Assembly: GCF_000020785.1 (NCBI RefSeq)
Contig: NC_011126.1
Coordinates: 1,302,001-1,366,000, forward strand
DNA: 64,000 nucleotides
Origin: Hydrogenobaculum sp. Y04AAS1
GTDB lineage: Bacteria; Aquificota; Aquificia; Aquificales; Aquificaceae
Direction of reading: 5' to 3'
Shown here: positions 1-64,000 of the stretch, one piece after another
Numbering within the stretch: the first letter of the stretch is position 1
How the letters are laid out: the number at the start of each line of letters is the position of its first letter
Position numbers and translations under genes: made by a program
The notes under the pieces: model-generated
What the model saw: only the letters and a program-made list of their open reading frames with translations
Database searches by the model: none
What the model was told of the DNA's origin: nothing

Positions 1-809
1 CCTGGACCGTCTGTTATGGTTGCCACGTCTCTTAAATAGACTGGTTTTCCGCCATACCATCCCACCACCAAATCTTCTAAGTCTTGTTTAGATCTTATGA
101 AGTTCCCAGTTTTTACATAATAAAGTTTATTGTTTTGATTTACATAACCGCTTGGAAGTTCTTGGTTTGCCTCTTGGATGATATGTACTATATAAGCTGG
201 TGAAAGACCGTAAGCCGCTTCTTTAGCTGGATCTAACATTACCCTTAATTTTCTTGGTTGGCCACCATAGATTTTTACTTGAGCTACGTTTGGCACGGTT
301 TTAAGCTCGTTGTCTAAGGTGTCTGCAATCCTTCTTAGAGAATAATAGTCATATCCTTTTCCCCACAGCGTAAGTGTCATTATCGGTACATCGTCTATGG
401 ATTTTAGTTTTATAAGAGGTGGTAGTTGAACGCCTGGTGGTACTAAATCCATTGAAGCCATCATTTTGGCGTTTAACTGCACAAGTGCTTTTATAGGGTC
501 TGTGCCAACGTGAAACCTTGCGGTCACAAGACCGTAACCATCACCAGAAGCGCTGTATATATAAGATATATCTTTTAATTCCCAAAGCTTCTTCTCTAAC
601 GGTGTAACCACTCTTTTTTCTACTTCTCTTGGAGCAGCGCCTGGATACGGTATCATAATATCTATCATTGGTACTACGATATCTGGGTCTTCTTCTTTCG
701 GCGTTGTTACCACTGCAAATATACCAAGGGCCAAAAGCGCTATTATCATTATAGGCGTAAGCTTGGAATCTATAAAGTATTTTGCTATTCTTCCGGCTAT
801 CCCGTACAT
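1..809 (-). CDS. RND efflux permease, N-terminal part (gene cut by window edge)
   Basis: Inner-membrane pump of a tripartite RND efflux system, which exports a substrate through the adaptor and outer-membrane channel encoded just downstream. About 269 N-terminal residues are visible; the C-terminal part lies outside the window. The start is the ATG at 807-809, and the protein opens MYGIAGRIAKYFIDSKLTP followed by the first membrane helix (IMIIALLALGIFAVV). The segment TPKEEDPDI, then PYPGAAPREVEKRV, is the porter-domain entry found in AcrB-like permeases. Its start lies one base beyond the stop of the adaptor gene, which in transcription order is read first, so the two are probably co-translated. 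The TPKEEDP form looks more like the drug/organic-type RND branch than the metal-type CusA/CzcA branch, but substrate cannot be decided from this fragment. Confidence 0.9.
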   Translation of the reverse strand, partial: MYGIAGRIAKYFIDSKLTPIMIIALLALGIFAVVTTPKEEDPDIVVPMIDIMIPYPGAAPREVEKRVVTPLEKKLWELKDISYIYSASGDGYGLVTARFHVGTDPIKALVQLNAKMMASMDLVPPGVQLPPLIKLKSIDDVPIMTLTLWGKGYDYYSLRRIADTLDNELKTVPNVAQVKIYGGQPRKLRVMLDPAKEAAYGLSPAYIVHIIQEANQELPSGYVNQNNKLYYVKTGNFIRSKQDLEDLVVGWYGGKPVYLRDVATITDGP

Positions 810-810
810 A

Positions 811-1935
811 TTACTCTCCTATCTTGCATTTATCGCAAACGTTGTATACGTTTCCTTCCACTATTCTATCGCCTGGTTTTAAACCAGATAGTACTACGTA
901 GCTATCGCCTACCTTTTGACCAAGCTTTACAAACTGCATATGGGTTATGTTGTTTTTGTCTACTAGCCATACCGCGTCTATATCGTCCCATTTAAACAGT
1001 GCATCCTTTGGTATAGTAACGACAGTTTCCTGGCTTTTAGGAATATAAACTTTTGCGTAAAGCCCGCTTGTGATACCATCTTGGTTTGGTATATCTATTT
1101 TTACATCGAACGTATGAGACATAGGATTTAAAGCTTTGGATACCTCTTTTACAGTGCCTTCTACTGTTTTATCTATGCCACCTATATATACTTTCAACGT
1201 TTGTCCTGGGGTTATTTTGTTTATATACTTTTCTGGTAGTGCCACATCTACTCTGTATGGTGGTTTATCTATCATCATAAGTGGCATACCAGGGGCTGCT
1301 ATATCTCCTGTATTTACATTTTTCATATATATGCACCCTGAAAACGGAGCTGTTATATTGGCATAGGCTAAGTTTGCCCCGGCAGCGGATGCTCCAGCTT
1401 TTGCAGCCATTATAGCGTTTTTGGCTTGTTCTACCATAGCTTTTGCCGCTTCGTACTTGGCTTTTACCTCATCGTACTCTTGCTCTGTTACTGCTCCTGT
1501 TTTTATAAGCTTTTGAAATCTTTGATAGGTTTTTGAGATAGCTTGTAAGTTAGCTTCGGCTGCTTTCATCTGGTCTTGGGCTTGCTTGGCTCCGTAATTT
1601 GCTTGAGCTACCATACTTGATATATCTTTTGTATCAAGTTTTACCAAAAGCTGTCCTCTTTTCACACAATCACCATCTTTTACATAAACCCCCAAAACTT
1701 TGCTCATAAGCCTTGTGGAGATAGCAGCGTGGTTTTTGGCACTCACTACACCCTCAAACTCTTCTTCTAAAGGTGTGGAAGAAGATACTGTGATAACGTT
1801 TACATTTGAAATAACCTTTGGTTTTAGGGGCTTTTCACCGGGAGAGATTTTATGCTCAAAAAACCCACCAAGCCAAAGTATGATAACAACCATTGGTATC
1901 AGGAAATATAGCACATACTTTTTTAGAGTGTTCAT
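811..1935 (-). CDS. RND periplasmic adaptor (HlyD/AcrA-type membrane fusion protein)
   Basis: Periplasmic adaptor that joins the inner-membrane RND pump to the TolC-like channel. It has 374 residues. A single membrane anchor lies at about residues 8-26 (LYFLIPMVVIILWLGGFF). A split lipoyl/barrel-sandwich domain follows (AAISTRLMSKVLGVYVKDGDCVKRGQLLVKLD), with an Ala/Lys/Gln-rich coiled-coil hairpin at about 105-190 and the returning half at ANITAPFSGCIYMKNVNTGD. The beta-barrel and membrane-proximal domain include SGLYAKVYIPK. The gene sits between the TolC-like gene (one base between the two genes) and the permease, the usual operon order for these pumps. The substrate is unknown. Confidence 0.93.
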   Translation of the reverse strand: MNTLKKYVLYFLIPMVVIILWLGGFFEHKISPGEKPLKPKVISNVNVITVSSSTPLEEEFEGVVSAKNHAAISTRLMSKVLGVYVKDGDCVKRGQLLVKLDTKDISSMVAQANYGAKQAQDQMKAAEANLQAISKTYQRFQKLIKTGAVTEQEYDEVKAKYEAAKAMVEQAKNAIMAAKAGASAAGANLAYANITAPFSGCIYMKNVNTGDIAAPGMPLMMIDKPPYRVDVALPEKYINKITPGQTLKVYIGGIDKTVEGTVKEVSKALNPMSHTFDVKIDIPNQDGITSGLYAKVYIPKSQETVVTIPKDALFKWDDIDAVWLVDKNNITHMQFVKLGQKVGDSYVVLSGLKPGDRIVEGNVYNVCDKCKIGE

Positions 1936-1936
1936 A

Positions 1937-3328
1937 TCACTTTACCTCCTTGTTCAATATACCTGCTTGATATAGGCTTTTAATATAGGCTAAATTGCAA
2001 TCGTACATAGCTTTTGCAAAGTCAAACCTCGCTTTATCGTATTGAGTTTCAGCGTCTATAACATCTGTTATTTTAGCTAAGCCGACTTTGTACCTTTGGT
2101 CCATCACTTTTAGAGTGGCTTTTGCTTCTTCTTTTTCTTTTTTGGCATATTTCATCATAGCCAGTGCGTTTTCATAATCAGCTAAGGCTTTATTTATTTT
2201 AAATATCGAGCCTTTTGCCATGTAATCTATGTAAGAACTAAGCATAAGTTTTTGTTCGTTTAAACTTCTTATTTTATTAAAAGCCGTTAAACCATCAAAG
2301 ATATTCCAATTTACACCAACCCCCACCATATAACCGTTGGCGGTGGCTCCAAAGGGTGTTGAGTTATCAAAAAGCGAGTAAGAACCAAAGGCCCCTATTT
2401 GGGGTAGATAATCTGCTAAGTAGGCTCTTTTCATTGATTTTAAAGCTTTTAGTTTTTCTTCCATAGATTTTATTTGGGGTTTTTGGTATACAGCTTTTAC
2501 AAGAGTATTTCTGTCTATATTAGAAGGACAATAAAGATTTCCTTTTAAATCCACATCTTTATAGGGTTCATCCATTAGCAAAAACAACGCTCTTTTGGCG
2601 GTTTTATAGTTGTTTTTGGCTTCTACTAATTTTTGTTCTGCTTGATGAAGGTATACTTTTGCCCTTAAAGTATCTGAGAAAAGCGCCATACCAGTTTTAT
2701 AATAGGACTCAGCCATATCTACGTGTTTTTTAGCATCGTTTACCGCTTGGGTGGCAAGCTTTATACCTTCTTTTGCCAAAAGCCCGCCTAGGTAAGCTTT
2801 GTATAAGTTGTAAACAATGTCTTGCTCTGTTTGGTTTAGTTCTTTTTTGGTGCTTTTAAGAGCATGATAAGATGCACTTTCGTAAGCTTGGACTTTACCA
2901 CCCATCCATATGGGTATTTGTAATGTCAGTTGGGTTTGGTAAAGCTGTGAAGTCCCGGGGTTGTTAAAGAAGTTCTGCATGGACTGGAAAGCGCCATCCA
3001 CCATTTGGGGTGTAGTATATTGAGCTTGGAAAAATTGAGGAGGTGGCTGAGGAAATTGAAGGCTTCTTGTATCCATTTTGTTCATTATGCTCCAAGGGGC
3101 TATGTTGGTGCGGTTAAAAGATGTTTGTAGGCCAAGCCTTGGGAAAAGCATACCTTTTACGCTTTCTAACTCATATTCTTTTGATTTTACGTCGTATCTT
3201 TTGGCTTTTATGGCTAAGTTGTTTTGAAGTGCCTCTTTGATGGCATAGCCTATATTTATACTCTGGGCTAAGGATATATGGGCTATTCCCAAAAACGACA
3301 ACCCAAATACCATATATCTAAATCTCAT
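1937..3328 (-). CDS. TolC-family outer membrane efflux protein
   Basis: Outer-membrane channel of the RND system. It has 463 residues with a signal peptide at about 1-21 (ends HISLAQ). The two repeated alpha-helical halves are rich in Ala, Lys, Tyr and Glu, as in the OEP family; YKTGMALFSDTLRAKVYLHQAE and YKVGLAKITDVIDAETQYDKA mark equivalent helices of the two repeats. It is the first gene of a three-gene operon (channel, adaptor, pump). The start is supported by a strong ribosome site, AGGAGG read on the minus strand at about 3336-3341. The 132-bp gap upstream is very AT-rich and presumably holds the operon promoter. Confidence 0.93.
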   Translation of the reverse strand: MRFRYMVFGLSFLGIAHISLAQSINIGYAIKEALQNNLAIKAKRYDVKSKEYELESVKGMLFPRLGLQTSFNRTNIAPWSIMNKMDTRSLQFPQPPPQFFQAQYTTPQMVDGAFQSMQNFFNNPGTSQLYQTQLTLQIPIWMGGKVQAYESASYHALKSTKKELNQTEQDIVYNLYKAYLGGLLAKEGIKLATQAVNDAKKHVDMAESYYKTGMALFSDTLRAKVYLHQAEQKLVEAKNNYKTAKRALFLLMDEPYKDVDLKGNLYCPSNIDRNTLVKAVYQKPQIKSMEEKLKALKSMKRAYLADYLPQIGAFGSYSLFDNSTPFGATANGYMVGVGVNWNIFDGLTAFNKIRSLNEQKLMLSSYIDYMAKGSIFKINKALADYENALAMMKYAKKEKEEAKATLKVMDQRYKVGLAKITDVIDAETQYDKARFDFAKAMYDCNLAYIKSLYQAGILNKEVK

Positions 3329-3460
3329 ATCATCGCCTCCTAATCAAATAATTTAGCACGATTAATAACCTCTAACCACTATAATATAATATCATAAATT
3401 AAGATATAAATTAAGAATATAAGAATATTCTAATATATTTAAAATGATAAAAACCAATGA

Positions 3461-4234
3461 TTAAGCATAGCCAAGCTTGTCCCTTATTACATCGAAAAAG
3501 CTTATATTGTCTAAACTTATTGTTTTACAAACGGTGTTTGAGCGCTTTATCAATACAACATCTTCTTTGGATATGTTAAAAAATTCCTGACCATCAAGGG
3601 TAAGATAAGCTTCTTTTGTTTTATCTCCTAGTTTTAGGCTTATAAAAGCATCAGAAGACAATACCATAGGTCTCACAGAGATTGTGTGCGGACATATGGG
3701 CGCTAGCAATATATTTTGAAGCTCAGGGGTAAGTATAGGACCACCGGCTGAAAGAGCATAAGCGGTAGAACCCGTTGGCGTTGATACTATGATACCATCC
3801 GCTCTTAAATTTGCTATCATGTGTTCTTGTTGGTAAACTTCTATATCTATAAGCCTTGAAAGATAAGACCTTGCCAACACAGCGTCGTTTAGGTATGCTC
3901 CTAAGTATCTATCGTTTAGATAAACATCTATCATCATCCTATCTATTACTTTGTATTTGCCTTCTATAATGAGTTTTAACATACGTATAGCATCTTGCTT
4001 TGGTATCTCCGTCAAAAATCCAAGCCTTCCTAAGTTTATACCCACCGTTGGTTTTTCAAAAGCCGAAAACCTTCTGGCTGCACTCAAAAATGTCCCATCT
4101 CCTCCAATTACCACAAGTATATCTGCATCTTCAATCTCCACCAGCTCTTGCCCTAAGGCTTTTAGCTCGCCTTCAATATACTTTGCAAACTCCTTCGCCG
4201 TTTTATCCTCTTTTACATAAAAACCAAATCTCAT
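3461..4234 (-). CDS. nadK: NAD kinase
   Basis: Phosphorylates NAD to NADP in the cytoplasm. It has 257 residues, short but within the bacterial range. The diagnostic GGDGT motif is at residues 44-48 (VVIGGDGTFLSAAR), the second conserved block is STPTGSTAYALSAGGP, and ICPHTISVRPMVL is also typical. It is the last gene of a four-gene minus-strand set (ferredoxin, amidotransferase, rlmN, nadK) whose neighbours overlap by four bases (ATGA-type junctions). That implies translational coupling. Confidence 0.96.
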   Translation of the reverse strand: MRFGFYVKEDKTAKEFAKYIEGELKALGQELVEIEDADILVVIGGDGTFLSAARRFSAFEKPTVGINLGRLGFLTEIPKQDAIRMLKLIIEGKYKVIDRMMIDVYLNDRYLGAYLNDAVLARSYLSRLIDIEVYQQEHMIANLRADGIIVSTPTGSTAYALSAGGPILTPELQNILLAPICPHTISVRPMVLSSDAFISLKLGDKTKEAYLTLDGQEFFNISKEDVVLIKRSNTVCKTISLDNISFFDVIRDKLGYA

Positions 4235-5253
4235 TGTATATTTATCATATCATGAGCTCTCATTCTACTTAGATGCCCGCAGGCAGCGGCTAGCTCTAAA
4301 CCTTTACTCCATCTTATTGTGCAGGATATATCGTTTTTCAAAAGCTCTTGCTGGAATCTATAGATATCACTCTCTACTGGTCTTTCGAAAGAAAGCATAG
4401 GGTTTTCGTTGTAGGGGATTAGGTTTACCTTTGTTTTATGTTTTAGGTTTTTAAGAAGATTTACAAGGTTTTTGGCATCTTTTAAAGAGCTATTTATATC
4501 TTTTATAAGCACATACTCTATTGTGATGCGCCTTCTTGGTTCTAATGGGTATGTTTTTAAAATCTCAAAAAGTTCTTTTAAAGACCCTATCACATTTGGC
4601 ATAAGCGCTTTTCTTGTTTCATCATCTGAAGCGTTTAAAGATATGGCTAAGTTTAGTTTGTTTAAAAAGCTGTCTTCTTTTAGTTTTTTAATATAGTTTG
4701 TATAGGCGCTTGTGGATATAGTTATATGTCTTTTTGAAAGCTCAAACTCTTTTAGGAAAATAAAAGATGCTTTTTTTAGATTTTCAAAGTTTGCAAGAGG
4801 CTCTCCCATACCCATAAAAACGATATTTCTTATAAAGGTATTTCTTAGTATAGATATGTAAAAATACTGATCTACTATCTCTGAAAAGCTTAAATTTCTC
4901 AAAAGCCCACCTATGGTGCTAACGCAAAACTTACATCCTACAGCACAGCCTATCTGGGTAGATATACAAAGAGTATAATGGTCTTTTTCTTTTATCAGTA
5001 CACTTTCTACAAAATATCCATCTTTTGTTTTAAAAACAAACTTTGTGGAATCCTCCCCTTCTAAAAACGAGTCTAAACTTAAAACGTGAAAATCTATCTT
5101 TAGTTCTTGTCTTAGGCTTTTAGGAATATCTGTCATAAGCTCTATATCCGTTATTTTTTTCTTAAAAGCCCAAGATTTGATTTGAGATATTCTATACTTT
5201 TCTAAGTTTAATTTTTGCTCTAAATTAAAATAATCTTCCAATAGGTTTATCAT
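4231..5253 (-). CDS. rlmN: Dual-specificity RNA methyltransferase RlmN (radical SAM)
   Basis: Methylates C2 of A2503 in 23S rRNA and A37 of some tRNAs. It has 340 residues. The radical SAM cysteines are C103, C107 and C110 (CAVGCKFC). The SAM-binding GMGEPLANF block is present. A C-terminal cysteine at 325 (AAACGHLS) corresponds to the methyl-carrying or resolving cysteine of the RlmN/Cfr family. Lack of Cfr-specific context and the normal length favour RlmN. It overlaps nadK and the amidotransferase gene by four bases each. Confidence 0.95.
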   Translation of the reverse strand: MINLLEDYFNLEQKLNLEKYRISQIKSWAFKKKITDIELMTDIPKSLRQELKIDFHVLSLDSFLEGEDSTKFVFKTKDGYFVESVLIKEKDHYTLCISTQIGCAVGCKFCVSTIGGLLRNLSFSEIVDQYFYISILRNTFIRNIVFMGMGEPLANFENLKKASFIFLKEFELSKRHITISTSAYTNYIKKLKEDSFLNKLNLAISLNASDDETRKALMPNVIGSLKELFEILKTYPLEPRRRITIEYVLIKDINSSLKDAKNLVNLLKNLKHKTKVNLIPYNENPMLSFERPVESDIYRFQQELLKNDISCTIRWSKGLELAAACGHLSRMRAHDMINIQ

Positions 5254-5915
5254 TGCAGCATATTTTCTATTAGTTTGTATGATAGTTCATTTGTAGTTTT
5301 TATATAATCTTCTTTTATAAGGGAGTCTTTTTCTATATTTTCTTGTTTTAAATCTTCTTCATAGGCTTCTATCCACTCTTTTATCATATCTTTTGTTAGC
5401 TCTATGTGAAATTGAAGACCTACGGCGTTTTCATAAACAAAAGCTTGGTTTTGATACTTATCTGAGCTGTATATTTGTAAAGCGTTTTTTGGTAGGTCAA
5501 AAGTATCTTGATGCCATTGAAAAACCATCAGTTTATCTGGAAAACCGTTAAAAAATTTATGATCGTTTTCTTTTTTTATCTCATACCATCCTATCTCTTT
5601 GCCATTTTGTCCTTTGTAAACTCTTCCCCCCAACACATGAGCAAGCATCTGAGCTCCAAGACATATACCTAATATTGGTTTTTTGGCTTTTAAAAATTGC
5701 TCTATTATTTTAAACTCTCTACTTAAGAAGGGATATTGGCTCTCTTCGTAAACGCCCATATAACCACCAAGCACAAAAAGTATATCAAACTCTTCTTGTG
5801 GAAGTTCTTTTGCCTGGTCTACATATCTAATATCTATACCTTTTGATGATAGTATGTCGTTAAAAACACCGGCATGCTCTATCTGAACATGCCTTAGTAT
5901 TAGAGCTTTCATCAA
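5250..5915 (-). CDS. Class I glutamine amidotransferase (GMP-synthase-like, stand-alone)
   Basis: Stand-alone glutamine amidotransferase domain of 221 residues. The nucleophile C85 is in GICLGAQML, and the His/Glu pair is in GLQFHIELT near residue 173, so the catalytic triad looks complete. There is no synthetase domain. Related proteins are often annotated as GMP-synthase-like or glutathione hydrolase-like, and the true acceptor is unknown. It lies in a compact operon between rlmN and a [2Fe-2S] ferredoxin with four-base overlaps. Confidence 0.88.
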   Translation of the reverse strand: MMKALILRHVQIEHAGVFNDILSSKGIDIRYVDQAKELPQEEFDILFVLGGYMGVYEESQYPFLSREFKIIEQFLKAKKPILGICLGAQMLAHVLGGRVYKGQNGKEIGWYEIKKENDHKFFNGFPDKLMVFQWHQDTFDLPKNALQIYSSDKYQNQAFVYENAVGLQFHIELTKDMIKEWIEAYEEDLKQENIEKDSLIKEDYIKTTNELSYKLIENMLQ

Positions 5916-6241
5916 AGCATACCTGGTGGTTTTCCTTTTGATATGATAAGTCTTTCTACTGGTTTGTCTTCTTTTAGATGGCTTTCAATGATTTCGTTTA
6001 CATCTTCTTTTTTTACACCGCCATACCATATACCCTCTGGATATACAACCACCGTTGGTCCCATAGCGCAAGGTCCAAGGCAACCTGTAGGTGTTACCGC
6101 CACTGTCATCATAAGCTGAGGGTCTTGTTGAAGGGCATCTGCAAAAGCCGTATAAACGTCCCTACTTCCTTTTTCTGCACAAGAGCCCAAAGGATGGCCT
6201 GGTGGTCTTTGATTTACGCATACAAATACGTGTTTAAACAT
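5912..6241 (-). CDS. Thioredoxin-like [2Fe-2S] ferredoxin
   Basis: Small electron-transfer protein of 109 residues. Cysteines C8, C21, C54 and C58 match the C-x12-C...C-x3-C ligand pattern of thioredoxin-fold [2Fe-2S] ferredoxins, a family well known from Aquifex aeolicus (Fd4). The signature stretch is VNQRPPGHPLGSCAEKG. It is the first gene of the minus-strand operon that ends with nadK. A ribosome site (GGAGGCG read on the minus strand) lies directly upstream. Its redox partner is not evident from the neighbours. Confidence 0.93.
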   Translation of the reverse strand: MFKHVFVCVNQRPPGHPLGSCAEKGSRDVYTAFADALQQDPQLMMTVAVTPTGCLGPCAMGPTVVVYPEGIWYGGVKKEDVNEIIESHLKEDKPVERLIISKGKPPGML

Positions 6242-6307
6242 ATCGCCTCCTTCAAAAGGTTTTTTAATAATGTATAAAGTTTATAGGCTTTTGGCATGAT
6301 AAAAACC

Positions 6308-7723
6308 CTAAAACTGTGCATTTACTCTAAGCCCATAAACCCATAAAGGGCCTCTATTCTTATCATACCCTGGATGTCTTATGTATTGAGCATCTGGAGA
6401 TATGGATATATATTTGTTTAGTTGATACTTGTAGTAAGCTTCCATTATTTCTTCATAGGAGTAGTTAAATTGTCCGTCTTGACCTGAGCCTACAAAGAAT
6501 GAAGATGATGGTTCGTTGATGGTGCCTGATTCCAAATATCTTTTGTGGGTGTTTGAAAGACCGTTTATTCCAAGCCCTATGCCAAGTTGGTCTTTTGGTC
6601 TTTTCCAATGAACGCCGTTTATAGAAATACCACCTGCTATGTCTCTATCTACATCGGTATAGGCAAGATCTTCTGTTTGTCCGTTGTTAAAACCAGCTCT
6701 TAAAAAGAGTCCTGTTTTATCATCATCTGCTATAGGTTGTTCTAAGTTTAGGAAAAATCCCCATTTGTATCTTTTGTGATCTTTTGACTCTGTGCATATA
6801 ACAGGGTAATCATACCCTGCCAAAGCTCCATTTGGCCCAAATTCTGTGTAATAACAAGGGCTATTTGGAGAATAATAATAGCTAAAATTATCCATAGCCT
6901 CAGTATAGCTTCCCATCCTACCGTAGTTTAACATGCCAAGAAGCCTTATCACAGTTCCTATGTCGTTTGGTCTTAGAGAAAGCTGTGTGTTTAGACTGTA
7001 AGCTCCAGACTGATCGTAGGTGTTGCCGTTTGCCTTCGTAGGTTCTGCCCCTAAAGCTATTTTAAAAGAATAGTGTTTTTTAACAACGCCAGATTCTATA
7101 CCTACTGTGTATCCTCTTGTATCTGCTCCGTAATCCCAAGCTACGTTGTAGTTAAAATCATAGTTTAAAAACTGAGTTCTTGGAGAGTTAGCATATCGGT
7201 TGTTATCAAAATCATCTGCTATGGAAAACTTTCCTATCTTTACATAAAAATATTCTTTTGGATAGTACCCTGGAAGCTGATCTGGAGCTCTTCCTTCATA
7301 TTCCAAAGATTGAGATAGGGCTTTTGTGTATATAATATAAGCTCTTGCTATATATGGGTTTTTGCCAAGGTTAGATGACCCTGCTCTTATGTAAAGGGAG
7401 TTTGGATAACCACCTATTCCTTGACCACCACCTATGCCGTTTCCTTTAAAAAGCTGTATATCAAGATAAGCTTGGATATCTTTTGTAATCTGTGCCCCTG
7501 TGTATAAACCGTAAGACTGGGTTAGTTCTTCTGATCTTCCACCACCGTTGTTTTTATATGGATTGCCAAAGGTCATAGGTCCTTCATAAGGGGAGTTGAA
7601 GTTTGTAGAGTATTGACCCACAAATGTTGCCCTCATACCTAAAAATTGAGGAAACCAAGGGGGAAGGTTTTCGCCAAAGGCTAAAGCGCAAGGAAAAAAC
7701 GCCAAAAACAAAGTTTTTCTCAT
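6308..7723 (-). CDS. Outer membrane porin, OprB-like (carbohydrate-selective porin family, tentative)
   Basis: Predicted outer-membrane beta-barrel of 471 residues with a signal peptide (about 1-17, MRKTLFLAFFPCALAFG). The barrel strands alternate polar and aromatic residues. The protein ends with Phe (LWVYGLRVNAQF), the usual outer-membrane insertion signal. The C-terminal block MEAYYKYQLNKYISISPDAQYI followed by RHPGYDKNRGP resembles the last strands of OprB-type porins. The family placement is from pattern memory. The substrate is unknown. Confidence 0.75.
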   Translation of the reverse strand: MRKTLFLAFFPCALAFGENLPPWFPQFLGMRATFVGQYSTNFNSPYEGPMTFGNPYKNNGGGRSEELTQSYGLYTGAQITKDIQAYLDIQLFKGNGIGGGQGIGGYPNSLYIRAGSSNLGKNPYIARAYIIYTKALSQSLEYEGRAPDQLPGYYPKEYFYVKIGKFSIADDFDNNRYANSPRTQFLNYDFNYNVAWDYGADTRGYTVGIESGVVKKHYSFKIALGAEPTKANGNTYDQSGAYSLNTQLSLRPNDIGTVIRLLGMLNYGRMGSYTEAMDNFSYYYSPNSPCYYTEFGPNGALAGYDYPVICTESKDHKRYKWGFFLNLEQPIADDDKTGLFLRAGFNNGQTEDLAYTDVDRDIAGGISINGVHWKRPKDQLGIGLGINGLSNTHKRYLESGTINEPSSSFFVGSGQDGQFNYSYEEIMEAYYKYQLNKYISISPDAQYIRHPGYDKNRGPLWVYGLRVNAQF

Positions 7724-7767
7724 AAAAAATTTTTTACCTCCATTTGATACTTAGTCTCAATATATTT

Positions 7768-8790
7768 TTAATTTATATTTCTTGTATGATATATATTTTG
7801 TTTTATAGCTTTTCCATAGAAAATAAACGCTCCTAAAAATGTGAATATCATGAAAAGCACGATAAATATACCAGCTTTGCCAAGAGGAATAGCATTGACT
7901 AAATTTGTAAAGTAAGCCTTTGGCATAAACTGCTTCGTTAGAATCTGTAGAAACTCCAGCATGCCTATAAAAAGGGCTATAAAAATACTAGCACCAGTGA
8001 TAACAAGGTTAAAAGATAGTCTTCTTATAGGGTCGTTGTTGGTCCAAGCATATATGTTGTTCATGATAAAAGAATCAAAAGAATCCATTAACGTCATACC
8101 TGCTGTGAAAAGCAGAGGAAACAACAGTATGCTCCATATATCCATACTTGTTTTTGCCAAAGCCACAGATATACCAAGTATAGCAATTTCTGTAGCCGTA
8201 TCAAAACCAAGACCAAACAAAAATCCTACTATATACATTTTGTAAGGGGCATCTATTTTTTTATACAAAAAGCTAAAAAACCTTCCCATAAAACCTCTTT
8301 TGTTTAAAAGCTCTTGAAATATCTTGTTTAGTTCTTCTTGATATTCAGAAGAAGATTCTCTATACATTTTATATATATCGTATAGGGCTTTAAATATAAA
8401 TATGTTGATAATACCTATGAGCGTTAGAAATAAAGCTGATATGAGAGTACCTACTATGTTTCCCATGTTTTGCAAAGTGGGTATGGAGTTTTTTACGGCC
8501 TTTGTAGCAAATATAAGAGCCACCGACAATCCTATAACAACGCTTGAATGCCCAAGCGAGAAGAAAAAACCTACGCTGTTGGCATTTTTACCATCCTGAA
8601 CCAATTTTCTTGTGGTGTTGTCTATGGCTGCTATATGATCTGCATCAAAAGCGTGTCTTAGTCCAAAAAGATACGCCATACCTCCTATAGCCAAAAGCCC
8701 CGGTATATTGTAAAAGCTTGTTACGAATAAACTCCATACCAGAGTGTTGAACACCAAAAGCCCAAACAGCATAAATTTTGCTTTTTTCAT
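7768..8790 (-). CDS. Nickel/cobalt permease, NiCoT family (HoxN/NixA type)
   Basis: High-affinity Ni2+/Co2+ importer in the cytoplasmic membrane. It has 340 residues with about eight membrane segments. The NiCoT signature RHAFDADHIAAIDN is at residues 45-58, and the other conserved motifs LGHSSVV and LGFDTATEIA are present. It lies 66 bp downstream of nikR on the same strand and close to a [NiFe]-hydrogenase operon, so its job is most likely nickel supply for hydrogenase maturation, under NikR control. Confidence 0.95.
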   Translation of the reverse strand: MKKAKFMLFGLLVFNTLVWSLFVTSFYNIPGLLAIGGMAYLFGLRHAFDADHIAAIDNTTRKLVQDGKNANSVGFFFSLGHSSVVIGLSVALIFATKAVKNSIPTLQNMGNIVGTLISALFLTLIGIINIFIFKALYDIYKMYRESSSEYQEELNKIFQELLNKRGFMGRFFSFLYKKIDAPYKMYIVGFLFGLGFDTATEIAILGISVALAKTSMDIWSILLFPLLFTAGMTLMDSFDSFIMNNIYAWTNNDPIRRLSFNLVITGASIFIALFIGMLEFLQILTKQFMPKAYFTNLVNAIPLGKAGIFIVLFMIFTFLGAFIFYGKAIKQNIYHTRNIN

Positions 8791-8816
8791 TCTGTTTCTC
8801 CTGAATGAATTATCAT

Positions 8817-8861
8817 TTATTATAATATTTTTTTAAAAAAAGTAATATAATATATATTATA
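8817..8861. promoter_or_regulatory. AT-rich dyads in the nikR-NiCoT gap (candidate NikR operator)
   Basis: The gap between nikR and the nickel permease holds a perfect 16-bp palindrome, TATAATATATATTATA (8846-8861, overlapping the nikR stop). It also holds a longer imperfect dyad centred on T7/A7 (about 8819-8852). NikR of epsilon-proteobacteria binds AT-rich inverted repeats, so an operator is possible. Very low sequence complexity makes this weak evidence, and the T7/A7 dyad could also act as a terminator. Confidence 0.3.
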
Positions 8862-9276
8862 GTTTTGAAGCTTTTACCAACTTAGCAAATTTAACGCCGT
8901 TGAGACCTGCTATGATGTTTACAGTTTCTACTATCGTTTGACTAGGACCTTTTATCATTATGGTTTCTAAGCAATTGTTATGATCTATATGTATATGCGT
9001 AGTACATAGAATGTTTATATAATGGTTGTGCTGTATATCGAGCAACTTTTGTGTAAGCTCTCTTTTATGATGATCATATATTATCACTAAAACCCCTATA
9101 AGCTCATTGTTTTCATCTTCCCATTCATCTTCTACAATGGCCTCTCTTATCAAATCTCTTATAAACTCAGACCTTGATGCATAAGACTGTTCTACTTTTT
9201 TGTCTATAAAATCTACAAGCTCTTTTGGTATTGTTATACATATCCTTTCAACCTTTGCTTTATCCATCTTTCTCAT
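8857..9276 (-). CDS. nikR: Nickel-responsive regulator NikR
   Basis: Ribbon-helix-helix DNA-binding repressor with a C-terminal ACT-like nickel-sensing domain. It has 139 residues. The N-terminal RHH segment is RICITIPKELVDFIDKKV. All four nickel ligands are conserved: H83, H94, H96 and C102, each offset by seven from the E. coli NikR ligands H76, H87, H89 and C95. An alternative start is the internal Met at 9267. It is transcribed away from a TetR gene only 14 bp off and upstream of the NiCoT permease, its likely target. Confidence 0.95.
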   Translation of the reverse strand: MRKMDKAKVERICITIPKELVDFIDKKVEQSYASRSEFIRDLIREAIVEDEWEDENNELIGVLVIIYDHHKRELTQKLLDIQHNHYINILCTTHIHIDHNNCLETIMIKGPSQTIVETVNIIAGLNGVKFAKLVKASKL

Positions 9277-9290
9277 TATATTATATTACT

Positions 9291-9878
9291 ATGCCAAATA
9301 GCAAAGATGAGAAGAAAAACCAGATTATAAAAGTAGCTTGTGAGCTTTTTGCTAAAAATGGTTATTACAACACAACAATGCCAGATATTGCAAAAGCTTC
9401 GGGCATGAGTGTAGGCAACCTTTATAACTATTTTGAGTCAAAGGAAGAGCTAGCAAAAGAAACGATGCTTACCGTATCAAGCCTTGTAGGTGAAAAACTC
9501 TCTTATATAAACTCTTTGAACGTAAGCGTTAAAGAAAAAATAAGCTTATTTGTTAGGAATTTCTTTGACATTGCAAAACACGAGCCTCAGCTTATGAGTT
9601 ATTTTTTAAAGGTTTTCTTGGTGAATAGAGAAGTTTTCAAAAACGGATGCGAAGGGTTTACCTGTGTGAAAGATATTGTTACGGAAACTATGATACTCCT
9701 TTCAGATGGCGTTGAAAAAGGAGAGCTTAGAAATCAAGAATTTTTTACGGCTTTTTCTACTATGATGGGTTCGATAGGGGGCATAGTGTTTTTATATTAC
9801 GAAGGTGTTTTGGACAACGACTTAGACTACTACGAGCCCTACATATCAGAAAACATATATATGGCTTTAAAAGCATGA
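9291..9878 (+). CDS. TetR-family transcriptional regulator
   Basis: Predicted one-component repressor of 195 residues. The start is set at MPNSKDEKKNQ; an upstream in-frame start would run into nikR on the other strand. The N-terminal helix-turn-helix is typical (ACELFAKNGYYNTTMPDIAKASGMSVGNLYNYFESKEEL). The ligand domain is not recognisable. Its stop codon overlaps the ATG of the hydrogenase small subunit (ATGA at 9875-9878), so regulator and enzyme are translationally coupled. No Shine-Dalgarno sequence is visible in the 14 bp before its start, which suggests a leaderless or very short-leader transcript. Confidence 0.9.
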   Translation: MPNSKDEKKNQIIKVACELFAKNGYYNTTMPDIAKASGMSVGNLYNYFESKEELAKETMLTVSSLVGEKLSYINSLNVSVKEKISLFVRNFFDIAKHEPQLMSYFLKVFLVNREVFKNGCEGFTCVKDIVTETMILLSDGVEKGELRNQEFFTAFSTMMGSIGGIVFLYYEGVLDNDLDYYEPYISENIYMALKA

Positions 9879-10759
9879 AAACGCTTTTTTGGATACAGGG
9901 ACTTTCTTGTGGAGCAAATACTCAGTCGTTTTTGTGTATGGAACACACAGATTTGTTTGAAAATATAGAAGTACTTTATCATCCTCTATCTGACAAATCC
10001 CTTGAAGAGAGCGCTAGACTTTTGTTAAAAGATGAAAAAGAATTAGATATCTTAATAGTAGAGGGTGCTATAGGTAAGTCTATTAGGCATGTTTGTTCTT
10101 ATAGTTTTTCAAACATTGTGAAGATCCTATCCTCAAAAGCCAAATACGTTATCGCTTTGGGAGATTGCGCCTCTTTTGGTGGAATCCACGCAAAGGCAGG
10201 CACCCATATTACGGGACTTCAGTTTAGATTTAAAGAGTTTGGTGGGCTTTTAGGAAAAGCCTTTTTATCAAAATCTTCATACCCGGTTATAAATATAGCT
10301 GGGTGTCCTGCTCATCCAGAATGGGTTTATTATGTAATAAGCGCTTTGTTGGAAGATAAAAACATAGAGTTAGACGATTTCAATAGGCCAAAGGATATAT
10401 TTAGGTATCTAACTCACAACGGATGTTTGAGAAATGAATATTTTGAGTGGAAGGTAGAATCAAAAGAGTTTGGCACAAAAGAAGGCTGTCTATTTTACGA
10501 GCTTGGCTGTAGAGGCCCACTAACCCATTCCTCGTGCAACAAGATACTTTGGAACGGTGTAAGCTCTAAAACAAGAGTAGGTACTCCTTGTGTTGGCTGT
10601 ACTGAGTTTGATTTCCCAAGAGAAAATATGTTTAAAACAGAACAGGCTATGGGATTGCCCAAAGAGCTTCCTCTTGGCGTATCAAAAAGGGGATATATAC
10701 TTCTTGCAGGTATTGCAAAAACTTTCGCTCCAGATAGGCTTAAGGATAAGCTCCGATGA
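9875..10759 (+). CDS. [NiFe]-hydrogenase small subunit, group-2-like, cytoplasmic
   Basis: FeS subunit that wires the NiFe site to its electron partner. It has 294 residues, with no twin-arginine leader and no membrane anchor, so it is cytoplasmic. Cluster residues seen are C in GLSCGANTQSFL, C in ALGDCASFGG, C in AGCPAHPE, the THNGC distal pair, and Cys in GCLFYELGCRGP, HSSCNK and PCVGC. In the first motif the second proximal cysteine (C-x2-C) is replaced by Asn, as in cyanobacterial-type HupS. It overlaps both the TetR gene and the large subunit by four bases. Confidence 0.9.
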   Translation: MKTLFWIQGLSCGANTQSFLCMEHTDLFENIEVLYHPLSDKSLEESARLLLKDEKELDILIVEGAIGKSIRHVCSYSFSNIVKILSSKAKYVIALGDCASFGGIHAKAGTHITGLQFRFKEFGGLLGKAFLSKSSYPVINIAGCPAHPEWVYYVISALLEDKNIELDDFNRPKDIFRYLTHNGCLRNEYFEWKVESKEFGTKEGCLFYELGCRGPLTHSSCNKILWNGVSSKTRVGTPCVGCTEFDFPRENMFKTEQAMGLPKELPLGVSKRGYILLAGIAKTFAPDRLKDKLR

Positions 10760-12075
10760 AAATCACTAAAACTATTTTAAACAGATTGGAGGGTGAGGTA
10801 GAACTAAAGCTCGAATACTCTAAAGGCAAGATAGCAAAAGCTCATATTCTTGGTACTTCGAATAGAGATTTTAGTAGTATTCTTAAAGCAAAACCCTATC
10901 TTGACAGTATAATATTGATTCCAAGAGTATGTGGTATATGTGGACATGCTCATCTTATGGCCTCTGTTAAAGCTATAGAGGATGCTTATAAAAATGAGTG
11001 TAGCGATTTTCATTTGTCTACAAAAGCTTCCCTTGTAAGGTATATAACGCTTTTATCGGAGATGATTCAAAACCATATAAGATGGTTTTATGCCTATTTT
11101 ATGTCGGAAATTCCAAAACTTGATAGAAATATGGTTGATTATCTTCCATTTGATGGTGAAAAGTGGAGAAGAGGCATTGCCATAAGCAACTATCCGATAA
11201 AGATAATAGCTTTATTTGGAGGTCAATGGCCCCATAACTCCTACGCTGTACCAGGTGGTATAACGTCTGATTTTACTTATTATGAGTTAAATGCAGCAAA
11301 AAGCTTTTGTAAAGAGCTTTTAAAAAGCATAGAAACTTATATAATAGGAATATCCATAGATAAATATCTTTCTTTTTCAAAAGATGAACTTTTAAACCAC
11401 AAAGAAGGTGATATTGGGGATTTTATAAGACTTTCTTCAACTTTTGACTTTTTTCATAAAGGCATAGCCTACAAAAGATTTTTGACGGGTGGATCTATAA
11501 AAGGCTATGTAGATGCAGCGGTTTTTGAAAACGGTATCAAAGAATCTTTTGATGTTAAAAACATAGATACCAAAGAGCATGAGTTTAAGAAGATAAAAGA
11601 GATTACAGGGGCGGTTTACAATAAAAAACGATTTGAGACTGGGCCATTGGCAAGAAAGATAAATTCTTCGAATTCTTTGTTTTTAGAGCTTTTAGAGGAA
11701 TTTGGAGATTCTTTGTTCTTAAGAGTTATGGCAAGAGTCGATGAAATAGTGTCTTTAACTCTTTTAATAAAAGATGCCTTAGATGCTATAGATATAAGGA
11801 AACCTTCTTATATTAAACCACCTATAAAAGAGCCTTTTACAGGAAAAGGAGTAGGTATAGTAGAAGCGGCAAGGGGCACTCTTATACACGAAATAAATAT
11901 AGAAAATGGTTTTGTAAAAGATTATAAAATAGTTACGCCTACTTTATGGAATCTTGGCAACTACGACGAAGATATGAGCCCTGCCCAAAAATCTATCGTT
12001 GGGCTTTCTTCCGATGTAGAGGCTTACCTATCCCTTAGAAGCTTTGATGTGTGTGCTTCTTGCGTTAGTTATTAA
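10756..12075 (+). CDS. [NiFe]-hydrogenase large subunit, unusual C terminus without maturation peptide
   Basis: NiFe active-site subunit of 439 residues. The N-terminal metal motif is RVCGICGHAH (C59, C62, H66). The C-terminal motif is DVCASC (C433, C436), and the protein stops three residues later in VSY. Most catalytic large subunits end DPCxxCxxH followed by a peptide removed by a maturation protease. Here Pro is Val, His is Tyr, and no extension exists, as in H2-sensing hydrogenases and a few others. It could be a group 2 hydrogenase of Aquificales feeding carbon fixation, or a sensor working with the coupled TetR regulator. The sequence does not decide between them. Confidence 0.9.
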   Translation: MKITKTILNRLEGEVELKLEYSKGKIAKAHILGTSNRDFSSILKAKPYLDSIILIPRVCGICGHAHLMASVKAIEDAYKNECSDFHLSTKASLVRYITLLSEMIQNHIRWFYAYFMSEIPKLDRNMVDYLPFDGEKWRRGIAISNYPIKIIALFGGQWPHNSYAVPGGITSDFTYYELNAAKSFCKELLKSIETYIIGISIDKYLSFSKDELLNHKEGDIGDFIRLSSTFDFFHKGIAYKRFLTGGSIKGYVDAAVFENGIKESFDVKNIDTKEHEFKKIKEITGAVYNKKRFETGPLARKINSSNSLFLELLEEFGDSLFLRVMARVDEIVSLTLLIKDALDAIDIRKPSYIKPPIKEPFTGKGVGIVEAARGTLIHEINIENGFVKDYKIVTPTLWNLGNYDEDMSPAQKSIVGLSSDVEAYLSLRSFDVCASCVSY

Positions 12076-12185
12076 CAAAATCTTCATATTTATAAAGACT
12101 TAAATAATATTACGATATAAATCATATACAAATAGTGAATAAATGTTATCATAATACTATTGATTTTTATTATAAGGAGGTTTTT

Positions 12186-14318
12186 ATGGAGTTATTTTTT
12201 GATGTAAAAACAAGTCTCCCACGGTTTACAAGTCTCCCACGGGTTTTAAAAAGAGACAACGTTACAGAGGTGGATTTTGATGTAAACAGGATAGAAAAGG
12301 CTATAGAAAAGGCCTTTGATGCGGTTTCGGAGTTTAAAGGAATAGATAACGCTTATATAAAAGATATTGCCAAAGAGGTGATAAGTGCTATATGTAGGAG
12401 GGGATTAAGCGTTATAACGATAGAGCAAATCCAAGATATAGTGGAAGAAACGATTATAGCGCATGGCTTTTCAAAAGTAGCAAGAGCTTACATAGTTTAT
12501 AGAAGAGAAAGAGAACGGGTAAGAGAAACTGAAGCTGGTTTGGTAAATTTGGAAAATACAACTATAGATATAGACAAATTGGTAAAAAATTACATTAGCC
12601 AAGAAGATTGGAGAACTTTTGAAAATTCAAACTCAAGTTTTTCTTATCCAGGTTTATATTTACATGTGGCTGGGTCTGTGATTGCCAATTATACCCTTAA
12701 AAACGTTTATCCGGAACATATCAGAAAAGCTCATGAAAGTGCCGATATTCATATACACGACCTATCTCATGGCATAGTAGCTTATTGTGCAGGATGGTCT
12801 ATGGAGGATTTGCTTAGGAAGGGTTTTAGAGGTGGTTATGGTCAAATCGTAGCTGGTCCGGCAAAACACTTATCGGCTCTTACTGGGCAGATGGTGAATT
12901 TTCTTGGTGTAATGCAAATGGAGTTTGCCGGAGCACAGGCTTTTAACTCTGTGGATACATTTTTGGCACCTTTTGTAAGAGTTGATAACCTTGATTATCA
13001 AGATGTTAAGCAGCTGATTCAACAAATGGTTTTTGCTATGAATGTTCCATCAAGATGGGGCTCTCAGCCACCTTTTATAAACTTTACCTTTGATTGGACA
13101 GTACCAGAAGATATGAAAAATAAACCCGTGATAATAGGTGGTGAGGAAAGACCAGACATAGGATATTATGGAGATTTTCAAAAAGAGATGGATGTTATAA
13201 ACAAAGCTTTTATAGAAGTGATGCTCGAAGGCGATTATGCTGGTAGGATTTTCTCTTTCCCTATACCTACTTACAATATTACAAAAGATTTTGATTATTA
13301 CGGCGAAAACGCTAAGCTCCTCTGGAAAATGACGGCAAAATACGGCACACCTTATTTCCAAAACTTTGTAAGCTCTAGTTTAAAACCCGGTGATGTTAGG
13401 TCTATGTGTTGTAGATTGCAGTTGGATTTGCGAGAATTAAGGAGTAGAATGGGTGGACTTTTTGGTGCGGCTGATAAAACTGGTAGCATAGGTGTTGTTA
13501 CCATAAATTTACCCCGTATAGGATATTTGGCTAAAACAAAAGAAGAGTATTTTTCAATGCTTTTCGAAGCTATGGATATTGCCAAAGAATCTTTGGAGAT
13601 AAAAAGACGCGTAGTTGAAAGAAACCTAAAAGCTGGTTTAATGCCTTATGCAGCCTCTTATCTCAATTCTTTTGATAATCATTTTTCTACAATAGGCATC
13701 GTTGGTATGCACGAGTCTTTGTTAAACTTTTTAGGTAAAGGTATAAACACAAAAGAGGGAAAAGCCTTTGCCATAGAGATACTTCAAAAGATGAGAGAAA
13801 GATTGAGTCTTTATCAAGAATTAACTGGTCATCTTTACAATTTAGAAGCCACGCCAGCTGAGGGGACATCTTATAGGTTAGCTAAGCATGATAAGAAAAG
13901 ATTTCCCGATATAATAACCTCTGGGGAAAACGAACCTTATTATACAAATTCTACTTTACTACCAGTAGGATATACCGAAGATCCTTTTGAAGTTTTAGAA
14001 CACCAAAAGGATTTGCAAACGCTTTACACTGGTGGTACCGTAGTGCATATGTTTTTAGGAGAATCTCCAAACGAGAATACTTTACCTGAATTTATAAGAA
14101 AAGCCTTTGAAACCTATCCCATACCTTATCTCACAATAACACCAACGTTTTCCGTTTGTCCAAACCACGGGTATATAAATGGTGAACATTTTAATTGTCC
14201 TGTTTGTAATGCACCTTCAGAAGTTTACTCAAGAGTTGTAGGTTACTATAGGCCTGTGCAAAGATGGAACGCTGGTAAAAAAGAAGAGTTTAAAGATAGG
14301 TTAGAATACATGTTGTGA
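12186..14318 (+). CDS. nrdD: Anaerobic (class III) ribonucleoside-triphosphate reductase
   Basis: Oxygen-sensitive reductase making dNTPs with a glycyl radical. It has 710 residues when started at the ATG at 12186, preceded by AAGGAGG at 12174-12180. An N-terminal ATP-cone (VLKRDNVTEVDFDVNRIEKAIEKA) precedes the catalytic barrel. A C-terminal Zn-type site (CPNHGYINGEHFNCPVC) and the glycyl-radical motif RVVGYYRPVQRWNAGK (radical on G686) are present. Residues 9-20 (TSLPRF TSLPRV) are encoded exactly by two 18-bp copies of the dispersed repeat, placed just before the ATP-cone. It is followed by its activase gene nrdG. Confidence 0.96.
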   Translation: MELFFDVKTSLPRFTSLPRVLKRDNVTEVDFDVNRIEKAIEKAFDAVSEFKGIDNAYIKDIAKEVISAICRRGLSVITIEQIQDIVEETIIAHGFSKVARAYIVYRRERERVRETEAGLVNLENTTIDIDKLVKNYISQEDWRTFENSNSSFSYPGLYLHVAGSVIANYTLKNVYPEHIRKAHESADIHIHDLSHGIVAYCAGWSMEDLLRKGFRGGYGQIVAGPAKHLSALTGQMVNFLGVMQMEFAGAQAFNSVDTFLAPFVRVDNLDYQDVKQLIQQMVFAMNVPSRWGSQPPFINFTFDWTVPEDMKNKPVIIGGEERPDIGYYGDFQKEMDVINKAFIEVMLEGDYAGRIFSFPIPTYNITKDFDYYGENAKLLWKMTAKYGTPYFQNFVSSSLKPGDVRSMCCRLQLDLRELRSRMGGLFGAADKTGSIGVVTINLPRIGYLAKTKEEYFSMLFEAMDIAKESLEIKRRVVERNLKAGLMPYAASYLNSFDNHFSTIGIVGMHESLLNFLGKGINTKEGKAFAIEILQKMRERLSLYQELTGHLYNLEATPAEGTSYRLAKHDKKRFPDIITSGENEPYYTNSTLLPVGYTEDPFEVLEHQKDLQTLYTGGTVVHMFLGESPNENTLPEFIRKAFETYPIPYLTITPTFSVCPNHGYINGEHFNCPVCNAPSEVYSRVVGYYRPVQRWNAGKKEEFKDRLEYML
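12210..12245. repeat. Dispersed 18-bp repeat, 2 units, inside nrdD
   Basis: Two consecutive copies, ACAAGTCTCCCACGGTTT (12210-12227) and ACAAGTCTCCCACGGGTT (12228-12245). The units coincide with codon boundaries and encode TSLPRF-TSLPRV. They match the family consensus, read in the reverse orientation, with C for G in CTGCC. Confidence 0.9.
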
Positions 14319-14324
14319 GGTCCT

Positions 14325-14394
14325 ACAAGTCTGCCACGGCCACAATATGCCATGGCCTACAAGTCTGCCACGATACACAAGTCTGCCACGATAT
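14325..14394. repeat. Dispersed 18-bp repeat, 4 units, nrdD-nrdG junction
   Basis: Four adjacent units: 14325-14341 (17 bp), 14342-14358 (17 bp, diverged: ACAATATGCCATGGCCT), 14359-14376 and 14377-14394 (18 bp each). They fill nearly the whole gap between the nrdD stop and the nrdG start, leaving no recognisable Shine-Dalgarno sequence for nrdG. Confidence 0.9.
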
Positions 14395-14402
14395 ATAATA
14401 AT

Positions 14403-15107
14403 ATGATATACGGTATACAAAAAACATCGTTTGTGGATTGTTCTGGGGTACCAAGCAGAGGTATCCAGCCGTCTTTGTGCACTGTTTTGTTTTTTGGTGG
14501 TTGCAATTTGCGATGTCCTTATTGCCACAACAAAGATATTGTGTTAAAAAATACAGAACCCCTTGATACTGACGAAGTTTTTGAGCTTTTAATATCTAGA
14601 AAACATCTAATAGAATGGGTATGTATATCTGGTGGAGAGCCTACCATATACGAGGACAAGCTTGTAGATTTTGTTAAAAACCTAAAAACAGCTGGTTTTA
14701 AAATAAAGCTGGATACAAATGGTACAAAACCGTTGGTGATAAAAGATGTGTGCGAGTTTGTGGATTATGTCGCCCTAGATGTAAAAACGATAAACTATAA
14801 GCTATGCAATAGCAGCGACGGTTTTTTTAAACTAATAGATACGTTGTGCTATTTATCAAGAATAGACAAACCATTTTTGTTGAGGACTACTCTTTATCCT
14901 CCTTTTGTGGGAGAATATTTCATAAGGTATATGCTTGATGTTTTTAAAAATCTTAACATAAAAAATATAGATTGGTTTTTTAATGCTTTTGATAACAAAA
15001 ATGTTTTAGAAGAAAAAGCCAAAGCCTATGCATCTACCACAAGCGAATATATCAAAAATTTGCTAAAAGATATAGAGATACCGCAAGATATACATATTCA
15101 CTTTTAA
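14403..15107 (+). CDS. nrdG: Anaerobic ribonucleotide reductase activating protein (radical SAM)
   Basis: Radical SAM activase that generates the glycyl radical on NrdD. It has 234 residues from the ATG at 14403 (MIYGIQKTSFVDCSG). The SAM cluster motif is CNLRCPYC (C-x3-C-x2-C), and the GGEP motif follows (CISGGEPTIYED). An upstream in-frame ATG at 14352 would add 17 residues read from the repeat units (AYKSATIHKSATI); family N termini favour 14403. It is convergent with dnaK, with a shared hairpin terminator between them. Confidence 0.93.
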   Translation: MIYGIQKTSFVDCSGVPSRGIQPSLCTVLFFGGCNLRCPYCHNKDIVLKNTEPLDTDEVFELLISRKHLIEWVCISGGEPTIYEDKLVDFVKNLKTAGFKIKLDTNGTKPLVIKDVCEFVDYVALDVKTINYKLCNSSDGFFKLIDTLCYLSRIDKPFLLRTTLYPPFVGEYFIRYMLDVFKNLNIKNIDWFFNAFDNKNVLEEKAKAYASTTSEYIKNLLKDIEIPQDIHIHF

Positions 15108-15115
15108 TTTTTATA

Positions 15116-15135
15116 AAAGCCCAAAAAAGGGCTTT
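15116..15135. terminator. Bidirectional intrinsic terminator between nrdG and dnaK
   Basis: Perfect 7-bp stem AAAGCCC (15116-15122) and GGGCTTT (15129-15135) with a six-A loop. A T-rich stretch follows on each strand's downstream side. It lies between two convergent genes and so can end both transcripts. Confidence 0.75.
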
Positions 15136-15146
15136 AGGTTGTTTGA

Positions 15147-17024
15147 TTATACTGGTCTTGCGTTAAAACCATCATCTGGTGGTGGGTTTTGGTCGCCTGG
15201 CGGTGGGGTTTGGCCAGAAGAGTATAAGCTTGTAGCTATCTTGTTGGATATATCTGTTATCTTGCTGTAAGCTTCTTCTATAACATTCTTATCGGCGGAA
15301 TTTAGTGCTTGTTTGCCTTTTGATATCTCAGTTTCCGCTTCTTGGGCAAGATCTTGAGGTATCTTGTCTTTATGTTCGTTTAAAAGCTTCTCAAGGTTGT
15401 AAATAAGTGAGTCTAATCTATTTCTTGCTTCTATAAGCTCCTTGTTCTTTCTATCTTCTTCAGCATGCATTTCCGCTTCTCTTACCATCTTTTCTATGTC
15501 TTCTTTGGAAAGTCCACCGGCGGCTTGGATTTTTATAGATTGTTCTTTGCCAGTAGCTTTGTCTTTGGCGGTCACATGAAGTATACCATCAACGTCTATA
15601 TCAAAGCATACTTCTATTTGTGGTACTCCTCTTGGTGCTGGTGGTATACCTGTTAGAGTAAATCTTCCAAGGGATTTGTTGTCTTTGGCCATTGGTCTTT
15701 CACCTTGTAGCACATGTATCTCTACCTCTGTTTGATTGTCTGAGGCTGTGGTAAATACTTCGCATTTTTTGTAAGGTATTGGCGTATTTCTTGGAATAAG
15801 GGTTGTCATTACGCCACCCAACGTTTCAAGACCCAAAGAAAGGGGTGTTACGTCTACAAGCAATATGTCTTTTACTTCACCAGTTATAACACCAGCTTGT
15901 ATAGCAGCACCAACCGCCACTACTTCATCTGGATTTACACCTTTGTGAGGCTCTTTGCCAAAGAATTCTTTTATCTTTTGTTGAACTAGAGGTATACGTG
16001 TAGAACCACCTACTAAGACTACTTCGTTTATATCTCTTGGAGTTAGCTTTGCATCTTCTAAGGCTCTTTTTACTATCTCCATAGTTCTATCTATGAGGTC
16101 TTTTATCATCTCTTCTAATCTCGCTCTGGTGAGTTTTTTCTGTAGGTGCATAGGTTGTTTGGTATCTGGGTCTATGGTTATAAATGGTAGGTTTATTTCC
16201 GTTTCCATCTTGAAAGAAAGCTCTTTTTTAGCTTGTTCTGAAGCTTCTTTTAGACGTTGGAGTGCTGTTTTATCGTTTTTAAGATCGATGTTGGTTTCTT
16301 TTTTAAACTCAGAGATAAGCCATTCCATTATACGCTCATCTATGTTAGCACCACCCAAATGCGTATCGCCGTTTGTGGCTTTTACCTCTATAACACCGTC
16401 TCCACCTTCTAGTATAGATACGTCAAAAGTACCACCACCAAAGTCATATACCAATATTTTTACATCTGCTTGTTTATCAAGTCCATAGGCCAGAGCTGCC
16501 GCTGTTGGTTCATTTAATATTCTTTGAACTTCTAAACCTGCTATAGCTCCGGCGTCTTTTGTAGCTTGACGTTGGCGTTCGTTAAAATAAGCTGGTACTG
16601 TTATAACCGCTTTTGTGATCTTTTCACCAAGGTAGGACTCGGCTGCTTCTTTTAGTTTTTTGAGCACTTGAGCCCCTATTTCTTCGGGTCTTACCTTTCT
16701 TCCTATGTTTGGTATGTCAAAAGCTGCATCTTGTTTGTCATCTGGTACCACCTTGTAAGATACCCTTTTCGCCTCATCTAAAACCTCGTCGTATTTTCTA
16801 CCTATAAATCTTTTAGATTCGTATATAGTGTTTTCTGGGTCTAATACTGCTCTTCTTTTGGCTGGATCACCTACCAAAACTTCCTTTTCTTTTGTGTATG
16901 AAACTATTGAAGGAGTCAACCTAGCTCCTTCTTGGTTTGCTATAACCACCGGCTCACCACCTATCATTATAGCCACAACAGAGTTTGTAGTTCCAAGGTC
17001 TATACCTAATACTTTTTCTGCCAT
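15147..17024 (-). CDS. dnaK: Chaperone protein DnaK (Hsp70)
   Basis: ATP-dependent cytosolic chaperone of 625 residues, full length. The N-terminal ATPase signature is [11 protein letters not shown], with further Hsp70 motifs [14 protein letters not shown] and [15 protein letters not shown]. The substrate-binding domain includes [13 protein letters not shown], followed by a helical lid and a Pro/Gly/Asp-rich tail. No grpE, dnaJ or hrcA lies beside it, and no CIRCE element was seen upstream. A good ribosome site (AGGAGG) and a promoter precede it. Confidence 0.98.
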
Positions 17025-17055
17025 ACGTTTTTACCTCCTGCTTTAATATACTATT

Positions 17056-17084
17056 ATAATAAAACTTAAGTATAATTTTGTCAA
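17056..17084 (-). promoter_or_regulatory. Probable dnaK promoter
   Basis: On the minus strand, TTGACA (17084-17079) is followed after 17 bases by TATTAT (17061-17056). A perfect TATAAT overlaps three bases further downstream (17058-17053) but would need a 20-base spacer. The site is about 30-60 bases upstream of the dnaK start and is of sigma-70 type; no heat-shock operator is apparent. Confidence 0.6.
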
Positions 17085-17198
17085 GTTTTTTTAGTATGTT
17101 TATAATATGCTAAAAGCCAAATACTTTAAAACAGAAAGTAAATATTATCTTAAGTATTTGTTTTATCAGCTTTTTAGAAAAAAGTTATAATAAAAGTT

Positions 17199-17297
17199 AT
17201 GCAAGAAAATTTCGATAAGGAAGAGATCAAAGGGCAGGAAAAAGCTAACCCAGATCTAAGCACTATATACGTTGGTAAAGATGCTATAAATGAATAA
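17199..17297 (+). CDS. Small 32-residue open frame ahead of the PAS-GGDEF-EAL gene
   Basis: Starts ATG at 17199 and encodes MQENFDKEEIKGQEKANPDL then STIYVGKDAINE. The stop at 17295-17297 overlaps the ATG (17290) of the following c-di-GMP gene by eight bases. A TATAAT box at 17186-17191 lies only seven bases before this ATG, so a transcript from it would be nearly leaderless. It may be a coupled leader peptide. The end STIYVGK faintly recalls the N terminus of Alba-type DNA-binding proteins, which would make it a remnant. Neither reading is secure. Confidence 0.35.
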   Translation: MQENFDKEEIKGQEKANPDLSTIYVGKDAINE

Positions 17298-20200
17298 TAA
17301 TAAGATATTAAACGATATATTTAAATACAAAAATATAGCTCTATGGTTTTTTCTGGCTTTTGCATTTATATTTTTTAGCTTAGGTTTAAATTTGTTTTAT
17401 ATAAACAAATACAAAGAAAACACTATCAAAGAAGCAAAAGTTGACTTAAGAAATAATCTATATACGTTAAAAAATCACATAATCAATGAAAATAGATTAG
17501 AGTATTACTTTATGCAAAATATCAAGTATATAATAAATAAATTTGGTATCGATAAAGCTATACATATTATTCAGAGGAACTTTGACAGCAAGAATAGATT
17601 GTTTTTTGTAATAGATAAAAATCTCAATCCCATCGGACATAGATATACACCAAATGAAATATCCATATATCAAAAAGCGCTTTCTAATAAAAGAATAAAA
17701 AACGCCGTTTATAACTGTGTTTTATCTAATAAATACTGTTTTACGACAGCTTTCAATGTGGGCGAAGATTACTTCATATTTACCATCTTACCCATAAACA
17801 AGACTTCATATCTTCTTCAAATACACAAACCTCCTCTTTACATATACGCTTCTTCTACAACAGGTTTTTCTTACGGGGTTTTGCTTCCAAACGGTGTCAT
17901 AAACGCTCATATACCTATTTTGTCTAAAAGCCAAATACACAAACCTCTTTATGATTTTATAACATCTTATAAAAACCTAGGTTTCGCCCTTGTAAGATAC
18001 AAATCTCCTATAGATGGTGAGCCAAAACTTGCAGCTATCACAAGACTTGATCTTGTGGCTGGTAAAGTTATATATCCTTATGTATCCGCTTCTCTTCCTT
18101 TTGTGTTAAAAGGTTATTACACCAATTTAAGAGCCGTCTTTTTGCCCTGGTTTATATTTGGCGTTATCATACTTGGTTTTATAGCTTTTATAATCAAGAA
18201 GACCAAAAATGAATATCTTTTGAATCAGGAAAGATACTTTTATGAGGTGTTGTTTGATAAATATTCTCTTCCGTTACTCCTTATAGACGAAGATGGAAAG
18301 ATTTTAAAGGTAAATGAACCAGCGTTAAAGCTGTACGGCTATTCTAAAGAAGAGATTAAAAATATGTATTTATATGAACTTGAAGGAGTGCCAAAAGAGG
18401 AATCGGAAAGGTTGTTAAGAAATATAATACATGGTGATTTAAAAAGTTTTGAATTTATTCATGTTGCTAAAAGCGGCAAAAAGATAAACGTAGAAGTTTA
18501 TGTAAACAAGCTAAGTATGGAAAATAAAACATACATCTTATATACCGTATTTGATATTTCTGAGAAAGTATTGTTGGCTAAACTTTTTGATATGTTAAAA
18601 GAGGTAAACACTATACTGATAAGTGTGGAACTAGAGAGCGAACTATTAAACGGCATAGCAGAGACCATTATAATGTTTGATTTTGACTGCGTTGAGATAT
18701 TTAAAGTAAAACAAAAAGACAATCTTGAACTTATGTTAAAATCTGGAACACCTATTGAAGATATCAGCTTAGAAGAGGAAAAAAGAGCTTTGCTTAGCAA
18801 ATCTATCACTTTACAATCTAAACCTACGTATTCTAAGGCATCTATACCAATACTTTCTCACAATGAAAATGAAGTTGTTTATATTATTAGCATATATAAA
18901 AAAGAATTTCAATTCTTTGATAATTATCATATTGTTAGCATACTTGAAGAGCTTGAGAAAGACATATCTTTTGCTCTGAAAAAAATCTTGGAAGAGCAAA
19001 ATAGCCTCATATTAAGAAAAGCCTTAGAAAACTCTAAAGGCTGGGTGCTTATAACGGATGAAGAAGGTTATATCCTATATGCAAATCAAATGGTATGTGA
19101 AATATCTTTGTACTCTTGCGAAGAGGTAATAGGTAGAAAACCAAATATATTTAAATCTGGTTATCACGATAACGATTTTTATAAAAGATTATGGCGGACA
19201 ATAAAATCTGGCGGTACTTTTGAAAGTATTTTCTACAATAAAAAGAAAAACGGAGAAATCTTTATTTTAGAGGAGTCTATTATTCCTGTCACATTAAAAG
19301 ACGGTACTATAAGATATATTACTATAGCAAAAGATATAACCCAAGAAGTAGAGCTTGAAAAAAAGCTAGAGCGTTTTAGTTTTATGGATTCTGCTACAGG
19401 TCTTTTAAATATAAACGGCTTTTCAAAAGCTATAAACGATAGATTGGAGTATTTAAAAAATCAATCTAAAAAGGGAGCTTTGATACTACTTGATATATAT
19501 GGATTTTCTATATTAAATCAAATATACGGTTTCAACAAAGCAGATGAAATTGTAAAAAAAGTAGCAAATATGCTAAAAGAGCTTTTAGAGCCAGAAGATG
19601 TTATAATCGCAAAAATCGGTCCAGATGAGTTTGGTATCTTTAAAGATATAGAGAAAGAAGAAGATTTATTTGCATTTGTTGATAAAATAAACGACATCTT
19701 TGCAAGTGGTATAGAGATAGAACTAGATAATTTTAGAAAACTAGATAAGCTGCATATAAATATGGGGATTTCCTTATACGATGAAGATGGTGATAGTTTT
19801 GAAAAGCTTTATGAAAGAGCTAGTTTAGCGCTACAAGAAGCTAAAAAGGACGGAGAAGGTAAATATAGGTTTTTCTCTAAAGATATAGATATAGTGGTGA
19901 AAAGATATGTGGAAGCTCAAGAGCTTGTAGAAAGAGCTCTGGACAAAGGGTTGTTTAAATTTTTCTATCAGCCTTACTTTGACATTAAGACAAAAGACTT
20001 TGTAGGTTTTGAAGCCCTCATAAGAATAATAGATGAAGATGGTAGTATAATATCTCCTTACAAGTTTATAGATTACCTCGAATCTTCTTCGTATTTTTTA
20101 AATAGATTTCAAGAGGTATTTTTAAAGATGGTTGAAAGCGATATGAATACGTTTATTTCAAAAGCTAAATCACATTTTAGCTCTGCTTTCAACATATCTG

Positions 20201-20658
20201 CAAACAGCTTCAAAGATGATATTTTCATGTCAAAGCTTATAGGCCTTTGTCATAAGTTTGAGGATAAGCTTGTAATAGAGATTACAGAAAGGATGTTGCT
20301 ATCAGATTTTGAAAAGGCAAAAGAAATCTTGAGAAATATAAGATCAGTTGGTAGTAAAGTTGCTTTGGATGACTTTGGCACTTATTACTCTTCCCTTTCC
20401 TATGTTAAAAATGTTGAGCTTGATATTATAAAGATAGATATATCTTTTATAAAGGATATAGTTTTTGATAAAAGAAGTTTGGCGGTGGTAAAAGCCATAA
20501 TAAATCTTGCCAAAGCATTAGACATTAAAACAATAGCAGAGGGTGTAGAAAAAGAAGAGCAGTATAACCTTCTTAAAGAGGCAGGTTGCGATATAGCTCA
20601 AGGGTATCTTTTTGCAAAACCTATGCCTATAGAAGAGGCTGTAAAATATATAATCTAA
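17290..20658 (+). CDS. Membrane sensor with PAS, degenerate GGDEF and EAL domains (c-di-GMP phosphodiesterase candidate)
   Basis: A 1122-residue signalling protein. Membrane helix 1 is at about 17-37, a periplasmic sensor region runs to about 270, and helix 2 is at about 278-297. A PAS domain (about 310-430), a linker or GAF-like region, a second PAS (about 580-695), GGDEF (about 700-860) and EAL (about 875-1122) follow. The GGDEF motif is GPDEF and no RxxD inhibitory site is present, so cyclase activity is doubtful. The EAL domain keeps FEALIR, NISANSF, EITERM, DDFGT and EGVE, so it is probably an active phosphodiesterase that breaks c-di-GMP. It ends overlapping the convergent peroxiredoxin gene. 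Confidence 0.93.
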   Translation: MNNNKILNDIFKYKNIALWFFLAFAFIFFSLGLNLFYINKYKENTIKEAKVDLRNNLYTLKNHIINENRLEYYFMQNIKYIINKFGIDKAIHIIQRNFDSKNRLFFVIDKNLNPIGHRYTPNEISIYQKALSNKRIKNAVYNCVLSNKYCFTTAFNVGEDYFIFTILPINKTSYLLQIHKPPLYIYASSTTGFSYGVLLPNGVINAHIPILSKSQIHKPLYDFITSYKNLGFALVRYKSPIDGEPKLAAITRLDLVAGKVIYPYVSASLPFVLKGYYTNLRAVFLPWFIFGVIILGFIAFIIKKTKNEYLLNQERYFYEVLFDKYSLPLLLIDEDGKILKVNEPALKLYGYSKEEIKNMYLYELEGVPKEESERLLRNIIHGDLKSFEFIHVAKSGKKINVEVYVNKLSMENKTYILYTVFDISEKVLLAKLFDMLKEVNTILISVELESELLNGIAETIIMFDFDCVEIFKVKQKDNLELMLKSGTPIEDISLEEEKRALLSKSITLQSKPTYSKASIPILSHNENEVVYIISIYKKEFQFFDNYHIVSILEELEKDISFALKKILEEQNSLILRKALENSKGWVLITDEEGYILYANQMVCEISLYSCEEVIGRKPNIFKSGYHDNDFYKRLWRTIKSGGTFESIFYNKKKNGEIFILEESIIPVTLKDGTIRYITIAKDITQEVELEKKLERFSFMDSATGLLNINGFSKAINDRLEYLKNQSKKGALILLDIYGFSILNQIYGFNKADEIVKKVANMLKELLEPEDVIIAKIGPDEFGIFKDIEKEEDLFAFVDKINDIFASGIEIELDNFRKLDKLHINMGISLYDEDGDSFEKLYERASLALQEAKKDGEGKYRFFSKDIDIVVKRYVEAQELVERALDKGLFKFFYQPYFDIKTKDFVGFEALIRIIDEDGSIISPYKFIDYLESSSYFLNRFQEVFLKMVESDMNTFISKAKSHFSSAFNISANSFKDDIFMSKLIGLCHKFEDKLVIEITERMLLSDFEKAKEILRNIRSVGSKVALDDFGTYYSSLSYVKNVELDIIKIDISFIKDIVFDKRSLAVVKAIINLAKALDIKTIAEGVEKEEQYNLLKEAGCDIAQGYLFAKPMPIEEAVKYII

Positions 20659-21122
20659 GTTTTTTGGCTTTTAAGATAATCTATAACTGTTTGAACATGC
20701 CCATCTACTTTTACATTTTTCCAAGTTTTTTCTATCTCGCCGTTTTCGTTTATTACAAACGTTGATCTTATAATGCCTTTTGTTACTTTGCCATACATCT
20801 TTTTCTCACCATAAGCTCCGTAGGACTCGGCCACCTTCTTATCTGGGTCTGATAATAGTATGAAGTTTAAACCGTATTTTTCTTTAAACTTTTTATGAGA
20901 AGCTATACTGTCTGGACTCACTCCTATCACTTCTATGCCCATTGCTTTTATGGGATTTAAATTTTCTTGAAATCCGCAAGCCTCTTTCGTGCATCCAGGC
21001 GTATCGTCTTTTGGATAAAAATAAAGCACTATCTTTTTACCTTTAAAATCCCTTAAACAAAACTCTTTTTCATTGCCCTTTTCATCGATACCTTGCAAGC
21101 AAAAATCTGGTGCTTTTTCCAT
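20655..21122 (-). CDS. bcp: Peroxiredoxin, Bcp/PrxQ type
   Basis: Thiol peroxidase that reduces hydrogen peroxide and organic peroxides. It has 155 residues. The peroxidatic C44 and resolving C49 are in DDTPGCTKEACGF, the PrxQ arrangement. FYPKDDTPGC and GVSPDS are family motifs. It lies ten bases downstream of mqnC on the same strand, and its stop overlaps that of the convergent c-di-GMP gene. Confidence 0.95.
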   Translation of the reverse strand: MEKAPDFCLQGIDEKGNEKEFCLRDFKGKKIVLYFYPKDDTPGCTKEACGFQENLNPIKAMGIEVIGVSPDSIASHKKFKEKYGLNFILLSDPDKKVAESYGAYGEKKMYGKVTKGIIRSTFVINENGEIEKTWKNVKVDGHVQTVIDYLKSQKT

Positions 21123-21132
21123 AATACCTCCT

Positions 21133-22191
21133 TTAGTTGTATATTTCTAATATATTGTAATACGTATCTCTTTTTGCCGGTATAAAACCTGCTTTTTTAA
21201 TATTTTTTATCATATCTTCAACAGCTGGTATCCTTACTTTAAATTCTGTGGAAGATATTACGTTTTCTTCAAGCATCACACTACCAAGGTCGTTGGCCCC
21301 ATAGTGAAGAGCTACGGTACCTATTTGCATGGTTTGGGTTACATGAGAGGCTTGTATATTCTTAAAGTTATCTAAAAACAACCTGCTTATTGCCAAAACC
21401 TTTAGATAATATACGCTTGAAGCTGGTTCTACGTAGTCAAGTTCAGTGTTGCCTTTTTGAAATGTCCAAGGTATAAAGGCTGTAAAACCACCGGTTTTAT
21501 CTTGCAAATCCCTTATAAGAGAAAGATGATTCAGTATATCCTCTATGGTTTCTATATGACCAAACATCATTGTAGCTGTAGTGCTCATTCCAAGCTCGTG
21601 GGCGCTTTTGTGCACCTCTATCCACTCCTCTGTAGTGCATTTGCCTTTACTTATAACAGATCTTACGTTTGGAGATAGTACCTCTGCACCACCACCGGGT
21701 ATTGATTTTAATCCTGCTTCTTTTAATTCTCTTATTACATCTTTTATACTCATCTTCTCAATCTTGGCAAGGTAAACTATCTCAGGAGCTGATAAAGAAT
21801 GTATATCTATATCTGGAAACTCTTGGTGTATTGAGCTTATAAGGTCTTTAAAATAATCAAAGCCAAGATCAGGATTTAATCCACCTTGCATAAGAAGTGT
21901 AGTCCCACCTCTTTCTTTTAGTTCTCTTACCTTTTTCAATATTTCGTCTTTCGGTAATACGTAAGCTTCTTCGTCTTTTGGTTTTCTATAAAAAGCACAA
22001 AACTTGCATGACGCTACACAGGCATTTGAATAATTTACGTTTCTATCTATGACAAATGTTACTATGTTGTCTTCATGAAACTCTCTTCTTTTTTTATCCG
22101 CTAAAAAACCAAGCGTATTTAAATCAAGTTCTTCAAAGAGCTCTTTGGTTGTTTGCTCGTCTATCCTTTTCCCAATATCCAAAATTTTCAT
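21133..22191 (-). CDS. mqnC: Cyclic dehypoxanthine futalosine synthase (radical SAM)
   Basis: Radical SAM enzyme of the futalosine route to menaquinone-type quinones; it cyclises dehypoxanthine futalosine. It has 352 residues. The cluster motif is CVASCKFCAFYR, and IPWTFQKGNTEL is the MqnC form (MqnE has a different block here). SIPGGGAEVLSPNVR is also family-typical. Aquificales use sulfur-modified menaquinones as the hydrogenase-linked quinone, so this gene fits the energy metabolism. Other mqn genes are not in the window. Confidence 0.93.
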   Translation of the reverse strand: MKILDIGKRIDEQTTKELFEELDLNTLGFLADKKRREFHEDNIVTFVIDRNVNYSNACVASCKFCAFYRKPKDEEAYVLPKDEILKKVRELKERGGTTLLMQGGLNPDLGFDYFKDLISSIHQEFPDIDIHSLSAPEIVYLAKIEKMSIKDVIRELKEAGLKSIPGGGAEVLSPNVRSVISKGKCTTEEWIEVHKSAHELGMSTTATMMFGHIETIEDILNHLSLIRDLQDKTGGFTAFIPWTFQKGNTELDYVEPASSVYYLKVLAISRLFLDNFKNIQASHVTQTMQIGTVALHYGANDLGSVMLEENVISSTEFKVRIPAVEDMIKNIKKAGFIPAKRDTYYNILEIYN

Positions 22192-22300
22192 ATTTTAAAT
22201 ATATTATCTTATCTTTTTTGTAAAGAAGATTTTTATCAGCTATTATTCATCCAATTTTCATGTAAAACTGTTATATTTTACATATTAAAAGGAGGTTTAT

Positions 22301-22642
22301 ATGCTGATATATATAGGTGTTTTGGCGCTTTTAGCAAACGTAAGCTTTGGTTTTACCCTCGGTGATGAGCTTCAAAATATAGGAAACACCATATCAAACC
22401 TTGGAAACGCGTTAAATGGCGGTGGCGCTTATTCAAATACTTATAATAATTACAACCAATGCAACGTACCACCTGGATGGCAAAGAGGTAGAAAAGTAGG
22501 TTTTGTAAACGGTATGCCACCTGGACTTGCTAAAAAGGGTTTGAGGGAAAACTGTCAACCAGCCAGCAATCCAATGGGAAACGAAAGATTTGAACATGGA
22601 TCTCATTCTGAAGTTGGTGGCCCACCTGGTAGAATGCGTTAA
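22301..22642 (+). CDS. Small secreted protein with PPG motifs, function unknown
   Basis: A 113-residue protein with a signal peptide-like start (MLIYIGVLALLANVSFGF) and a strong ribosome site, AAGGAGG, at 22289-22295. The mature part is rich in Asn, Gly and Pro. It has two cysteines (NQCNVPPG and LRENCQPA) that could form a disulfide, and repeated PPG motifs (VPPGWQRG, MPPGLAKKG, GPPGRMR). No domain is recognised. It is monocistronic and ends in a four-base overlap with the convergent nadE gene. Confidence 0.75.
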   Translation: MLIYIGVLALLANVSFGFTLGDELQNIGNTISNLGNALNGGGAYSNTYNNYNQCNVPPGWQRGRKVGFVNGMPPGLAKKGLRENCQPASNPMGNERFEHGSHSEVGGPPGRMR

Positions 22643-24330
22643 ATATTTTTATCTCTTACAATAGGGTACCTCCAGCCTATCCCGAAAGCTCTTTCGTGAA
22701 GTTTAGGCCCTATGGGGGCTTGTTTTCTTTTGTATTCGGCTTTTAAAAGCATATCATAAACTTTTTCTACAACTTCTCTGTCAAACTCTGTTATATCTTC
22801 TTTATCTTTATACTCTTCTATTAAAAGCCATAAAATTTTATCTAAAACATCGTAAGGTGGTAAAGTATCTTGGTCTTTTTGATTGGGCCTTAGTTCTGCC
22901 GAGGGTGGTTTATTTATTGTATTTTTTGGTATTATCTCTTTGTCTTTGTTGATAAAGTAAGCTATCTCGTAGACTTCTGTTTTATACAAATCTTTTATAG
23001 GTGAAAATCCACCTGCCATATCTCCATATATGGTTGTATAGCCCACTGCTGACTCTGATTTGTTTGAAGTAGATAGCACTATCCTATTTTCTTTGTTTGA
23101 TATGTAAAAAAGTATGTTTGCCCTGATTCTTGCTTGGAGGTTTTCATCGGCTATATCAAAGTTGTGGTAGGAAAATATTTGTTCGTAGGCAGTTCTTATG
23201 TTTTCTATTGGTATAACTTCAAGATCCACATCCAAATTTTCACAAAGGGCTTTTGCGTCTTTATAAGACTCTTCTTTGTTAAACACGGTTGGCATATAAA
23301 CAGCCTTTACACTCTCTTTTCCAAGGGCTAACACCGCTAGATAAAGCACCAAGGCAGAGTCTATCCCACCAGATAGCCCTAGTATCGCCTTAGAAAAACC
23401 CTGCTTTTTAAAATAATCTTTTATAGAAAGTGTTATCGCTTTTATTAGCTCTTCTTCCTTCGGAAGACTAAGATGTATAGTATTATCATATCTTTGATTT
23501 TTTGATATATTAATACTTATATTGGAGTTAATAGGTTTGCAAACCTCTTGCCATCTTAAATCTGTACGTCTTTTTGTAAAAACCTCTTTTATATCTAAGC
23601 TTACATGTAAAATATCTTCTTCAAAAGCTTTTGCCTTTGCTATTGTATCCCCCTTAGGACCGATGACAAGGCTCTCTCCATTGAAAACAAGCTCGTCGTT
23701 GGCTCCTACCAAGTTTACATAAACCAAAAAACAAAGGTTATCAGAAGCCCTTGCTTTTAAAAAATTTTCCTTAAAAGTCTGCTTTTTTAAAGCGTATGGA
23801 GAGGCATTTATATTTATAAGCACTTCTGCTCCTTTTAAAGCATCTTGTCTTTCTGTGCCATCTGGATACCATATGTCTTCACATATAGAAAAACCACACC
23901 TTATATCGTTTATATCTAAAAGAAGATCTTTTTCACCACTTTTAAAATATCTTTTTTCATCAAACACGTTGTAATTTGGTAAAAACCTTTTATCGTAAAA
24001 GCCCAATACCTCACCTTTAAACAAAACCCCTAAGGAATTGTAAACGGCTTTTTCCTCTCTTACAAAACCAACCACGATAACGCTGTCTATACTTTTTGAA
24101 TGTTCTTTTAGCTTTTCAAAGTAAAGTTTGTTTAAATCTAAAAACTTTGAACTATAGATAATATCCTGAGGCATATAACCACACAAAGATAGCTCTGGAA
24201 AAACTATTATATGTGAGTTTTTGGCTTTTGATATAAAATCACATGTCTTTTCAAGGTTTTTTTCAAAAGTCCCCACTGTGGTGTTTATCTGGCAAAGACT
24301 TACATTAAGAATTTTTGAGCTCATCTTCAA
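22639..24330 (-). CDS. nadE: Glutamine-dependent NAD+ synthetase
   Basis: Converts deamido-NAD to NAD using glutamine nitrogen. It has 563 residues. The N-terminal nitrilase-type glutaminase has catalytic Glu in VFPELSLCGY, Lys in FYDKRFLPNY and Cys in FSICEDIWYPDG. The C-terminal ammonia-dependent synthetase has the pyrophosphate-binding loop GLSGGIDSAL and the TIYGDMAGGFSPIKDL block. The start overlaps the preceding diguanylate cyclase gene by 26 bases, in a four-gene minus-strand chain with the thioredoxin-like gene and ftsA. Confidence 0.96.
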   Translation of the reverse strand: MKMSSKILNVSLCQINTTVGTFEKNLEKTCDFISKAKNSHIIVFPELSLCGYMPQDIIYSSKFLDLNKLYFEKLKEHSKSIDSVIVVGFVREEKAVYNSLGVLFKGEVLGFYDKRFLPNYNVFDEKRYFKSGEKDLLLDINDIRCGFSICEDIWYPDGTERQDALKGAEVLININASPYALKKQTFKENFLKARASDNLCFLVYVNLVGANDELVFNGESLVIGPKGDTIAKAKAFEEDILHVSLDIKEVFTKRRTDLRWQEVCKPINSNISINISKNQRYDNTIHLSLPKEEELIKAITLSIKDYFKKQGFSKAILGLSGGIDSALVLYLAVLALGKESVKAVYMPTVFNKEESYKDAKALCENLDVDLEVIPIENIRTAYEQIFSYHNFDIADENLQARIRANILFYISNKENRIVLSTSNKSESAVGYTTIYGDMAGGFSPIKDLYKTEVYEIAYFINKDKEIIPKNTINKPPSAELRPNQKDQDTLPPYDVLDKILWLLIEEYKDKEDITEFDREVVEKVYDMLLKAEYKRKQAPIGPKLHERAFGIGWRYPIVRDKNI

Positions 24331-25798
24331 TACCCTCTTTATATATTACAACTCTATTTTTTGTGGTTCGCTTTGCCACGTAAAGGGCTTCGTCCACTTT
24401 TTTAAGAGCGCTATCTATGCCATCTTCTTGTTGTATTTGGTAAATACCACCGCTACAGGTGCATTTTATCGTGGTTCCATTTAGCGTATGGGTGGAGTTT
24501 TCAAAGTTTTGCCTTATATTGTTTGCTACCCTAAACCCATTTTCTATATCCGTATTGTATAAGTACGCTGCAAACTCTTCTCCACCAAGCCTTGCTGGTA
24601 TATCCGATTTTCTTATAGAGCTTACTATAACGTTTGCAAAGTCTTTCAAAACAACATCTCCCATATCGTGCCCATAGGTATCGTTTACCTTTTTGAAGTT
24701 ATCTATATCATACATCACAATGCAGATTGGTACATTTGCTCTTTTAGCTTGTTCTATCGATATATTTATTTCTTCAAAAAAGAATCTTCTGTTGTAAATT
24801 CCTGTGAGTGCATCTTTGTAAGCCATATCTTGAAACTTCTCTTTATCTTTTTGAAGTTCGCTAACAAGTTTTTTTATCTCTATAGCCATCATATAAGTTA
24901 TTTTTTTCAGCTTAGAAATTTCATTTAGTTTTGATATATCTTTTTCTAGTATTGGATCTTTTTCAACTTCGTCTAAGTGAAGAAAATCCTTTTCTTTTAG
25001 TTTTAAAGCCACACTTAAGAGGTTGTTTATATCTTTTATAATCTGCGATACTATAAATATAATGATAATAAGAAGAATAGATGTAAATGTTATTCCATAT
25101 ATAGTTAGAACTAAAAATTGCCTATGTTCTTGTTTGTATATCCAAGATATGTTTTTTATAAGGTATACGTTGCCAAGTTCTATACCAGATACATTTATTA
25201 TGGGGATTTCCATTATAAGGTAATAATCTTCTCCTATGTTCTCCACCTTATAAGATATTATTTTTGATTTCTTAGAGTATAAAAATATGCTAAGGGCGTT
25301 GTTATCTTTATAAGAATCTACTATGTATTTTTTGGTAATGATCTTTCCGCCTACGTAGTTGTCCCAAAAGCTCTGTTGGTTATATAGTTTTTTTATAACC
25401 TTTGTATGAAGCACCACAACCCAGCTTATATTTTCTAACTTAGATAGGTAGTCAAGGGGCTTGTAAGCGTATATACCTATATAATCACAGGTGTCTCCTA
25501 TGTATTTATAAATACCTAAAGAGAGGTACTTCCCCAATATTACATCGGAATTATCTTGTTTGCAATAATCTGGGTTCTTAGCTTTTAATACAATATCTGA
25601 GGTAAAAATACCATTTTTTAGCATATCTTTGTACTCGTCCACTGCAGCTTTATATATTTTGTATGTATCGTAATACTCTTTCATGACTCTGGCGTCTATT
25701 TCTTTTTTTGTTATGACTTTGTTACCTATTACTACAGTTATATATGAAATCAGCGATATAACGCTTATGTACAAGGTGATTTTTCTAACGAGGCTCAT
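24305..25798 (-). CDS. Membrane-bound diguanylate cyclase (GGDEF)
   Basis: Makes c-di-GMP from GTP. It has 497 residues: an N-terminal membrane helix (about 7-27), a periplasmic sensor region, a second helix (about 232-258), a coiled linker, and a C-terminal GGDEF domain (about 330-490). The active-site motif is GGEEF within RLGGEEFAAYL. An inhibitory RxxD site (RKSD) lies five residues before it, so product inhibition is expected. It overlaps nadE downstream and the thioredoxin-like gene upstream. Confidence 0.94.
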   Translation of the reverse strand: MSLVRKITLYISVISLISYITVVIGNKVITKKEIDARVMKEYYDTYKIYKAAVDEYKDMLKNGIFTSDIVLKAKNPDYCKQDNSDVILGKYLSLGIYKYIGDTCDYIGIYAYKPLDYLSKLENISWVVVLHTKVIKKLYNQQSFWDNYVGGKIITKKYIVDSYKDNNALSIFLYSKKSKIISYKVENIGEDYYLIMEIPIINVSGIELGNVYLIKNISWIYKQEHRQFLVLTIYGITFTSILLIIIIFIVSQIIKDINNLLSVALKLKEKDFLHLDEVEKDPILEKDISKLNEISKLKKITYMMAIEIKKLVSELQKDKEKFQDMAYKDALTGIYNRRFFFEEINISIEQAKRANVPICIVMYDIDNFKKVNDTYGHDMGDVVLKDFANVIVSSIRKSDIPARLGGEEFAAYLYNTDIENGFRVANNIRQNFENSTHTLNGTTIKCTCSGGIYQIQQEDGIDSALKKVDEALYVAKRTTKNRVVIYKEGIEDELKNS

Positions 25799-26327
25799 TA
25801 AGGTTAAAGTATATGTTGGAAAGGTCTTGGTTTATAGTGTTGTATTCTCCGTATACAACTTTTATTATATTACCTTGAGGGTCTAAAAGATAAGAAGTCG
25901 GAAGACCTGTTATGTTGAACTTTGAACCAAGCCCAGGACTGTGTATTGCTATATCAAATGTATAGTGCTTGTCTTTTAAAAAAGACATTAAAGCGTTTTC
26001 GTTGTCATCCATGCTTATGGCAAGAATTCTAAATCCATAGGGGGAGAATTTTTGATAGGCTTGTTCAAACAAAGGTAGTTCTGCTTTACAAGGTGGACAC
26101 CAAGAAGCAAAGAAGTTCACCAACGTATAATGTCCTTTGAAGTTATTTATGTTTACCACCTTGTTTGCGGGCATACCATTTTCGTATACTAACCTTACGC
26201 TAAAATGAAGTATAGGGCTTGGTTTTTGATAAGATATCGCTTGAGCTGAATCGTTGTCGTAAAATCCGTAATAAGCTGCCACTATAAAAAGAACAAGTGC
26301 CAATATATATGCTATATTTTTCTTCAT
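25785..26327 (-). CDS. TlpA/ResA-like thioredoxin-fold protein
   Basis: Membrane-anchored, periplasm-facing thiol-disulfide protein of 180 residues. An N-terminal anchor lies at about 5-22. The active site is WCPPC in VNFFASWCPPCKAELPLF, with the cis-Pro region at ITGLPTSYLLDPQGNI. The family serves in cytochrome c maturation or in reducing periplasmic disulfides; the partner cannot be told here. It overlaps ftsA by four bases and the cyclase gene by 14. Confidence 0.92.
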   Translation of the reverse strand: MKKNIAYILALVLFIVAAYYGFYDNDSAQAISYQKPSPILHFSVRLVYENGMPANKVVNINNFKGHYTLVNFFASWCPPCKAELPLFEQAYQKFSPYGFRILAISMDDNENALMSFLKDKHYTFDIAIHSPGLGSKFNITGLPTSYLLDPQGNIIKVVYGEYNTINQDLSNIYFNLNEPR

Positions 26328-27568
26328 ATTAAATCTTTAAAGAAATTCATAATCTTTTGCAAAAGGCTGGTGTTTCTTGATTGGATCTGCCTTTGTGTGG
26401 GCCTTTGCGGTGCTGTATAGCTTATATCTTTCATATTTTGAGCTAGCTTTATTATACCGCATACACACGCGTAAGAAGGATCTTGTAGTTTTTCTTTTAG
26501 GCCAGTTATATTCAGAGGATATCCTATTCTTACCGCCATATCAAGATAGTGCTCTGTAAAATCCTTTATACCATTTAGCTTTGCTGTACCCCCTGTTATG
26601 ACAGCACCTGCATTTATATTCTCAAGCTTTATGCTTGAGCTGTTTATTTTTTCTACTATTTTATCCATCAACTCTTCTAACCTTATTTGTATAACTTCTG
26701 CTAACTGTTTTCTTGGGACCATCGCCTCTTTATCTTCTCCGCGCGGTTTTATCTTTACCTTTTCTATCTCATCCACAAGCTCTATAAAAGCTACACCGCT
26801 TTCTAGTTTTATACGTTCAGCTTCTTCTGTAGATATTTTAAGAAAATGAGCCAAATCCCTTGTAATGTTGTATCCTCCGATAGGTACTGTACCTGATACC
26901 GCCGGTTGACCGTTGTGGTATAAAACAAAGTTTGTTACAGAATGCCCTATATCTATAAGTAAGACACCCTCTAACTTTTCCTCTTCTGTAAGAGAAGATT
27001 CTGCAGATGCTAACCCAGCGAATACTTTACCAAAAAGTTTATACCCAGCAACGCTTACAGTTCTTTCTACGTTTCTTAAAAGCGATACACCTGCTTTTAT
27101 AATATGCACATCACATTCTAATCTAGAACCGGCAAGGCCTATTGGATCTAATATACCCTCTTGATCATCTAGTATAAAATTTCTTGGTATTGTATGTAAT
27201 ATATCGTAAGATTCTTCTTTGGCTTTTGCCACAGCCCTTTCTAAAAGCCTCTCAACTATTTGTTCATCTACATCAGAAGGCTGCGGTGATATGCTTATGG
27301 TATCTTTCTCGTTTTGACTTTTAATATGCACTCCCGATATCGATATAAAAACACCATCTATCCTATGCCCCGACATCTCTTCCGCTTCTTTTAAGGCTTT
27401 TTGTATAGCTTTTGAAGCAGAATCAAGCTTTGTTACAGAACCTTTGTCTATACCCTGAGATTTAGCCTCGCCTATCCCCACTATATGCGTATCTCCGTAG
27501 TTGTCTATCTCCGCCACCAGAGCTACTACTTTGCTTGTACCTATATCTAACCCAACTATAGATTTCAC
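26324..27568 (-). CDS. ftsA: Cell division protein FtsA
   Basis: Actin-like ATPase that tethers FtsZ to the membrane. It has 414 residues. The N-terminal phosphate motif is VGLDIGTSKVVALV, followed by the FtsA-specific 1C domain. The second ATPase block is LLIDIGHSVTNFVLY, the adenosine motif is GAVITGGTAKLNGI, and a C-terminal amphipathic helix is present (LLQKIMNFFKDLI). No ftsZ or ftsQ lies beside it in the window. The next gene downstream is the thioredoxin-like protein. Confidence 0.95.
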   Translation of the reverse strand: MKSIVGLDIGTSKVVALVAEIDNYGDTHIVGIGEAKSQGIDKGSVTKLDSASKAIQKALKEAEEMSGHRIDGVFISISGVHIKSQNEKDTISISPQPSDVDEQIVERLLERAVAKAKEESYDILHTIPRNFILDDQEGILDPIGLAGSRLECDVHIIKAGVSLLRNVERTVSVAGYKLFGKVFAGLASAESSLTEEEKLEGVLLIDIGHSVTNFVLYHNGQPAVSGTVPIGGYNITRDLAHFLKISTEEAERIKLESGVAFIELVDEIEKVKIKPRGEDKEAMVPRKQLAEVIQIRLEELMDKIVEKINSSSIKLENINAGAVITGGTAKLNGIKDFTEHYLDMAVRIGYPLNITGLKEKLQDPSYACVCGIIKLAQNMKDISYTAPQRPTQRQIQSRNTSLLQKIMNFFKDLI

Positions 27569-27644
27569 GTTTTTATCCTCTTAAATATTTTTCTTTCCAT
27601 ATCAAATATTATATAAAAAAAATTGTAATTTGTAAAACATTTTC

Positions 27645-28928
27645 TCATTCTTCTTCAAGTCTTATTAAAATAGGTTTTTCTTTTACCACAGAAAGTTCTT
27701 CTATATCGTTTAAAGCTGTTTTTATATCTTTTTCATATGCTTTGTGAGTCAGTATTACAAGTGGGACTACCAAGCTGTTTTCTTTTTTTGCCACTTTGCA
27801 CACCATCTCCTTTTGCAACACAGATGCTATGCTTATGCCGTATTTTGCAAATACGTTTGCAATAGATGCCAACACACCTATTTTGTCTTCCACTTCAAAC
27901 CTAATATAGTATCTTGTGTTAAAATTTTTGTTTAGTTTAAGGCTTTTATCGGTATTAAAAGCTTGAAAACGTTTTTCTGTATTTTTTGCTATATCTATGA
28001 TATCTGATACTACTGCAGAAGCTGTTGGCTTTGAGCCGGCACCTTTTCCATACAGCATGCTTTTACCTACAAAATCACCATCTATTAAGATTGCATTGTA
28101 TACACCGGATACTTTGGCCAGTTGCTCTTGATGGTTTATAAAAGTTGGATGCACCCTTACCTCAAGCTCACCGTCTATAGCTTTTGCAATAGCCAAAAGT
28201 TTTATAGCATATCCCAGCTCTTTACCGAGCTCCACATCAAGAAGATCTATGTTTGATATGCCCTCTATGTATATATCGTTAAAGTCTATATAACCACCGT
28301 AGGCAATAGAGCTAAGGATCGCTATCTTGTGAGCTGCATCTATACCTTCTATATCGAAGGTCGGGTCTTGTTCTGCATACCCTAGCGTTTTAGCTTCCTT
28401 GAGGGCTTCTTCAAAGCTTTTACCCCAGTCTAGCATGCTTGTTAAAATGTAGTTTGTAGTGCCGTTTAATATACCGTGTATATAATTTATTTTGTTAGCC
28501 ACTAAGCCTTCTTTTAAAGCTTTTATAATAGGTATTCCCCCACCAACAGATGCTTCAAATTCTATGCTTACGTTGTGCTCTTTGGCTTTTTCAAAGATTT
28601 CTTTTCCATGTATAGCTATAAGATGTTTGTTGGCGCTTACAACGTGTTTTTTATTCTCTATGGCTTTTTCTATAAGCTCTTTTGCAAAGCCAACCCCACC
28701 TATTAATTCTACGACTATGTCTGACCTATCCAAAAGCTCTTTCAACGAGCTTACTTTTAAAGAATCATCTATATTGAAAGGTCTTTCCCTTTGCCAATCT
28801 TTATCTAAAATAGCGCTTAACTCAAGTTCCAAGCCTGTTTTTTCTTTGATGAGATTTTTATGGGTGATAAGAAGTTCTGCAACACCGGTACCAACGGTAC
28901 CATAACCTGCTATACCTACTCTATACAT
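27645..28928 (-). CDS. hom: Homoserine dehydrogenase
   Basis: NAD(P)H-dependent reduction of aspartate semialdehyde to homoserine, for threonine and methionine synthesis. It has 427 residues. The Rossmann motif is GIAGYGTVGTGVAELL. The catalytic region is LNGTTNYILTSML and YAEQDPTFDIEGIDAAHKIAIL. A C-terminal ACT domain (YYIRFEVEDKIGVLASIANV) suggests threonine feedback. It is monocistronic and divergent from ispE. Confidence 0.96.
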   Translation of the reverse strand: MYRVGIAGYGTVGTGVAELLITHKNLIKEKTGLELELSAILDKDWQRERPFNIDDSLKVSSLKELLDRSDIVVELIGGVGFAKELIEKAIENKKHVVSANKHLIAIHGKEIFEKAKEHNVSIEFEASVGGGIPIIKALKEGLVANKINYIHGILNGTTNYILTSMLDWGKSFEEALKEAKTLGYAEQDPTFDIEGIDAAHKIAILSSIAYGGYIDFNDIYIEGISNIDLLDVELGKELGYAIKLLAIAKAIDGELEVRVHPTFINHQEQLAKVSGVYNAILIDGDFVGKSMLYGKGAGSKPTASAVVSDIIDIAKNTEKRFQAFNTDKSLKLNKNFNTRYYIRFEVEDKIGVLASIANVFAKYGISIASVLQKEMVCKVAKKENSLVVPLVILTHKAYEKDIKTALNDIEELSVVKEKPILIRLEEE

Positions 28929-28981
28929 ACATACATTATATCATGTAAAATTTTTAATTTTAGATTATAATATTTATAAGG

Positions 28982-29836
28982 ATGAATAAAAAAAATAATC
29001 TGCTTGTTTTAGAAGATGGTGTAAAGGTTATTTTAGCGCCAGCAAAGGTAAATTTTGGACTTTGGATAAAAGGCAAGAGGCCAGATGGCTATCACGATAT
29101 ATTTAGCATAATCCACACGATAGATTTGTACGATAGAATATACATAGAGCTCCATTACACTCTAGAAGTGCTTAGTGTTGGCCCTTTTTCTAAAAATCTA
29201 AAAGACAACATAGTCTATGAAGGAGTTTTAGCATTTTCAAGACTAACTGGTAAAAATTTTGATTATAAAATAGTAATTGAAAAAAATATACCTGTGGGTG
29301 CTGGTTTAGGTGGTGCTAGTTCCGATTTGGCAGCTGTGATAAGCTATTTAAACGAAGAGCTTGAAAACCCTATGAAAGAACAGGAGCTTACAGATTTTCT
29401 ATCTTCTTTTAGCAAGGATGCGCCATTTTTCTTAAAAGGTGGATGCGCTTTGGTCTACGGCACCGGTGACCAAGTAAAAGTTTTAGAGCCTATTTCCAGA
29501 GAAATAACAGTAGTATATCCGAATATAGAAGCTTCTACTTCTAAAGTTTACGGTGCTTTTACAAAACAAACTGAAGAAGTTTTGTTGTTGGAAGATATTT
29601 TAAGGCTTTTAGAAGAAAACGATATAGAAAATATTATCGAAAATCACTTACAAGAAACCGCTATTGAAATATACAAAGAAATAGGAGAACTCATAAGATT
29701 TTTGGAAAGCGTCGGATACAAGCCGTATATGTCTGGGAGCGGTTCAAGCGTTTATGTGTTTGGTAAGCTAAGCGATAAGATTAAAATGGCTTTAGAGTCG
29801 AGGGGTTGGTACGTATACGAATGCAAAACCATATAA
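28982..29836 (+). CDS. ispE: 4-diphosphocytidyl-2-C-methyl-D-erythritol kinase
   Basis: GHMP kinase of the MEP isoprenoid pathway, 284 residues. The N-terminal substrate motif is APAKVNFGLWIKGKRPDGYH, the ATP loop is PVGAGLGGASSDLAAV, and the C-terminal GHMP motif is MSGSGSSVYVFG. It overlaps the phoH-like gene by 16 bases and starts a three-gene operon ispE-phoH-ybeY. Confidence 0.96.
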   Translation: MNKKNNLLVLEDGVKVILAPAKVNFGLWIKGKRPDGYHDIFSIIHTIDLYDRIYIELHYTLEVLSVGPFSKNLKDNIVYEGVLAFSRLTGKNFDYKIVIEKNIPVGAGLGGASSDLAAVISYLNEELENPMKEQELTDFLSSFSKDAPFFLKGGCALVYGTGDQVKVLEPISREITVVYPNIEASTSKVYGAFTKQTEEVLLLEDILRLLEENDIENIIENHLQETAIEIYKEIGELIRFLESVGYKPYMSGSGSSVYVFGKLSDKIKMALESRGWYVYECKTI

Positions 29837-30819
29837 TAGAAGAAATATTTGATATAGGGGATATAGACGAAAGATTTTATGCCATAGTAGGAAGGGCAGA
29901 TGAAAACCTTAAAAAGTTTGTGGAGCTTTTTGAAATAAAGATAGTGGCAAGAGGCCAAGAACTACATATAAAAGGTGAACCTTCGAAGGTTGAAAACTTT
30001 ATAGAGTTTCTAAACTATATAACAAAAGAGTATGCCAAATCCCCTCTATCTTCTAAAGATGTTCTAAATATGGCTATATCTTACACTCATAAAGAAGAAG
30101 ACGAAGATGAAAAAGAATCCAAAGAAGAATATGAGACAATACTGATTACACATCGCAAAAAGGCCATAACTCCAAAGACGAGAAATCAATATTTGTATGT
30201 AAACTCCATAAAACAAAACGATATTGTATTTGGGATAGGTCCTGCTGGTACTGGTAAAACTTATCTTGCCATGGCGATGGCTGTATCCTATCTAAAAGCC
30301 CAAAAGATAAACAAAATAATTCTTACAAGACCAGCCGTAGAAGCCGGAGAAAAGCTTGGGTTTTTGCCAGGGTCAATAGCTGAAAAGGTAGACCCTTATC
30401 TTAGACCTCTTTACGATGCCCTTTTTGATATGATAGATTACGAGAAATCTGCTTATTTGTTGGAAAAGAATGTCATAGAGATTGCACCTCTTGCTTTTAT
30501 GAGGGGTAGAACCCTAAATGATGCTTTTATAATACTTGATGAAGCCCAGAACTCCACAAAAGAGCAGATGAAGATGTTTCTTACAAGGATTGGCTTTGGG
30601 TCAAAAGTTGTGATAACCGGAGATATGACGCAGGTGGATTTGCCAAAGAAGGAACAATCGGGGCTAAAAGAAGCAATTCATGTGCTTAAGAATATAAAGG
30701 GTATAGATTTTGTGTTTTTTGATGAGAAAGATGTGGTAAGACACCCTATAGTCCAAAAAATTGTCAAAGCCTATGAAGTTTATGAACAAAATCAATCTAA
30801 AGACCTACAAGAAGCTTGA
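29821..30819 (+). CDS. PhoH-like ATPase (YbeZ type)
   Basis: Cytoplasmic ATPase linked to RNA metabolism and ribosome maturation; its usual partner is YbeY, encoded next. It has 332 residues from ATG 29821 (MQNHIIEEIFD), with an alternative in-frame start at 29806. An N-terminal KH-like region precedes the ATPase. Walker A is GPAGTGKTYLA and Walker B is AFIILDEAQN. It overlaps ispE and ybeY. Confidence 0.93.
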   Translation: MQNHIIEEIFDIGDIDERFYAIVGRADENLKKFVELFEIKIVARGQELHIKGEPSKVENFIEFLNYITKEYAKSPLSSKDVLNMAISYTHKEEDEDEKESKEEYETILITHRKKAITPKTRNQYLYVNSIKQNDIVFGIGPAGTGKTYLAMAMAVSYLKAQKINKIILTRPAVEAGEKLGFLPGSIAEKVDPYLRPLYDALFDMIDYEKSAYLLEKNVIEIAPLAFMRGRTLNDAFIILDEAQNSTKEQMKMFLTRIGFGSKVVITGDMTQVDLPKKEQSGLKEAIHVLKNIKGIDFVFFDEKDVVRHPIVQKIVKAYEVYEQNQSKDLQEA

Positions 30820-31216
30820 AATACCAAAAGAGTTAAAATATCTTTTGAAAAAAAGAGCAAGCTATACGCTAAAGTTTTTTGGTTTTAAAAACTCAATGCT
30901 GGACATTTATATTACAAATGATGAAGAGATAAAGCATTTAAACTCTGCTTATAGGCAAAAAGATAAGCCCACAGATGTTTTGTCTTTTAATATAAATGAA
31001 AATGTCGGAAATGTTTATTACCTTGGTGAAATAGTAATATCTTACGATACCGCTTTAAAACAAGCTATAGAGTACGGTGTTTCTTTGGATCAAGAGCTAA
31101 CAAGGCTTCTTGTGCATGGTATTGTACATTTGATGGGACACGATCATGAAACTTCTTTAGAAGATGAAAAAATATTCTTTGAAAAACAAGAGAGTGCTTT
31201 AGCTATGTTTAATTAA
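30782..31216 (+). CDS. ybeY: Endoribonuclease YbeY
   Basis: Zinc-dependent RNase for 16S rRNA 3' maturation and ribosome quality control. It has 144 residues from ATG 30782 (MNKINLKTYKK); an upstream in-frame start at 30761 is possible but extends beyond the family N terminus. The metal motif is HGIVHLMGHDH. The conserved TDVLSF block is present (KPTDVLSFNI). It overlaps the 3' end of the phoH-like gene by 38 bases. Confidence 0.95.
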   Translation: MNKINLKTYKKLEIPKELKYLLKKRASYTLKFFGFKNSMLDIYITNDEEIKHLNSAYRQKDKPTDVLSFNINENVGNVYYLGEIVISYDTALKQAIEYGVSLDQELTRLLVHGIVHLMGHDHETSLEDEKIFFEKQESALAMFN

Positions 31217-31255
31217 ATCGCATTTTCTGAACTAAGGAATAATTAATCGGAATAA

Positions 31256-32410
31256 TTAATCTTTTGAAAAAGCTTTTATCTCATCAAGGGCTTTTTGAAT
31301 GTCTTTGTTTTCTGTTTCCCATATGAAAACCCCGTATTTGTGAAATATCCATTTGGCGCGGTTGCTTTTTGGATGGTTTGTGGCTATAACAAAGTCTGAT
31401 TTTACTTGAGCTATATCTGTGGCGGTTATGTCTTCTTTTTTTTCTTTATCGTCTTTAGCTTTTAATACAAAGGTTAATACAAAATTATCGTAAATATGTA
31501 TCATATCTACATTTTGAAAATCTGAAACGGCGTTATCTTTTGTTAAAACGGCTATCCTTGAACTTTCCGGACCATCCTCCGGCTCGTAGTGAATAAAAAC
31601 CATCTCCGTTTGGGGAAAAGCCCTTGATATTGCCTCTTCTATGCTATCGACAACGGTGTGGGATTGGTTGAAGTTGTGAGATTTGATTGAAATAGCAGCA
31701 TCTATAAATATCTTATCACCAGATTTTCTCACCAAAAGCCTTTTGACGGATTTTACCCTTGGATCTTGCAGTATTATGTCTTTTATATGTTCTATCATTT
31801 TTGAATCCACCGAAGCATCCAATATTACAAAGATTTGCTCTTTCAATATATGAAAACCTGTATAGATTATAATAAGTATTATAACGCTTGCAAATACCTT
31901 ATCCAAGTTTATATTAAACTCCAGCGATAAAAAGTTTAACGTTATAACAAAAGATCCAAACCCATCCACCAACATATGCTCGCTATCTGCCATTAAAGCT
32001 GGGGAGTTGTGCTTCTTGGCGGCTATTCTTTCTAATACTGAAAAGCCAAAGGTTATAACCATTGATATGATACCTACACCTAAGCCCCATGATATATATT
32101 GTCTATCTATTTTATAGTGACCAAAGAGCACATCCATAAACATATCATAGGCGGCGAAAAATAGAAAAAACGATATAAACATTGCACCTATATTTTCCAG
32201 TTTGTAAAGTCCATAGGGAAACTTCTCATGCTTTTTTTCAGACATGTATATAGAAATAAAGCCTATGAAAGAAGCTAAGCTATCCGATAAAGAGTGTATA
32301 CCTTCTGCTTTAAGTGCTACGCTTTTAGACAAAAAACCCACTCCCAGCTTTATAATAGCCAGTAGTAGCATCAAAAAGATTGATATTATACTCCAGTGAT
32401 ACTTTTTCAT
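31256..32410 (-). CDS. Cation diffusion facilitator with C-terminal NifX-like domain
   Basis: Membrane metal exporter fused to an extra soluble domain. It has 384 residues, longer than the usual CDF of about 300. Six membrane segments are expected in residues 5-190. The metal-site motifs are HSLSD (helix 2) and HMLVD (helix 5). The cytoplasmic CDF domain runs to about residue 280. The last hundred residues (from SSRIAVLTKDN onward) resemble the dinitrogenase Fe-Mo cofactor/NifX-like fold found fused to some prokaryotic CDFs. The metal cannot be assigned. Confidence 0.88.
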   Translation of the reverse strand: MKKYHWSIISIFLMLLLAIIKLGVGFLSKSVALKAEGIHSLSDSLASFIGFISIYMSEKKHEKFPYGLYKLENIGAMFISFFLFFAAYDMFMDVLFGHYKIDRQYISWGLGVGIISMVITFGFSVLERIAAKKHNSPALMADSEHMLVDGFGSFVITLNFLSLEFNINLDKVFASVIILIIIYTGFHILKEQIFVILDASVDSKMIEHIKDIILQDPRVKSVKRLLVRKSGDKIFIDAAISIKSHNFNQSHTVVDSIEEAISRAFPQTEMVFIHYEPEDGPESSRIAVLTKDNAVSDFQNVDMIHIYDNFVLTFVLKAKDDKEKKEDITATDIAQVKSDFVIATNHPKSNRAKWIFHKYGVFIWETENKDIQKALDEIKAFSKD

Positions 32411-32444
32411 CTATTTAATTTTACTAAATTTTTAAAAGCTTATC

Positions 32445-33383
32445 TTATCTATTAAATGGACACACTTTTCCTTGGTAAGAGTCCATCTTTTCAAGCTCTT
32501 GCTCTATTTTTTCCCTTACCTCTAACTTTCTTGAGAAAGTACAATAATCTGGGGCTATCAATCTGTCTGGTTCTACCTCGCCGGTTAGTCTGTGTATGAC
32601 CATCGTCTGTGGAAGTATCTCTATTATCCTGGCGGCTCTATATGCATACTCTTCTAATGTTAAAAGCTTGAAAGGGTTCTCCAGATAGTCTTTTGCCATT
32701 TTTGTATTTTTGATGATGTGAAGTGGATGTATTTTGACACCATTTACGTTTAAAGCGACTATTAGCTTTGCGGTTTCTAAGTTGTCTTCCAAGTCTTCTT
32801 GGGGGAAACCCACTATAAGGTGAGCGCATATGTTTATACCTTTGTATTTCCTTGTTCTTAAAACAGCATCTACAAAATCAGATGCTCCATGGGCTCTATT
32901 TATCCACCTTAACGTACTAAAGTGAGAGCTTTGAAGGCCATATTCTATCCATACATCCAATTTGTCTGTATAGGTTTGTATAAGCTCCAATACGTCTTCT
33001 GGTACGCAATCTGGTCTTGTGCCAATATCTATACCCACAACGTTTTCAAACTCCAGCGCCACATCGTATACAGATTTTAGAAAATCTGAATCTCCGTATG
33101 TGTTTGAATAAGACTGGTAGTATATGTAAAAATATATGTTATCACCGTATCTTCTTTTGGCTTGGGCTATGCCTGAAGATATTTGCTCTCTTAAATCCAT
33201 CAAAGGTGATATGTGGGCTGGCCTTGTGCCAGTAAGACAATAGGTACATCCACCAGTGGCTTTTGTGCCGTCTATGTTTGGACATGTAAAGGGAAGGGCT
33301 ACCGTTATCTTTTGCACCCTTCTTCCATACTTTTGCTTAAGATAATCTTTTAACGTGTAAATCCTTGATGATGTCGCTAACAT
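32445..33383 (-). CDS. Radical SAM protein, YhcC/TIGR01212 family
   Basis: Radical SAM protein of 312 residues. The cluster cysteines lie in FTCPNIDGTKATGGCTYC, the spacing being wider than classic CxxxCxxC as in the YhcC branch. WIEYGLQSSH, LIVGFPQE and IHPLHIIKNT are family blocks. A C-terminal Cys (KVCPFNR) is present. The function of the family is not settled. It lies alone between the CDF gene and the sugar cluster, all on the minus strand. Confidence 0.9.
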   Translation of the reverse strand: MLATSSRIYTLKDYLKQKYGRRVQKITVALPFTCPNIDGTKATGGCTYCLTGTRPAHISPLMDLREQISSGIAQAKRRYGDNIYFYIYYQSYSNTYGDSDFLKSVYDVALEFENVVGIDIGTRPDCVPEDVLELIQTYTDKLDVWIEYGLQSSHFSTLRWINRAHGASDFVDAVLRTRKYKGINICAHLIVGFPQEDLEDNLETAKLIVALNVNGVKIHPLHIIKNTKMAKDYLENPFKLLTLEEYAYRAARIIEILPQTMVIHRLTGEVEPDRLIAPDYCTFSRKLEVREKIEQELEKMDSYQGKVCPFNR

Positions 33384-33433
33384 AGGATAAAAATATATAT
33401 ATTTTTTCTATTTTTTCACTAATAAAAAACACA

Positions 33434-33712
33434 TTATTGCTGGTTTTTACGATAATAATCTTTAATTTTATAAAAGCCCAATACAAGAAGACAAAACAAA
33501 CTAAAAGCGTTTGCAAAAATAAGAGCCAGCGAGTTTTGTATAATCCCGTACAAAAGCCACAAGCTTATACCAATCGTCATTATAATTAAGAAAAGACCAG
33601 ATAACCCTTCGGCACTATTTTGTTTTATCACAGAATAAATTTGGGGAATATAACCAGATGTAGTAAGCACCCCCGCCACAAGACCTATTAGCTCTACAAA
33701 ATTTTCTTTCAT
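33434..33712 (-). CDS. SemiSWEET sugar transporter (PQ-loop/MtN3 repeat)
   Basis: A 92-residue protein with three membrane helices, one MtN3/PQ-loop repeat. The PQ motif is in TTSGYIPQIYSVIKQNSAEGLS, and a Trp-containing second helix (GISLWLLYGIIQNS) follows. These proteins act as dimers and move sugars down a gradient. It overlaps the glycosyltransferase gene by four bases, with a ROK kinase next, so a sugar role fits. Confidence 0.93.
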   Translation of the reverse strand: MKENFVELIGLVAGVLTTSGYIPQIYSVIKQNSAEGLSGLFLIIMTIGISLWLLYGIIQNSLALIFANAFSLFCLLVLGFYKIKDYYRKNQQ

Positions 33713-34614
33713 AAAAGCTTTTGAAACTCTTTTATTACATCTTTATAATCTATATTTAAACAAGGCACATCGTCTTCGCCTCTTTTGCAGGTTTTAGACC
33801 CGCAGTATTGACATTCAAGATTAAGACTTACATAATGCTGTAAAGGGCTTACTTTCCATATGGGGTATGCTCCCAAAAGCACCAAAGAAGGCACATTCAA
33901 AAACGTAGCAAGATGATAGCTAAATGTCTCACAAGAAACAAGCGCTTTTGCATCTTTTAAAATGCTTGCGTAAGTATGTATATCTGTAGATATGTATGTG
34001 GCAAAATCAAGCTTTTTTGTGATATAAAACGCTTCAGATTTTGGATAAGCAAACACCACATCGTAGCCTTTAGCATGTATAAACTTTGCCACTTCGTTAA
34101 ATATATCTATACTTGGGACTTTTGTGGGTACAGGTGCTGTAGGAGATATTACTACATAGGTTTTACCCTTTAGAGGGTTTTCTTTGAAAATCCAAAAATA
34201 AGGCTCTACATCAACCTCTTTACCAAAAACAGGGCTTAGTATCTGAAGGGTATTTTTTATCTCATTATCTTTTGGACTAAAAGGAGTGAGTTTGTTGTAT
34301 ATAAAAGATAGAAACTTTTCTTTTTCTTTTTTATACAAAGCTACTTTGTATTTGGCTTTTAAGAGAAAACTATAAATATAAGAAATACCTTTAAAGGAAG
34401 TATCTACTAAAAAATCGTAAGAGCCTTCAAAAGAGCCAAATTTATCATCCATAAAATCTATGTAAGGGTTTTTTTCAAAAAGCTCTAAACCTTGTTTTGT
34501 GGTAAAAACCTCTACGATTGCATCTTTTTGGTGGGTTTTTATAGCTTTAAATAGCAAAGCGTTGTAAAGAAGATCCCCATAACCCCTATGAAGGGATAAA
34601 ACCAAAACCCTCAT
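33709..34614 (-). CDS. Glycosyltransferase family 9 (heptosyltransferase-like)
   Basis: Predicted transferase adding a heptose or similar sugar to lipopolysaccharide core. It has 301 residues. The GT9 shape is visible: N-terminal LSLHRGYGDLLYNALLFKAIK, central YVVISPTAPVPTKVPSIDIFNEVA, and the C-terminal donor-binding block ALVSCETFSYHLATFLNVPSLVLLG. A C-terminal Cys cluster (CQYCGSKTCKRGEDDVPCL) occurs in many family members. Four-base overlaps with both neighbours place it in one operon. Confidence 0.88.
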   Translation of the reverse strand: MRVLVLSLHRGYGDLLYNALLFKAIKTHQKDAIVEVFTTKQGLELFEKNPYIDFMDDKFGSFEGSYDFLVDTSFKGISYIYSFLLKAKYKVALYKKEKEKFLSFIYNKLTPFSPKDNEIKNTLQILSPVFGKEVDVEPYFWIFKENPLKGKTYVVISPTAPVPTKVPSIDIFNEVAKFIHAKGYDVVFAYPKSEAFYITKKLDFATYISTDIHTYASILKDAKALVSCETFSYHLATFLNVPSLVLLGAYPIWKVSPLQHYVSLNLECQYCGSKTCKRGEDDVPCLNIDYKDVIKEFQKLL

Positions 34615-35474
34615 ATATGCTTCATAGCAAAAGCGTGAGCTCCCAGTATCCCAGCATCGTTTCCAAGCTCTGAAAGTGTGATATCTATATGCTCAACGCT
34701 TGGGTCTATAGATAGTGAAATAGCTTTATTTTTTATCTCTTCAAACAAAAAGCTAAAACCCATCATAACACCACCCCCAAGCACTATCTTACATGGATTT
34801 AACATATTTATCAAACTAGCAAGCCCATAAGACATATACAAAACAAACCTATCAAAAACCTTTTTTGCAACTTTTGAGTCTTTTTCACTAACCAAATCTT
34901 TTAAGCTTTTATTATAACCTAATTTTTTTAAATATCTCTCCAAAGAAAGCCCCCCAGCGTAAGCTTCAAAACAGCCCCTTTTACCGCAGGTGCATTTTAG
35001 CCCATTTGGTTTTAGTTTCATATGCCCTATCTCACCTAAGTTTGAATCACAGCCAAACCTAAGCTCTTTATCTATGATAAGCCCACCACCTATACCTGTA
35101 CCTACAAAAACACAAGCTCCGTTTTCTACATCTTTTAACCCGCCGTATATGTATTCTCCGTACGTGATAGCCCTAACGTCGTTTATTAGGATAGTCCTTT
35201 TTTTTAATCTATTTTGCACAAGCTCTACAAAATTTATATCTTTCCAGCCTAAGTTTGGTGCGTGTTTTAAAATACCTTTTTTCATATCCACTTGACCAGC
35301 TATTGCTATAGAAAGTGTATCTATATCCTTATAATGAGATATTATTTTTTCTAAAAGCCTCAAAAACTCTTCAAAATCTTTTGGTGTTTCAAAATCAAGC
35401 CTATTTTTTATACTACCATCTTCTACTATCCCAGATTTTATATGAGTAGCCCCTACATCTAAAGAGAGTATCAT
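34611..35474 (-). CDS. ROK-family sugar kinase (glucokinase-like)
   Basis: ATP-dependent hexose kinase of 287 residues. The N-terminal phosphate motif is LSLDVGATHIKSGIV. The substrate loop is GTGIGGGLIID with GEIGHMKL. The ROK zinc motif is CTCGKRGCFE, and the adenosine block is NPCKIVLGGGVM. Glucose is the usual substrate, but N-acetylmannosamine and others are possible. It is the first gene of the three-gene sugar operon. Confidence 0.92.
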   Translation of the reverse strand: MILSLDVGATHIKSGIVEDGSIKNRLDFETPKDFEEFLRLLEKIISHYKDIDTLSIAIAGQVDMKKGILKHAPNLGWKDINFVELVQNRLKKRTILINDVRAITYGEYIYGGLKDVENGACVFVGTGIGGGLIIDKELRFGCDSNLGEIGHMKLKPNGLKCTCGKRGCFEAYAGGLSLERYLKKLGYNKSLKDLVSEKDSKVAKKVFDRFVLYMSYGLASLINMLNPCKIVLGGGVMMGFSFLFEEIKNKAISLSIDPSVEHIDITLSELGNDAGILGAHAFAMKHI

Positions 35475-35551
35475 GTTATAGTCCCTACAGATATTATACC
35501 AAATACATGGAAAACTCTTAAAGCTAAAAGGTGTAACTTCCCAGCCTTACC

Positions 35552-36037
35552 ATGCTTACAATGAAGCATATATTTGATAGCATAAAAGGCTTTATAAAAG
35601 TACTTGAGCTTATAGCCGATTATATAAAAAGCCATGAGCATATAGAAAAATCTCATTGCATATTTTTAACGCTTGATTATATTGTATCTGTGAAGAATAA
35701 CCCTGAAGAGGTTGAGAGTATTTTAAAAGAATTAACAGGAGGTGATAAGAAGGTTATGACACTAACAGAAAAGTGGATGATGGAAGGATTGCAAAAAGGA
35801 TTAGAAAAAGGTAAGCAAGAAGGATTGCAAGAAGGATTAGAAAAAGGTAAGCAAGAAGGATTGCAAGAAGGATCTCTTAAAACCAAAAAAGATGATGTCA
35901 AGAGCGCCATCCTTATCAAGTTTGGAGTACTACCAAAAGAGCTTGAAGAGAAGATAGAAACCACAGATGATATAAAAGCTTTAGATGAGATGTTTAAGAA
36001 GGTTATACTGGCCGGCAAGATTGAAGAGATTTTGTAA
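35552..36037 (+). pseudogene. Broken Rpn/PD-(D/E)XK transposase-like gene, C-terminal remnant
   Basis: A 161-codon frame that looks like the 3' part of a recombination-promoting nuclease/putative transposase (Rpn) gene. It starts MLTMKHIFDSIKGF, and an in-frame stop lies 12 bases upstream. The N-terminal nuclease domain normally present in about 300-residue relatives is absent. The middle is a charged KGLEKGKQEGLQEG region built from a 36-bp tandem duplication, typical of these proteins. It ends four bases from the convergent methylase gene and marks the edge of an accessory island. The family call is by pattern memory. Confidence 0.6.
35798..35869. repeat. 36-bp tandem repeat, two perfect copies
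   Basis: Units 35798-35833 and 35834-35869 are identical (each beginning GGATTAGAAAAAGG) and encode GLEKGKQEGLQE twice. A shorter degenerate start of the unit lies just before (35786-35797). The repeat is in-frame within the Rpn-like remnant and unrelated to the dispersed 18-bp repeat. Confidence 0.9.
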
Positions 36038-36041
36038 GAGA

Positions 36042-39000
36042 TCAACTTCCCTCTATTATTTTTATCTCCTCTTCCGTTAATCCGTAAAGCTTGTAAACTA
36101 GCTTATCTATCTCATGCTGAAGCCTTTTTACATGCTCTTGCTTTTCTTGATTTGTATCGTAATCTTTAGATTGGGTAAGCGTGAGGATTTGGTCTACTTT
36201 TTGGATTACTTGGTCTACGAGGGGCTTATTTTCTTTTGTGATTGGGGGAAGGGGGATAAGTTCAACATACTGTTTTATCCATCTTTGGGCTCCCTCGGAT
36301 AGTGAATAAGCTAAGCTTTGCATATACCATTTTGAAATTTTAGAATTCAGTAGTCCTAAGATGAATTTTAAATTTTTGCCAGTCATTATATAAGCTGTTT
36401 GATTTGTATAAAACTTTTTATCATCATAAGCAAAAGAAGGTTCAAGGCTCATCTCTTGCCACACTATCTTTTCTTTTTCAAATTCTGGATAATATGCTAT
36501 ATTATCTTGTGTCTCAAACCATTTATTTGATGTCCTTTTACGATGACCTGGTTTCCCGTCTTGTAATAACCTATCTCCAAAGCTTCCTAAATACTCTTTC
36601 AAAGCTGGATAATTGTCAATATTAAGATTTTTTGCTGGAAAAGTTCCAATTATCCACAATCCAGCCCACTTATACATATATTTATCAATATCTCTACCTC
36701 TTAAAACTGGCTTTATAATTTCCTCTGTTCTTTTTCTCTCTTCTTCGGTTTTACAATTTCTTAAAATCTCATCTCTCTTCTCACTATCGATAATAAAAGC
36801 CTCATTAAATCCTGTTTTTATTCCATAATAAATCTTTACATCCCAATCTTTTAAAGGTTTTCCTGCTTTTTCAATCTTATCTTTTAAGCTCAAAACACTT
36901 TCATCTCCAAGCGTCCAAGCGTTATCAGAAAGCTTACTTTGATACATAGTTTGCCATGTTCTAAGTTCTTGCCATGTATCTACCTGAGGCCAACTATCTA
37001 AATGCTCAACTTTTTTCTCAGTAGCTTGCCCAATCAACTTGGGTTTGCCTTTTCTTCTCAAATACTCTTCAATATCTTCAATACCACCTTTAACCTCTAA
37101 AAATCTAAAAATATGCTCTTTCCTTGGCACAAGTCTGCCACGATCATTTTCTTTTCTAAAGATCAAAATATTAGTATCCACCGTTTGCTCAAAGACGCTA
37201 TAACCACTAAAATCAATTATCTCTAAAATAGCTGTTTTTTCTTTTAAAAACTTTCTTAACTTCTCTCCGTACTTTGCCCTCATCCATTTGTTGCTTGTTA
37301 TATATGCCAAGATCCCTTGATCTTTTAAAAGCTGATAGCCTTTTTCATAAAAATATACATACAAATCTGCCGTTGATGTGAAAACTTCGTAGTTTTGTCT
37401 TTCAAGGATCGGTTTAATGGCTCTTATTTTTTCATGTCTTACATATGGCGGGTTTCCAATCACGATATCAAAACCAGATTTTTCTTTGAACACTTTTTGG
37501 TTGTGGTATACTTGTGGGAAAAAGAGTTTAAAGTCAAAATCAACTTTGTATCCAAAAATTTCCTTAGAATTTTCAAGTCTTTTTAAAATCAAGGCATCAA
37601 GTTCTTTTTTTATTTCCTTTTTTCTTTCTGGATGCGTTTCTGAAAACAGCTTATCCTCTAATTTTTCTATTTTATCTGCTATATCACTTCTCCAATTGTT
37701 AGGAAATCCAATCAAGGAATTTCCCCTAACTATTTTATAATCTAAGTTTGGAAGCGGTTTTATATCATTGAAGGAATCTTCGTCGACTATCAAAGATAAC
37801 CAAAATCTTAACTTACAAACCTCAACAGCCCCCGGATCAATATCAACGCCGTATAGAGAATTCTCTATTGTATGTCTTTTTAAATCATAATTACTAAGGT
37901 TGTTTTTTGTATATACAGAAAGAAGCTGTCTCAGCTTTACAATCTCATGTAACATGCCAACAAGGAAAGCTCCAGAACCAACCGCAGGATCGCAGATTTT
38001 TAGATCATTGAGTAGTTTATCTATTTCTTTAGCGTTTTTTACTATACTTTCAGGAATTTCGTATTTGTATTTTGAAGCTTTAACATTATTTTCAACTTTT
38101 TCTTGAGCTACTTTTTCATTTTCAACAAGCAAATCAGCATACTTGATAAACTTTTCTAAATCTTCTCTTCCAATTTTAGAACCGTGGTATACTTGCTCCT
38201 CTAATTGAGATTCAAGATAATAAAGGAGGCTTTCTTGACACATATAATGAACGATCTCTCTAGGCGTATAATAAACTCCATATTCTTTATTAAATTTAGA
38301 CTCTTTGCTTCTTCTGGAAGACTTTAAAGCTTTTAAATACTCATCAAAATTATCCTCTCTAATTGCATTTAGTTTCTCATAAATCTTACCAAGTAGCTCT
38401 GGATCAAGTGCAACTTCTTTTTCAAGCGGTTCTTCTTCGTTTACAGTAAAGTTGTATCTGTCAAACACATCAAGTATCCCATCCCCTATATCACCTTCAT
38501 CTGTTTTATGATTGTTTGAAAAAAGATCATTTGGCAGTGGGATATCTACCTTAACCCAGTCAAAATCATTTGGTGGATCAAAGAGCCCACCATTTAAAAA
38601 TGGAATTTTACATTTAAGCTTATCGTAGTAATGGTCGTCAGAACTTCTACCATCTCTTAAAGCTTTATAAAATAACGGCTCAAGAACATCGTTATAAAAA
38701 TTTTTATAGCTTATATACTCACCATTAAAAAGCTTTCTAATAAAATCTTTTGGACCTGTTCCAAAATCTTTGCCTTTCTCTACGCCAAACCATCCTTTTT
38801 TCTGCAAAAAGTATAAAAACACTATCTGACCAAGAAGCTTTTTAGCAAAATCAACAGTGCTAATATTCTTATTTTTAAATTCTTTCCTAAGCTTTTCGTC
38901 TTTTTTGACAATATTGTCAAGTTCAATCTTGGTTTTTATAAATAAATCTCTGTATTTTTCAAAAAATTCATCTGTGATGGTTTCTATATCAAAAGCTTTT

Positions 39001-39575
39001 TGAATTTCTTTTAAAGTAGGTTCTTCATCTGATTTTAAAAGCCCTAAGAATCTTGATTGAGCTGTATGACTTTTTTCGTTTTTACCAACTAAAAAAGACC
39101 ATCTTTTAGCTGGTGATAGCTCATCTATTAATTTTCCTCCTTCTTTTTTATACTCTAATTTAACAAGAGAGAATCTCCAATCTTCCTCCATACAAGTCTG
39201 CCACGGTCTAGGAGATACGAATGCAACAAGCGCAGCGTCTTTTAATGAATCCGTTCCAACTTTCCCACTTAAATAATCAGCTACAAAGTTTCTTTGGGCT
39301 ACTCTTGATCTATATAAAGATTGTCCTTTTTTGAGATAAACTATAAGAATATCTATCACATTTTTTTCTGAATCTATATACCTTCCCAATCTTTCCCAAG
39401 AACCTATGAAATCTAAATATTTTTCTCTTACTACTTGTGATCCGCTTCTTTTCTTTAGAAACTTGCTTCTATCGTACTTCTTTAGCAAATTAGCTATAAA
39501 TCCCTCAAATTTCCTTTCATCAAATTTGCTTTCAAACACATCTTTTACAAGATTTTTTGCTCTTTCCTCGTCCAT
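36042..39575 (-). CDS. Eco57I-type adenine methylase / type IIG-like restriction-modification protein
   Basis: An 1177-residue N6-adenine methyltransferase in the style of type IIG enzymes. The SAM motif is ICDPAVGSGAFLVGML at about 526-541, and the catalytic NPPY at about 708-711 (GNPPYVRHEK). A large N-terminal region, which could hold a nuclease, and a C-terminal target-recognition region (PLKDWDVKIYYGIKTGFNEAF, then ELIPLPPI) flank it. No sure nuclease motif was seen. Residues 123-128 (RPWQTC), 811-816 (DRGRLV) and 860-877 are encoded by units of the dispersed 18-bp repeat. A ribosome site TAGGAG precedes the start. It follows the PLD-helicase gene and probably forms a defence pair with it. 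Confidence 0.88.
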   Translation of the reverse strand: MDEERAKNLVKDVFESKFDERKFEGFIANLLKKYDRSKFLKKRSGSQVVREKYLDFIGSWERLGRYIDSEKNVIDILIVYLKKGQSLYRSRVAQRNFVADYLSGKVGTDSLKDAALVAFVSPRPWQTCMEEDWRFSLVKLEYKKEGGKLIDELSPAKRWSFLVGKNEKSHTAQSRFLGLLKSDEEPTLKEIQKAFDIETITDEFFEKYRDLFIKTKIELDNIVKKDEKLRKEFKNKNISTVDFAKKLLGQIVFLYFLQKKGWFGVEKGKDFGTGPKDFIRKLFNGEYISYKNFYNDVLEPLFYKALRDGRSSDDHYYDKLKCKIPFLNGGLFDPPNDFDWVKVDIPLPNDLFSNNHKTDEGDIGDGILDVFDRYNFTVNEEEPLEKEVALDPELLGKIYEKLNAIREDNFDEYLKALKSSRRSKESKFNKEYGVYYTPREIVHYMCQESLLYYLESQLEEQVYHGSKIGREDLEKFIKYADLLVENEKVAQEKVENNVKASKYKYEIPESIVKNAKEIDKLLNDLKICDPAVGSGAFLVGMLHEIVKLRQLLSVYTKNNLSNYDLKRHTIENSLYGVDIDPGAVEVCKLRFWLSLIVDEDSFNDIKPLPNLDYKIVRGNSLIGFPNNWRSDIADKIEKLEDKLFSETHPERKKEIKKELDALILKRLENSKEIFGYKVDFDFKLFFPQVYHNQKVFKEKSGFDIVIGNPPYVRHEKIRAIKPILERQNYEVFTSTADLYVYFYEKGYQLLKDQGILAYITSNKWMRAKYGEKLRKFLKEKTAILEIIDFSGYSVFEQTVDTNILIFRKENDRGRLVPRKEHIFRFLEVKGGIEDIEEYLRRKGKPKLIGQATEKKVEHLDSWPQVDTWQELRTWQTMYQSKLSDNAWTLGDESVLSLKDKIEKAGKPLKDWDVKIYYGIKTGFNEAFIIDSEKRDEILRNCKTEEERKRTEEIIKPVLRGRDIDKYMYKWAGLWIIGTFPAKNLNIDNYPALKEYLGSFGDRLLQDGKPGHRKRTSNKWFETQDNIAYYPEFEKEKIVWQEMSLEPSFAYDDKKFYTNQTAYIMTGKNLKFILGLLNSKISKWYMQSLAYSLSEGAQRWIKQYVELIPLPPITKENKPLVDQVIQKVDQILTLTQSKDYDTNQEKQEHVKRLQHEIDKLVYKLYGLTEEEIKIIEGS
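36945..36998. repeat. Dispersed 18-bp repeat, 3 diverged units, inside the methylase gene
   Basis: Three diverged units of exactly 18 bp, read on the minus strand as GATAGTTGGCCTCAGGTA, GATACATGGCAAGAACTT and AGAACATGGCAAACTATG. They encode DSWPQV, DTWQEL and RTWQTM, in the same phase as the RPWQTC unit elsewhere in this gene. The 18-bp spacing of the TGG codons is exact. Confidence 0.75.
37129..37146. repeat. Dispersed 18-bp repeat, 1 unit, inside the methylase gene
   Basis: ACAAGTCTGCCACGATCA on the plus strand. On the coding strand it is read in a different frame from the other two copies in this gene and gives DRGRLV (residues 811-816). Confidence 0.85.
39192..39209. repeat. Dispersed 18-bp repeat, 1 unit, inside the methylase gene
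   Basis: ACAAGTCTGCCACGGTCT on the plus strand, a near-perfect consensus unit. On the coding strand it is codon-aligned and gives RPWQTC (residues 123-128), interrupting what otherwise reads LVAFVSP then MEEDWRFSLVKLEY. Confidence 0.9.
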
Positions 39576-39718
39576 CTTAAACTCCTATAACATGGTTTAA
39601 GCATCTTTCTAAGTTCTTAATCGGTTTGCCTTTTTACTAATGCTGAAACCCGTCATTGCCGTTCTAGTATGCATTGCATTTATTACACTACCAGTGCCTA
39701 TTACCTCGTCAACTCCCG

Positions 39719-39790
39719 ACAAGTCTACCACGATCCACAAGTCTACCACGATCCACAAGTATGCCACGATCCACAAGTATGCCACGTCAT
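39719..39790. repeat. Dispersed 18-bp repeat, 4 units, methylase-helicase junction
   Basis: Four perfectly spaced 18-bp units: 39719-39736, 39737-39754, 39755-39772 and 39773-39790. The first two are identical (ACAAGTCTACCACGATCC); the third and fourth have ATGCC for CTACC. They sit in the 230-bp gap between the helicase and methylase genes. The remainder of the gap (39576-39718) carries the methylase ribosome site and about 110 bp without recognisable content. A 66-codon minus-strand frame across the array (39609-39809) encodes repetitive AYLWIV/VDLWIV and is probably not a gene. Confidence 0.9.
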
Positions 39791-39805
39791 AAATAAAATG
39801 CGATT

Positions 39806-42800
39806 TCATCGCTCTAAGTATAAAGATAATATAACCTCTCTTTTATGAGTCCTATTATCTATTATATCCGAGTATTTTTTATCAATAAAGTTTTTTGGAA
39901 TTTCATTTTTTAATATGGATAGGGCTTTCGTTGGATCTTCAACATTTTCTATATACTTTAAAACCCTCTGAACTGTCTTTTTTGGTAAAGCACCCTCTTT
40001 TAATCTTTCGATGACAGCATCCAAAAACTCTTCTTGGTCCTCTGTTAGATTTCTTTTATCTCTAAATATAGCTTTAATATGTTTAAACAACTTTTGAGAG
40101 TTATCTCTACCTGATCTTTGATTATCTATTTCCTCCTCTAACGTATCATAAATAAAAGCTTCTTTGTTTTTATCAAGAAGATTGTAGAATTTTTCTAAAG
40201 GAATATTTATCCTCGGTTGGCTTTCATCACACTCAAATAATTTTGCAGCGGACAAGAAATCAAGCTCCCGGGTTTCGTTTTTGTCGGATATATAAAACTT
40301 CATCAATTTACCTTTTCTAAAAAATGTCAAAAGCATATCTGTATCTACTTCATAAATCTTACCAGAACGAGCTTTTTTGGGAATTTGCTTTATCTTTTCA
40401 AATAAATCTGGGTTGTTTTTCTTTATTTTTTCTATAATTTTATAGTATTTTAATTCACTTTCTTCAAACTCTTCTTCATTCAAAATATCTTTTGATATAA
40501 GTTTATCAAACAACTCATGAGAACCTATCGGCTCTCCTTCTGTTAAGATTGCAGCATCTCCACCGAGCAGATTTAGAAAAGCTTCTACCTTTGATCTAGC
40601 TATTTGTTGTAATTGTATTTGATCTTCTACTTGAGTGGTTGGAAAAAAGTTGAAGACATAGATCTTGTCAAACTTGGTATCCAATCTATTTACCCTTCCC
40701 ACTCTCTGAATTATTTTAGTTGGATTCCACGGTATGTCGTAATTTATAATGATATTTGACCTATGAAGATTAACCCCTTCGGATAACACATCCGTAGATA
40801 CAAGGATTCTATAATCATCTTTCTTTATCTTTGAGCTATCATCAAAGTTCTCAACAATCTTATCCTTTATCTCTTCAGGAGAACTACCGTGAAATAAGAT
40901 AGCTTGATTGCCAAACACTTCATCTAATTTTTGTGTTATGTATTCTGCGGTTTCTCTGGACTCAGTAAAAATTATGATTTTTTGATCTTTCAAAATTTGG
41001 TTTTCTTTTAACTCTTTTATCAAAACATCTAACTTGGGATCTCTTTTAATATCCTGCCATAAATCTCTTATTCTTTCCAAAATTTCCTTATCTCTGTTTA
41101 AATTATTTATAAAATCTTCTTTAAAATCTTTTATGTCGTATTCTTGTGCTTTACCTTCGTTTATTAGTCTTTCTATTTCTTCGTCATTATCATTTTCTAA
41201 AAGCTCTAAAATTTTATTTGAATACTTCTTGCTAATATATACTTTTTTCTTATTTTTTATGGTATTTAACATCCCATCGTAAGATTTTATAAATCTATCC
41301 AACGTCTTTCTAAAAGCATAGAAACTACTCTCTAAACGCTTTACGAGAAGAACTTTCATGAAAGAAGCCATGTTTTCCTGGGATTGCTGTTCTAAAGCAT
41401 CAATTTTTGATTTCAGATACAAAAGCGGTGTATACCTTGTATAAGTTAAGTTTTTAGTTATGAGATTAATCGTTTCCATAAAAGCTTTGTCTTCTTCGTC
41501 GTTTAATTGATACAATATTGGAATAGGGGCATCTACCTGAGGGAATTTCAAGCCATTTTTCTTAAGATCCTCCTTAAAATATGTTTCAATATCTTTCCTA
41601 GTTCTTCTTATCATTATATACCTCAAAACCTTATTCCTTATTTCTTTGGCTACGTCTCTTGATTCTTTTATAAATTTTTCTTGATTCTTGCTCTTTTTAG
41701 CGTTTTGTAACCTGGTTTCAAGCTTTTTAAAAAAACTTTCTAAATTTTTAATACCAGGTATATTGCTTTTTTTTGGGCTTTGAAATAACTTTATCTGAGA
41801 CAAAATATCCTTTGGAGAATTGTTATAAGGAGTTGCAGAAACCAGTATAACCCTTTTGCCTCTACATATCTCTGCCAATTTTTCATAAGTGGTGTTTGAT
41901 TCGTTTCTAAATCTATGAGATTCATCTATGATAATATTATCGTATTTTCTGCGTTCAATTTCTTCTATAGCTTCATCAAGCTTACCCACAGATACAGCTT
42001 TAAATGGTATATGAAAATCTCTTAAAACATTCTCCCAAGAACCAGGATTACTGCTGCTTAGTAAAGCCGGAGGAGCTATCACCATAGTTCTACCACCAAG
42101 TTGAGAAACTAACATGGCAGTCATATAAGTCTTTCCAAGACCCACAACATCAGATATAAAAACACCACCATACTCTTCTACAATTTTCTTAGCGTTTAAA
42201 ACAGCTTGTTTTTGGTATTCAAGTTCTTTAAAATTATCTGGAAATTTGTTGCTGTATAAATCATCAACATTGCTTAGTTCGTCTTTGAAATATTCATACA
42301 AAAATTTAAGATAAAGTTCATAAGGTTTTATAGCATCATTTATGAACTTATTAATGGTATTCACAAACTTCTCGCTTACATCAACAGAATTTCTCCAAAG
42401 CTCTTCAAACCTTTGCTTTGCATACTCGTAATCGCTTCTATTTTTAAGCTCTACGTTAAACTCCAGATTTTCCACCAATCCTTTTTGGGTAAAATTGCTT
42501 GAGCCTGTTATCACTCTTCCAACATCTCTATCCCCCTCTTTAAATGTCATTATGTAAAGTTTAGCATGCAAGCCCCCTTCTTTATGAGCCCTTATCTCCA
42601 GCTTTTTTGTACTTATCCATTCTATAAATTTTCTGATACCTTCCTCTGTTTCTTTATTATCTTCTGAATCCTCAAGATCTTTAATTATGCCTTCTTCTAT
42701 TGATTCTTTTATTTCTTTCTCAGACAAAGCAATAGAGCCCTTCTGAATAGAATCATAAGTAAATTTATCAGTAGAAATCCCTATTAGAATTCTTATTTTA

Positions 42801-42961
42801 TCTGTACTCTCTAAAGATTTATAAATAGCATAAAAACCACTTGCAAAAAAATAGCCAACTAAAACGTCAAAAAATTTTACATCTTTGATAAGTTCGTTAA
42901 ACCTATCTTTTAAAGTCTGCCCTTCTTGATTTGTAATAAAAGTAATATCAGTATAGCTCAT
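39806..42961 (-). CDS. PLD-nuclease/SNF2-type helicase fusion (defence-associated)
   Basis: A 1051-residue protein. The N-terminal phospholipase-D-like domain has a single HxK...N motif (HAKLYIM from residue 132, GSSNFTQ with N156). A superfamily 2 helicase follows: Walker A SDVVGLGKTYMTA, motif II DESH, motif III LVSATPYNNSP, and helicase C-terminal STDVLSEGVNLHRSN with motif VI QRVGRVNRLD. The C-terminal 300 residues are unassigned. Such PLD-SNF2 proteins accompany adenine methylases in restriction-like defence loci. It starts 25 bp after an orphan hydrogenase small subunit gene. No clear Shine-Dalgarno sequence precedes its start. Confidence 0.9.
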   Translation of the reverse strand: MSYTDITFITNQEGQTLKDRFNELIKDVKFFDVLVGYFFASGFYAIYKSLESTDKIRILIGISTDKFTYDSIQKGSIALSEKEIKESIEEGIIKDLEDSEDNKETEEGIRKFIEWISTKKLEIRAHKEGGLHAKLYIMTFKEGDRDVGRVITGSSNFTQKGLVENLEFNVELKNRSDYEYAKQRFEELWRNSVDVSEKFVNTINKFINDAIKPYELYLKFLYEYFKDELSNVDDLYSNKFPDNFKELEYQKQAVLNAKKIVEEYGGVFISDVVGLGKTYMTAMLVSQLGGRTMVIAPPALLSSSNPGSWENVLRDFHIPFKAVSVGKLDEAIEEIERRKYDNIIIDESHRFRNESNTTYEKLAEICRGKRVILVSATPYNNSPKDILSQIKLFQSPKKSNIPGIKNLESFFKKLETRLQNAKKSKNQEKFIKESRDVAKEIRNKVLRYIMIRRTRKDIETYFKEDLKKNGLKFPQVDAPIPILYQLNDEEDKAFMETINLITKNLTYTRYTPLLYLKSKIDALEQQSQENMASFMKVLLVKRLESSFYAFRKTLDRFIKSYDGMLNTIKNKKKVYISKKYSNKILELLENDNDEEIERLINEGKAQEYDIKDFKEDFINNLNRDKEILERIRDLWQDIKRDPKLDVLIKELKENQILKDQKIIIFTESRETAEYITQKLDEVFGNQAILFHGSSPEEIKDKIVENFDDSSKIKKDDYRILVSTDVLSEGVNLHRSNIIINYDIPWNPTKIIQRVGRVNRLDTKFDKIYVFNFFPTTQVEDQIQLQQIARSKVEAFLNLLGGDAAILTEGEPIGSHELFDKLISKDILNEEEFEESELKYYKIIEKIKKNNPDLFEKIKQIPKKARSGKIYEVDTDMLLTFFRKGKLMKFYISDKNETRELDFLSAAKLFECDESQPRINIPLEKFYNLLDKNKEAFIYDTLEEEIDNQRSGRDNSQKLFKHIKAIFRDKRNLTEDQEEFLDAVIERLKEGALPKKTVQRVLKYIENVEDPTKALSILKNEIPKNFIDKKYSDIIDNRTHKREVILSLYLER

Positions 42962-42986
42962 TTATAAACCCTACGATTATTATATC

Positions 42987-43949
42987 TTAAAAGCTAAATA
43001 TATCGAAATTCTGAGGTGTTATAGGGGCTTCTTCTTTGTACATGGTTTTGTCCCAAAAGCCTTCTTGGGAGCAACCGATGCAACCATGACCTGATTTTAT
43101 GGGGAAAGATAGGCCGTTGTACCAGCCGATGGAACTGCAGGCGTTGTAGGTGCTTGGACCTTTGCATCCAAGTTTATAAAGGCAATGACCGGCTTTTGAG
43201 CCTTCATCGTCAAAGCGTTCGGCAAACTTGTTGGCGTTGTAAAAGTTCTTCCTATAGCAAGTGTCGTGGATTGTCATACCATAAAACATCTTTGGTCTTA
43301 ACTTGCTATCAAGAGGAGGTAGTTCGTCTTTTAAAAGCATATAAACGATCACACTTGCCATTACCTCTGGTATAGGAGGACATCCTGGCACTTTCACGAT
43401 GGGTTTATTTTTGATGATAGTATCTACTGAAGATGATTTTGTAGGGTTTGGATAAGCCACTTGTACACAGCCAAAAGAAGCACACGAGCCCCAAGCTATA
43501 ATAGCTTTTGCACCTTCGGCAGCTTCCAAAAGCTCTTCGTTGAAGGATCTTCCTCCCACCATGCAGCAAGCCCCGTCTTCAAACTCTGTAATGCTTCCTT
43601 CTATGGCAAGTATGTAGTTTCCTTTGTATTGTTCTATTATTTTCTTTTTATAGTTTAATAGATTTTCACCACAAGAAGCAGATATCAAATCATCGTATTC
43701 TAAAGATATCAACGACACCATATCGCTAAACACCGGCGATGAGCTTCTCATCAAAGACTCAGAACAGCACGTGCATTCAAGTCCATGAAACCACAAAACC
43801 GGTATCCTTGGCTTTTGTTTTAGAGCGTTTATTATGTCGTTTATTTCATTTGGGTTTATACCAAGAAGCCCGCATATTTTTGTAGAAAAACTTATGAATT
43901 CTCTATACCTAACCCCTCTTCCCGCTAAAAAATCATAGTACGTTTCCAT
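42987..43949 (-). CDS. [NiFe]-hydrogenase small subunit, group 1, O2-tolerant type, no large subunit adjacent
   Basis: FeS subunit of an uptake hydrogenase, 320 residues. The proximal-cluster cysteines are C59, C61 and C62 (LECTCCSES), C156 and C161 (GSCASFGC) and C190 (VPGCPP). Six cysteines at this site are the mark of the [4Fe-3S] cluster of O2-tolerant membrane hydrogenases. Distal and medial ligands are present (IHDTC, GHCLYKLGCKGP, YNACS, HGCIGC). The leader has VRYREFISF where the twin-arginine motif would be RRxFLK. The protein stops soon after GFWDK, so the usual C-terminal membrane helix is missing. Downstream, where the large subunit is expected, lies the helicase. Confidence 0.92.
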   Translation of the reverse strand: METYYDFLAGRGVRYREFISFSTKICGLLGINPNEINDIINALKQKPRIPVLWFHGLECTCCSESLMRSSSPVFSDMVSLISLEYDDLISASCGENLLNYKKKIIEQYKGNYILAIEGSITEFEDGACCMVGGRSFNEELLEAAEGAKAIIAWGSCASFGCVQVAYPNPTKSSSVDTIIKNKPIVKVPGCPPIPEVMASVIVYMLLKDELPPLDSKLRPKMFYGMTIHDTCYRKNFYNANKFAERFDDEGSKAGHCLYKLGCKGPSTYNACSSIGWYNGLSFPIKSGHGCIGCSQEGFWDKTMYKEEAPITPQNFDIFSF

Positions 43950-43983
43950 AAAAAGCTTAAAACACTAAATTTTTAAAGCTATA

Positions 43984-44256
43984 TTAAAAGCTGTTTAAAC
44001 TGCTGTTTTGGGTATTTTGAACGCTTTGGGTTATCATGTTGTTCATGAAATTGTAAAGGGCTGATTCAAAAGAGTTTATTCCAGTGGTAGCTTGCTGGTT
44101 TTCTTGTTTGGATTTTTCAGCAGGCGATACTGGCTCACCCATAAAAAGGCCAAAGGGTAGTACACCATCTACCATACCCGCTTGCTGGGCTTTTGGTTGG
44201 TTGGTCTGTGCATTTTGTAAAACTCCAACGTTTAAGGCCGCATTTAATACATTCAT
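43984..44256 (-). CDS. Small hypothetical protein (90 residues)
   Basis: Start at 44256 chosen because TAAGGAGGTG (44261-44270 on the minus strand) lies at the right distance; a longer frame reaches 44316 but has no such site. The sequence (MNVLNAALNVGVLQNAQTNQ onward) is rich in Asn, Gln and Ala, has no cysteine and no membrane segment. It ends in an amphipathic stretch (SALYNFMNNMITQSVQNTQN). I do not recognise a family. It is divergent from feoA and 34 bp upstream of the hydrogenase small subunit gene on the same strand. Confidence 0.65.
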   Translation of the reverse strand: MNVLNAALNVGVLQNAQTNQPKAQQAGMVDGVLPFGLFMGEPVSPAEKSKQENQQATTGINSFESALYNFMNNMITQSVQNTQNSSLNSF

Positions 44257-44302
44257 TTTACACCTCCTTATATTAAGGATATTGTTTTTGGCTTTTAGTG
44301 GT

Positions 44303-44316
44303 ATGATACTTATCAT
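44303..44316. promoter_or_regulatory. Palindromic operator upstream of feoA (candidate iron-regulator box)
   Basis: ATGATA-CT-TATCAT is a 6-2-6 inverted repeat with perfect arms. It lies 35 bp before the feoA start and in the divergent region with the 90-residue gene. It resembles half of the Fur consensus (TGATAATCATTATC type). A weak promoter may overlap it (TTGCCT at 44316-44321, then 17 bases to CATATT). Iron control is inferred from the feo context. Confidence 0.5.
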
Positions 44317-44351
44317 TGCCTAATTAAAATTGAGATTTCATATTAAAATCT

Positions 44352-44579
44352 ATGAAACTTATAGAAGTGCCTCAAGACAAGGAAGCTTATATAAAAGGCT
44401 ATGTGATAAGCGGAAAGAGTGAAAATCCAGGCTGGAAAAGAAAGCTCATAAGCATGGGGATAGTGCCTGGGATTACTGTAAAAATACTTAGAAAAGATGA
44501 CAGAAACACAATTTTAAAAGTCTACAATTCAAGAATATCCATATGCAACTATCTTGCAGAAAAGGTTGAAGTAGAATGA
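44352..44579 (+). CDS. feoA: Ferrous iron transport protein A
   Basis: Small cytoplasmic SH3-like regulator of FeoB. It has 75 residues and typical family blocks (KLISMGIVPGITVKILRKD and YNSRISICNYLAEKVEVE). It is the first gene of feoA-feoB-small Cys-rich gene. Its stop lies within a short tandem duplication that separates it from feoB. Confidence 0.9.
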   Translation: MKLIEVPQDKEAYIKGYVISGKSENPGWKRKLISMGIVPGITVKILRKDDRNTILKVYNSRISICNYLAEKVEVE

Positions 44580-44621
44580 AAAAAAAATAGAGGTGAAGTA
44601 GAATGAAAAAAATAGAGATGG
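44568..44621. repeat. 27-bp imperfect tandem duplication at the feoA-feoB junction
   Basis: GAAGTAGAATGAAAAAAA...TAGAG occurs at 44568 and again at 44595, differing by two A residues in the A-tract. In the first copy the sequence ATGA contains the feoA stop; in the second the same ATG is the feoB start. It looks like a duplication of an original ATGA stop/start overlap. Confidence 0.75.
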
Positions 44622-46696
44622 CTTTTGTTGGCAATCCAAACGTTGGAAAATCCACCATAATAAACAACATAGCAAAAACCTCATTAAAAGTTGGCAATTG
44701 GCCGGGCGTCACCGTAAGGAAGACAGAAGCTTTTCTTACATACAAAGACTACGAAGTGCATGCAATAGACCTACCCGGTGCTTATTCGCTTGATTATATA
44801 TCAGAAGATGTAGCTGTCACCACAGATTTTTTGATAAATTCCCCTCCAGATATAATAGTAAATATCATAGAAGCTACAAACTTGGAACGTTCTTTAATAT
44901 TGACCGCTGAGTTGATAGAGCTAAAAATACCTATGGTGATAGTTCTAAATATGTGGGATGAAGCTTTAAAACTTGGGGTAGATATAAATATAAAAAAGCT
45001 CTCAGAACTAATAGGCGTTGATGTGATAAGTGCCATAGGTACTAAGGAGGATTTAAAAGACAGACTTTTAGAGAGTATAATATCTACTTATGAACAAAAG
45101 AAAATACCAAAAGACCTAAGATACTCAGATATCACAGAAAAAGCCATAAACGATATCTTATCTTTCTGTGCCGTACCACCTAATAAAAATATACCGCCTA
45201 GATTTTTTGCCATGAAGATGCTCGAGCGTATAATCCCATGTGATTGTTGCAATGAAATCATATTAAAACTTGAAAACGATTTGAAAGAAAATATCTACGA
45301 TATACTTAAAAAAGATATGTACGGCGTTGCTCACTTTATAAGTTCAAGCGTTGTAAAAAGAAGCTTCAAAGATGAGATAGAACTAACGGAAATCCTTGAT
45401 AAGTTTGCCCTCCATCCTTTTCTTGGGCTTTTGATATTTGTAGTGGTGATGTATCTAATGTTTAAACTATCTTTTGATGTGAGCTATCCTATATCAAACT
45501 GGATAGGAGATTTTGAAAGCTCGTTTTTACATCCTTTGGTTTATAAACTTTTTCCAAAAGCCCCATACATAGTAAAAAGTTTTGTAGCTGGTGCAGTACT
45601 AGATGGTGTTGGTTTTGTGATAAGCTTTGCACCCCTTGTGGGGGCTTTGTTTGTTGGACTTTCTGTGTTGGAGTTGTCTGGATATCTTCCAAGAGTACCC
45701 ATTATTTTTGATAGGTTTGTATCTAAGTTTGGGATAGATGGAAGAGGCATACTTCCTTTTATGCTTGGCTTTGGTTGCAATGTCCCAGCCATTATGGCCC
45801 TTAAGGTATTAGAAGATAAGCGCTCAAAGCTCATAGTGGCTGCTATGATACCATTTACCAGTTGCCCAGCGAGGTTTGTGGTGTTTGCTTTTTTTGGAGC
45901 AATATTTTTCAAAAACCCTGCTCCTATAATCTTATTTTTATATTTACTTGGTATATTTTTTAGCATACTAACGGCTATAGTTATGAACAAGGTTTTACCA
46001 AAAACAGAAAGCTTACCTATGATACTGGAGCTTCCTCCTTATAGAAAACCGCCTTTAAAGATAGTCTTAAACATAGCCTTTGTAGAATTAAAACGATTTT
46101 TAAAAAGAGCAGGTACTTTTATATTTGCCTCCACGGTAGTGGTTTGGGCTTTTCTACATATACCCCCAAACACAAATGTAAAAGATACTGTGGCTGGAAA
46201 AATAGGTGGTGCTTTGGTATATGTGTTTAAACCAATAGGTATAGAAGACTGGAGAGCCACCACATCGCTGGTACCAGCTTTTTTGGCAAGAGAGATCATA
46301 ATAAGTTCTATGGGTGCTATATACTCAGCTTCCACCAAAGAAGATTATTCAAATTTTAATATAGAAAAGTCTTTCAAAGAACAAATGATATCCCTTGAAC
46401 AGGCTTTAAAAAATACGGTGCTTTCTTTTGTTTCTCCTGGGTTTTCAAATGTTTTTACAAAAGAAAGTACCGATTCTTCTACCATAAAAGCTATAAGAGA
46501 TAGCTTAAGCCCTTACGGAGCTTTATCTTTTATGGTGTTTGTTCTTTTGTATACCTCTTGTATAGCTACGGTGTCTATTTTAAAATCAGAGTTTGGAACA
46601 AAATTTGGTATGCTTTTTTTGCTATACAGCTTTGTGTTAGGCTGGGCGGTAGCCTTAGTAATATATAGGGTAAGTATGGTGCTACATGTTTTTTGA
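44603..46696 (+). CDS. feoB: Ferrous iron transporter FeoB
   Basis: GTPase-coupled Fe2+ importer of 697 residues. The N-terminal G domain has G1 GNPNVGKST, G3 DLPGAYSL and G4 LNMWDEA. The membrane part from about residue 270 has GFGCNVPAIMAL and TSCPARFVVFAFF, the conserved gate motifs with cysteines. The C terminus is in the membrane (AVALVIYRVSMVLHVF). Its stop overlaps the start of a 34-residue partner gene. Confidence 0.97.
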   Translation: MKKIEMAFVGNPNVGKSTIINNIAKTSLKVGNWPGVTVRKTEAFLTYKDYEVHAIDLPGAYSLDYISEDVAVTTDFLINSPPDIIVNIIEATNLERSLILTAELIELKIPMVIVLNMWDEALKLGVDINIKKLSELIGVDVISAIGTKEDLKDRLLESIISTYEQKKIPKDLRYSDITEKAINDILSFCAVPPNKNIPPRFFAMKMLERIIPCDCCNEIILKLENDLKENIYDILKKDMYGVAHFISSSVVKRSFKDEIELTEILDKFALHPFLGLLIFVVVMYLMFKLSFDVSYPISNWIGDFESSFLHPLVYKLFPKAPYIVKSFVAGAVLDGVGFVISFAPLVGALFVGLSVLELSGYLPRVPIIFDRFVSKFGIDGRGILPFMLGFGCNVPAIMALKVLEDKRSKLIVAAMIPFTSCPARFVVFAFFGAIFFKNPAPIILFLYLLGIFFSILTAIVMNKVLPKTESLPMILELPPYRKPPLKIVLNIAFVELKRFLKRAGTFIFASTVVVWAFLHIPPNTNVKDTVAGKIGGALVYVFKPIGIEDWRATTSLVPAFLAREIIISSMGAIYSASTKEDYSNFNIEKSFKEQMISLEQALKNTVLSFVSPGFSNVFTKESTDSSTIKAIRDSLSPYGALSFMVFVLLYTSCIATVSILKSEFGTKFGMLFLLYSFVLGWAVALVIYRVSMVLHVF

Positions 46697-46790
46697 TTGG
46701 GCTTTTGTAATACTTCTTTTAACTTTTGGTATTTTTTATCTTATCAAAAGCCGAAAATCAAAGGCTAAAAAATGCGATAAATGCCACTAA
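46686..46790 (+). CDS. FeoB-associated Cys-rich small membrane protein
   Basis: A 34-residue frame starting inside the feoB 3' end (ATG 46686, feoB stops at 46696). It has one membrane helix (FVILLLTFGIFYLI), a basic stretch (KSRKSKAKK) and a C-terminal CDKCH. Short proteins of this layout, helix then Lys-rich then Cys-rich tail, follow feoB in many bacteria and are named FeoB-associated Cys-rich membrane proteins. The assignment rests on position and layout. Confidence 0.7.
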   Translation: MFFDWAFVILLLTFGIFYLIKSRKSKAKKCDKCH

Positions 46791-46800
46791 AAAATCAAAA

Positions 46801-46873
46801 AGCTAGCGGTGGGGGTCGAACCCACGACCTCGTGATTACAAATCACGTGCTCTGCCGACTGAGCTACGCTAGC
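46801..46873 (-). tRNA. tRNA-Thr (anticodon TGT)
   Basis: Cloverleaf read on the minus strand: acceptor GCTAGCG (46873-46867) pairs with CGCTAGC (46808-46802), and the discriminator is T. The anticodon stem CGTGA/TCACG encloses loop TTTGTAA, giving anticodon TGT. The T-arm is GGTTCGACC type. CCA is not encoded; a T-rich run follows. A consensus promoter lies upstream. Confidence 0.95.
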
Positions 46874-46887
46874 TAAATTAAAGCTAA

Positions 46888-46916
46888 ATTATATCAAATA
46901 AAAACAATCTTGTCAA
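46888..46916 (-). promoter_or_regulatory. Consensus sigma-70 promoter of tRNA-Thr
   Basis: On the minus strand, TTGACA (46916-46911), a 17-base spacer and TATAAT (46893-46888): both hexamers are perfect. The tRNA 5' end is 15 bases further downstream. Confidence 0.85.
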
Positions 46917-46957
46917 TATCTTGTAAAATATGTTCATAAATAACAATACTGTGTAAA

Positions 46958-46993
46958 CCGTGGTAGACTTGTAGACCGTGGTAGACTTGTAAT
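46958..46993. repeat. Dispersed 18-bp repeat, 2 units, intergenic
   Basis: CCGTGGTAGACTTGTAGA (46958-46975) and CCGTGGTAGACTTGTAAT (46976-46993), in the plus orientation, opposite to the copies at 12-40 kb. They lie in the 217-bp gap between tRNA-Thr and a small gene. A decayed further copy may be GGTGGCAAACTTTAA at about 47035-47049. The rest of the gap holds the tRNA promoter and a TATAAT (47059-47064). Confidence 0.9.
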
Positions 46994-47090
46994 TGCTTTG
47001 TAGATTTCATATAAATTTTCAGGCTTTTACGAGAGGTGGCAAACTTTAAAAAATGTTATATAATTAAAATATTCAATTGTAGGAGATTTT

Positions 47091-47366
47091 ATGATGATAC
47101 CTCCAATGGGTCCAAAAGATAAAATGTCTAAGGTTGCAAGCTTTATAATGGGGCTTGCTTATGGTTTTAAAGGCAAACCGGGTATAGTAAAAACATACCC
47201 TATGAAAGAGTTTAAAGGTGCCGTCCCAGAAGGGGCTATTGTTTATTATGCCAACAAAAAGCTCGATGCCATAAGCAAGGAACCTTTGATTTACAATACA
47301 CATATCATAGTAGTACAAGAGTTAAAAGACCAGCTTTTGGTAGAAATTTATAAAGACGAGGTGTGA
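47091..47366 (+). CDS. Conserved-looking small protein upstream of heme oxygenase, unknown function
   Basis: 91 residues. AGGAG at 47081-47085 suits a start at 47091 or at the adjacent ATG 47094. The sequence (MMIPPMGPKDKMSKVASFIM onward) has a basic N-terminal half with aromatic residues and an acidic C-terminal half, with no cysteines or membrane span. It is cytoplasmic by appearance. It is three bases upstream of the heme oxygenase gene and surely co-transcribed, so a role in heme or iron handling is a reasonable guess. I do not recognise a family. Confidence 0.75.
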   Translation: MMIPPMGPKDKMSKVASFIMGLAYGFKGKPGIVKTYPMKEFKGAVPEGAIVYYANKKLDAISKEPLIYNTHIIVVQELKDQLLVEIYKDEV

Positions 47367-47369
47367 TAT

Positions 47370-48062
47370 ATGGGATTTTCTAAGCTTTTAAGAGAAGGAA
47401 TTTGGGATATACATAGTATGGCGGATAGCTCTACCGTAGCCCAAGACATGCAAGAATCACGAACCACGTTTGAGGATATGAAAAAGATAACCGCAGGTCT
47501 TTACTATATATACAACACACTAGAAGATGCCATAGAACAAAACAAAGACAACCCTTACGTGTCAAAAATATATTATCCGGAGCTTTTCAGAAGAGAGCAC
47601 ATTGTAGAAGATTTGAAGTTTTACTTTGGAGAGAACTATATTGAGCAAATGTACCCAACGGTAGCTATACTCTTATACATATCAAGGATAAGGTATGTAG
47701 CAAAGCATGAACCCATGCTTCTTATAGCCCATGCTTATGTTAGGTATATGGGGGATCTTTCTGGTGGGCAGATGATAAAAGATATGATAAGAAACGCTTT
47801 AAACTTGCAAAACAGTGAGGGCACAAGGTTTTATGAGTTTGATAAAATAAAAGATATCATAGAGTTTAAAAGAAATTACAGAGCTTCTTTGGACACGTTA
47901 GACTTGACAGATGAGCAGATAAAAGCTATCATAGGAGAGGCTAACATAGCATTCTTGTACAACGTAAACTTCTTTAGAGAGGTGAATAGACCAGTTCCTT
48001 ACCCGGATGAAATAGAGAAGCCTTATCTTGTAAGGGCTTACGAAAAGATAAAATTCGTATAA
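47370..48062 (+). CDS. Heme oxygenase (biliverdin-producing)
   Basis: Cleaves heme to biliverdin, CO and Fe2+ using O2. It has 230 residues of the all-helical heme oxygenase family. The proximal heme His is likely in LLREGIWDIHSMAD near the N terminus. The signature AYVRYMGDLSGGQMIK matches the distal-helix motif of canonical heme oxygenases, with both flexible glycines present. It follows a small unknown gene and lies near feoAB, which suggests iron recovery from heme. An O2-dependent enzyme fits a microaerophilic hydrogen oxidiser. Confidence 0.93.
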   Translation: MGFSKLLREGIWDIHSMADSSTVAQDMQESRTTFEDMKKITAGLYYIYNTLEDAIEQNKDNPYVSKIYYPELFRREHIVEDLKFYFGENYIEQMYPTVAILLYISRIRYVAKHEPMLLIAHAYVRYMGDLSGGQMIKDMIRNALNLQNSEGTRFYEFDKIKDIIEFKRNYRASLDTLDLTDEQIKAIIGEANIAFLYNVNFFREVNRPVPYPDEIEKPYLVRAYEKIKFV

Positions 48063-48067
48063 AATAC

Positions 48068-48096
48068 TTGACTTTTTTTATAAGATTATTTAATAT
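48068..48096 (+). promoter_or_regulatory. Strong sigma-70 promoter of the reductive TCA block
   Basis: TTGACT (48068-48073), 17-base spacer, TAATAT (48091-48096), just after the heme oxygenase stop. The isocitrate dehydrogenase start follows at 48125 behind AAGGAG (48113-48118). The near-consensus hexamers suit a highly expressed carbon-fixation operon. Confidence 0.8.
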
Positions 48097-48124
48097 TTTA
48101 TGACAACTTTTTAAGGAGCGTTTG

Positions 48125-49390
48125 ATGGAAAACGTATGCTGGTACGATTCTAAGATTAGTATACCCAAAGAGGGTTCTTTTATCAAATTAAAAGCTGATA
48201 AAACGTTGGAAGTACCAAATAACCCCATCATACCTTTTATCCAAGGGGACGGTATAGGCCCTGAAATAACACCTCAGATGATAAAAGTAATCAACAAAGC
48301 TATGTCAAAAGCCTATAACGGCTCTAAAGTGATATACTGGGTAGAGGTGTTGGCTGGAGATATGGCAGAGCAAAAAGGCCTTGAAAGGATGCCAAAGGAG
48401 ACTTTGGAGCTTTTAAAACAAAGTATCGTAAGTATAAAAGGTCCTCTTGGTACGCCGGTGGGAAAAGGTGGAAAATCTTTGAATGCAATCTTGCGTCAAT
48501 CTATGGATTTTTATTCTGCCATAAGACCCGTTTACTGGATGGGTCAACCCTCTCCCATACCAAACCCTCAAAGGGTAAATGTGGCAGTGTTTAGAGAAAA
48601 CTCCGACGATGTATACATGGCTATAGAGTATATGCCAAAAACAGATGCTTTTAAAAAAGTAAGGGAGTTTTTTGTAAAAGAAATGAGTGTATCAGAAGAT
48701 GCTATACCAGAAGATGCGGGTATTACGGTAAAGCCAATGTCAGAGTTCAAAACCAAAAGACACGTAAGAAAAGCTTTTAGATACGCTCTTCAAAACGGCA
48801 AAAAGCATATAGCGGTGGCAGGCAAAGGAAACATTATGAAAGCCACCGAAGGTATGTTTATGAACTGGGCTTTTGAAGTGGCAAAAGAACCAGAGTTTGA
48901 AGGTAAAATAATCACAGAAGGAGAGCCAAAAGAAGGTCAAGCCAAACTCTACAAAGTTATCACAGACCAGATGCTCATGCAGCTTGTATTAAACCCAGAT
49001 TATTACGATGTAATCATCACGCAAAACCTAAACGGAGATTATATATCTGATTTGGCTTCTGCTTTGGTGGGTGGTCCTGGTTATGTGCCAAGCGGAAATA
49101 TAGGCGATGGATATGCGCTTTTTGAAAGCACCCACGGAACTGCTTACGATATAGCTGGTAAAGGCATGGCAAACCCACTTTCTATAACGCTTTCTGGTGC
49201 TATGATGCTTGAGTATTTGGGCTTTTATGAAGCTGCTGGTCTTATTTATAAGGCTATTAAAAGCGTAATAAACCAAAGAAAAGGCACACCAGACATAGCT
49301 TCAGGTTTTAAAAAGATGGGCGTAGAAGCTATATCTTTAACTGCATCTCAGTTTGGTGATGCTATTATTGATGAGATTGATAAACTTTGA
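48125..49390 (+). CDS. icd: Isocitrate dehydrogenase / oxalosuccinate reductase
   Basis: Interconverts isocitrate and 2-oxoglutarate or oxalosuccinate. It has 421 residues from ATG 48125; a TTG three bases earlier is less likely. The substrate loop is GKSLNAILRQSMDFY, and the metal site is in QNLNGDYISDLASALVGG. In HGTAYDIAGKGMANP, Asp-Ile occupies the place of Lys-Tyr in NADP-dependent E. coli enzyme, which points to NAD(H). In Hydrogenobacter, the homologue reduces oxalosuccinate made by 2-oxoglutarate carboxylase. The carboxylase genes lie just downstream here, so the same role is inferred. Confidence 0.95.
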   Translation: MENVCWYDSKISIPKEGSFIKLKADKTLEVPNNPIIPFIQGDGIGPEITPQMIKVINKAMSKAYNGSKVIYWVEVLAGDMAEQKGLERMPKETLELLKQSIVSIKGPLGTPVGKGGKSLNAILRQSMDFYSAIRPVYWMGQPSPIPNPQRVNVAVFRENSDDVYMAIEYMPKTDAFKKVREFFVKEMSVSEDAIPEDAGITVKPMSEFKTKRHVRKAFRYALQNGKKHIAVAGKGNIMKATEGMFMNWAFEVAKEPEFEGKIITEGEPKEGQAKLYKVITDQMLMQLVLNPDYYDVIITQNLNGDYISDLASALVGGPGYVPSGNIGDGYALFESTHGTAYDIAGKGMANPLSITLSGAMMLEYLGFYEAAGLIYKAIKSVINQRKGTPDIASGFKKMGVEAISLTASQFGDAIIDEIDKL

Positions 49391-49405
49391 TTTGAGAGGT
49401 GATAG

Positions 49406-49822
49406 ATGAAACTTACCGTAAGGCAAAAGGAAGATTTTCATTTTGTGGGTAAAGGGGAATCTGGTATAGAAGTCCCCATAGATGCCGCTGGTTATGTAGG
49501 TGGTAAAGGAAGGGGTGTAAGACCGCCTGAACTTTTGTTTCTTTCTATAGCTGGTTGTATGGGTATTCATGTATATGAGGCCCTTCATAAAGCTGGGAAA
49601 CACGTGGAAGATATTGTTGTAAACACAGACAGCGAAAGAAAAGACACATATCCAAAAGTCTTTACTAAGATTTATTTGGATTTTACAATAAAAGGTAAAG
49701 ACCTCTCAGAGCAAGATGTAAAAGAGGCTATAGAGACGGCTCTTAACAAAACCTGCAGCATAGCTTATATGATAAACCAAGTAGCACCTATATCTTATAC
49801 ATTCAAAATAGAGAAGGGGTAA
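49406..49822 (+). CDS. OsmC-family protein
   Basis: 138 residues of the OsmC/Ohr fold. Two conserved cysteines are present, in SIAGCMGIHVYEAL and KTCSIAYMI, the redox pair of peroxide-reducing members. It sits between icd (15 bp away) and the biotin carboxylase gene (4 bp away) in the reductive TCA operon. It may protect these oxygen-sensitive enzymes, though that is only inference from position. Confidence 0.9.
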   Translation: MKLTVRQKEDFHFVGKGESGIEVPIDAAGYVGGKGRGVRPPELLFLSIAGCMGIHVYEALHKAGKHVEDIVVNTDSERKDTYPKVFTKIYLDFTIKGKDLSEQDVKEAIETALNKTCSIAYMINQVAPISYTFKIEKG

Positions 49823-49826
49823 ACCT

Positions 49827-51245
49827 ATGTTTAAAAAGATATTGGTGGCAAACAGAGGTGAAATAGCTTGTAGAATTATAAGGGCTGCAAAGGAGCTTGA
49901 TATACCCACAGTAGCCATATACTCCGATGTAGAGCCCACTGCTAGGCATGTGAAGATGGCAGATGAAGCTTACATGATAGGTGCAAATCCTCTTGACACA
50001 TACCTAAATGCCCAATTGATAGTGGACTTAGCAAAGTCTGTGGGGGCAGATGCCATACATCCAGGATACGGGTTTTTGGCAGAAAATGAAGGGTTTGCAG
50101 AGCTTTGCGAAAAAAACGGTATAACTTTTATAGGGCCTTCTGCTGAAGTAATAGCCCTCATGGGCGATAAGGCAAGGTCCAAAGAAGTGATGAAAAAAGC
50201 AGGTGTCCCCACGGTGCCAGGAAGCGATGGAATACTAAAATCTGTAGAAGAGGCTGTTGAAATAGCAAAAGAAATAGGGTATCCGGTGCTTTTAAAAGCA
50301 TCTGCTGGGGGCGGTGGTAGAGGTATTAGAATATGTAAAGACGAAGAAGAGCTTAAAAGAAACTACGAAGCCGCTTACTCTGAGGCCCAAAAAGCCTTTG
50401 GAAGAGGTGATTTGCTTTTAGAAAAATACATTCAAAATCCAAAACACATAGAGTTTCAGGTGTTAGGTGATAAATATGGAAACGTGATACACCTTGGGGA
50501 AAGGGATTGTTCTGTCCAAAGAAGAAATCAAAAGCTTATAGAAATAGCTCCTTCTTTGGTATTAAACGAAGCAAAGAGAAAGCACTACGGTGAAATAGTG
50601 GCAAAAGCTGCAAAAGAAATAGGGTATTACAGCGCTGGGACCATGGAATTTGTATCTGACTTAGAAGGCAATATATACTTTATAGAGATGAACACCCGTA
50701 TTCAGGTAGAACACCCTGTAACAGAAAGAGTTACCGGTGTTGATATAGTAAAAGAGCAAATAAAGATAGCGGTAGGCCATAAGCTTGAGATAAAACAAGA
50801 GGATGTCAAGTTTAACGGATACGCCATAGAATGTCGTATAAATGCAGAAGATCCAAAGAAAAATTTTGCTCCAAGCATAGGTACCATAGAGCGTTATTAT
50901 GTGCCTGGGGGATTTGGTATAAGGATAGAAAGTGCAGCTTCTGTAGGTTACGAAGTAACCCCTTATTACGACTCTTTGATAGCAAAGCTTATATGCTGGG
51001 GTAGAACTTGGGAAGAGGCACTCTCAAGGACAAAAGCAGCTTTGGATACTTATGAGATAAAAGGTGTTAAAACTACAATACCTCTTATTAAGAAAATTGT
51101 AGGAGAAAAAGATTTTAGAAACGGATACTTTACTACCAAGTATTTGGAAGAGCACCAAGAGGTGTTTGATTACGAAGAGCCAAAGGACAAAGAAGATTTT
51201 GTAGCTTTTATAAGCGCAGTCATAGCTTCATATCACGGGTTATAA
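49827..51245 (+). CDS. cfiB: 2-oxoglutarate carboxylase small subunit (biotin carboxylase)
   Basis: ATP-dependent carboxylation of biotin, first half-reaction of 2-oxoglutarate carboxylase. It has 472 residues. Biotin carboxylase motifs are KILVANRGEIACRIIRAAKE, the ATP-grasp loop KASAGGGGRGIR, EFQVLGD, and EMNTRIQVEHPVTE. Pyruvate carboxylase subunit A is the close relative. The assignment to 2-oxoglutarate rests on the neighbours icd and kor and on the known Hydrogenobacter cfi genes. Confidence 0.9.
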   Translation: MFKKILVANRGEIACRIIRAAKELDIPTVAIYSDVEPTARHVKMADEAYMIGANPLDTYLNAQLIVDLAKSVGADAIHPGYGFLAENEGFAELCEKNGITFIGPSAEVIALMGDKARSKEVMKKAGVPTVPGSDGILKSVEEAVEIAKEIGYPVLLKASAGGGGRGIRICKDEEELKRNYEAAYSEAQKAFGRGDLLLEKYIQNPKHIEFQVLGDKYGNVIHLGERDCSVQRRNQKLIEIAPSLVLNEAKRKHYGEIVAKAAKEIGYYSAGTMEFVSDLEGNIYFIEMNTRIQVEHPVTERVTGVDIVKEQIKIAVGHKLEIKQEDVKFNGYAIECRINAEDPKKNFAPSIGTIERYYVPGGFGIRIESAASVGYEVTPYYDSLIAKLICWGRTWEEALSRTKAALDTYEIKGVKTTIPLIKKIVGEKDFRNGYFTTKYLEEHQEVFDYEEPKDKEDFVAFISAVIASYHGL

Positions 51246-51257
51246 GGAGGTTAAACT

Positions 51258-53174
51258 ATGAAACTTATTGAACAAATGTTGCAAGAACAAAATCTTGAAG
51301 TGGCACCACCAAAGAAAATGCTCATTACAGACCTTACTCCAAGAGACGGTCAGCAGTGTAAACTTGCCACAAGGGTAAGGACCGATGATTTGCTTCCTCT
51401 TTGTGAAAAGATGGATAAAGCTGGTTTTTACGCTGTAGAAGTATGGGGAGGCGCCACTTACGACGTTTGTCTTAGATATCTGAAAGAAGATCCGTGGGAA
51501 AGGTTAAGACGCATAAAAGAGGTGATGCCCAATACAAAACTTCAGATGCTTTTTAGAGGTCAAAACATAGTAGGCTATAAACCAAAATCCGATAAAGTTG
51601 TCAAAAAGTTTGTAGAAAAAGCCATAAAAAACGGCATAACTGTGTTTAGGGTGTTTGACTCATTAAACGACAACAGAAACATCGAAGTGGCTTGCAAGGC
51701 TATAAAAGAGTTTGGTGGCGAGGTGCATGCTGAAATTAGCTACACCAAAAGCCCAGTACATACGCTTGAAAAATGGATGGCTTACGCTGATGAGCTAATA
51801 GATTTAGCTCCAGATTGGATATCTTTCAAAGATGCTACAGGTATATTGATGCCTTTGGATACCTACAACATTATAAGAGGTATAAAGAAAAAAGTCGGTG
51901 ATAAGATAAAAGTACTTCTTCATAACCACGATATGAGTGGTACAGCTATCATGAACCATATAATGGCAGTGTTGGCTGGTGTTGATATGCTTGATACTGT
52001 TTTATCACCTTTGGCTTTTGGTTCTTCTCACCCAGCTACCGAAAGTGTGGTGGCAGCTTTACAAGACACACCTTATGATACTGGTATAGATCTAAAGATA
52101 TTGGATGAACTTGCAGAACTCACAAGACAAATAAAGAGAAAGTATAGAAAATACGAAACCGAGTACGCAGGTGTAAATGCAAAAGTGCTTATACATAAAA
52201 TACCTGGTGGCATGATATCAAATATGGTGGCCCAGCTAATAGAAGCAAACGCTGCAGATAAGATGGAAGAGGCTTTGGAAGAAGTACCTCACGTAGAAGC
52301 AGATCTTGGTTATCCACCACTTCTTACTCCATCTTCTCAAATAGTAGGTGTGCAAGCAGTTTTAAACGTCATCACCGGTGAAAGATACAAAACCATCACA
52401 AAAGAAGTGAGAGATTATGTAGAAGGCAAGTACGGAAGACCACCAGGTCCAATATCAAAAGAACTCGTAGAAAAGATATTAGGTCCTGGAAAAGAACCAA
52501 AATTTGATATAAGGGCTGGTGATTTGGCGGACCCAAATGACTGGGATAAGGCTGTGCAAGAGTCTGGGCCTTTGGCAAAGTCTGAAGAAGATATACTTCT
52601 TTACGTGCTTTTCCCAATGCAGGCTATGGAGTTCTTAAAAGCCAGAGAAAACGGAGAACTTACCCCAGATATAGCTATAGATACTGCAGATATAGTGGAA
52701 ACGAAACCAGGCACCGTTGAAAATGCAGCTCCAGTGGAGTTTGATATTACATATCACGGTGATAAATTTAAAGTAAAAGTAGAGGGTGTGGCTCCAAGTC
52801 AAGAGCCTGGAAAACCTAAAAAATATTACATAAGAGTGAACGGAAAGCTTGAAGAGATACAGCTTTATCCTATAGCAGAAGCTCTTGTTTCTGGTCAGGC
52901 TAAACAAGGTGGAGCTGCCCAAGCGTCTGGTAGTGCAAGACCAAGACCAGAAAAAGAAGGCGATGCAGTACCACCTATGCCAGGTAAAGTTTCAAAGATT
53001 TTGGTAAAAGAAGGTGATAAGGTAGAAAAAGGACAAACGGTGGCTATAGTAGAAGCTATGAAGATGGAAAACGAAATACATGCTCCTATAAGCGGTATAG
53101 TAAAGGGAATATATGCTCAACCTGGTGAGAATATTACTCCTGATGAAGTTATTGTAAGGATAGAACCAGCTTAA
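51258..53174 (+). CDS. cfiA: 2-oxoglutarate carboxylase large subunit (carboxyltransferase-biotinyl carrier)
   Basis: Transfers CO2 from carboxybiotin to 2-oxoglutarate, giving oxalosuccinate. It has 638 residues. The carboxyltransferase barrel begins LITDLTPRDGQQCKLATR and includes FRVFDSLND, KDATGILMP and HNHDMSGTA. A linker rich in Ala, Gly and Pro (about 555-575) leads to the biotinyl domain, with biotin Lys602 in EAMKMEN. Pyruvate carboxylase subunit B is similar; context favours 2-oxoglutarate. The ribosome site is AAGGAGG 13 bases upstream, and a strong terminator follows. Confidence 0.9.
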   Translation: MKLIEQMLQEQNLEVAPPKKMLITDLTPRDGQQCKLATRVRTDDLLPLCEKMDKAGFYAVEVWGGATYDVCLRYLKEDPWERLRRIKEVMPNTKLQMLFRGQNIVGYKPKSDKVVKKFVEKAIKNGITVFRVFDSLNDNRNIEVACKAIKEFGGEVHAEISYTKSPVHTLEKWMAYADELIDLAPDWISFKDATGILMPLDTYNIIRGIKKKVGDKIKVLLHNHDMSGTAIMNHIMAVLAGVDMLDTVLSPLAFGSSHPATESVVAALQDTPYDTGIDLKILDELAELTRQIKRKYRKYETEYAGVNAKVLIHKIPGGMISNMVAQLIEANAADKMEEALEEVPHVEADLGYPPLLTPSSQIVGVQAVLNVITGERYKTITKEVRDYVEGKYGRPPGPISKELVEKILGPGKEPKFDIRAGDLADPNDWDKAVQESGPLAKSEEDILLYVLFPMQAMEFLKARENGELTPDIAIDTADIVETKPGTVENAAPVEFDITYHGDKFKVKVEGVAPSQEPGKPKKYYIRVNGKLEEIQLYPIAEALVSGQAKQGGAAQASGSARPRPEKEGDAVPPMPGKVSKILVKEGDKVEKGQTVAIVEAMKMENEIHAPISGIVKGIYAQPGENITPDEVIVRIEPA

Positions 53175-53184
53175 TATTGTTCGG

Positions 53185-53209
53185 CGCGCCATAGCATATG
53201 GCGCGTTTT
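53185..53209 (+). terminator. Intrinsic terminator after cfiA
   Basis: Stem CGCGCCAT (53185-53192) and ATGGCGCG (53198-53205) with a five-base loop, followed by TTTTAT. It is GC-rich in an AT-rich gap, ten bases after the cfiA stop. It separates the carboxylase operon from the kor operon. Confidence 0.85.
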
Positions 53210-53307
53210 ATGATTACTAATATTTTTAAAATGAATCGTAATTATATATTTAGTTTATCAAGTATGTATTGATTGTTTTTAAGTGCTAACTAATTTAGGA
53301 GGTATTT

Positions 53308-55131
53308 ATGGCTTTTAGTCTTGTTATCAAGATCGGTGGAGAAGGCGGAGAAGGTGTGATCTCTGCTGGGGATTTTTTAACGGAAGCTGCGGTGAGATCC
53401 GGTTATCATGTGGTGAATTTCAAGAGCTTTCCCGCTGAAATTAAAGGCGGTTATGCAAATTCCACTGTGAGAATATCAGATGAGAAACTCTATAGTACAG
53501 GCGATGGATTTGATATCGTTTGTTGTTTTAATGCAGAGGCCTATGCTTACAACAAAAAGCATCTGAAACCTGGAACCGTGCTTGTTTATGATTCTTCGGA
53601 TTTTGAACCAGAAGAGCACGAAGGTGTGATTATGTACCCGGTGCCTCTTTCTGATATAGCAAAAAATCAGATCAAGGCTTATATTACAAAAAACATAGTA
53701 GCTCTTGGGGCTCTCACTGGCTTGTTTAATTTGCCTGTTGAATCTTTAAAAGACTCTATAAAAGCAAAATTTTCAAGAAAGGGTGAGAAGATAGTTTCTA
53801 TGAACTATCAAGCTTTAGAGGCTGGTATAAACTATATAAAAGAAAACCTTGTTAAAAAAGATGGCTTTGAGTTCCCACCTGCTGTAGGCTTAAAAGATGT
53901 GGTGATAATGGAGGGTAATCAATCTGTAGCTAAGGGTTGCGTGGCTGCTGGATGTCAGTTTTACGCAGCTTACCCTATAACACCCGCTACGTCCGTTGGA
54001 AACTATATAGTGGAAGATCTAATAAGAAAAGATGGCTGGCTTTATCAAGCGGAGGATGAAATAGCGTCTTTGGCTATGGCTATAGGTGCTTCTTTCGCTG
54101 GTGTAAAAGCCATGACAGCCACTTCTGGTCCTGGTCTTTCACTCATGTCAGAACTTATAGGTTATGCTGGTATGACAGAGACTCCTGTGGTAATAGTAGA
54201 TGTACAAAGGGTAGGTCCGGCTACAGGTATGCCCACAAAGCATGAACAAGGGGATCTATACCACGCTGTGTATGGTTCTCACGGTGAGATACCAAGGGCT
54301 GTTCTAGCTCCAATATCCGTGGAAGATAGCTTTTATATGTCTGTTGAGGCTTTTAACTTGGCAGAAAAATATCAAATGCCAGTTATCATGCTTACAGATG
54401 CGGCTATGAGCTTAAGGGCTGAGGCTTTCCCAACCCCAGACTTATCCAAATTGAACATAGTAAATAGACTTTTCTATAACTCAGAAGAAGACAAAGAGCA
54501 AAAGTTTATAAGACATGGAAGATTTTTAAGGTATGCTCTTTTTACCGAAGATGGTATCACACCTATGGGTATACCAGGAGACCCAAACGCCATACACGCT
54601 ATAACAGGTCTTGAAAGACAAGAAAATTCGGATCCAAGAAACAGACCAGACATAAGAACCTATCAGATGAATAAACGTTTCAAAAAACTTGAGAAACTCT
54701 TGGAAGAGGACTACGATAGGTTTATAGAAATAGATGCTCCTTACAAAGATGCCGATATAGGTATCATCACTTGGGGTCTTACAGCATCCATCACAAAAGA
54801 AGCAGTACATAGGTTAAGAAGCAGAGGTCTAAAGATAAATGCCATGTATCCAAGGCTTTTATGGCCAGTAAAAGAAGAGGTTTTTGATGCTTTTGCTAAA
54901 AGCTCAAAACGCATATTGATACCAGAAACCAACTACTATGGGCAACTTGCCACTGTCATCAAAGATAGAACCCATATAAGACCCATATCATACAACATTT
55001 ATAGAGGAGAGCCTTTTATACCAAAAGAAATAGAAGATATAGTGGACTTTTTGATGGAAAATCAGGAGATAACAGAAGGAAGGTTTACTCCTGAGCATAT
55101 TTACGGTAAAAAAGCTTACGGTTTAATTTAA
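53308..55131 (+). CDS. korA: 2-oxoglutarate:ferredoxin oxidoreductase alpha subunit (gamma-alpha fusion)
   Basis: Subunit of the reductive TCA enzyme that carboxylates succinyl-CoA to 2-oxoglutarate with reduced ferredoxin. It has 607 residues. The N-terminal gamma domain (about 1-180, IKIGGEGGEGVISAGDFL) is fused to the alpha pyrimidine-binding domain (EGNQSVAKGCVAAGCQFYAAYPITPATSVG). The ribosome site is TTAGGAGG. The two-subunit form matches Hydrogenobacter Kor. Pyruvate or another 2-oxoacid cannot be excluded, but icd-cfi context points to 2-oxoglutarate. Confidence 0.88.
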   Translation: MAFSLVIKIGGEGGEGVISAGDFLTEAAVRSGYHVVNFKSFPAEIKGGYANSTVRISDEKLYSTGDGFDIVCCFNAEAYAYNKKHLKPGTVLVYDSSDFEPEEHEGVIMYPVPLSDIAKNQIKAYITKNIVALGALTGLFNLPVESLKDSIKAKFSRKGEKIVSMNYQALEAGINYIKENLVKKDGFEFPPAVGLKDVVIMEGNQSVAKGCVAAGCQFYAAYPITPATSVGNYIVEDLIRKDGWLYQAEDEIASLAMAIGASFAGVKAMTATSGPGLSLMSELIGYAGMTETPVVIVDVQRVGPATGMPTKHEQGDLYHAVYGSHGEIPRAVLAPISVEDSFYMSVEAFNLAEKYQMPVIMLTDAAMSLRAEAFPTPDLSKLNIVNRLFYNSEEDKEQKFIRHGRFLRYALFTEDGITPMGIPGDPNAIHAITGLERQENSDPRNRPDIRTYQMNKRFKKLEKLLEEDYDRFIEIDAPYKDADIGIITWGLTASITKEAVHRLRSRGLKINAMYPRLLWPVKEEVFDAFAKSSKRILIPETNYYGQLATVIKDRTHIRPISYNIYRGEPFIPKEIEDIVDFLMENQEITEGRFTPEHIYGKKAYGLI

Positions 55132-55141
55132 AGGAGGTTTT

Positions 55142-56041
55142 ATGGAACAAGAGTTGGAGCTTCAACCAGCGGATTATAGAAGCGATATAGAACCCACATG
55201 GTGTCCAGGATGTGGGGATTTTGGTGTTATAAGCGCCATTACAAAAGCTCTTTCAGAGCTTAAAATAAGACCAGAAAACGTAGTATCTGTATCTGGTATA
55301 GGATGCTCCTCTAGAGCACCTTTGTTTTTGAAAAACTACAGTATGCATGTACTTCATGGTAGAGCTATACCCACCGCTATAGGTGTAAAGCTTGCAAACC
55401 CAAATCTTACTGTCTTAGTGGAAGCTGGAGACGGGGATTTATTTTCTATAGGTTCTGGCCATAACCCACATGCGGCTAGAAGAAACATAGATATCACGGT
55501 ACTTTGTATGGACAACCAAGTGTATGGTCTTACTAAAAATCAAATATCACCCACTTCAAGAGAAGGACTTTACGGCTCTTTAACGCCTTATGGTTCTATA
55601 GATAAGCCAATAAATCCTATATCCTACATGCTTACTTTTGGCGCTACCTTTGTGGCTCAAACTTACGCTGGTAACCTCAAGCACATGAGCGATGTTATCA
55701 AAAAGGCTATATCCCATAGAGGTTTTAGTTTTGTAAACATCATATCTCCATGTCCTACATACAACAAGGTAGACACTTTCAAATACTACAAGGACAAGAC
55801 TATAGATATAAACGAACAAGGCCACAATGATATCCAAAATCTCCAAAAGGCTTTAGAGCTTGCCACAAGGGACTTAGAGCACTATTACAACGAATCTGCT
55901 AAAGTGCCAATAGGTATTTTCTACAAAAAAGAAGAACCCACTTATCACGATAGAGAAAATGAGATAAAAGCAAGATACAAAGCTTCAAAGGATATAAACC
56001 CTCAGATTTTCATAGATCAGTGTAAAGTGCTGCCTGTATGA
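55142..56041 (+). CDS. korB: 2-oxoglutarate:ferredoxin oxidoreductase beta subunit
   Basis: Thiamine diphosphate and FeS-binding subunit of 299 residues. The cluster cysteines lie in WCPGCGDFGV and GIGCSSRAP. The thiamine diphosphate motif is EAGDGDLFSIGSGHNPHAARRN with the closing NQVYGLTKNQ. A further Cys is in SPCPTYN. No separate ferredoxin-like delta subunit is present, as expected for the two-subunit type. It follows korA by ten bases with AAGGAGG, and its stop overlaps the pentapeptide gene. Confidence 0.92.
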   Translation: MEQELELQPADYRSDIEPTWCPGCGDFGVISAITKALSELKIRPENVVSVSGIGCSSRAPLFLKNYSMHVLHGRAIPTAIGVKLANPNLTVLVEAGDGDLFSIGSGHNPHAARRNIDITVLCMDNQVYGLTKNQISPTSREGLYGSLTPYGSIDKPINPISYMLTFGATFVAQTYAGNLKHMSDVIKKAISHRGFSFVNIISPCPTYNKVDTFKYYKDKTIDINEQGHNDIQNLQKALELATRDLEHYYNESAKVPIGIFYKKEEPTYHDRENEIKARYKASKDINPQIFIDQCKVLPV

Positions 56042-56646
56042 AATTTTTAGATAGGATAAAAGCAAAAGATTTGACGGAGTGCGACTTTTCAAATGAGGTA
56101 TTAGAGGGCTTAAGCCTTGAGGGCTTAAGCCTTTGTTTTTCTACCTTTACCTGCGCTAGTTTTAAGGCTGTAACTTTCAAAGATGTAGACTTTACCGAGT
56201 GCTTTATACCAGAAGCTGATTTTGTAAACTGTAAGTTTATAAACTGCAACTTTGAGAGGGCAAATTTTCAAAGGACCACTTTTACAAAATGCTGTTTTGA
56301 AAACTGCTCTTTTAGATATACCTTTATGGGTCTGGTAAAGTTTATAAATTGTGATATAATGAACTCCAGCATGGAAAATGCTCAAATACTTGATGGTGCT
56401 TTTGTACGTACACATTTAAAAAATGTGAATTTTAAAGATGCTATATTAAAGGGTTCTCACTTTCAAGAAAGCTCATTAGAAGATATAGATTTTATAAACA
56501 CAGATTTAAGGAGTGTTAATTTTAAAAGCTCAACACTAGAGAATATAAAAGATGTAGAGGCAAAATTTTACGGCAAAAAACCTTGGGGTGGTGTATCATC
56601 AGAAAATCATCCACTAGACGAATACAACTCAGAAGGAGTGGATTGA
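56038..56646 (+). CDS. Pentapeptide repeat protein
   Basis: 202 residues mostly built of A(D/N)LxX-like pentapeptides with Phe or Leu in the centre (FTECFIPEADFVNCKFINCN, FERANFQRTTFTKCCFENCS), which fold as a right-handed quadrilateral helix. It is rich in Cys but without a metal-site pattern. There is no signal peptide. It overlaps korB by four bases and is thus tied to the kor operon. Functions of the family are diverse, and none can be assigned here. Confidence 0.88.
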   Translation: MKFLDRIKAKDLTECDFSNEVLEGLSLEGLSLCFSTFTCASFKAVTFKDVDFTECFIPEADFVNCKFINCNFERANFQRTTFTKCCFENCSFRYTFMGLVKFINCDIMNSSMENAQILDGAFVRTHLKNVNFKDAILKGSHFQESSLEDIDFINTDLRSVNFKSSTLENIKDVEAKFYGKKPWGGVSSENHPLDEYNSEGVD

Positions 56647-57209
56647 TGGAAGAAAGTCCCATTGAAGAGCATGCCAAAGAACTGATAGAAGAGACTATAA
56701 AAGAGGAAAAAGTCAAAGAGAAATGGCTCTTGTGGGTATCTTTAGCCACTACAATAATGGCCGTGTTAAGCGGTCTTGTTAGTATGCAATCTGAAATATA
56801 CGTTACAAAGACCATAGTGGCAAAAAACGATGCGGTACTTTTGCAGAACAAAGCCACAGACCTTTGGAACTACTATCAAGCTAAAGACATGAGATATCAT
56901 ATGTATACCATAGCAAACTATATAAGAGAAAATCCAAAGTTTGAGGAATATATAAAAAAATACAAAAATCAAAAAATAGAAATAATGAAAAAAGCTAAAG
57001 ATTTAGAAAAACAAGTTGAGCAAAAGACCATTCAAAGTGAACATTATTATGAAAAGCATCATATGTTTATGATAGTACAACTTCTTTTACAAATAGGTAT
57101 TGCGGTGGCTTCAGTTTCAGCCCTTACCAGAAGAAAAGAGTTTTTCTACATTTCTTTGATATCCGCTTTTATAGGTTTTGCGCTTTTTGTATACAACATA
57201 GCTTTTTAG
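56646..57209 (+). CDS. DUF4337-like membrane protein
   Basis: 187 residues from ATG 56646, with AAGGAG at 56633-56638. It shares one base with the pentapeptide gene stop (TGATG). An acidic N terminus (MEESPIEEHAKELIEETIKE) precedes helix 1 (about 27-45), then a coiled Lys/Glu-rich middle (about 95-125) and two C-terminal helices (MFMIVQLLLQIGIAVASVSA and FFYISLISAFIGFALFVYNI). The layout matches DUF4337 proteins of unknown function. Confidence 0.75.
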   Translation: MEESPIEEHAKELIEETIKEEKVKEKWLLWVSLATTIMAVLSGLVSMQSEIYVTKTIVAKNDAVLLQNKATDLWNYYQAKDMRYHMYTIANYIRENPKFEEYIKKYKNQKIEIMKKAKDLEKQVEQKTIQSEHYYEKHHMFMIVQLLLQIGIAVASVSALTRRKEFFYISLISAFIGFALFVYNIAF

Positions 57210-57233
57210 TAAAAACGTTGTATAATACATTTT

Positions 57234-58964
57234 ATGGCATCCACTAAAGATATAGCAAAACTCTTTAAAGAGATGGCTCTGGCGGCGGAGTTTCTGGGGG
57301 AGAACAAATTTAGAGTGTTGGCTTATCAAAAGGTAGCAGACATTCTTTTTGAAATAGATAAAGATATAAAAAGCGTAGATGAGCTAAAAGAGTATCTTAC
57401 CACAAACCAAATACACGGTATAGGGGAATCTTCTTTAGAAAAGATAGAAGAGTATCTAAAAACTGGCCGTATAAAAAAACATTATGAGTTTTTGCAAAAA
57501 GTCCCAAAAGAACTTCTTGATATAATGGATGCTCCAGGTATTGGGCCCAAGACTCTTAAGACCCTTTATGATGTTTTTGGCATAAAAAACAAGGAAGAAC
57601 TTTTAAAAGCTTTAGACGACCCACGTATAAAAACCATAAAAGGCTTTGGTCCTAAAAAGATAGAAAACATAAAAAGAGGTATAGCTCTTTTTGAACAATC
57701 AAAAGAGAGGATGTTTATAACAGAAGCCTATTCTTTGGCTCAAGACATACTTAGCTACATGAAAGGCTGTAAAGAGATAATAAACATATCGGTGGCTGGT
57801 TCTTTAAGGCGCATGAAAGAAACCATAGGGGATATAGATATACTAGTGTCTACCAAAAAAGAAGATTTTCCAAAGGTTCATGAGTATTTTAAAGCTTATA
57901 AAGATATGGAACAAGTCATTGGAAGCGGTGAAACAAAGACATCTATTCTTCTTAAAAACTCAAAACAAGTGGATTTAAGGGTTTTAAAAGAAGAAGAATG
58001 GGGTTCAGGCCTTCAGTACTTTACAGGCTCTAAAGAACACAATATAAAGATAAGGGATATCGCAAAAGAAAAAGGTTACAAAATAAGCGAATACGGTATT
58101 TTTGAAATATCTTCTGGTAAAAGGCTTGGTGGTGAAAAAGAAGAAGATATTTATAAGATTTTGGATATGGTGATGCCCCCGCCTGAGATAAGAGAAGATA
58201 AAGGTGAGATTGAACTTGCCATGCAAGGCATAGTACCAGAGTTAGTGGGTTATGATGATATAAAAGGGGATTTTCATATGCATACCACATACTCAGATGG
58301 TAAAGCCTCTTTAAGGCAGATGGTACAAGCATGCTACGAGCTTGGGTATAGGTATATCGTAATATCAGATCATACCAAATCTCTAAGAGTAGCAGGCGGT
58401 TTAGATGAAGAGGGCTTTAGAAATCAATGGAAAGAGATAGAGCAAGTCCAAAAAGAATACAAAGATATGACTTTACTAAGGGGCTGTGAGGTGGATATAT
58501 TAGAAGATGGGTCTTTGGATTTGCCAGATAGCTTTTTAGAGGAGTTTGACTATGTAATAGCTTCTATACACTCTCACATGTCACCGAGCACTGATAACAC
58601 AAAGCGCGTTTTAAAAGCTTGTCACAATAAATACGTAAATCAGATAGGCCATCCCACTGGTAAAAATTACGGCTATAGAGATGGATACATACTAAATATG
58701 GAAGAGGTTATAAAAGCAGCCCTTGATACCAACACGGCGTTAGAGCTAAACATTCCAAGAGCAGATTTATCACCAGACAACATAAGGCTTGCAGTAGAAA
58801 GAGGGGTAATAATAAGTATTGTTACAGATTCTCATTCTTCTTCTTATCTTCGGTTTATGAAAGTAGGGGTTGGGCTTGCAAGAAGAGGTTGGGCTTTGAA
58901 AGAACGCGTTTTAAACACAAAGCCCTTAGAAGAGGTGAGAGCTTTTGTCCGAAAAAAGCGCTAA
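57234..58964 (+). CDS. polX: DNA polymerase/3'-5' exonuclease PolX
   Basis: Family X repair polymerase with a C-terminal PHP phosphoesterase. It has 576 residues. Helix-hairpin-helix parts (HGIGESSLEKIEEYL, APGIGPKTLKTLYD) lead to the polymerase palm with catalytic Asp pair in SLRRMKETIGDIDILV and the third in KQVDLRVL. The PHP domain starts KGDFHMHTTYSDGKAS and contains ISDHTKSLRVAGG, IASIHSHM and GHPTGKNYG, so its metal histidines are present. A TATAAT box lies seven bases before the start, so the leader is very short. Confidence 0.94.
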   Translation: MASTKDIAKLFKEMALAAEFLGENKFRVLAYQKVADILFEIDKDIKSVDELKEYLTTNQIHGIGESSLEKIEEYLKTGRIKKHYEFLQKVPKELLDIMDAPGIGPKTLKTLYDVFGIKNKEELLKALDDPRIKTIKGFGPKKIENIKRGIALFEQSKERMFITEAYSLAQDILSYMKGCKEIINISVAGSLRRMKETIGDIDILVSTKKEDFPKVHEYFKAYKDMEQVIGSGETKTSILLKNSKQVDLRVLKEEEWGSGLQYFTGSKEHNIKIRDIAKEKGYKISEYGIFEISSGKRLGGEKEEDIYKILDMVMPPPEIREDKGEIELAMQGIVPELVGYDDIKGDFHMHTTYSDGKASLRQMVQACYELGYRYIVISDHTKSLRVAGGLDEEGFRNQWKEIEQVQKEYKDMTLLRGCEVDILEDGSLDLPDSFLEEFDYVIASIHSHMSPSTDNTKRVLKACHNKYVNQIGHPTGKNYGYRDGYILNMEEVIKAALDTNTALELNIPRADLSPDNIRLAVERGVIISIVTDSHSSSYLRFMKVGVGLARRGWALKERVLNTKPLEEVRAFVRKKR

Positions 58965-61410
58965 GATACTTCTTGCCCCGCCAAACGCCGATTTAGATGC
59001 TTTGAGTTCTTTGTATGGTTTATCGCTTTTAGAAAAAGACGCAAAACTTTTTTACACATCTTTTAGTCCAAAAGCCAAAAAACTCTTTGAAGATATAAAA
59101 GATAGATTTAATATTTTAAAATCTTTAGAGGGGCTAGAAAATATACATATTTTTACAGTGGATTATTCATCTATAGATTTTGTTTTTGGGCTTTTAAAAA
59201 AAGAAAAGATTAAAAAAATAACGCTGTTTGATCATCACATAAGACACATAGAAAAAGAACCACTTGTGGAAGCTTACATAGATGAAACTCTTGGGGCTTG
59301 TACTACGCTTATAATAGAGTATATCATCAAAAAACAAATCCCCATATCAAAAGAAGATGCTTCAATATTATTATGCGGTATATACGACGATACAAACTAT
59401 TTTTCCATAAAAGATATAAGCCCAAGGGATTTTGAAGCGGCTTCTTATCTTATAAAAAAGGGTGCTGATATAGAATTTGTAAACAAATATGTAAAATCTT
59501 ACATAAGCCTAAAAGATTTGATTCATGTAGAAGAATATCTAAAGAGTTTGGAGATTTTAAATATAAATGGCAAAAAGATAGGTTTTATAGTGCTTGACAC
59601 TACTCAAGAAAGTATAATTGATAATTTAAAAGATCTAAAGGAGCTTGAAGATCTCGATGCTTATTTTATCATTATGTCCTCTTCTATAAATACCTATGTG
59701 GTAGCACGCTCAAAAACTATAGATGTAGAAAGCATTTTATCAAAATTAGGAGGGGGTGGTCATACGCTTGCCTCTGGTTTAAAACTAAACTTTGTATCTT
59801 CTAAAAAATTAAAAAGTATCATTTTGGAGCTTTTAAAAGAAGAAAACCCAAAGATAACCTTAAAAGATATCATGACAAAACACCCACTTACCCTAAAAAA
59901 AGATATGAGTGTGGAAGAGGCTTTTTATACGCTTTCAAACTTCAAAATCTCAAAAGCCCCGGTTTTAGATGAGAATGAACATGTAATGGGTGCTATTACC
60001 AAAAAGGTATCGGCAAAGGCTTTGGATATTTCAAAAAAAAGCAAAGTACAAGAGCTTTTAGTAAGTATACCGCTTTTAAAAGAGGATGATTTTATTTGGG
60101 AGGCCGAGAAAGTGTTTTTAGAAAATCCTTTGGTACCTATGATAGGGGTATTGGACAAAGAAGGAAAGTTAGTGGGTATAATAACAAAATCAGATCTTAT
60201 AAGACATATTACCGGAGATGAGGAGCAAAAGATTTCCACTAAGCGTATAAACACCCCATCATATATGATGGATATTATTATGGATATCAAAAGCGTTATA
60301 CCAAAAGGCGAAAAGCTTTATTTAGTGGGGGGTGTGGTAAGGGATATCATTTTAAATAGGCCTTCTTACGATATTGATTTTGTTTTTGAAGGGGATATAG
60401 ATCTATTAGAGCAAAGCTTAAAATCTCATGGTATAAAAACCCATAGATTTCTTGGTTTTAACAGCGTTCATTTTAAATACAAAGGTTTTAAGATAGAAAT
60501 CTCAAGCACTAGAAGAGAGTATTACGAAATGGCCGGCGCTTATCCAGTGGTGTCAAAAGCCTCTTTAAAAGAGGATTTGTTTAGAAGAGATTTTACTATA
60601 AATACGCTTCTTCTTTCTCTTGATGAAGAGGATTTTGGTACTGTGATAGATTATTTTGGAGCTTTAAACGACATAAAAAATAAGATTATAAGAGTTTTAC
60701 ACCCACTTAGTTTTATAGAAGATCCAGTTAGAATATTAAGAGCTATAAGATTTGAGGCCAAACTAAACTTCAAACTTTCAAAAGACACCAAAAGACTTTT
60801 AGAAGAGACTTTACAAAAAGGTATGCTAAAATATGCTCCAAAAGGTAGAATATTCAATGAGCTAAAAATAGCCCTTCAAGAAAAAGAGTTTGAAAACATT
60901 TTTGAAACTTACAAAAAATACGGCATCATAGAATCTTTGTTTGAATACAAACCAGATTATATTTATATAGAAGAAAAATCTAAAAACCTCAAAATGTTTT
61001 CTGATTGGTATTTATTAGAGTACAAAACCCCTTTTAAAGAGGCCTCTTGGATATTTTTTTGGCTTTTAGTAAAAAACGCTCCTTCTTTAGAAGAGATTTT
61101 AAAAGGTATAAGCGCCCCGGCTTTTGTTTACAAATTTGTTGAGATCAACATCAAACACATTATATCAGAGATTTTAAAGGCCAAAAAACCATCGGAATTG
61201 TACATTATTTTAAAACCCTTTAGTCTGGAGGAATTAGCTCTTTTTGCCACCGAAGGAAACGTAGATGTTATGAACCGTATAGTAAAATATCTTTCTCATC
61301 TTAAAAACCTAAAACCAAATATAGATATAAGTTCTATACCACCAGCGGATCGTTCTAAAGTTATTGAAGAATCAAAATTAATTGAGATGGACAAAATTTA
61401 TAGTCTATGA
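58945..61410 (+). CDS. DHH-CBS-CBS tRNA nucleotidyltransferase (A-adding type)
   Basis: An 821-residue protein adding the terminal A (or CCA) to tRNA. The start is TTG at 58945 with AGAGGTGAG upstream, inside the polX 3' end (20-base overlap). An N-terminal DHH domain has PPNADLDALSS, the DHH in LFDHHIRH, and GGGGHTLASG. Two CBS domains lie at about 308-425. The class II nucleotidyltransferase domain has LVGGVVRDIILNRPSYDIDF, SSTRREYYE and DLFRRDFTINTL. Aquifex has the same architecture for its A-adding enzyme, and the separate CC-adding enzyme is not in this window. Confidence 0.92.
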   Translation: MSEKSAKILLAPPNADLDALSSLYGLSLLEKDAKLFYTSFSPKAKKLFEDIKDRFNILKSLEGLENIHIFTVDYSSIDFVFGLLKKEKIKKITLFDHHIRHIEKEPLVEAYIDETLGACTTLIIEYIIKKQIPISKEDASILLCGIYDDTNYFSIKDISPRDFEAASYLIKKGADIEFVNKYVKSYISLKDLIHVEEYLKSLEILNINGKKIGFIVLDTTQESIIDNLKDLKELEDLDAYFIIMSSSINTYVVARSKTIDVESILSKLGGGGHTLASGLKLNFVSSKKLKSIILELLKEENPKITLKDIMTKHPLTLKKDMSVEEAFYTLSNFKISKAPVLDENEHVMGAITKKVSAKALDISKKSKVQELLVSIPLLKEDDFIWEAEKVFLENPLVPMIGVLDKEGKLVGIITKSDLIRHITGDEEQKISTKRINTPSYMMDIIMDIKSVIPKGEKLYLVGGVVRDIILNRPSYDIDFVFEGDIDLLEQSLKSHGIKTHRFLGFNSVHFKYKGFKIEISSTRREYYEMAGAYPVVSKASLKEDLFRRDFTINTLLLSLDEEDFGTVIDYFGALNDIKNKIIRVLHPLSFIEDPVRILRAIRFEAKLNFKLSKDTKRLLEETLQKGMLKYAPKGRIFNELKIALQEKEFENIFETYKKYGIIESLFEYKPDYIYIEEKSKNLKMFSDWYLLEYKTPFKEASWIFFWLLVKNAPSLEEILKGISAPAFVYKFVEINIKHIISEILKAKKPSELYIILKPFSLEELALFATEGNVDVMNRIVKYLSHLKNLKPNIDISSIPPADRSKVIEESKLIEMDKIYSL

Positions 61411-61416
61411 TATAAT
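61388..61416 (+). promoter_or_regulatory. Promoter of the tRNA-Asp / tRNA-Met pair
   Basis: TGGACA (61388-61393), 17-base spacer, TATAAT (61411-61416), overlapping the end of the nucleotidyltransferase gene. The tRNA-Asp 5' end is 13 bases downstream. Confidence 0.75.
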
Positions 61417-61428
61417 ATTTAGATGGCT

Positions 61429-61506
<78 letters not shown>

Positions 61507-61520
61507 TCTTAATTAACGTA

Positions 61521-61592
61521 GGGCCTGTAGCTCAAAGGCAGAGCAGACGGCTCATAACCGTCCGGTTGGAGGTTCGAGTCCTTCCAGGCCCA
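61521..61592 (+). tRNA. tRNA with CAT anticodon (elongator Met or Ile2)
   Basis: Acceptor GGGCCTG (61521-61527) pairs with CAGGCCC (61585-61591); the discriminator is A and CCA is not encoded. The anticodon stem GACGG/CCGTC encloses CTCATAA, giving CAT. The paired first base and lack of three G-C pairs in the anticodon stem exclude a typical initiator. It could be elongator Met or the lysidine-modified Ile2; the sequence alone does not decide. A T5 run follows. Confidence 0.88.
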
Positions 61593-61685
61593 TGCTTTTT
61601 CTCATATTATCTAACTGACAATTTCATCTTATTTTTGTAGCTTTCGTCCTTTTCATTTGACTTTTAAGATGGTAAACTTAAAAAT

Positions 61686-62759
61686 ATGAAAGAAAATCTA
61701 TTTACTCCATTAGAGCTTAGGTCTTTGGTTTTAAGAAATTGTATTGTTATGTCCCCTATGTGCATGTACTCTTCAGAAGATGGCTTTGTAAACGATTTTC
61801 ATATAGCTCATTATGGTTCAAGAGCAGCTGGGGGCACTGGTCTTATTTTTACAGAAGCTTGTGCCGTATCTCCTGAGGGTGTTATATCAAAACAAGACCT
61901 TGGTATATACAAAGATGAGCATATAGAAGGTTTAAAGCGTATAGTAGATATATGTCATGGCTTTGGAGCAAAAGTAGGTATACAGCTAGCTCACGCTGGT
62001 AGAAAAGCTTTTGGAGGAAGACCCTGGGATAATCTTCAGAGGTTTGGTTATGATGAGCTTGATTTAATAGCGCCAAGCCAGGTAGCCTTTGGTCCTAATT
62101 GGAAAACTCCCAAAGAGATGACCAAAGAAGATATAAAAAATATCGTAGAAAAATTTGTGAAAGCTACCCAAAGAGCTTTAAAAGCTGGTTTTGATGTGAT
62201 AGAAATTCATGCGGCCCACGGATATCTTTTAAACGAGTTTTTATCACCTGTTACAAATAAACGATCAGATGAATACGGTGGGACTTTTGAAAACCGTATC
62301 AGGCTTTTAATAGAGATAACAGAAGCTATAAGAAGCATCGTACCCGGTGAGATGCCACTTTTTGTCAGGATATCGGCAGTGGATCATGTGGATGGTGGAT
62401 GGGATTTGGAAGATTCTATCGCACTTTCTAAAATCCTAAAAACCAAAGGCGTTGATGTGATAGACTGCTCTTCTGGTGGGATAGCTTTTGGAGCACCGCC
62501 AAACGATTATTACAGAGCCCATCAGATAGTGTTTTCAGAAACCATCAAAAAAGAAGTGGGCATAAAAACGATGGCAGTGGGTGGTATCACATCCTTTGAT
62601 ATGGCAAACGAGATTATAAAAAACAAAAGAGCAGATCTTGTGGCTATAGGTCGTCTTTTCTTGCAAGAGCCATACCTTCCTATAAAGTGGGCTATGTCAA
62701 GAAACATCAAGATAGATATTCCAAATCAGTATCAAAGAGGATATTATTTGGATGTTTGA
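61686..62759 (+). CDS. Old yellow enzyme family NADPH dehydrogenase (YqjM-like)
   Basis: FMN-dependent ene-reductase of 357 residues. The N terminus LFTPLELRSLVLRNCIVMSPMCMYSSEDG has the Cys/Met region of the thermophilic-like subgroup. HAGRK and the substrate-binding FDVIEIHAAHGYLLNEFLSP are conserved, with FMN site MAVGGITSFDMANEII and DLVAIGRLFLQEPYLP. The physiological substrate is unknown. It is monocistronic after the tRNA pair. Confidence 0.94.
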   Translation: MKENLFTPLELRSLVLRNCIVMSPMCMYSSEDGFVNDFHIAHYGSRAAGGTGLIFTEACAVSPEGVISKQDLGIYKDEHIEGLKRIVDICHGFGAKVGIQLAHAGRKAFGGRPWDNLQRFGYDELDLIAPSQVAFGPNWKTPKEMTKEDIKNIVEKFVKATQRALKAGFDVIEIHAAHGYLLNEFLSPVTNKRSDEYGGTFENRIRLLIEITEAIRSIVPGEMPLFVRISAVDHVDGGWDLEDSIALSKILKTKGVDVIDCSSGGIAFGAPPNDYYRAHQIVFSETIKKEVGIKTMAVGGITSFDMANEIIKNKRADLVAIGRLFLQEPYLPIKWAMSRNIKIDIPNQYQRGYYLDV

Positions 62760-62795
62760 TATAATTTTCTAAAATATACATCTTGAACACATAAA

Positions 62796-62831
62796 CCGTG
62801 GCATACTTGTAAACCGTGGCAAACTTGCTTG
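62796..62831. repeat. Dispersed 18-bp repeat, 2 units, intergenic
   Basis: CCGTGGCATACTTGTAAA (62796-62813) and CCGTGGCAAACTTGCTTG (62814-62831), plus orientation. They lie in the 158-bp gap between the old yellow enzyme gene and a diguanylate cyclase gene. The rest of the gap is AT-rich. Confidence 0.9.
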
Positions 62832-62917
62832 TCTGAAAAGTGTTTTTACTACTCTGTATTCCTATCCTATCTTGATCTATATATATTATTATGTTAATAT
62901 ATGTTAAAATATTATCT

Positions 62918-64000
62918 ATGCCATTAAAAAGAGAGGGGTTAGAACGTTTTTATATATTTGTTATAACTTTGGTTTTTCTTTTTATATCTTATCAGCTTCA
63001 TGAAATTGAAGTTAAACTTTCTAAGTCTATAATAAATATCGTTTATAACCAAACCCAAGCTACAGTTTCCAATATAGCTTTAAAAGTAAACAACAAATCT
63101 TACAAGGAGCTTGACAACTATCTTCCGCTATTGCTTTCAAAAGATATACAGAGAGTTTTTGTGCTTGCCTATAAAAACGGTATTTTATACAGCGTAGAGG
63201 ACTTACCAAAACATGGTATTAGCTACCCACGGGTTTTTATGCCAACTACAGATGAAAAATATGTTATATTAAAAGCTATAAAAACTGATATACCTTATGT
63301 AAAATACCATGATACTATAGAAAACGTGGGTTTTTCTCTTTACTACCCACTAAACGTCTTGATACACGATAAACCCTATAAAGCATTGATAATAATAGAT
63401 TATAAACTAAGCACGTTAAATAGTCTAAAAGATACCTTAGCGAGGATAAAAATAGGCATAATACTTATCGATATAATGTCGTTGTTGTTTTTGCTGACTA
63501 TAATATTTTTGCTTTTCAAAACAAGAGCTTACAAAATAGAATCTTATATAGATGAACTTACAGGTTTACCAAATAGAAAACTACTTAAAAATATAAAAAA
63601 CCGTCAAGAAGATTACGTAGTTGCTATGTTAGATATTGACTTTTTTAAGAGAATAAACGATACGTATGGACACGATGCTGGGGACATAGTTCTAAAAGAG
63701 GTAGCTCAAGCTATAAAAAGCTCCATAAGAGAAGATGATATTGTTTTAAGATGGGGCGGCGAAGAGTTTTTGATACTTTTAAAATGCAAACACCATGAGG
63801 CTTGTTTAAAGACTTTAGAGCGATTGAGGATAAAAATAAAATCTATTGATATTAATATCAACAATTACAATATAAAACTTAGCGTATCTATAGGGATATG
63901 TTTAAAAGCTAAAAACTTGGATGAAGGTATTAAAAAAGCCGATGAAGCTCTTTATAAGGCAAAAAGAAGCGGCAGGGATAGAATAGAGATTTATGACGAT
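62918..64000 (+). CDS. Membrane diguanylate cyclase (GGDEF), cut by window end
   Basis: Starts ATG 62918 (MPLKREGLERFYIF) and is open through the last base, 361 codons. Helix 1 is at about 10-26, a periplasmic region of about 155 residues follows, and helix 2 is at about 182-206. The GGDEF domain runs from about 218 (YIDELTGLPNR) to the window end, with DIDFFKRINDTYGHDAGD and the active site RWGGEEFLILL. The inhibitory RxxD (REDD) precedes it at the standard distance. It should be an active, product-inhibited cyclase; only a few C-terminal residues are likely to be missing. Confidence 0.92.
   Translation, partial: MPLKREGLERFYIFVITLVFLFISYQLHEIEVKLSKSIINIVYNQTQATVSNIALKVNNKSYKELDNYLPLLLSKDIQRVFVLAYKNGILYSVEDLPKHGISYPRVFMPTTDEKYVILKAIKTDIPYVKYHDTIENVGFSLYYPLNVLIHDKPYKALIIIDYKLSTLNSLKDTLARIKIGIILIDIMSLLFLLTIIFLLFKTRAYKIESYIDELTGLPNRKLLKNIKNRQEDYVVAMLDIDFFKRINDTYGHDAGDIVLKEVAQAIKSSIREDDIVLRWGGEEFLILLKCKHHEACLKTLERLRIKIKSIDININNYNIKLSVSIGICLKAKNLDEGIKKADEALYKAKRSGRDRIEIYDD

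Follow-up and report, generated by a model that had tools for sequence, protein, structure and literature searches.

At one locus of Hydrogenobaculum sp. Y04AAS1, a gene encoding a TetR-family regulator precedes the two genes of a hydrogenase without maturation peptide, which raises the question of whether this hydrogenase senses H2 for the regulator or acts as a catalytic enzyme. The initial annotation had proposed a TetR-linked H2 sensor, with a soluble hydrogenase for carbon fixation as the alternative. The window, which is the whole stretch of DNA analysed, contains 64,000 nucleotides (C1:1302001-1366000 of a host genome of 1,559,514 bases in one contig), and its relevant features are listed in Table 1.

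Table 1. Features of the tetR-hydSL locus and the best operator candidate of the host genome (positions in the window unless a contig is given)
Feature	Position	Strand	Remarks
nicO, nickel transporter, possible TetR target	7768-8790	-	PF03824, E 4.4e-84
Weak operator-like site, nicO promoter	8806-8819		10/12 positions, arms 4 of 6; by a -10 box and ribosome-binding site
nikR, nickel-responsive regulator, divergent from tetR	8857-9276	-	NikR also nearby in relatives
tetR, TetR-family repressor, proposed H2-switch output	9294-9878	+	194 aa; PF00440, E 9.5e-18
CEGFTC = CxGxxC (C119, C124), helix 6-7 loop, proposed redox/metal site	9648-9665	+	Motif in 85/85 orthologs
hydS, group 2d small subunit	9875-10759	+	294 aa; without signal peptide; Fe-S ligands arranged as in group 2a
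hydL, group 2d large subunit	10756-12075	+	439 aa; PF00374; no maturation peptide
FDVCASCVSY and stop, HydL C-terminus	12043-12075	+	2d norm is FDVCSVCTTH
Best regulon site, group 1 hydS promoter	C1:49451-49464		Candidate operator; outside the window

The hydSL genes belong to group 2d

The tetR and hydS genes overlap by ATGA, as do hydS and hydL, which confirms the translational coupling described for the three genes; the true start of tetR is its ATG at 9294. Sequence comparison assigns hydS-hydL to the group 2d [NiFe]-hydrogenases. HydL shows both CxxC nickel motifs and, in a large-subunit tree of 34 rows, falls with support of 100/100 in a clade with the 2d hydrogenases of Aquificota and Campylobacterota; this placement separates it from 2a, 2b HoxC and group 1. 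Both genes are under purifying selection, with a dN/dS of 0.163/1.00 for hydL and 0.049/0.88 for hydS against another Hydrogenobaculum, and the HydL of the same-genus genome G033 is 74% identical to that of the window. The clade (100/100) also contains Hase III of A. aeolicus and HupSL of Campylobacterota, the HydDB 'Aquificae-type', which have the same size, are cytosolic and lack a C-terminal peptide; the Hydrogenobaculum copy differs from other 2d by its long branch and its VSY end. HydDB leaves the role of 2d unresolved, with a reductant for carbon fixation or a regulatory role as possibilities (PMC5037454). No relative was found in viral contigs. Directly downstream of hydL are nrdD and the activase gene nrdG of an anaerobic ribonucleotide reductase (12186-15107). 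Many Aquificaceae and some Hydrogenothermaceae also contain a group 2a hydrogenase which keeps its C-terminal peptide (L082, L084-L088).

HydL ends in RSFDVCASCVSY, with three residues after the last metal cysteine and a V-S-Y end, as had been described. In 102 of 104 members of the 2d family the protein ends exactly three residues past the last Cys (in the remaining two the end motif was not matched); both the lack of the peptide and the Val that precedes the Cys thus characterize the family. Most 2d HydL proteins end in TTH or TTQ. VSY occurs in two of the 104, both from Hydrogenobaculum, and a functional meaning of the CVSY end is unsupported, this being a trait of Hydrogenobaculum. HoxC of C. 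necator, a proven H2 sensor, ends in CTVH at the same position; a C-terminal peptide is present in 2a and group 1. The absence of the peptide, taken initially as a clue to a sensor, thus stands and is shared with HoxC, but it is found in the whole 2d family and is not diagnostic.

Fe-S ligands of the small subunit

HydS shows an Asn (Asn15, codon 9917-9919) at a position which is Cys in group 1 and group 2b. This column is Asn in 99% of 94 2d sequences, and Asn at the proximal cluster together with Lys at the medial cluster are common to 2d and 2a, the Asn being present in Huc and Thermus. The Asn reported in place of the second proximal Cys is therefore a real residue, but as a mark of a sensor it is ruled out, since the H2-consuming group 2a has it too. 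The closest solved structures are those of the group 2a Huc of M. smegmatis, which has the same Fe-S ligand pattern as HydS; group 2a differs from 2d in being a respiratory enzyme with a cleaved C-terminal peptide, and a maturation peptide of this type is absent from HydL. All three clusters of Huc are [3Fe-4S] and of high potential (PMC10017518), and by analogy the 2d clusters may be in the same state, which would argue against ferredoxin reduction.

Group 2b, represented by HoxBC of C. necator with HoxJ/HoxA, resembles 2d in being soluble and without maturation peptide, and 2d is presumed to be, likewise, an H2 sensor controlling an uptake hydrogenase. The two differ in that 2b forms a separate clade and 2d is accompanied by TetR instead of a histidine kinase; none was found beside hydSL within the window, where TetR replaces the kinase and the NtrC-type regulator. 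HoxB contains 12 Cys and three [4Fe-4S] clusters (PMC5665086); in HydS, Asn15 and the Lys replace two of the HoxB Cys positions, so that the twelve-Cys pattern of 2b is incomplete.

The ligands bear on the alternative in which HydSL is a soluble catalytic hydrogenase providing ferredoxin as reductant for the reductive TCA cycle, with TetR sensing something else and regulating all the hydrogenase genes. Published work has suggested such a role for Hase III of Aquifex aeolicus and for Campylobacterota from vents, and the catalytic residues of HydSL are largely conserved. ATP-citrate lyase gives a strong match in 49 of the 67 Campylobacterota with TetR and 2d, which leaves a connection with autotrophy. 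However, the other 18 have no strong match, the Fe-S ligands are those of Huc with its three high-potential [3Fe-4S] clusters, and Hase III is difficult to detect in A. aeolicus (PMC10052474). We regard this alternative as unlikely, and the distribution of tetR described below is a further point that it leaves unexplained.

Linkage and co-occurrence of tetR and group 2d

The tetR gene lies directly upstream of the 2d hydS-hydL genes in 47 of 50 Campylobacterota loci from a scan of named genomes and in 17 of 42 Aquificota loci, counting in both cases loci with enough sequence. The same tetR-hydSL spacing is present in 65 of 67 unselected Campylobacterota genomes having both genes. In this phylum the group 1 uptake hydrogenase is usually located about 1.4 kb further on, an order also seen on two annotated plasmids. 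The arrangement, which had been thought to be new, is thus the rule for group 2d and not peculiar to the Hydrogenobaculum genome; a tetR upstream of hupSL has been noted once before, in Sulfurospirillum multivorans, and read as a hupSL repressor (PMC5357620). Adjacency of tetR and hydS is shared by the Hydrogenobaculum copy, Hydrogenothermaceae and Campylobacterota, and mostly not by Aquifex and its relatives: most Aquificaceae have the two separated, which counts against a joint module, and a tetR apart from 2d either immediately precedes group 1 hydSL or has hyp and nickel genes as neighbours. In one genus of Aquificaceae (L200, L201, L202), the gene directly downstream of tetR and ahead of group 1 hydS encodes a protein of about 283 aa with a PAS-like start, possibly an extra input.

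The two genes co-occur even when they are separate. TetR orthologs score about 290-350 bits when complete, whereas other Aquificota TetRs reach about 85 at most. Without correction for shared descent, 67 Campylobacterota genomes contain both TetR and HydL, two contain only TetR, one only HydL and 228 neither; the corresponding Aquificota counts, also uncorrected, are 54, six, three and 73. Among genomes with either gene, both are therefore present in 67 of 70 from Campylobacterota and in 54 of 63 from Aquificota. Several of the exceptions are accounted for by a contig end (G436), by TetR copies with stops (G345, G051, G057) or by the draft state of the genome (G002, G003, G072). Within the genus Hydrogenobaculum, G030 and G032 (locus L219, G032:C37) have lost HydSL and kept TetR. 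In G030 a deletion has joined the early part of hydS to the last part of nrdG, leaving a scar at about 9330-9530 of locus L203 (G030:C1:1292000-1311000); nrdD and nrdG were lost along with hydL, and tetR and the group 1 operator are intact. That TetR remains intact there after the loss of HydSL is a point against a joint module.

Group 1 hydS is still found in 31 of 40 genomes that lack TetR and 2d; the distribution of TetR therefore follows that of 2d, and not that of its apparent target. It is mainly for this reason that the 2d enzyme is most likely, on comparative grounds, the H2-sensing input of TetR. A reductant role for HydSL leaves it unexplained that TetR accompanies 2d alone, when group 1 is what it apparently targets.

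A candidate operator in group 1 promoters

A candidate operator was sought by word count and compared with shuffled sequences. The palindrome TGAATG-N2-CATTCA is present upstream of group 1 hydS in 16 of 25 de-duplicated TetR-positive loci of the Campylobacterota scan (at most seven in shuffles) and in 10-11 of 22 Aquificota loci (at most four in shuffles). Allowing matches at 10 or more of 12 positions, it is found in 71 of 77 group 1 promoters of TetR-positive loci and in none of 29 TetR-negative loci, which include close hydS relatives. Its position is usually just after a TAnnnT -10-like box. The refined site TGAATGAWTATTCA, with one mismatch allowed, has a single occurrence in the whole host genome, 13 nt ahead of group 1 hydS, with TATAAT on one side and the ribosome-binding site on the other; the promoter sequence there reads TGAATAAATATTCA. 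In Hydrogenothermaceae, palindromes precede hydS1, hypB (followed by tetR-hydSL), hypC and nickel-transport genes. From this pattern, TetR very probably represses or controls the group 1 uptake hydrogenase. The weakness of the nicO site in the window itself counts against the module. A second palindrome, TATAAG-N5-CTTATA, is found upstream of group 1 hydS in 10 of 22 Aquificota loci (at most four in shuffles); NikR is one candidate for its owner.

If TetR merely repressed hydSL, as suggested for S. multivorans, HydSL would be a conditional enzyme. The adjacency of the genes agrees with this, as does the low level of hupL transcripts in S. multivorans, where they are nearly absent (PMC5357620). 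In the same organism H2 changes group 1 transcripts little (PMC5357620); these data do not reveal an H2-dependent control of the uptake hydrogenase and count against an H2-sensing module. The operator before hypB-tetR-hydSL in Hydrogenothermaceae makes hydSL also a target in that family. However, the palindrome is found in only five of 54 regions upstream of tetR, compared with 41 of 47 group 1 hydS promoters, and several genera keep tetR far from hydSL and near group 1. In Campylobacterota, no common palindrome upstream of tetR itself rose above shuffles. Simple repression of hydSL is accordingly judged improbable. It is still less probable, and hardly credible, that the palindrome is owned by another regulator, such as NikR, with TetR just a neighbour: NikR is often nearby, but the palindrome is missing from the 29 TetR-negative loci and retained in the TetR-only genomes G030, G032 and G284. 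The nikR gene of the window is a member of the hydrogenase and nickel neighbourhood, outside the switch.

The TetR protein

The AF2 model of TetR shows an all-helical TetR fold with a mean pLDDT of 90.7, which decreases to 61 in block 111-120. The CxGxxC motif of the sensor domain is invariant in the 85 orthologs read, and C119 and C124 are the sole cysteines in 36 of 66 2d-linked TetRs. The helix 6-7 region of TetR proteins joins the ligand site and the DNA-binding site. Paralogs without 2d linkage have no CxGxxC; in Campylobacterota they are found at L212:3541, L214:7071, L209:12891 and 13594, L211, L213, L215 and L216, and some adjoin genes of a hydrogenase-like large subunit, possibly of group 4, and hypA. 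TetR evolves most slowly of the three proteins (mean distance 0.38, compared with 0.46 for HydS and 0.54 for HydL). Its closest folds and sequences are FadR-like TetR repressors. The operator of FadR is also a TGAATGA-type palindrome. FadR binds acyl-CoA, whereas the 2d-linked clade shows the invariant CxGxxC and hydrogenase targets. A literature search found nothing relevant about TetRs of a redox or Fe-S type, about the operator of FadR or about a TetR linked to a hydrogenase of Sulfurimonas.

A proposed H2-sensing module

Genome comparison establishes the tetR-hydSL module, its co-inheritance, its operator and its targets, and the module appears to be shared by two phyla, Aquificota and Campylobacterota. 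TetR and HydSL probably form one H2-sensing regulatory module which controls the group 1 uptake hydrogenase, and this would probably be a new variant among H2-sensing hydrogenase systems. Of the evidence for a TetR-linked H2 sensor, the conserved gene order in two phyla, the co-occurrence, the operator that tracks TetR and the invariant Cys pair hold, and the Asn and VSY clues of the initial annotation are weak.

We infer operator binding by TetR, H2 as the signal, the step from HydSL to TetR and the chemistry of the cysteines. TetR bound to TGAATG-N2-CATTCA over the transcription start would keep off the group 1 operon, which is located elsewhere in the host genome and contains hydSL and genes for cytochrome b, a protease and hypDEAF; in relatives TetR would also repress hyp and nickel-uptake operons. 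As a soluble H2 sensor, HydSL would take electrons from H2 when it is present and signal to TetR, probably at CxGxxC through a dithiol/disulfide or a bound metal cluster, and TetR would then leave the DNA and the uptake hydrogenase would be made. From H2 the path would lead by way of HydL and the clusters of HydS to the Cys centre of TetR, and release from the DNA would follow. A direct version, in which electrons pass via HydS straight to CxGxxC (as a dithiol or dimer-bridging cluster) of a one-component repressor with no kinase, is given slightly less than an even chance. In a variant, signalling would be by contact without electron transfer, and the conserved tail of 2d HydS could be that contact.

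The hosts of group 2d, Aquificota and Campylobacterota, are major H2 users of vents and hot springs, and the comparison provides 2d with a partner and an operator, as well as with a regulon and a mechanism at the level of residues that is open to direct test. G030 is a natural deletion strain for this purpose, with most of hydS through nrdG gone and TetR and operator kept. If the module is as proposed, both lineages would sense H2 by a TetR repressor and not by a two-component system, in a compact arrangement usable for H2-responsive gene control. If the direct redox reading is true, it would add another type to the H2-sensing hydrogenase systems, and group 2d would gain a function.

Follow-up and report, generated by a model that had tools for sequence, protein, structure and literature searches.

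The window analysed here is a stretch of 64,000 nucleotides from Hydrogenobaculum sp. Y04AAS1 (NC_011126.1, positions 1,302,001 to 1,366,000), to which all coordinates refer unless a genome is named. The gene at 36042-39575 (minus strand) encodes a protein of 1177 aa in which Eco57I, N6_Mtase and TaqI_C domains were found. PADLOC identified it as REase_MTase_IIG (PDLC03596; 1194 bits), and the NPPY N6-adenine methylase motif, the Eco57I domain and a TaqI-like specificity domain are all present. The protein is a predicted type IIG restriction-methylase-like (Eco57I-like) enzyme; the fold matches of its AlphaFold2 model (m7ed24b44b6d8; mean pLDDT 78.8, pTM 0.74; underlying alignment of 18 sequences) were CamA, M.BseCI, PglX and MmeI. 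Among Type IIG/Eco57I-like methylases it is ordinary save for four inserts and a chimaeric origin. The neighbouring gene (39806-42961) encodes a PLD-domain protein with an SNF2-type helicase that resembles DISARM DrmD and the candidate 'HKD+Snf2' defence protein, and the two genes may form a defence locus. Positions 35783-35873 hold a 36-bp tandem repeat within a 161-aa ORF, encoding a EGLQEGLEKGKQ-type peptide and bearing no relation to the 18-bp unit described below.

All 18-mers of the methylase gene were scored out of 18 against the unit consensus DDABCGTGGYAKACTTGT (DDAB-CGTGGYAKACTTGT). Four reached 18, 18, 17 and 16, and the next-best non-unit score was 13, shared by five 18-mers. The four units are as follows.

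Unit 1: 39192-39209, minus strand, AGACCGTGGCAGACTTGT, read as RPWQTC (aa 123-128) and lying exactly between codons; 18/18
Unit 2: 37129-37146, minus strand, TGATCGTGGCAGACTTGT, read as DRGRLV (aa 811-816); 18/18
Unit 3: 38179-38196, plus strand (opposite orientation), GAACCGTGGTATACTTGC, at about aa 461-466 (EQVYHG); 17/18
Unit 4: 37498-37515, plus strand (opposite orientation), TGGTTGTGGTATACTTGT, at about aa 687-692 (QVYHNQ); 16/18

An earlier sequence-only reading held that the methylase had taken up the repeat three times in two frames, and it named RPWQTC and DRGRLV as single units in different frames. Insertion and both named units were confirmed; the count was not, as there are four clean insertions and units 3 and 4, on the opposite strand, had been overlooked. 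At the unit 1 site the window protein reads SPRPWQTCMEEDWRF and homologues read SPDEEDWRF, SPNSEDWRF or SSPEDWRF, so that, as had been claimed, the protein joins smoothly without this insert. At the unit 2 site RKENDRGRLVPRKEHIF faces RKQKPRKEHIF in the sister genome G003, an empty site with 93% DNA identity around it. Unit 3 adds 6 aa (LESQLEEQVYHGSKIGREDL versus LESQLDGKVSREDL in homologues). At the unit 4 site the window protein has PQVYHNQKVFKEKSGFDIV and homologues have SEVFHEKGGFDIV; with the unit removed the protein becomes FFPKVFKEKSGFDIV, like the homologous FSEVFHEKGGFDIV. In the alignment, all four inserts are absent, with smooth joins, from homologues in repeat-free genomes, and homologues on IMG/VR contigs (loci without an exact core) also lack them. 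Support for in-frame insertion of a dispersed 18-bp repeat, with hexapeptides added, is therefore stronger than first stated.

The structure model had pLDDT values below 50 in six segments, including 124-128, 813-817 and 692-698. The first is a modelled turn between strands 114-120 and 132-139, at unit 1, and the second a turn between strands 801-808 and 822-827, at unit 2. Unit 3 takes in the end of helix 439-464 together with the loop after it, and unit 4 falls in the loop before strand 702-707, adjoining segment 692-698. All four inserts are thus predicted to lie in or beside low-confidence loops. Two of the checks that the sequence-only reading had proposed, homologue alignment and loop placement in a structure model, support four insertions.

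Residues 1 to ~690 of the methylase are mostly 75-91% like G059a/G036a, and those from ~700 onward mostly 80-97% like G003. The methylase gene is a chimaera with a switch near residue 690-700, which suggests that two methylase lineages recombined. Such an origin would suit a gene that was acquired with the units already inside, the insertions having been made outside this lineage. However, neither half has the inserts in its closest relatives, which are G059a/G036a for the N part and G003 for the C part, and no doubled unit was found outside the Hydrogenobaculum group; we consider acquisition in that state very improbable.

Residues 860-877 (36945-36998, minus strand) had been read as three diverged units, and with them came a history of three insertion events of different age in which the block was the older one and selection had favoured multiples of three. 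W-Q motifs do recur in the block at 18-bp spacing, and G020 and G086 have one more WQ motif there. Its derivation from the repeat was nonetheless rejected: the best 18-mer scored 12/18, a chance level reached by 28 18-mers of the gene, and the block is conserved elsewhere. Its residues are common to G003, to G036 and G111 (another family), and to G020 and G086, with identities over an 87-aa fragment around it of 84% (G036), 80% (G111), 70% (G020) and 68% (G086). Exact cores number 0 in G036 and 1 in G020, both of which share the block. The same residues in repeat-free homologues had been set beforehand as the result that would refute a repeat origin, and for this block they were found. On present evidence, 860-877 is in all probability a protein segment that a methylase clade has conserved. 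Since it is not an insertion of the repeat, the dating that relied on it is left without support. Nor need selection for multiples of three be invoked: insertions between genes measure 18 bp as well, and so do array steps, the step being just as exact between genes, and the in-frame reading follows from a unit length that is 18 bp in and outside genes. With two real units overlooked besides, the three-event history is scarcely credible.

The unit belongs to a dispersed family. The window contains 19 degenerate-core matches compared with 2.35 ± 1.48 in shuffles, and the 1.56-Mb genome (G000; 1,559,514 bp) contains 98 exact cores compared with 0 for the reversed control. These 98 cores, with the genome read in the stretches around units, resolve into 62 sites, of which 33 hold one unit each and 29 are arrays of 2-7 units; both orientations occur, apparently mixed along the genome. 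Of the array steps, 59 of 62 in G000 and 46 of 48 in G003 measure 18 bp. Besides the methylase units, the window includes the following.

12210-12245, minus strand: two units with one-mismatch cores, in the N-terminal region of an anaerobic ribonucleotide reductase ORF
14325-14394, minus strand: array with three recognised cores at 34- and 18-bp steps
39719-39790, minus strand: tandem array of four units in the intergenic stretch that separates the methylase from the PLD-helicase gene upstream
46955-46990, plus strand: two units, intergenic
62793-62828, plus strand: two units, intergenic
39606-39790: larger dispersed repeat hosting units (also at G000 199795, 203279, 204013, 218231 and 1053404)

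This larger repeat (GCATTTTACT ... CGTGGGTTGACGAGGGAACAGGCACTGGTAGTGTAAGAAATGC) hosts units repeatedly at the same internal point, and a second dispersed repeat (GAGTGCCTTTG | CCTGTTCTTTAG) likewise hosts them at one internal point. A 78-nt insertion has been reported in Hydrogenobaculum tmRNA (PMC4227106); we rejected it as a unit, as the tmRNA at 60287-60712 has no listed exact-core unit nearby.

Four other genus members have 27, 30, 71 and 61 exact cores, and 36 other genomes have 2 in total, both single. Across 84,980 GTDB species genomes the doubled unit occurred only in Hydrogenobaculum-group records, including Aquificaceae bacterium UBA2488. It was not found in IMG/VR, and carriage by viruses was rejected on that ground. 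The open-access literature that we searched held no description of the repeat for this genus, and one could exist elsewhere.

Comparison with G003 revealed inserts of exactly 18n bp (18 or 36) with intact flanks, no target duplication and no loss, as in AGAATT[36]CTAAAG, CCAAT[18]CGGAACC and TCA[18]AG. Exact empty sites lie inside ORFs for ribonucleotide reductase, an antiporter-type subunit, asparagine synthase, an EAL protein and others. The reciprocal case, insertions present only in G003, was also seen, and at several loci arrays differ between G000 and G003 by whole units. From these filled and empty sites we infer that the unit is mobile. Target preference is weak (CTNNT|MGK): in the flanks of 45 non-redundant sites, T occurred at -1 in 31 (p=9e-6), G at +2 in 23 (p=5e-8) and C at -5 in 18 (p=4e-4), all p values being uncorrected with 20 positions tested. 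A one-base T target duplication was rejected because T is missing from the junction of some empty sites, for example CCTTTG|CCTGTTC.

Coding DNA holds fewer units than expected, with 40 of the 62 sites in ORFs against a coding share of ~91% (p=5e-9), where the gene calls are ORF-based, so that the coding fraction and the 40/62 are approximate and some small ORFs may not be genes. Selection shows in this depletion. Frame and strand use did not differ from that left by a stop-codon filter (p=0.11) and is compatible with the removal of stop-generating orientations. The genes hit include those for large-subunit (NrdA-type) and anaerobic ribonucleotide reductases, RecR, CheA, CheR, asparagine synthase, a PBP1A-like protein and an antiporter-type NADH dehydrogenase subunit. 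Seven tandem units in the PBP1A-like gene (G000 388605-388725; L118) encode ~42 extra residues as TSMPRS repeats.

The peptides might instead be selected additions that alter the specificity, stability or phase variation of the methylase. Four units in one gene, an array beside it, and the known variability of restriction-modification genes would fit selection, yet the peptides are unrelated, coming from different frames and strands (RPWQTC, DRGRLV, EQVYHG, QVYHNQ), and the same units enter many unrelated proteins, are depleted in coding DNA and, in the methylase model, fall in or beside low-confidence loops. Nor can a single unit drive phase variation by frame, since 18 is divisible by three. 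We judge selected additions to be quite improbable. The hexapeptides most likely result when an 18-bp mobile micro-repeat, restricted to the Hydrogenobaculum group, is passively translated. In the methylase the unit would have no function; its tolerance would follow from a length of 18 bp that preserves the frame, from open readings, usually the majority of the six, and from a position in loops.

Variation between units bears on how they spread. Four bases and two more are variable within the unit, and the rest are nearly fixed. Across 229 units (G000 and G003), C occurs at neither of the first two variable bases and A almost never at the fourth; in three further genomes, 1 of 75 units has C at the first position. 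Simple copy-paste from a master copy was rejected, as the 98 units comprise 60 distinct 18-mers and for 15 of 21 young units no other array of that genome contains the same 18-mer. Only the remaining 6 have such a match, and the data thus do not simply show faithful copying from surviving donors. The variation may reflect a diverse or lost pool of donors being sampled, or bases written at insertion, and the data fit either. Units of the same array are more alike than expected by permutation, yet mostly differ from one another, and local duplication clearly contributes to the growth of some arrays as well.

The unit appears at new places as exact 18-bp multiples, in both orientations, at CTNNT|MGK-like sites. 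The two-sided target preference, together with exact 18-bp insertion, suggests a site-selecting activity, by which an enzyme, not chance breakage, may pick the target point and place the unit. A dedicated, previously undescribed Hydrogenobaculum activity that inserts 18-bp units at CTNNT|MGK without duplication, writing four rule-bound variable bases each time and so letting an 18-bp element spread into coding and non-coding DNA alike, is a plausible but tentative form of this proposal. Two known enzyme classes were looked for, Y1 transposases and reverse transcriptases, and neither was found in this genome. The Y1 transposase domain (Y1_Tnp, PF01797) had no match in G000, G001, G003 or G004, and mobilisation by a REP/RAYT system was rejected for a complete genome without such a match. 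Reverse-transcriptase templating (DGR, retron or group II) was rejected with no RVT_1 match in five genus members.

The main rival to a site-selecting activity is microhomology-guided template switching, or slippage, in replication or repair, with existing units as templates and no dedicated machinery: a CTNNT-like 3' end would pair with the CTTGT end of a distant unit, copy one unit and return. This would explain why the left flank of the target resembles the unit's own end (CT..T), and it agrees with the lack of target duplication, with arrays that vary by single 18-bp steps between genomes, and with the absence of Y1_Tnp and RVT_1 matches in G000. The MGK preference of the right flank, however, is unlike the unit's next bases; a single sequence is involved, at 62 sites and in one genus; and simple copying does not predict the rules of the variable bases, such as the lack of C at the first two across 229 units. 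We regard template switching as possible but doubtful.

Several known systems resemble the mobile unit in part. Rickettsia palindromic elements (RPEs) are lineage-specific and inserted in frame within conserved protein genes, where the peptide is tolerated, as in gmk (PMC2229807; PMC3767692). They are ~105-146 bp long, with inverted repeats and stem-loops. Like RPEs and other intragenic bacterial MITEs, the 18-bp unit lies in frame in conserved genes with empty orthologues; unlike them, it makes 18n-bp inserts, forms tandem arrays and has no self-complementary ends by inspection, so that it shares neither their size nor their inverted repeats and stem-loops. The small dispersed repeats (SDRs) of cyanobacteria are 'very small mobile repeated elements' (Elhai et al. 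2008, as cited in PMC3116915 and PMC2884548). In so far as those citations describe them, SDRs are ~20 bp, dispersed and tandem, and possibly mobile, and the unit resembles them in size, dispersal and restriction to a lineage, although the lineage is a different one. REP/REPIN sequences with RAYT (Y1) transposases are short, high-copy and lineage-restricted, as is the unit, but REPs are palindromic and mostly extragenic, and the Hydrogenobaculum genomes named above have no Y1_Tnp match. Y1 transposition likewise leaves no target duplication. Target-duplicating transposons differ from the unit, which has no duplicated flank at exact empty sites. The tandem 18-bp arrays with copy number varying between genomes are like minisatellites (VNTRs), but the unit is not a VNTR alone: at 33 of the 62 sites it stands singly, in unrelated places, which slippage alone does not create, and exact empty sites occur at unrelated loci. 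The unit is most likely a tiny mobile repeat akin to SDRs or RPEs, passively translated where tolerated.

To our knowledge, the 18-bp repeat is among the shortest dispersed insertions known. If our reading is right, few insertions known to spread in a bacterial genome would be shorter, and its units would be dense enough to reach ribonucleotide reductase, a penicillin-binding protein, RecR and chemotaxis genes. The units would amount to natural hexapeptide-insertion experiments in many proteins, with the empty orthologues as controls, and they would raise a tractable question, namely what activity inserts 18 bp without target duplication. For the genus, they would alter the length of conserved proteins and so be a pitfall for annotation and protein phylogeny.
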